A DNA stretch of 8,067 bases from Desulfobacterales bacterium. Its GTDB lineage: Bacteria > Desulfobacterota > Desulfobacteria > Desulfobacterales > JAFDCJ01. The DNA is taken from contig CP070771.1 of the NCBI GenBank assembly GCA_020345785.1, forward strand, positions 5,169,679 to 5,177,745, in the 5' to 3' direction. Below the pieces are notes generated by a model. It did not search any database, was not told where the DNA came from, and saw nothing but the letters and a program-made list of their open reading frames with translations. The stretch's first letter is position 1. Every line of letters begins with the position of its first letter. Both the position numbers and the translations under genes were made by a program. This document shows positions 1 to 8,067 of this stretch, one piece after another.

Positions 1-755
1 ATGCGGTTTTTGTTGTAGAGCAGCATTTTTTTGTAGTCGCCGGGTTGTACGTTGCCGAACGCCATGGCGGCCCGGTTGGCAAAACCCAGGGCAAAAATGG
101 CCGAGGAGATATCCGGGCCGAACGGCACGATGCGGGTATTCCAGCCGATCTGGACCCCGGCCTCGATCAATTGTTGCGTAACAGAGGTGTTGTTCTGGTT
201 GGCTGCCAGGAAGATATAAAGGCTTCTCCTCTGGTAGTCTTCCACGATGTCTTTGGCGATTTCGATTGTGGGCGCCGCTCCCACAATCGCGGCAAACCCC
301 GGTGCGGTGCCGTCGACGAATTCAACCCCTCTTTTACGGAAAACCGTGTCATCCGCGGCCCCCAGCCAGATCTTGCCGGCCTCGATATCCGGCTCTTCGG
401 AATGCAGGTAAAAATCCGGCTGATTCAGATACCGCAGGGCCTCGCGAATCTCGAAACAAAACAGCGTGGCCATGCCGGCATCCAAAAGGGGCCCCAGATA
501 CGGCAGGTGGTTCATGCCCTTGATGTGCGGCGGCAGCAGCTTGCGCGCCACGTCCAGAGGCTTTTTAATATCTTCTAGGGTTTCAACCTTGATTCCCAGC
601 AACGAATAAATGACCGGCAGATAATAGGCCGTGTTGGGAAAGCCGACCTTGGTATCCGCATCGAAGGTTTCCAGAGCGCGTTTGTACTCCCCTTCCACCT
701 GTGAAACGACGTTGTAGCCACCCTGAATGGCGGCAAATGCAACTAACTTTGACAT
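1..755 (-). CDS. acsB: Acetyl-CoA synthase (CODH/ACS alpha subunit), N-terminal part, truncated by the window edge
   Basis: Acetyl-CoA synthase condenses CO, a methyl group from the corrinoid protein and CoA at the Ni-Ni-[4Fe-4S] A-cluster, or runs in reverse to cleave acetyl-CoA. I translated the minus strand from ATG 755-753: 251 codons stay open to the left edge. The protein starts MSKLVAFAAIQGGYNVVSQV, has GFPNTAYYLPVIYSLLGIKV near residues 40-60 and ends with FGNVQPGDYKKMLLYNKNR. These match the first domain of bacterial AcsB, the domain that docks on CODH and carries part of the CO tunnel. Family members are about 730 residues, so roughly a third is visible; the A-cluster cysteines lie outside the window. 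The start is supported by AAGGAGG at 767-761, 5 nt upstream. The gene follows acsA after 166 bp in the same direction, so co-transcription is likely. No frameshift is seen. Confidence 0.95.
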   Translation of the reverse strand, partial: MSKLVAFAAIQGGYNVVSQVEGEYKRALETFDADTKVGFPNTAYYLPVIYSLLGIKVETLEDIKKPLDVARKLLPPHIKGMNHLPYLGPLLDAGMATLFCFEIREALRYLNQPDFYLHSEEPDIEAGKIWLGAADDTVFRKRGVEFVDGTAPGFAAIVGAAPTIEIAKDIVEDYQRRSLYIFLAANQNNTSVTQQLIEAGVQIGWNTRIVPFGPDISSAIFALGFANRAAMAFGNVQPGDYKKMLLYNKNR

Positions 756-760
756 ATGTT

Positions 761-767
761 CCTCCTT
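761..767 (-). promoter_or_regulatory. Ribosome binding site of acsB
   Basis: On the minus strand AAGGAGG lies 5 nt before ATG 755-753. It is a near-perfect anti-16S match and fixes the start of a gene whose downstream end is not in the window. Confidence 0.85.
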
Positions 768-797
768 CGTGGAGATTAATAATTCATTGAATATTTT

Positions 798-920
798 CGA
801 ATGAATAATGAATAATTAAGGTTCGCCTTCGGCGGATCCTTTAAAAAAAGACTTTCATTAATATGACGGAGCGACGCGACTTCCATAATTATTCAATTTT
901 CAATCGTCATTCGTCATTCG
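798..920. repeat. Small intergenic inverted-repeat element between acsA and acsB
   Basis: Nested inverted repeats bracket this stretch. CGAATGA at 798-804 pairs with TCATTCG at 907-913 (and again at 914-920), and TGAATAATT at 809-817 pairs with AATTATTCA at 887-895. Each arm holds a short tandem repeat: TGAATAA twice at 802-815 and CGTCATT twice at 905-918. A small GC hairpin, CGCC-TTC-GGCG, sits at 824-834, and ATTCATT (782-788) can pair with AATGAAT (800-806) just outside. No ORF is encoded. The look is that of a MITE-like or palindromic intergenic repeat in the spacer of an operon. It is not a clear terminator: the T-run on the transcribed strand (849-843) does not directly follow a strong stem. 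Whether it occurs elsewhere in the genome cannot be seen. Confidence 0.5.
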
Positions 921-921
921 C

Positions 922-2958
922 TTACGCTTCGAGTGCCTGGCGGCTGGCCATATCCATCAGGACCCGCTCGCGGGCTTTGTCGATGCCCAGCTCTTTGCGC
1001 TTTTTATCGATATGGGCAATCATCTTGCGGGCCATCTCGATTGGGTCGGGTGCCAGATCCCACTTGCCGCCGTATATTTTTTCCAGCTCCTCGAACAGAT
1101 GCTTCTGAAAAACCGGGGCACCGGTAATCGGCAGCGTCACACCGAACAGGGTGTAAACCCCGGAGGCGACAAAATACTGGCCGATGCTGATGGCTTTTTC
1201 ACTCATCCATTCGGGCGCTGCCCCGGCAGCCGGCAGATCGCGGATGTCATTGCCCAATCCGCCCGCTTTGACCACCTCGGTGGCGGCCAGCAGAATGCGG
1301 CTGTTGTCCACACAGGATCCCAGGTGCAATACCGGTGGAATACCCACCGTCTCGCAAACCTCGGCCAGGCCCGGCCCACAGAATACACCGGCGGACTCCG
1401 GCGTCAGCAATCCTTCCATGGCGCAGGCAATACCATTGCAGCCGGTGGTCAGGACAATCACGTCATTTTTGATGAGTTCCTTGACCAGGGTGATATGGGC
1501 TTCATTGTGCCGACCTCTGGCGTTGTTGCAGCCGACCACGCCGGCCACACCGCGAATGCGGCCGTTGATGATATTGTCATTCAGGGTGTAGTAAGAACCG
1601 CGGAAGGTGCCTCCCAGATGATATTCAACGGACTCGACGCCGAACCCTGCGATCTGGGCCGCTTTCTGACGCGGAATCATCACCTCGGCGCCGCGGTTTT
1701 CGAAATTATCGATGGCCATGGTGACAATCCGCTTGGCGTCTTCCATGGCATGATGTTCATCAAACTCGATGTGCAGCACATTGTCCTGCTCCATCCGGGC
1801 GATCGGATGGGTGGTGATCAGTTTGGTGTGAAAACATTTGGCCACGTTGGCCAAATTCTGGAAGACACACTGTACATCGACCACCATGGCATCACAAGCG
1901 CCGGTGACAATCGCCAGCTCCTGCTGCAGGAAGGTGCCTGCGGGCGGTACGCCGTGGCGCTGCAAAATCTCGTTGCCGGTGCAGCAAATGCCCCCCAGTT
2001 GAATACCTTTGGCGCCTTTGGATCGGGCATATTCGACCATTTCTTTGGATTGGGCCGCCGCCACGATCATCTCGGAGAGCACCGGTTCATGGCCGTGGAT
2101 GATAATATTGACATGATCCTCTTTCATGATCCCCAGGTTGGCTTCCGACTGCAGCGGAAAGGGTTTGCCGAACATCACGTCCTGCAGATCCGTGGCGATC
2201 ATGGAGCCGCCCCAGCCGTCGGCCAGCGCTGCTCGGGTACATTGCTTGAGGATGTTTTTGTAATCCTGATCCACGCCCATGTGAGTGCGATGCATGATTT
2301 CGACGACTTCGCGGTCGATATTGCGCGGCAGAACTCCCAGTTTTTTCCAGCGTTCATAAAGAGGCTGCGGCGCACGCTTCAGGTAGTAAAGTTCGCCCTC
2401 GGGCTTGCCCCATTCCGCCAGCGCCTTTTTGGCAACTTCCTGCGCAATTTCATCTAAATCGCGGTCAACTTCCTGGCCGGCGACTTCGACCTTGACATCC
2501 ACTCCAAAGTGCGGAGCAATCGCCAGAAGCTTGTTGTAATCCTTGATCTTATAGTCTTCGGTTTCTTTGTGGGCAACGGACATGAACACCTCCGCCACCG
2601 TGCGCCCATGATCGGAATGGGCGGCGCAACCGGCGGCCACCATGCGGGCAAAGTTCCGGGCGGCGATGGTATTGGCGGTCGCCCCGCAAAGTCCCTTGCG
2701 TTCGTCTTCGCCTTGGATGCCGCCTTTGGGCAGCGGCAGACGACAGGGACCCATGGCGCAGTTTTTACAGCAGATACCCTGAATACCGATATTACAGGGT
2801 TTCATAGCAACCGCCCGGTCAAAAATCGTATCTATTCCCAGATCCTGGGCGCGCCTGATCATCTGTTGGGTGGCAACATCAATGGTTGCGGCCACCGGGT
2901 CTGCAAGCTTTTTGGTCTTTTCGGCTTTTACTTCTTGCTTATCAGTTGTTTCTGCCAT
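922..2958 (-). CDS. acsA: Ni-Fe carbon monoxide dehydrogenase, catalytic subunit of the CODH/ACS complex
   Basis: This enzyme reversibly reduces CO2 to CO with ferredoxin and passes CO by an internal tunnel to AcsB. It has 678 residues, close to the 674 of Moorella AcsA. The cluster-binding residues are present. The D- and B-cluster motif is CNIGIQGICCKNCAMGPC, with Cys55, 63, 64, 67 and 72, plus Cys91. Likely C-cluster (Ni-Fe-S) ligands are His288/His290 in HGHEP, Cys325/326 in GGICCTGNE, Cys364 in DVQC, Cys477 in GCNN, Cys507 in TTGCNG and Cys549 in GSCVDNSR. Lys588 in SEKAISIGQY matches the conserved active-site lysine. His114 and His117 (AAHSDHG) fit the proton relay. ATG 2958 is preceded by GGGGAGGAA at 2973-2965. 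The Cys72-Cys91 loop looks about five residues longer than I recall for characterised enzymes. acsD ends 74 bp upstream and acsB follows, so this is probably one transcript. The assignment to the ACS-linked type rests on neighbours and length. Confidence 0.96.
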   Translation of the reverse strand: MAETTDKQEVKAEKTKKLADPVAATIDVATQQMIRRAQDLGIDTIFDRAVAMKPCNIGIQGICCKNCAMGPCRLPLPKGGIQGEDERKGLCGATANTIAARNFARMVAAGCAAHSDHGRTVAEVFMSVAHKETEDYKIKDYNKLLAIAPHFGVDVKVEVAGQEVDRDLDEIAQEVAKKALAEWGKPEGELYYLKRAPQPLYERWKKLGVLPRNIDREVVEIMHRTHMGVDQDYKNILKQCTRAALADGWGGSMIATDLQDVMFGKPFPLQSEANLGIMKEDHVNIIIHGHEPVLSEMIVAAAQSKEMVEYARSKGAKGIQLGGICCTGNEILQRHGVPPAGTFLQQELAIVTGACDAMVVDVQCVFQNLANVAKCFHTKLITTHPIARMEQDNVLHIEFDEHHAMEDAKRIVTMAIDNFENRGAEVMIPRQKAAQIAGFGVESVEYHLGGTFRGSYYTLNDNIINGRIRGVAGVVGCNNARGRHNEAHITLVKELIKNDVIVLTTGCNGIACAMEGLLTPESAGVFCGPGLAEVCETVGIPPVLHLGSCVDNSRILLAATEVVKAGGLGNDIRDLPAAGAAPEWMSEKAISIGQYFVASGVYTLFGVTLPITGAPVFQKHLFEELEKIYGGKWDLAPDPIEMARKMIAHIDKKRKELGIDKARERVLMDMASRQALEA

Positions 2959-2992
2959 ACAAGGTTCCTCCCCATATTTATTGATGAATGCA

Positions 2993-3007
2993 GCATGCCG
3001 GGCATGC
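2993..3007. repeat. Short palindrome in the acsD-acsA spacer
   Basis: GCATGC at 2993-2998 and at 3002-3007 is separated by CGG, giving a 6-bp stem (7 bp if the loop shrinks to one base). It lies in the 74-bp gap about 20 bp upstream of the acsA ribosome binding site. It lacks a T-run, so it is not a terminator. It could be an RNA-processing or stability hairpin that tunes the acsA to acsD ratio, or chance. Only the palindrome itself is directly seen. Confidence 0.35.
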
Positions 3008-3032
3008 CTGTCTTCATCTGATAATCTGATCG

Positions 3033-4595
3033 TTAGATTCTTCGGTGTATCCAGTCCAAATTCTCGACCATCTTTTCAACCATCGACTTCTGAACGGCGG
3101 CCGGCGTCTTGGAAACTTCTTCTTCCCCTGCGGAAGCACGCTTAGCAGCCAGCGCCTCGCGTTCCTTGGCGCGTTTTTGACGAATTGCATCGAGCTCGGA
3201 CTCGGCTTTCGCCTTGGCTTCGGCTGCCTGGCGGGCCGTTTCCTCGGCTTTGGCCTTGACTTCGGCTTCGGCTTTGGCTTTGGCTTCCGCTTCAGCCCTT
3301 ACCCTGGCTTCTTCCTGGGCCTTGGCTTTAGCTTCCGCTTCGGCCTTGGCTTTGGCCTCGGCTTCGGCCTTGGCTTTTTCGTCAACTGCCGCTTCAACCT
3401 TGGGTGCCGCTGCAGCCGGGGCTGCCGGTGCAGGTTCAGGAGCCGGTGCCGCTTTCTTTGCGGGTTCAGCCAGAGCTGCCGCAGGCGCCGCTTCCTTGGC
3501 AGGTGCCGCTGCGGCCGCCTTGGGTGCCGGCGCCGGTTTCTTTTCTTTTTCTTCGGCGATGGTCAGATCCGGTTCAGGAGAAAGCGACAGGAGGTCCAGT
3601 TCCACGTCCGCCAGTTGCTTTTTGATCGGGGCCACATCGGAAGCCATTCCACCTTCATAAACCAGATCGATATATGATTTCACCAGCCGGATGGATTCGG
3701 GGTGACGCATGATTAAAATGTCGGAGCCACTCATCAGGTATGCCACCGCACCCACCGCTTCCATCAGGACGGCGCGCTTTTCCGGATCGCCCAGCAACGG
3801 CGCTTCTGCGGCCGGCTGCTTGGCCTCCTTGCATTTCCAGACTTCATTGCCGAGATTGTTGATAAGTGGCAGCTGCAGCTTGTCATCGCCCTGGGCCAAG
3901 GCCGCCATACGGATTCGTTCCATCACGGAATACGAATATTCCAATCCGTAGCCCAGACCGCCGGTGGTCGGATCGATGATCATGCGATCGGTGGGCATTC
4001 CCAGATTTTCGAGCAGAATATTACATTGTTTGGCGAGGTTGACGTCGATCGGTGAGGACGCAATGACGGTGTGGCCGAAACCCATGGCAGCCGCCCCGAT
4101 GCCCTTGTGGTTCTTGTCCTCCACCGGGCCCAGGATCAGATTTTCTCCCTGACATTCTTCAGCGATTTTCTTTAGTACTTCCTCGTCTTTTTCGACATTG
4201 GCGGTGCCCCAGATGATCAAGGGAACATCCACGGCTCCCAGGACTTTTTTGACGGTGGCGACCGCCTCAGCCGCCGGTGCATCATTGCCGTTGGGGTCGG
4301 TACTTTTGAGCTGCAGAACAATCATATCGGCACCGAACTCCTCCACACACTTTTTCGCCCAGGCGGCAGGATCGGAAACCACATCTTTGAAAGGTGCAAG
4401 CGCTGCTTCCGGCCACTCATCCGGTTTCATATCCCAGATTTCCATGGCTATTTTAGGTTTGTTGGGCATCGCCCCTTCGAACTGATAAAATGGATAGCAT
4501 GCCTGTCCTCCGACAGTAACGGCTTTATCCCCCTTTCCCAGGGCGATTTCCTTGATGCTGCCGGTATAGGATTCTTTAAAAAATTCAAAAGCCAA
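3033..4595 (-). CDS. acsD: Corrinoid iron-sulfur protein small subunit (CODH/ACS delta), with a long C-terminal extension
   Basis: AcsD pairs with AcsC to form the CFeSP, which carries the methyl group on cobalamin between the AcsE methyltransferase and AcsB. The protein is 520 residues from TTG 4595-4593. Residues 1 to about 318 are the usual TIM-barrel subunit, with VGGQACYPFYQFEG near 28-41, DMIVLQLKSTDPNG near 90-103, IDPTTGGLGYGLEYSYSV at 207-224 and SGSDILIMRHPES near 289-301. Known bacterial AcsD is about 310-325 residues. The rest is extra: an Ala/Pro-rich stretch (about 350-400), a Lys/Ala/Glu-rich helix (about 401-490) and a tail ending MVENLDWIHRRI. The frame is open upstream to ATG 4727. 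I prefer TTG because AAGGAGG (4607-4601) sits 5 nt before it and the family N-terminus MAFEFFKESYTGSI begins there. AcsC is not adjacent, unlike the acsCD pairs of acetogens. Confidence 0.93.
   Translation of the reverse strand: MAFEFFKESYTGSIKEIALGKGDKAVTVGGQACYPFYQFEGAMPNKPKIAMEIWDMKPDEWPEAALAPFKDVVSDPAAWAKKCVEEFGADMIVLQLKSTDPNGNDAPAAEAVATVKKVLGAVDVPLIIWGTANVEKDEEVLKKIAEECQGENLILGPVEDKNHKGIGAAAMGFGHTVIASSPIDVNLAKQCNILLENLGMPTDRMIIDPTTGGLGYGLEYSYSVMERIRMAALAQGDDKLQLPLINNLGNEVWKCKEAKQPAAEAPLLGDPEKRAVLMEAVGAVAYLMSGSDILIMRHPESIRLVKSYIDLVYEGGMASDVAPIKKQLADVELDLLSLSPEPDLTIAEEKEKKPAPAPKAAAAAPAKEAAPAAALAEPAKKAAPAPEPAPAAPAAAAPKVEAAVDEKAKAEAEAKAKAEAEAKAKAQEEARVRAEAEAKAKAEAEVKAKAEETARQAAEAKAKAESELDAIRQKRAKEREALAAKRASAGEEEVSKTPAAVQKSMVEKMVENLDWIHRRI
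3126..3548 (-). repeat. Low-complexity segment in acsD: Ala/Pro linker and Lys/Ala/Glu helical repeat
   Basis: The DNA is made of degenerate 6- and 12-base units (plus strand: GGCTTTGGC, GGCTTCGGC, GGCCTTGGC and similar). They encode first PAPAP/AAPAP-type sequence (AcsD residues about 350-400, nt 3548-3396) and then KAKAEAEA-type sequence (about 401-490, nt 3395-3126). The first part resembles the mobile Ala-Pro linkers of multienzyme complexes. The second is a predicted long charged helix like that of TolA. Such tracts expand and contract by replication slippage, so length may vary between relatives. It also creates long spurious open frames on the other strand. Confidence 0.85.
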
Positions 4596-4600
4596 TGTTA

Positions 4601-4607
4601 CCTCCTT
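4601..4607 (-). promoter_or_regulatory. Ribosome binding site that sets the TTG start of acsD
   Basis: AAGGAGG on the minus strand lies 5 nt upstream of TTG 4595-4593. The only in-frame ATG further upstream (4727-4725) is preceded by an A/T-rich stretch with no Shine-Dalgarno match, so the TTG is the better start. Confidence 0.85.
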
Positions 4608-4744
4608 ATAGCTTGGTCTACTTCGGTTATTGAATGCAGTGTCCGTAATCGAAACATTGCAAGGAGTTAACCACAAACGGGACCCTGCCGCCGGCACGGC
4701 CCCTGAATTACACCCCCCCCCTTTCATATTTTATTTATTAATCA

Positions 4745-4761
4745 ATCTACGATCGGTAGAT
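4745..4761. other. Hairpin in the acsD leader (6-bp stem)
   Basis: ATCTAC at 4745-4750 pairs with GTAGAT at 4756-4761 around a 5-base loop GATCG. It lies inside the proposed acsD leader. Its function is unknown, and a stem this short may be chance. Confidence 0.35.
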
Positions 4762-4791
4762 ATATTCCTGGTAGAGGCGAAACCTGCTCAA

Positions 4792-4808
4792 CAGACCTGC
4801 AAGGTCTG
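4792..4808. other. Hairpin in the acsD leader (perfect 7-bp stem)
   Basis: CAGACCT (4792-4798) and AGGTCTG (4802-4808) form a perfect stem around a 3-base loop. No T-run follows on either strand, so it is not an intrinsic terminator for acsV. It would form near the 5' end of the acsD leader transcript and could stabilise the RNA or be an operator; both are inference. Confidence 0.45.
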
Positions 4809-4838
4809 GTTATCCCCGTAAAATGCAGAATATTTTCA

Positions 4839-4865
4839 TTTATATGGAGTGGATAGCTTTGTCAA
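4839..4865 (-). promoter_or_regulatory. Candidate sigma-70 type promoter upstream of acsD
   Basis: On the minus strand a consensus -35 hexamer TTGACA (4865-4860) is followed by TATAAA (4844-4839), which matches the -10 consensus at five of six positions. The spacer is 15 bp, shorter than the ideal 17. It lies about 30 bp after the acsV stop, in an AT-rich context. It suggests that acsD-acsA-acsB can be transcribed separately from acsV. The transcription start would be near 4832. Confidence 0.5.
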
Positions 4866-4896
4866 GAGCTGAACGGATATGAATATAAATTTCTAA

Positions 4897-6849
4897 TTAA
4901 ACCAGATTCAATTTTTTCAAGGCTTCCAGGCGGGATTTCAATTTGGGAAACTGGTTCATGTCGGTGTGGGGCAAAAAGAGGGCAGCCACATAATTATCCA
5001 TGTAGGAGTTGGTATCGGACAATTCAAAATTTGTCATTTTTTTAGTTACTTCCACAACATCCTTGCGGATGCGGTTGGTCAGCGAACTCATCCGGGCCCC
5101 CATCAATGATCCGTTGCCGATAAACGTAACTTTGTCGGCGTCCAGCTCCGGCAGAAGGCCGATTGTCATGGCTTTCTCAAGATCGACATAACTGCCGAAT
5201 CCCCCGGCCAGGATAATGTGCTCGATGTCGCCGATACCCATTCCCACTTCGGTTAGCAGGGTCATGCAGCCACTGTAAATGGCACCTTTAGCCCGAATGA
5301 AATTCTCAATATCTATTTCCGTCAGGGTAACATCACGGTCGATCTGGGTTTCATCTTTCCACGCCAGGACGTACTCGTAAACGCCTTTGTCTTCACGAAT
5401 GCGAGGGGTCTCCAGGTCGCGGTCAAATTTGCCCAGATTGTTAATAATCCCCATTTCAAACATGACAGCCACCATTGTGATTAGTCCGGATCCGCAAATG
5501 CCTTTGGGCCGAACATTACCAATTGTGATAATCATAGGTTCGAGGGTGACCGGATCAATGGAAAAATCCTCGATCGCCCCTTTGGCGGCGCGCATGCCAA
5601 ACTTCAGCCCTCCCCCTTCAAAAGCCGGACCGGCGGAACAGGCGGCACAAGCCAGCCAGTCTTTGTTGCCGATCACAATTTCGGCATTGGTCCCCACATC
5701 CAGATAGAGGGTAAGCTCATCTGACCGGTATATCCCGGATCCCATCACACCGGCCACGATATCTCCCCCCACATAACTGGAAACCGCAGGATAAACCAGG
5801 GCAGTTACATGTTCACCCAGATCCATACCCAGCTCGGTGGCTTTAATCGGCGGATAGAGGGTAGCAGCGGGGACATAAGGTGCGCGCCGGATAGACCAGG
5901 GATTGACTTTCAGCATCAGCTGGGTCATGGTGGTGTTGCCGGCCAACGTGATGGTGGAAATATCTTCCGGATCAACCCCGGATCGATGAACGATTTTTCC
6001 TAAAATTTTGTTGATGGTTTTAATGACAACCTCGTTAATTTTTGCCAGACCGCCGGGTTTTTCCGCGTAAACGATTCGGGAGATGACATCCTCGCCATAA
6101 CTGATCTGCCCGTTGAATTCACCGTGTTCAGCCAAAACCTCACCGCTGATAAGATCGATGACCTGCCCATAAATCGTCGTTGTGCCGATGTCCATGGCGA
6201 TGGCATAGTTGTGTTGGGTCGTATCACCGGGCTGCACATTGATGATGCGGGTCTTGCCGACATCCCGCACCGGGCGGACCAGGGTTGCCGTCATTTTGAA
6301 ATCCTCTTGACGAATCACCTCCGTTATTTTACGAATCACCGCTAGATCGACCTCCAGGCGATGCTCATCGTGTTTAAGTTTGAGGTAGCTGATCATGCGG
6401 GTGACATCCGGCAGGTTGTCCTGGGCCGTGGGTTCAGGCAGTTCCAAATATTTTTTTTCTACCGGGGCCACAAAGAGCCCCTTTTCCTTGAGCTCTTCAA
6501 AATTCATAGACCGGATATGGGCGGTGCGCCGCGGCGCGGCCTGCAGCTTAAGCACACTTGCATCAATGGTCGATTCAACCGGGATTCGAACAATCAGGTC
6601 ACTTTTAACAGCCGCCTGACAGGCCAGCCGATAGCCTGCGGCCAGATCTTCCTCGCTCAACATTTCTGTAATGCCGCCGTCCACCGTGCCCTCTTCAATC
6701 AGAATCCGGCATTTCCCGCATACGCCCTCCCCGCCGCAGGAGGCATTCACATGAACACCTGCCTCCATGGCTGCCCGAATCAACGTGTCGCCCTCTGCGA
6801 CTTCGATTTGCATATTATGGGGCAAAAATTTGATTTTGTGTTTGTTCAA
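4897..6849 (-). CDS. acsV: Reductive activator of the corrinoid iron-sulfur protein (RACo), [2Fe-2S]/ASKHA ATPase
   Basis: RACo uses ATP to push one electron uphill onto Co(II) of the CFeSP and return it to the methyl-accepting Co(I) state. The 650 residues match the family (about 630 in Carboxydothermus). An N-terminal ferredoxin domain (about 1-95) has the [2Fe-2S] ligands Cys38, Cys44, Cys47 and Cys77 in NASCGGEGVCGKC and YRLACQ. A linker and middle region (about 96-210) follow, then the ASKHA ATPase domain. This has the phosphate loops AMDIGTTTIYG (218-228) and LDVGTNAEIVIG (383-394), CAACSAGPAFEGGG (401-414) and the adenosine motif ILAGGFGSY (546-554). The start is TTG 6849-6847, chosen because AAGGAAG (6862-6856) lies 6 nt upstream; the first in-frame ATG (codon 13) would cut into the ferredoxin fold. 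The neighbouring acsD encodes a subunit of its substrate. Related ASKHA activators serve O-demethylases, but this context favours AcsV. Confidence 0.93.
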   Translation of the reverse strand: MNKHKIKFLPHNMQIEVAEGDTLIRAAMEAGVHVNASCGGEGVCGKCRILIEEGTVDGGITEMLSEEDLAAGYRLACQAAVKSDLIVRIPVESTIDASVLKLQAAPRRTAHIRSMNFEELKEKGLFVAPVEKKYLELPEPTAQDNLPDVTRMISYLKLKHDEHRLEVDLAVIRKITEVIRQEDFKMTATLVRPVRDVGKTRIINVQPGDTTQHNYAIAMDIGTTTIYGQVIDLISGEVLAEHGEFNGQISYGEDVISRIVYAEKPGGLAKINEVVIKTINKILGKIVHRSGVDPEDISTITLAGNTTMTQLMLKVNPWSIRRAPYVPAATLYPPIKATELGMDLGEHVTALVYPAVSSYVGGDIVAGVMGSGIYRSDELTLYLDVGTNAEIVIGNKDWLACAACSAGPAFEGGGLKFGMRAAKGAIEDFSIDPVTLEPMIITIGNVRPKGICGSGLITMVAVMFEMGIINNLGKFDRDLETPRIREDKGVYEYVLAWKDETQIDRDVTLTEIDIENFIRAKGAIYSGCMTLLTEVGMGIGDIEHIILAGGFGSYVDLEKAMTIGLLPELDADKVTFIGNGSLMGARMSSLTNRIRKDVVEVTKKMTNFELSDTNSYMDNYVAALFLPHTDMNQFPKLKSRLEALKKLNLV

Positions 6850-6855
6850 TTTAAA

Positions 6856-6862
6856 CTTCCTT
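6856..6862 (-). promoter_or_regulatory. Ribosome binding site that sets the TTG start of acsV
   Basis: AAGGAAG on the minus strand is followed by six bases (TTTAAA) and TTG 6849-6847. It supports a non-ATG start for acsV, as for acsD. Confidence 0.7.
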
Positions 6863-6866
6863 GTAT

Positions 6867-7068
6867 AGGTTTCAGGTTTCGGGTTTCAGGTGTCAGGTAT
6901 CAGAAGATAGAGGGCAGAAGACAGATAACAGAGATCATGTGCAACTTCACGTGGCCGGAACATTGAACAGAGTGAACGTCAAAAATCGATGTTCGATGTT
7001 CATTAGTTTCATTTCCGATCAATCTGCTCTCCTTCGGTAGTCAGAGGTTAGGCTGACACCTGAAACCT
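6867..7068. repeat. Intergenic element with nested inverted repeats upstream of acsV
   Basis: The outer arms are a perfect 15-bp inverted repeat: GGTTTCAGGTGTCAG at 6882-6896 and its complement at 7053-7067. A second fit, AGGTTTCAGG at 6867-6876 with CCTGAAACCT at 7059-7068, arises because the left arm holds degenerate tandem copies of a GTTTCAG-like unit. An inner inverted repeat, GAACATTGAACA at 6958-6969 with TGTTCGATGTTC at 6990-7001, matches at 11 of 12 positions around a 20-base loop. There is no ORF of note inside. The size (about 200 bp) and terminal repeats fit a MITE-like element or a family of palindromic intergenic repeats. It separates acsV from the upstream acyl-CoA hydrolase gene and must contain or displace any acsV promoter. 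No convincing -35/-10 pair was found in it. Confidence 0.55.
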
Positions 7069-7080
7069 TTAGCCAATCAA

Positions 7081-7098
7081 CTTATTCAACTTATTCAA
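7081..7098. repeat. Two-copy 9-bp tandem repeat
   Basis: CTTATTCAA occurs twice head to tail, just downstream of the stop codon of the upstream gene on the transcribed strand and next to the inverted-repeat element. It may be the edge of that element. Confidence 0.5.
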
Positions 7099-7117
7099 CC
7101 CAATCCACCCAACAAAT

Positions 7118-8067
7118 TCAAAGCGGTTCATCAAACTTGCATTTCAAGATCAGGATGTCGCCATCAAAAAAGGTGTTCACTTTGTAAGGCAATTGATTAA
7201 AAAGTTTTATCATACCCCGATTTTGGGGAGAAGTGTAGGCAACTAATCCGGAAATGTCATTTTCCTTGGCCGCTGATGCCAGCTTTTTTATCAGAATCCC
7301 GCCGAGTCCTTTTTTTTGATAGTCCCTGCTGATAGAAAAGGCGATTTCAGCAATATTGGTAGCCGGATCGATCAAATACTCGCCGATACCCACCACCCGG
7401 CCGAAACCGAATTCGCCGACCAGCAACACGAGGGTTAAATCTTTGACATAGTCGATCTGAGAAACCCCTTCGGCCTCTTCTTTGACAAAGGTGGTTTTTT
7501 CATGGAAAAACCTGGCGATGACATCGTCCTTGTCCAGGTTGTAGAAATGTTCTTGAATTCTTCTTTCATCCACCGGTTTAGCCGGCCGAATCGTCACCTG
7601 CTCTCCGTTGATTTCCAGGGTTTCTTCCAGATGGATGGGGTAGACACCGTGGATGGATTCATGCAGCGTTCGTTCAGTGCTTAGAAGCCCCATTTTTTTG
7701 GCTTTAAAAAAGAGTTCATCCCTGAAATTCGGATGAGCAATGCCGATCAACGCCATGGCCCGTTCCTGAAGGCTTTTACCGAATAAATTAACCGACCCGA
7801 ACTCGGTCACCACCAGATGCACATCGCCCCGGGGCGCTGCGACCGCCGTGTCATCAAGCATGGGAACGATGCGACTTTTGGTTCCCTGCATGGCAGTAGA
7901 AGGCAGCATCAATATGGACTTGCCGCCCGGCGACTGAACCGCTCCCCGCATAAAATCAGAAATGCCGGTAATTCCTGAAAAATGTGTTTGCGGCATGGCA
8001 TCGGCCGCCACCTGGCCGGTCAAGTCAATGGCCATGGCGACGCTCATTGCGACCATTTTATTGTGGC
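7118..8067 (-). CDS. Acetyl-CoA hydrolase/CoA-transferase fused to a C-terminal GNAT acetyltransferase, 5' end outside the window
   Basis: The reading frame is open through the right edge; codons before the internal Met at 8056 read H-N-K and fit the family, so the true start lies outside. Counting from that Met, residues 1 to about 125 are the C-terminal domain of acetyl-CoA hydrolase/4-hydroxybutyrate CoA-transferase proteins: IDLTGQV, GGKSILMLPSTA, SRIVP, VVTEFGSVNLFGKSLQERA and LIGIAHPNFRDEL. Residues about 153-308 form a GNAT domain: VTIRPAKPVDERRIQEHF, then the CoA-binding motif A with ISRDYQKKGLGGILIKKLA, then AYTSPQNRGMIKLF. The family's catalytic glutamate lies upstream, out of view. 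This two-domain architecture is a known family. In this context it could exchange CoA between acetate and acetyl-CoA, while the GNAT part could acetylate protein lysines or bind acetyl-CoA as a sensor; both are inference. It is probably a separate transcription unit from acsV. Confidence 0.88.
   Translation of the reverse strand, partial: HNKMVAMSVAMAIDLTGQVAADAMPQTHFSGITGISDFMRGAVQSPGGKSILMLPSTAMQGTKSRIVPMLDDTAVAAPRGDVHLVVTEFGSVNLFGKSLQERAMALIGIAHPNFRDELFFKAKKMGLLSTERTLHESIHGVYPIHLEETLEINGEQVTIRPAKPVDERRIQEHFYNLDKDDVIARFFHEKTTFVKEEAEGVSQIDYVKDLTLVLLVGEFGFGRVVGIGEYLIDPATNIAEIAFSISRDYQKKGLGGILIKKLASAAKENDISGLVAYTSPQNRGMIKLFNQLPYKVNTFFDGDILILKCKFDEPL

Follow-up and report, generated by a model that had tools for sequence, protein, structure and literature searches.

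The methyl carrier encoded in the window (the whole stretch of 8,067 nucleotides analysed here) probably does not float freely but is tied to its enzymes by a leash. We lean, somewhat beyond an even chance, towards the view that the C-terminal 175 residues of AcsD, the CFeSP small subunit, are the leash, and that its tail is held on the CODH/ACS core, most likely on AcsA near its contact with AcsB. A physical leash is the best reading because AcsD is found naturally fused, elsewhere in the phylum, to CODH or to MetF (methylenetetrahydrofolate reductase), and because the tail, which is present and partly invariant in the relatives, matched only AcsD or a split-off arm gene in the genomes searched. 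The tail is placed on the CODH/ACS core because the C-terminal fusion partner of AcsD is CODH, and because an inner motif of the tail tends to be lost where acsA has moved out of the operon; on the same comparisons of genes and sequences, AcsA would be favoured over AcsB and AcsV as the partner within the core, and nothing was found that points to AcsV. The MetF fusions imply, for their part, that a leash can also lead elsewhere than to the core. The sequence-only reading of this DNA had proposed a flexible arm tethering the CFeSP to the CODH/ACS core, to AcsV or to a cell structure: the tether has gained from these observations, and AcsA is favoured as its putative partner. That reading also took the physically coupled carrier as a mark of this organism, which was too narrow, as most of the organism's relatives have the arm too and several arm types exist in the phylum.

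Results

The acsD gene and the AcsD core

On the minus strand, the window carries the end of a CoA-transferase/acetyltransferase gene, acsV, acsD, acsA and the start of acsB, in this order (Table 1). The start codon of acsD is the TTG at 4595, with AAGGAGG five bases before it, and this start, which gives 520 residues, was taken in place of a 564-residue ORF. The ORF, the Ala/Pro stretch, the KAKAEAEA stretch and the ending MVENLDWIHRRI are all where the sequence-only reading had put them, its coordinates 3033-3563 corresponding to residues 345-520 plus the stop codon.

Table 1. Genes of the window and parts of AcsD, with their positions in the window
Feature	Position	Strand	Basis
acsB (acetyl-CoA synthase), 5' part, truncated by the window edge	3..755	minus	NF040764 and CODH_A_N matches
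acsA (CODH), next downstream of acsD	922..2958	minus	TIGR01702, 610 bits (cut-off 478)
acsD, encoding AcsD, the CFeSP small subunit (520 aa)	3036-4595	minus	
AcsD core, residues 1-345	3561..4595	minus	NF003377, PF03599, Foldseek
Ala/Pro linker, residues 346-405	3381..3560	minus	composition; pLDDT
KAKAEAEA repeat part of the long helix, residues 406-460	3216..3380	minus	AlphaFold helix; i,i+4 charge pairing; DNA repeat
Conserved tail, residues 461-520: helix end (ELDxIRQKRAxERE), loop, terminal helix	3036..3215	minus	homologues; tail model
Inner motif TPAAVQKS, residues 497-504	3084..3107	minus	
Terminal helix MVEKMVENLDWIHRR, residues 505-519	3039..3083	minus	AlphaFold helix 505-519
acsV (corrinoid activation protein), upstream of acsD	4897..6849	minus	NF040756, 690.8 bits, under the cut-off of 800; RACo domains
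3' part of a gene with a CoA-transferase C-terminal domain and a GNAT acetyltransferase	7118-8056	minus	

AcsD scores 679.9 bits against NF003377 (cut-off 527) and 169.8 against PF03599 (cut-off 24.8), and reaches 336.2 against the bacterial model NF040759, below its cut-off of 430. Its best Foldseek matches are 4djd_D, 2h9a_B, 2ycl_B and 9fzy_E, and the match with 4djd_D (E 6.9e-34, TMt 0.91) gives it the barrel fold of the solved subunits; it is this fold, together with the profile score above cut-off and the company of acsA, acsB and acsV, that identifies the protein as AcsD. The acetogen subunits (4djd_D, 2h9a_B, 9fzy_E) share the barrel at 39-45% identity over 304-329 alignment columns, but the solved chains, of 307-323 residues, are without linker, helix and tail, whereas AcsD has all three. 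The description of bacterial AcsD as a tailless protein of 310-325 residues is right for the solved acetogen proteins and for many Desulfobacterota, but among the relatives of the window the arm is the rule. The AcsD fold had been taken to end at about residue 318; in the homologue alignment the conserved sequence runs further, to about residue 350 (PEPDLTIxEEK), and the NF003377 profile already covers part of the extension.

Linker and long helix

The linker contains 28 Ala and 12 Pro in its 60 residues and is predicted to be disordered, the AlphaFold pLDDT being below 50 across most of 348-409 (model of AcsD from an alignment of 41 sequences, mean pLDDT 75.5). A single long charged helix is then modelled across residues 408-488. 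The KAKAEAEA repeat, previously drawn at 401-490, is indeed there, but is regular only at about 406-460, where it contains a 24-base DNA repeat (3244-3377), while 461-488 is a conserved and less regular stretch of that one helix. Opposite charges are paired at i,i+4 in 25 cases in the helix, against a mean of 9.7 after shuffling (none of 10,000 shuffles reaches 25), and like charges recur more often at i+8 (22) than at i+7 (7); for both reasons the sequence suggests a self-stabilised single helix, not a heptad coiled coil. Pooled over 16 gene pairs, some of which have a member in common, pN/pS is 0.08 for the core, 0.19 for the linker and 0.21 for both the repeat and the tail, so all parts of the arm are under purifying selection.

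The tail

The ending of AcsD recurs in 119 of the 120 homologues listed (best 120 of 4807), and R472, R475, E478, R479, T497, Q502, K503 and W515 are invariant in all 120. Within this same set the mean entropy is 0.87 bit for 401-460, 0.61 for 461-476, 1.03 for 477-494, 0.38 for 495-505 and 0.84 for 506-520. The expectation that the tail would be more conserved than the repeat is thus borne out for the islands 461-476 and 495-505, but not for the tail overall, which evolves about as fast; as its pN/pS equals that of the repeat, we rejected this ratio as evidence that the tail is specially conserved.

A model of the tail found a single match per genome in 13 of 16 genomes (E<=0.01), 22 of 247 (E<=0.001) and 5 of 10 (E<=0.1), the three sets overlapping in part, and no second match in any genome of these sets. 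The matches sit in frames of AcsD length (515-590 aa) with three exceptions, namely the split gene of locus L073 (L090; see below) and two short frames close to contig starts (L105 and L109); the match in L087 contains a TAA. Apart from AcsD and the split arm gene, nothing in the genomes searched matched the model, and because of this the tail would, at the sensitivity of the search, belong to AcsD alone.

The arm among close relatives

From a scan of species genomes we kept the best 80 of 213 loci, which come from Desulfobacterales taxa or Deltaproteobacteria, with two (L003 and L079) named less specifically. Contig ends cut four of them (L061, L062, L068, L069), and among the 76 complete loci the arm is present in 74, missing from L043 (Eth-SRB2) and split in L073. 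Desulfosarcina widdelii (L067) and Desulfonema magnum (L016) are among the species that have it. In the 74 arm-bearing loci the length from the core to the end varies from 162 to 224 residues (median 177), that is, a spacer of variable length precedes the conserved tail. Eth-SRB2 has AcsA, AcsB, AcsC and AcsE all present with its armless AcsD, and thus the arm is dispensable at least there. In this organism (L043, L243, L248) the armless AcsD adjoins an acsA, and a second acsA lies elsewhere with acsB-acsC-acsE, over two contigs; the arrangement is possibly an assembly effect.

In L073 (9572-11313), acsD ends after the Ala/Pro linker and a new domain of about 50 residues, for which Pfam gave no match above cut-off. 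A separate gene of 147 residues overlaps the end of acsD as TGATG and directly precedes acsA; its product, which starts MAIDLFADEPKEGAKDLFADSPK, has a short start with DLFADxPK twice, then the charged helix and then the tail. L058, the nearest locus on the tree, has an ordinary one-piece arm. The split, seen in one genome only, indicates that helix and tail are a separable module that stays with the operon, and at a guess the two copies of DLFADxPK may attach to the new domain, which would rebuild the leash non-covalently.

Among the loci compared, AcsB starts are LVAFAAIQG-like with the Ala/Pro-helix arms and SAAIRGAH-like with the others, with the exception of L179. We did not retain the AcsB N-terminus as a correlate of the arm: it may track kinship instead, since L179 is armless and has the LVAFAAIQG-like start.

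Arm types and fusions across the phylum

AcsD was found in 161 genomes of a phylum sample of 247, and the 150 matches listed comprise 36 frames of 497-556 aa, 21 of 722-1174 aa and 93 shorter ones. The 36 intermediate frames, judged from tail matches or from the loci themselves, divide into the window's type with its diverged forms (23), a second Ala/Pro-helix type ending in ..LERWRLRGDGILRR (6) and an extension of non-Ala/Pro type (7; L149, L151, L153 and L157-L160), whose ending ..LHYWYGEGYGSERRKKPA is strongly conserved (GYGSE[RK]RKKPA) and in which no sequence likeness to the window's arm is evident. Most of the shorter frames that were fetched stop within a few residues of the core, and a few (L140, L162) break off within an Ala/Pro linker where the contig stops.

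Of the 21 long frames 16 were examined, and all 16 are fusions. In two (L163 and L164, the latter confirmed with Pfam) AcsD, an Ala/Pro linker and AcsA form one ORF, and in the other 14 (L165-L178; Pfam on L172 and L178) MetF precedes AcsD through a linker of 102-442 residues, 8-42% of them Ala plus Pro, in some cases with KAEA-type helices. The 14 MetF-AcsD ORFs stop 3-8 residues past the AcsD core, with no C-terminal arm, and the AcsD part of both AcsA fusions starts as early as residue 8-14, which means that none of the 16 is tethered at both ends. Searches with single fusion proteins, each counted in its own result, listed AcsD-CODH fusions in 62 of 120 for L164 (best 120 of 498), including P0166 of the isolate Desulfomonile tiedjei, and MTHFR plus AcsD domains in 120 of 120 for L172 (best 120 of 719). 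The databases already contain AcsD fusions, mostly named for one half; the name of P0206 gives both the MetF and the AcsD halves.

Relatives of the MetF-AcsD ORFs in the databases also bear several repeat-family Pfam accessions, which we take to be tetratricopeptide repeats. The genome of L163 (G118) has, besides its AcsD-AcsA fusion, a second AcsD, encoded on the opposite strand at a distance of about 10 kb; this copy ends in an Ala/Pro extension of 129 residues and is unjoined to AcsA. AcsC and AcsE form a single ORF of about 800 aa in L173 (8111-10561) and in L184.

The inner motif and the position of acsA

We scored the inner motif, TPAxxQKS, strictly as T[PA]xxxQ, a pattern chosen after the tails had been seen, and assigned loci to the arm lineage with a tree built on the AcsD cores. 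The arm lineage of the window includes 10 loci in which the gene after acsD is acsB and not acsA, and nine of them miss the strict motif, the exception being L046, which keeps it though the best acsA in its genome is only 55%; by eye, a similar terminal helix is kept in the motif-less lineages. Most of the genomes in which acsB follows are metagenome assemblies, maybe incomplete or mixed. Of the nine motif-less genomes, six have a CODH of 56-58% or weaker (G262, G266, G010, G011, G119, G049), two (G265 and G264) keep an acsA of 77-80% as a separate gene, and one (G263) has acsA pieces; in terms of loci, the motif is absent from L036 and L026 despite an acsA of 77-80% identity elsewhere, and acsA pieces are found in the genome of L023.

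Among the 110 rows of the tree, acsA lies next to acsD in 92, and 69 of these have the strict motif. The 23 that do not are 12 other arm types, 7 KVAEVQ-like variants, two near variants (L004 and L034), the split L073 and the armless L043; with 12 of the 23 being other arm types, AcsA does not require the strict motif. In five independent pairs on well-supported branches (101 rows), the change went in the same direction in 3.3 on average and in the opposite one in 0.0 (sign test, median p 0.25). That the inner motif is lost where acsA has moved out of the operon is thus a lead, resting on few independent events and not significant. Tail and AcsA were also folded as a single chain, for which the AcsD tail of 19 in-frame loci was read through the stop codon and the intergenic DNA into AcsA; the result was a poor model (mean pLDDT 50.6) that lends no support either way.

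Discussion

How the leash would work

We infer that the tail binds a protein, that this partner lies within the CODH/ACS core, and that the inner motif and the terminal helix touch different subunits. The flexible Ala/Pro linker and the stiff helix of about 80 residues would let the CFeSP heterodimer (AcsC-AcsD) swing between its stations, namely the methyl donor AcsE, the reactivator AcsV and the A-cluster of AcsB, with the conserved tail remaining bound to the core, most likely to AcsA near the AcsB contact; on the simplest view of arm, fusions and split taken as one, selection would maintain a physical link between AcsD and other pathway enzymes. A broader picture, possible in our view but held tentatively, is that in a large part of the Desulfobacterota the corrinoid protein of the Wood-Ljungdahl pathway is never free and is leashed in at least three ways: (i) by a docking arm, of several types; (ii) by fusion to CODH; and (iii) by fusion to MetF. 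In that picture the tail of the window's lineage binds at two places, to AcsA through the inner motif and to AcsB through the terminal helix, and the whole is a bacterial counterpart of the archaeal ACDS.

Could the leash lead to the methyl-supply side instead, the tail binding MetF or AcsE as in the MetF-AcsD fusions, without the covalent link? In the phylum such fusions occur often (14 of the ORFs examined; 120 of 120 listed, best 120 of 719), and none of the 14 ORFs is also armed at its C-terminus, as expected if a MetF fusion and an arm were equivalent. However, MetF sits at the N-terminus of AcsD, and the arm extends the C-terminus, the end to which AcsA is fused; in addition, the motif was lost with the departure of acsA in 3.3 of the 5 independent pairs and the opposite occurred in 0.0 on average (not significant), and we regard this destination as unlikely. 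It is less probable again that helix and tail act in a TolA-like manner, by oligomerising the CFeSP or binding a cell structure, for instance the membrane or the cytoskeleton: the weak similarity of the repeat to TolA (25.7 bits) lies far under the cut-off (59.45) and falls on a low-complexity stretch, the 8-residue charge period misfits a heptad coiled coil, the neighbouring genes are those of CODH/ACS, and the fusions to CODH and MetF would be hard to account for.

We give still less credence to a tail that docks on the CFeSP itself, whether on the barrel of AcsD or on AcsC, where it would have a regulatory effect on the corrinoid domain. AlphaFold of AcsD alone neither shows nor rules out such self-docking (pLDDT 62-69 at 501-520) and is all that can be quoted on its behalf, but a linker of about 60 residues followed by a helix of about 80 would seem a poor design for contacting its own domain, and the fusions join AcsD to other enzymes. 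That the arm is functionless low-complexity filler of a GC-rich gene is hardly credible: the stretch does contain simple DNA repeats, and repeat and linker vary in length, but pN/pS is about 0.2, tail residues are invariant and the arm occurs in 74 of the 76 complete loci.

If a leash to the enzymes is the true reading, the complex would be held together for cryo-EM, and it might help sulfate reducers to run the pathway at a low free-energy change. The natural AcsD-CODH and MetF-AcsD fusions would then be ready-made for engineering one-carbon fixation. For CODH/ACS with CFeSP there is one solved complex (9fzy), and the shuttling of the carrier among ACS, methyltransferase and activator is still debated.

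Comparison with known systems

In the E2 lipoyl domains of 2-oxoacid dehydrogenases the carrier is borne on an Ala/Pro linker with a docking element. AcsD would resemble such swinging arms in its residues 346-405, predicted to be disordered from pLDDT, and in the conserved tail that follows as a putative docking element, but its domains are unrelated, a stiff helix stands between linker and putative docking tail, and what is carried is a corrinoid protein. TolA has an N-terminal membrane anchor, a long helix rich in Ala, Lys and Glu, and a C-terminal globular domain. The AcsD arm is like TolA domain II (TIGR02794) in its long Ala/Lys/Glu-rich helix, a likeness of composition only, and membership of that family was rejected, with 25.7 bits against the cut-off of 59.45, an AcsD barrel at the N-terminus and a short helix at the C-terminus of the model.

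In the available part of PMC11474084, the acetogen CFeSP is described as a standalone protein, whereas in the methanogen ACDS, of 2.2 MDa, CFeSP is stably held with CODH and ACS. ACDS is thus a physically coupled methyl carrier as in the leash reading of AcsD, but it is archaeal, and in the same part of that paper CFeSP is described with no arm of linker, helix and tail, an unresolved extension of about 75 residues being placed on ACS instead. In an AlphaFold3 model the N-terminal domain of ACS contacts the CFeSP beta subunit (PMC12289521), which is here taken to be AcsD, and the ACS domain of this contact model is the one that binds CODH in acetogens (PMC11474084). These published statements fit the leash reading. 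We found no description of the AcsD arm or fusions as a tether in the open-access literature searched, at the level of titles and abstract starts; the words fusion, fused, extension and linker are absent from the main text of PMC12827605, and the word "fused" from PMC10553843.

Other features of the window

In several loci, L046 and L074 among them, acsV/acsD are preceded on the upstream side by full-length relatives of the CoA-transferase/GNAT gene, whose product has about 624 aa in L073. Two plus-strand ORFs face the arm, at 3045-3677 (210 aa) and 3214-3660 (148 aa), and are probably a by-product of repetitive GC-rich codons and not genes. Between acsV and the gene upstream of it there are short tandem repeats, AGGTTTC x5.3 (6867-6903) and TCAACTTAT x2.6 (7077-7099).
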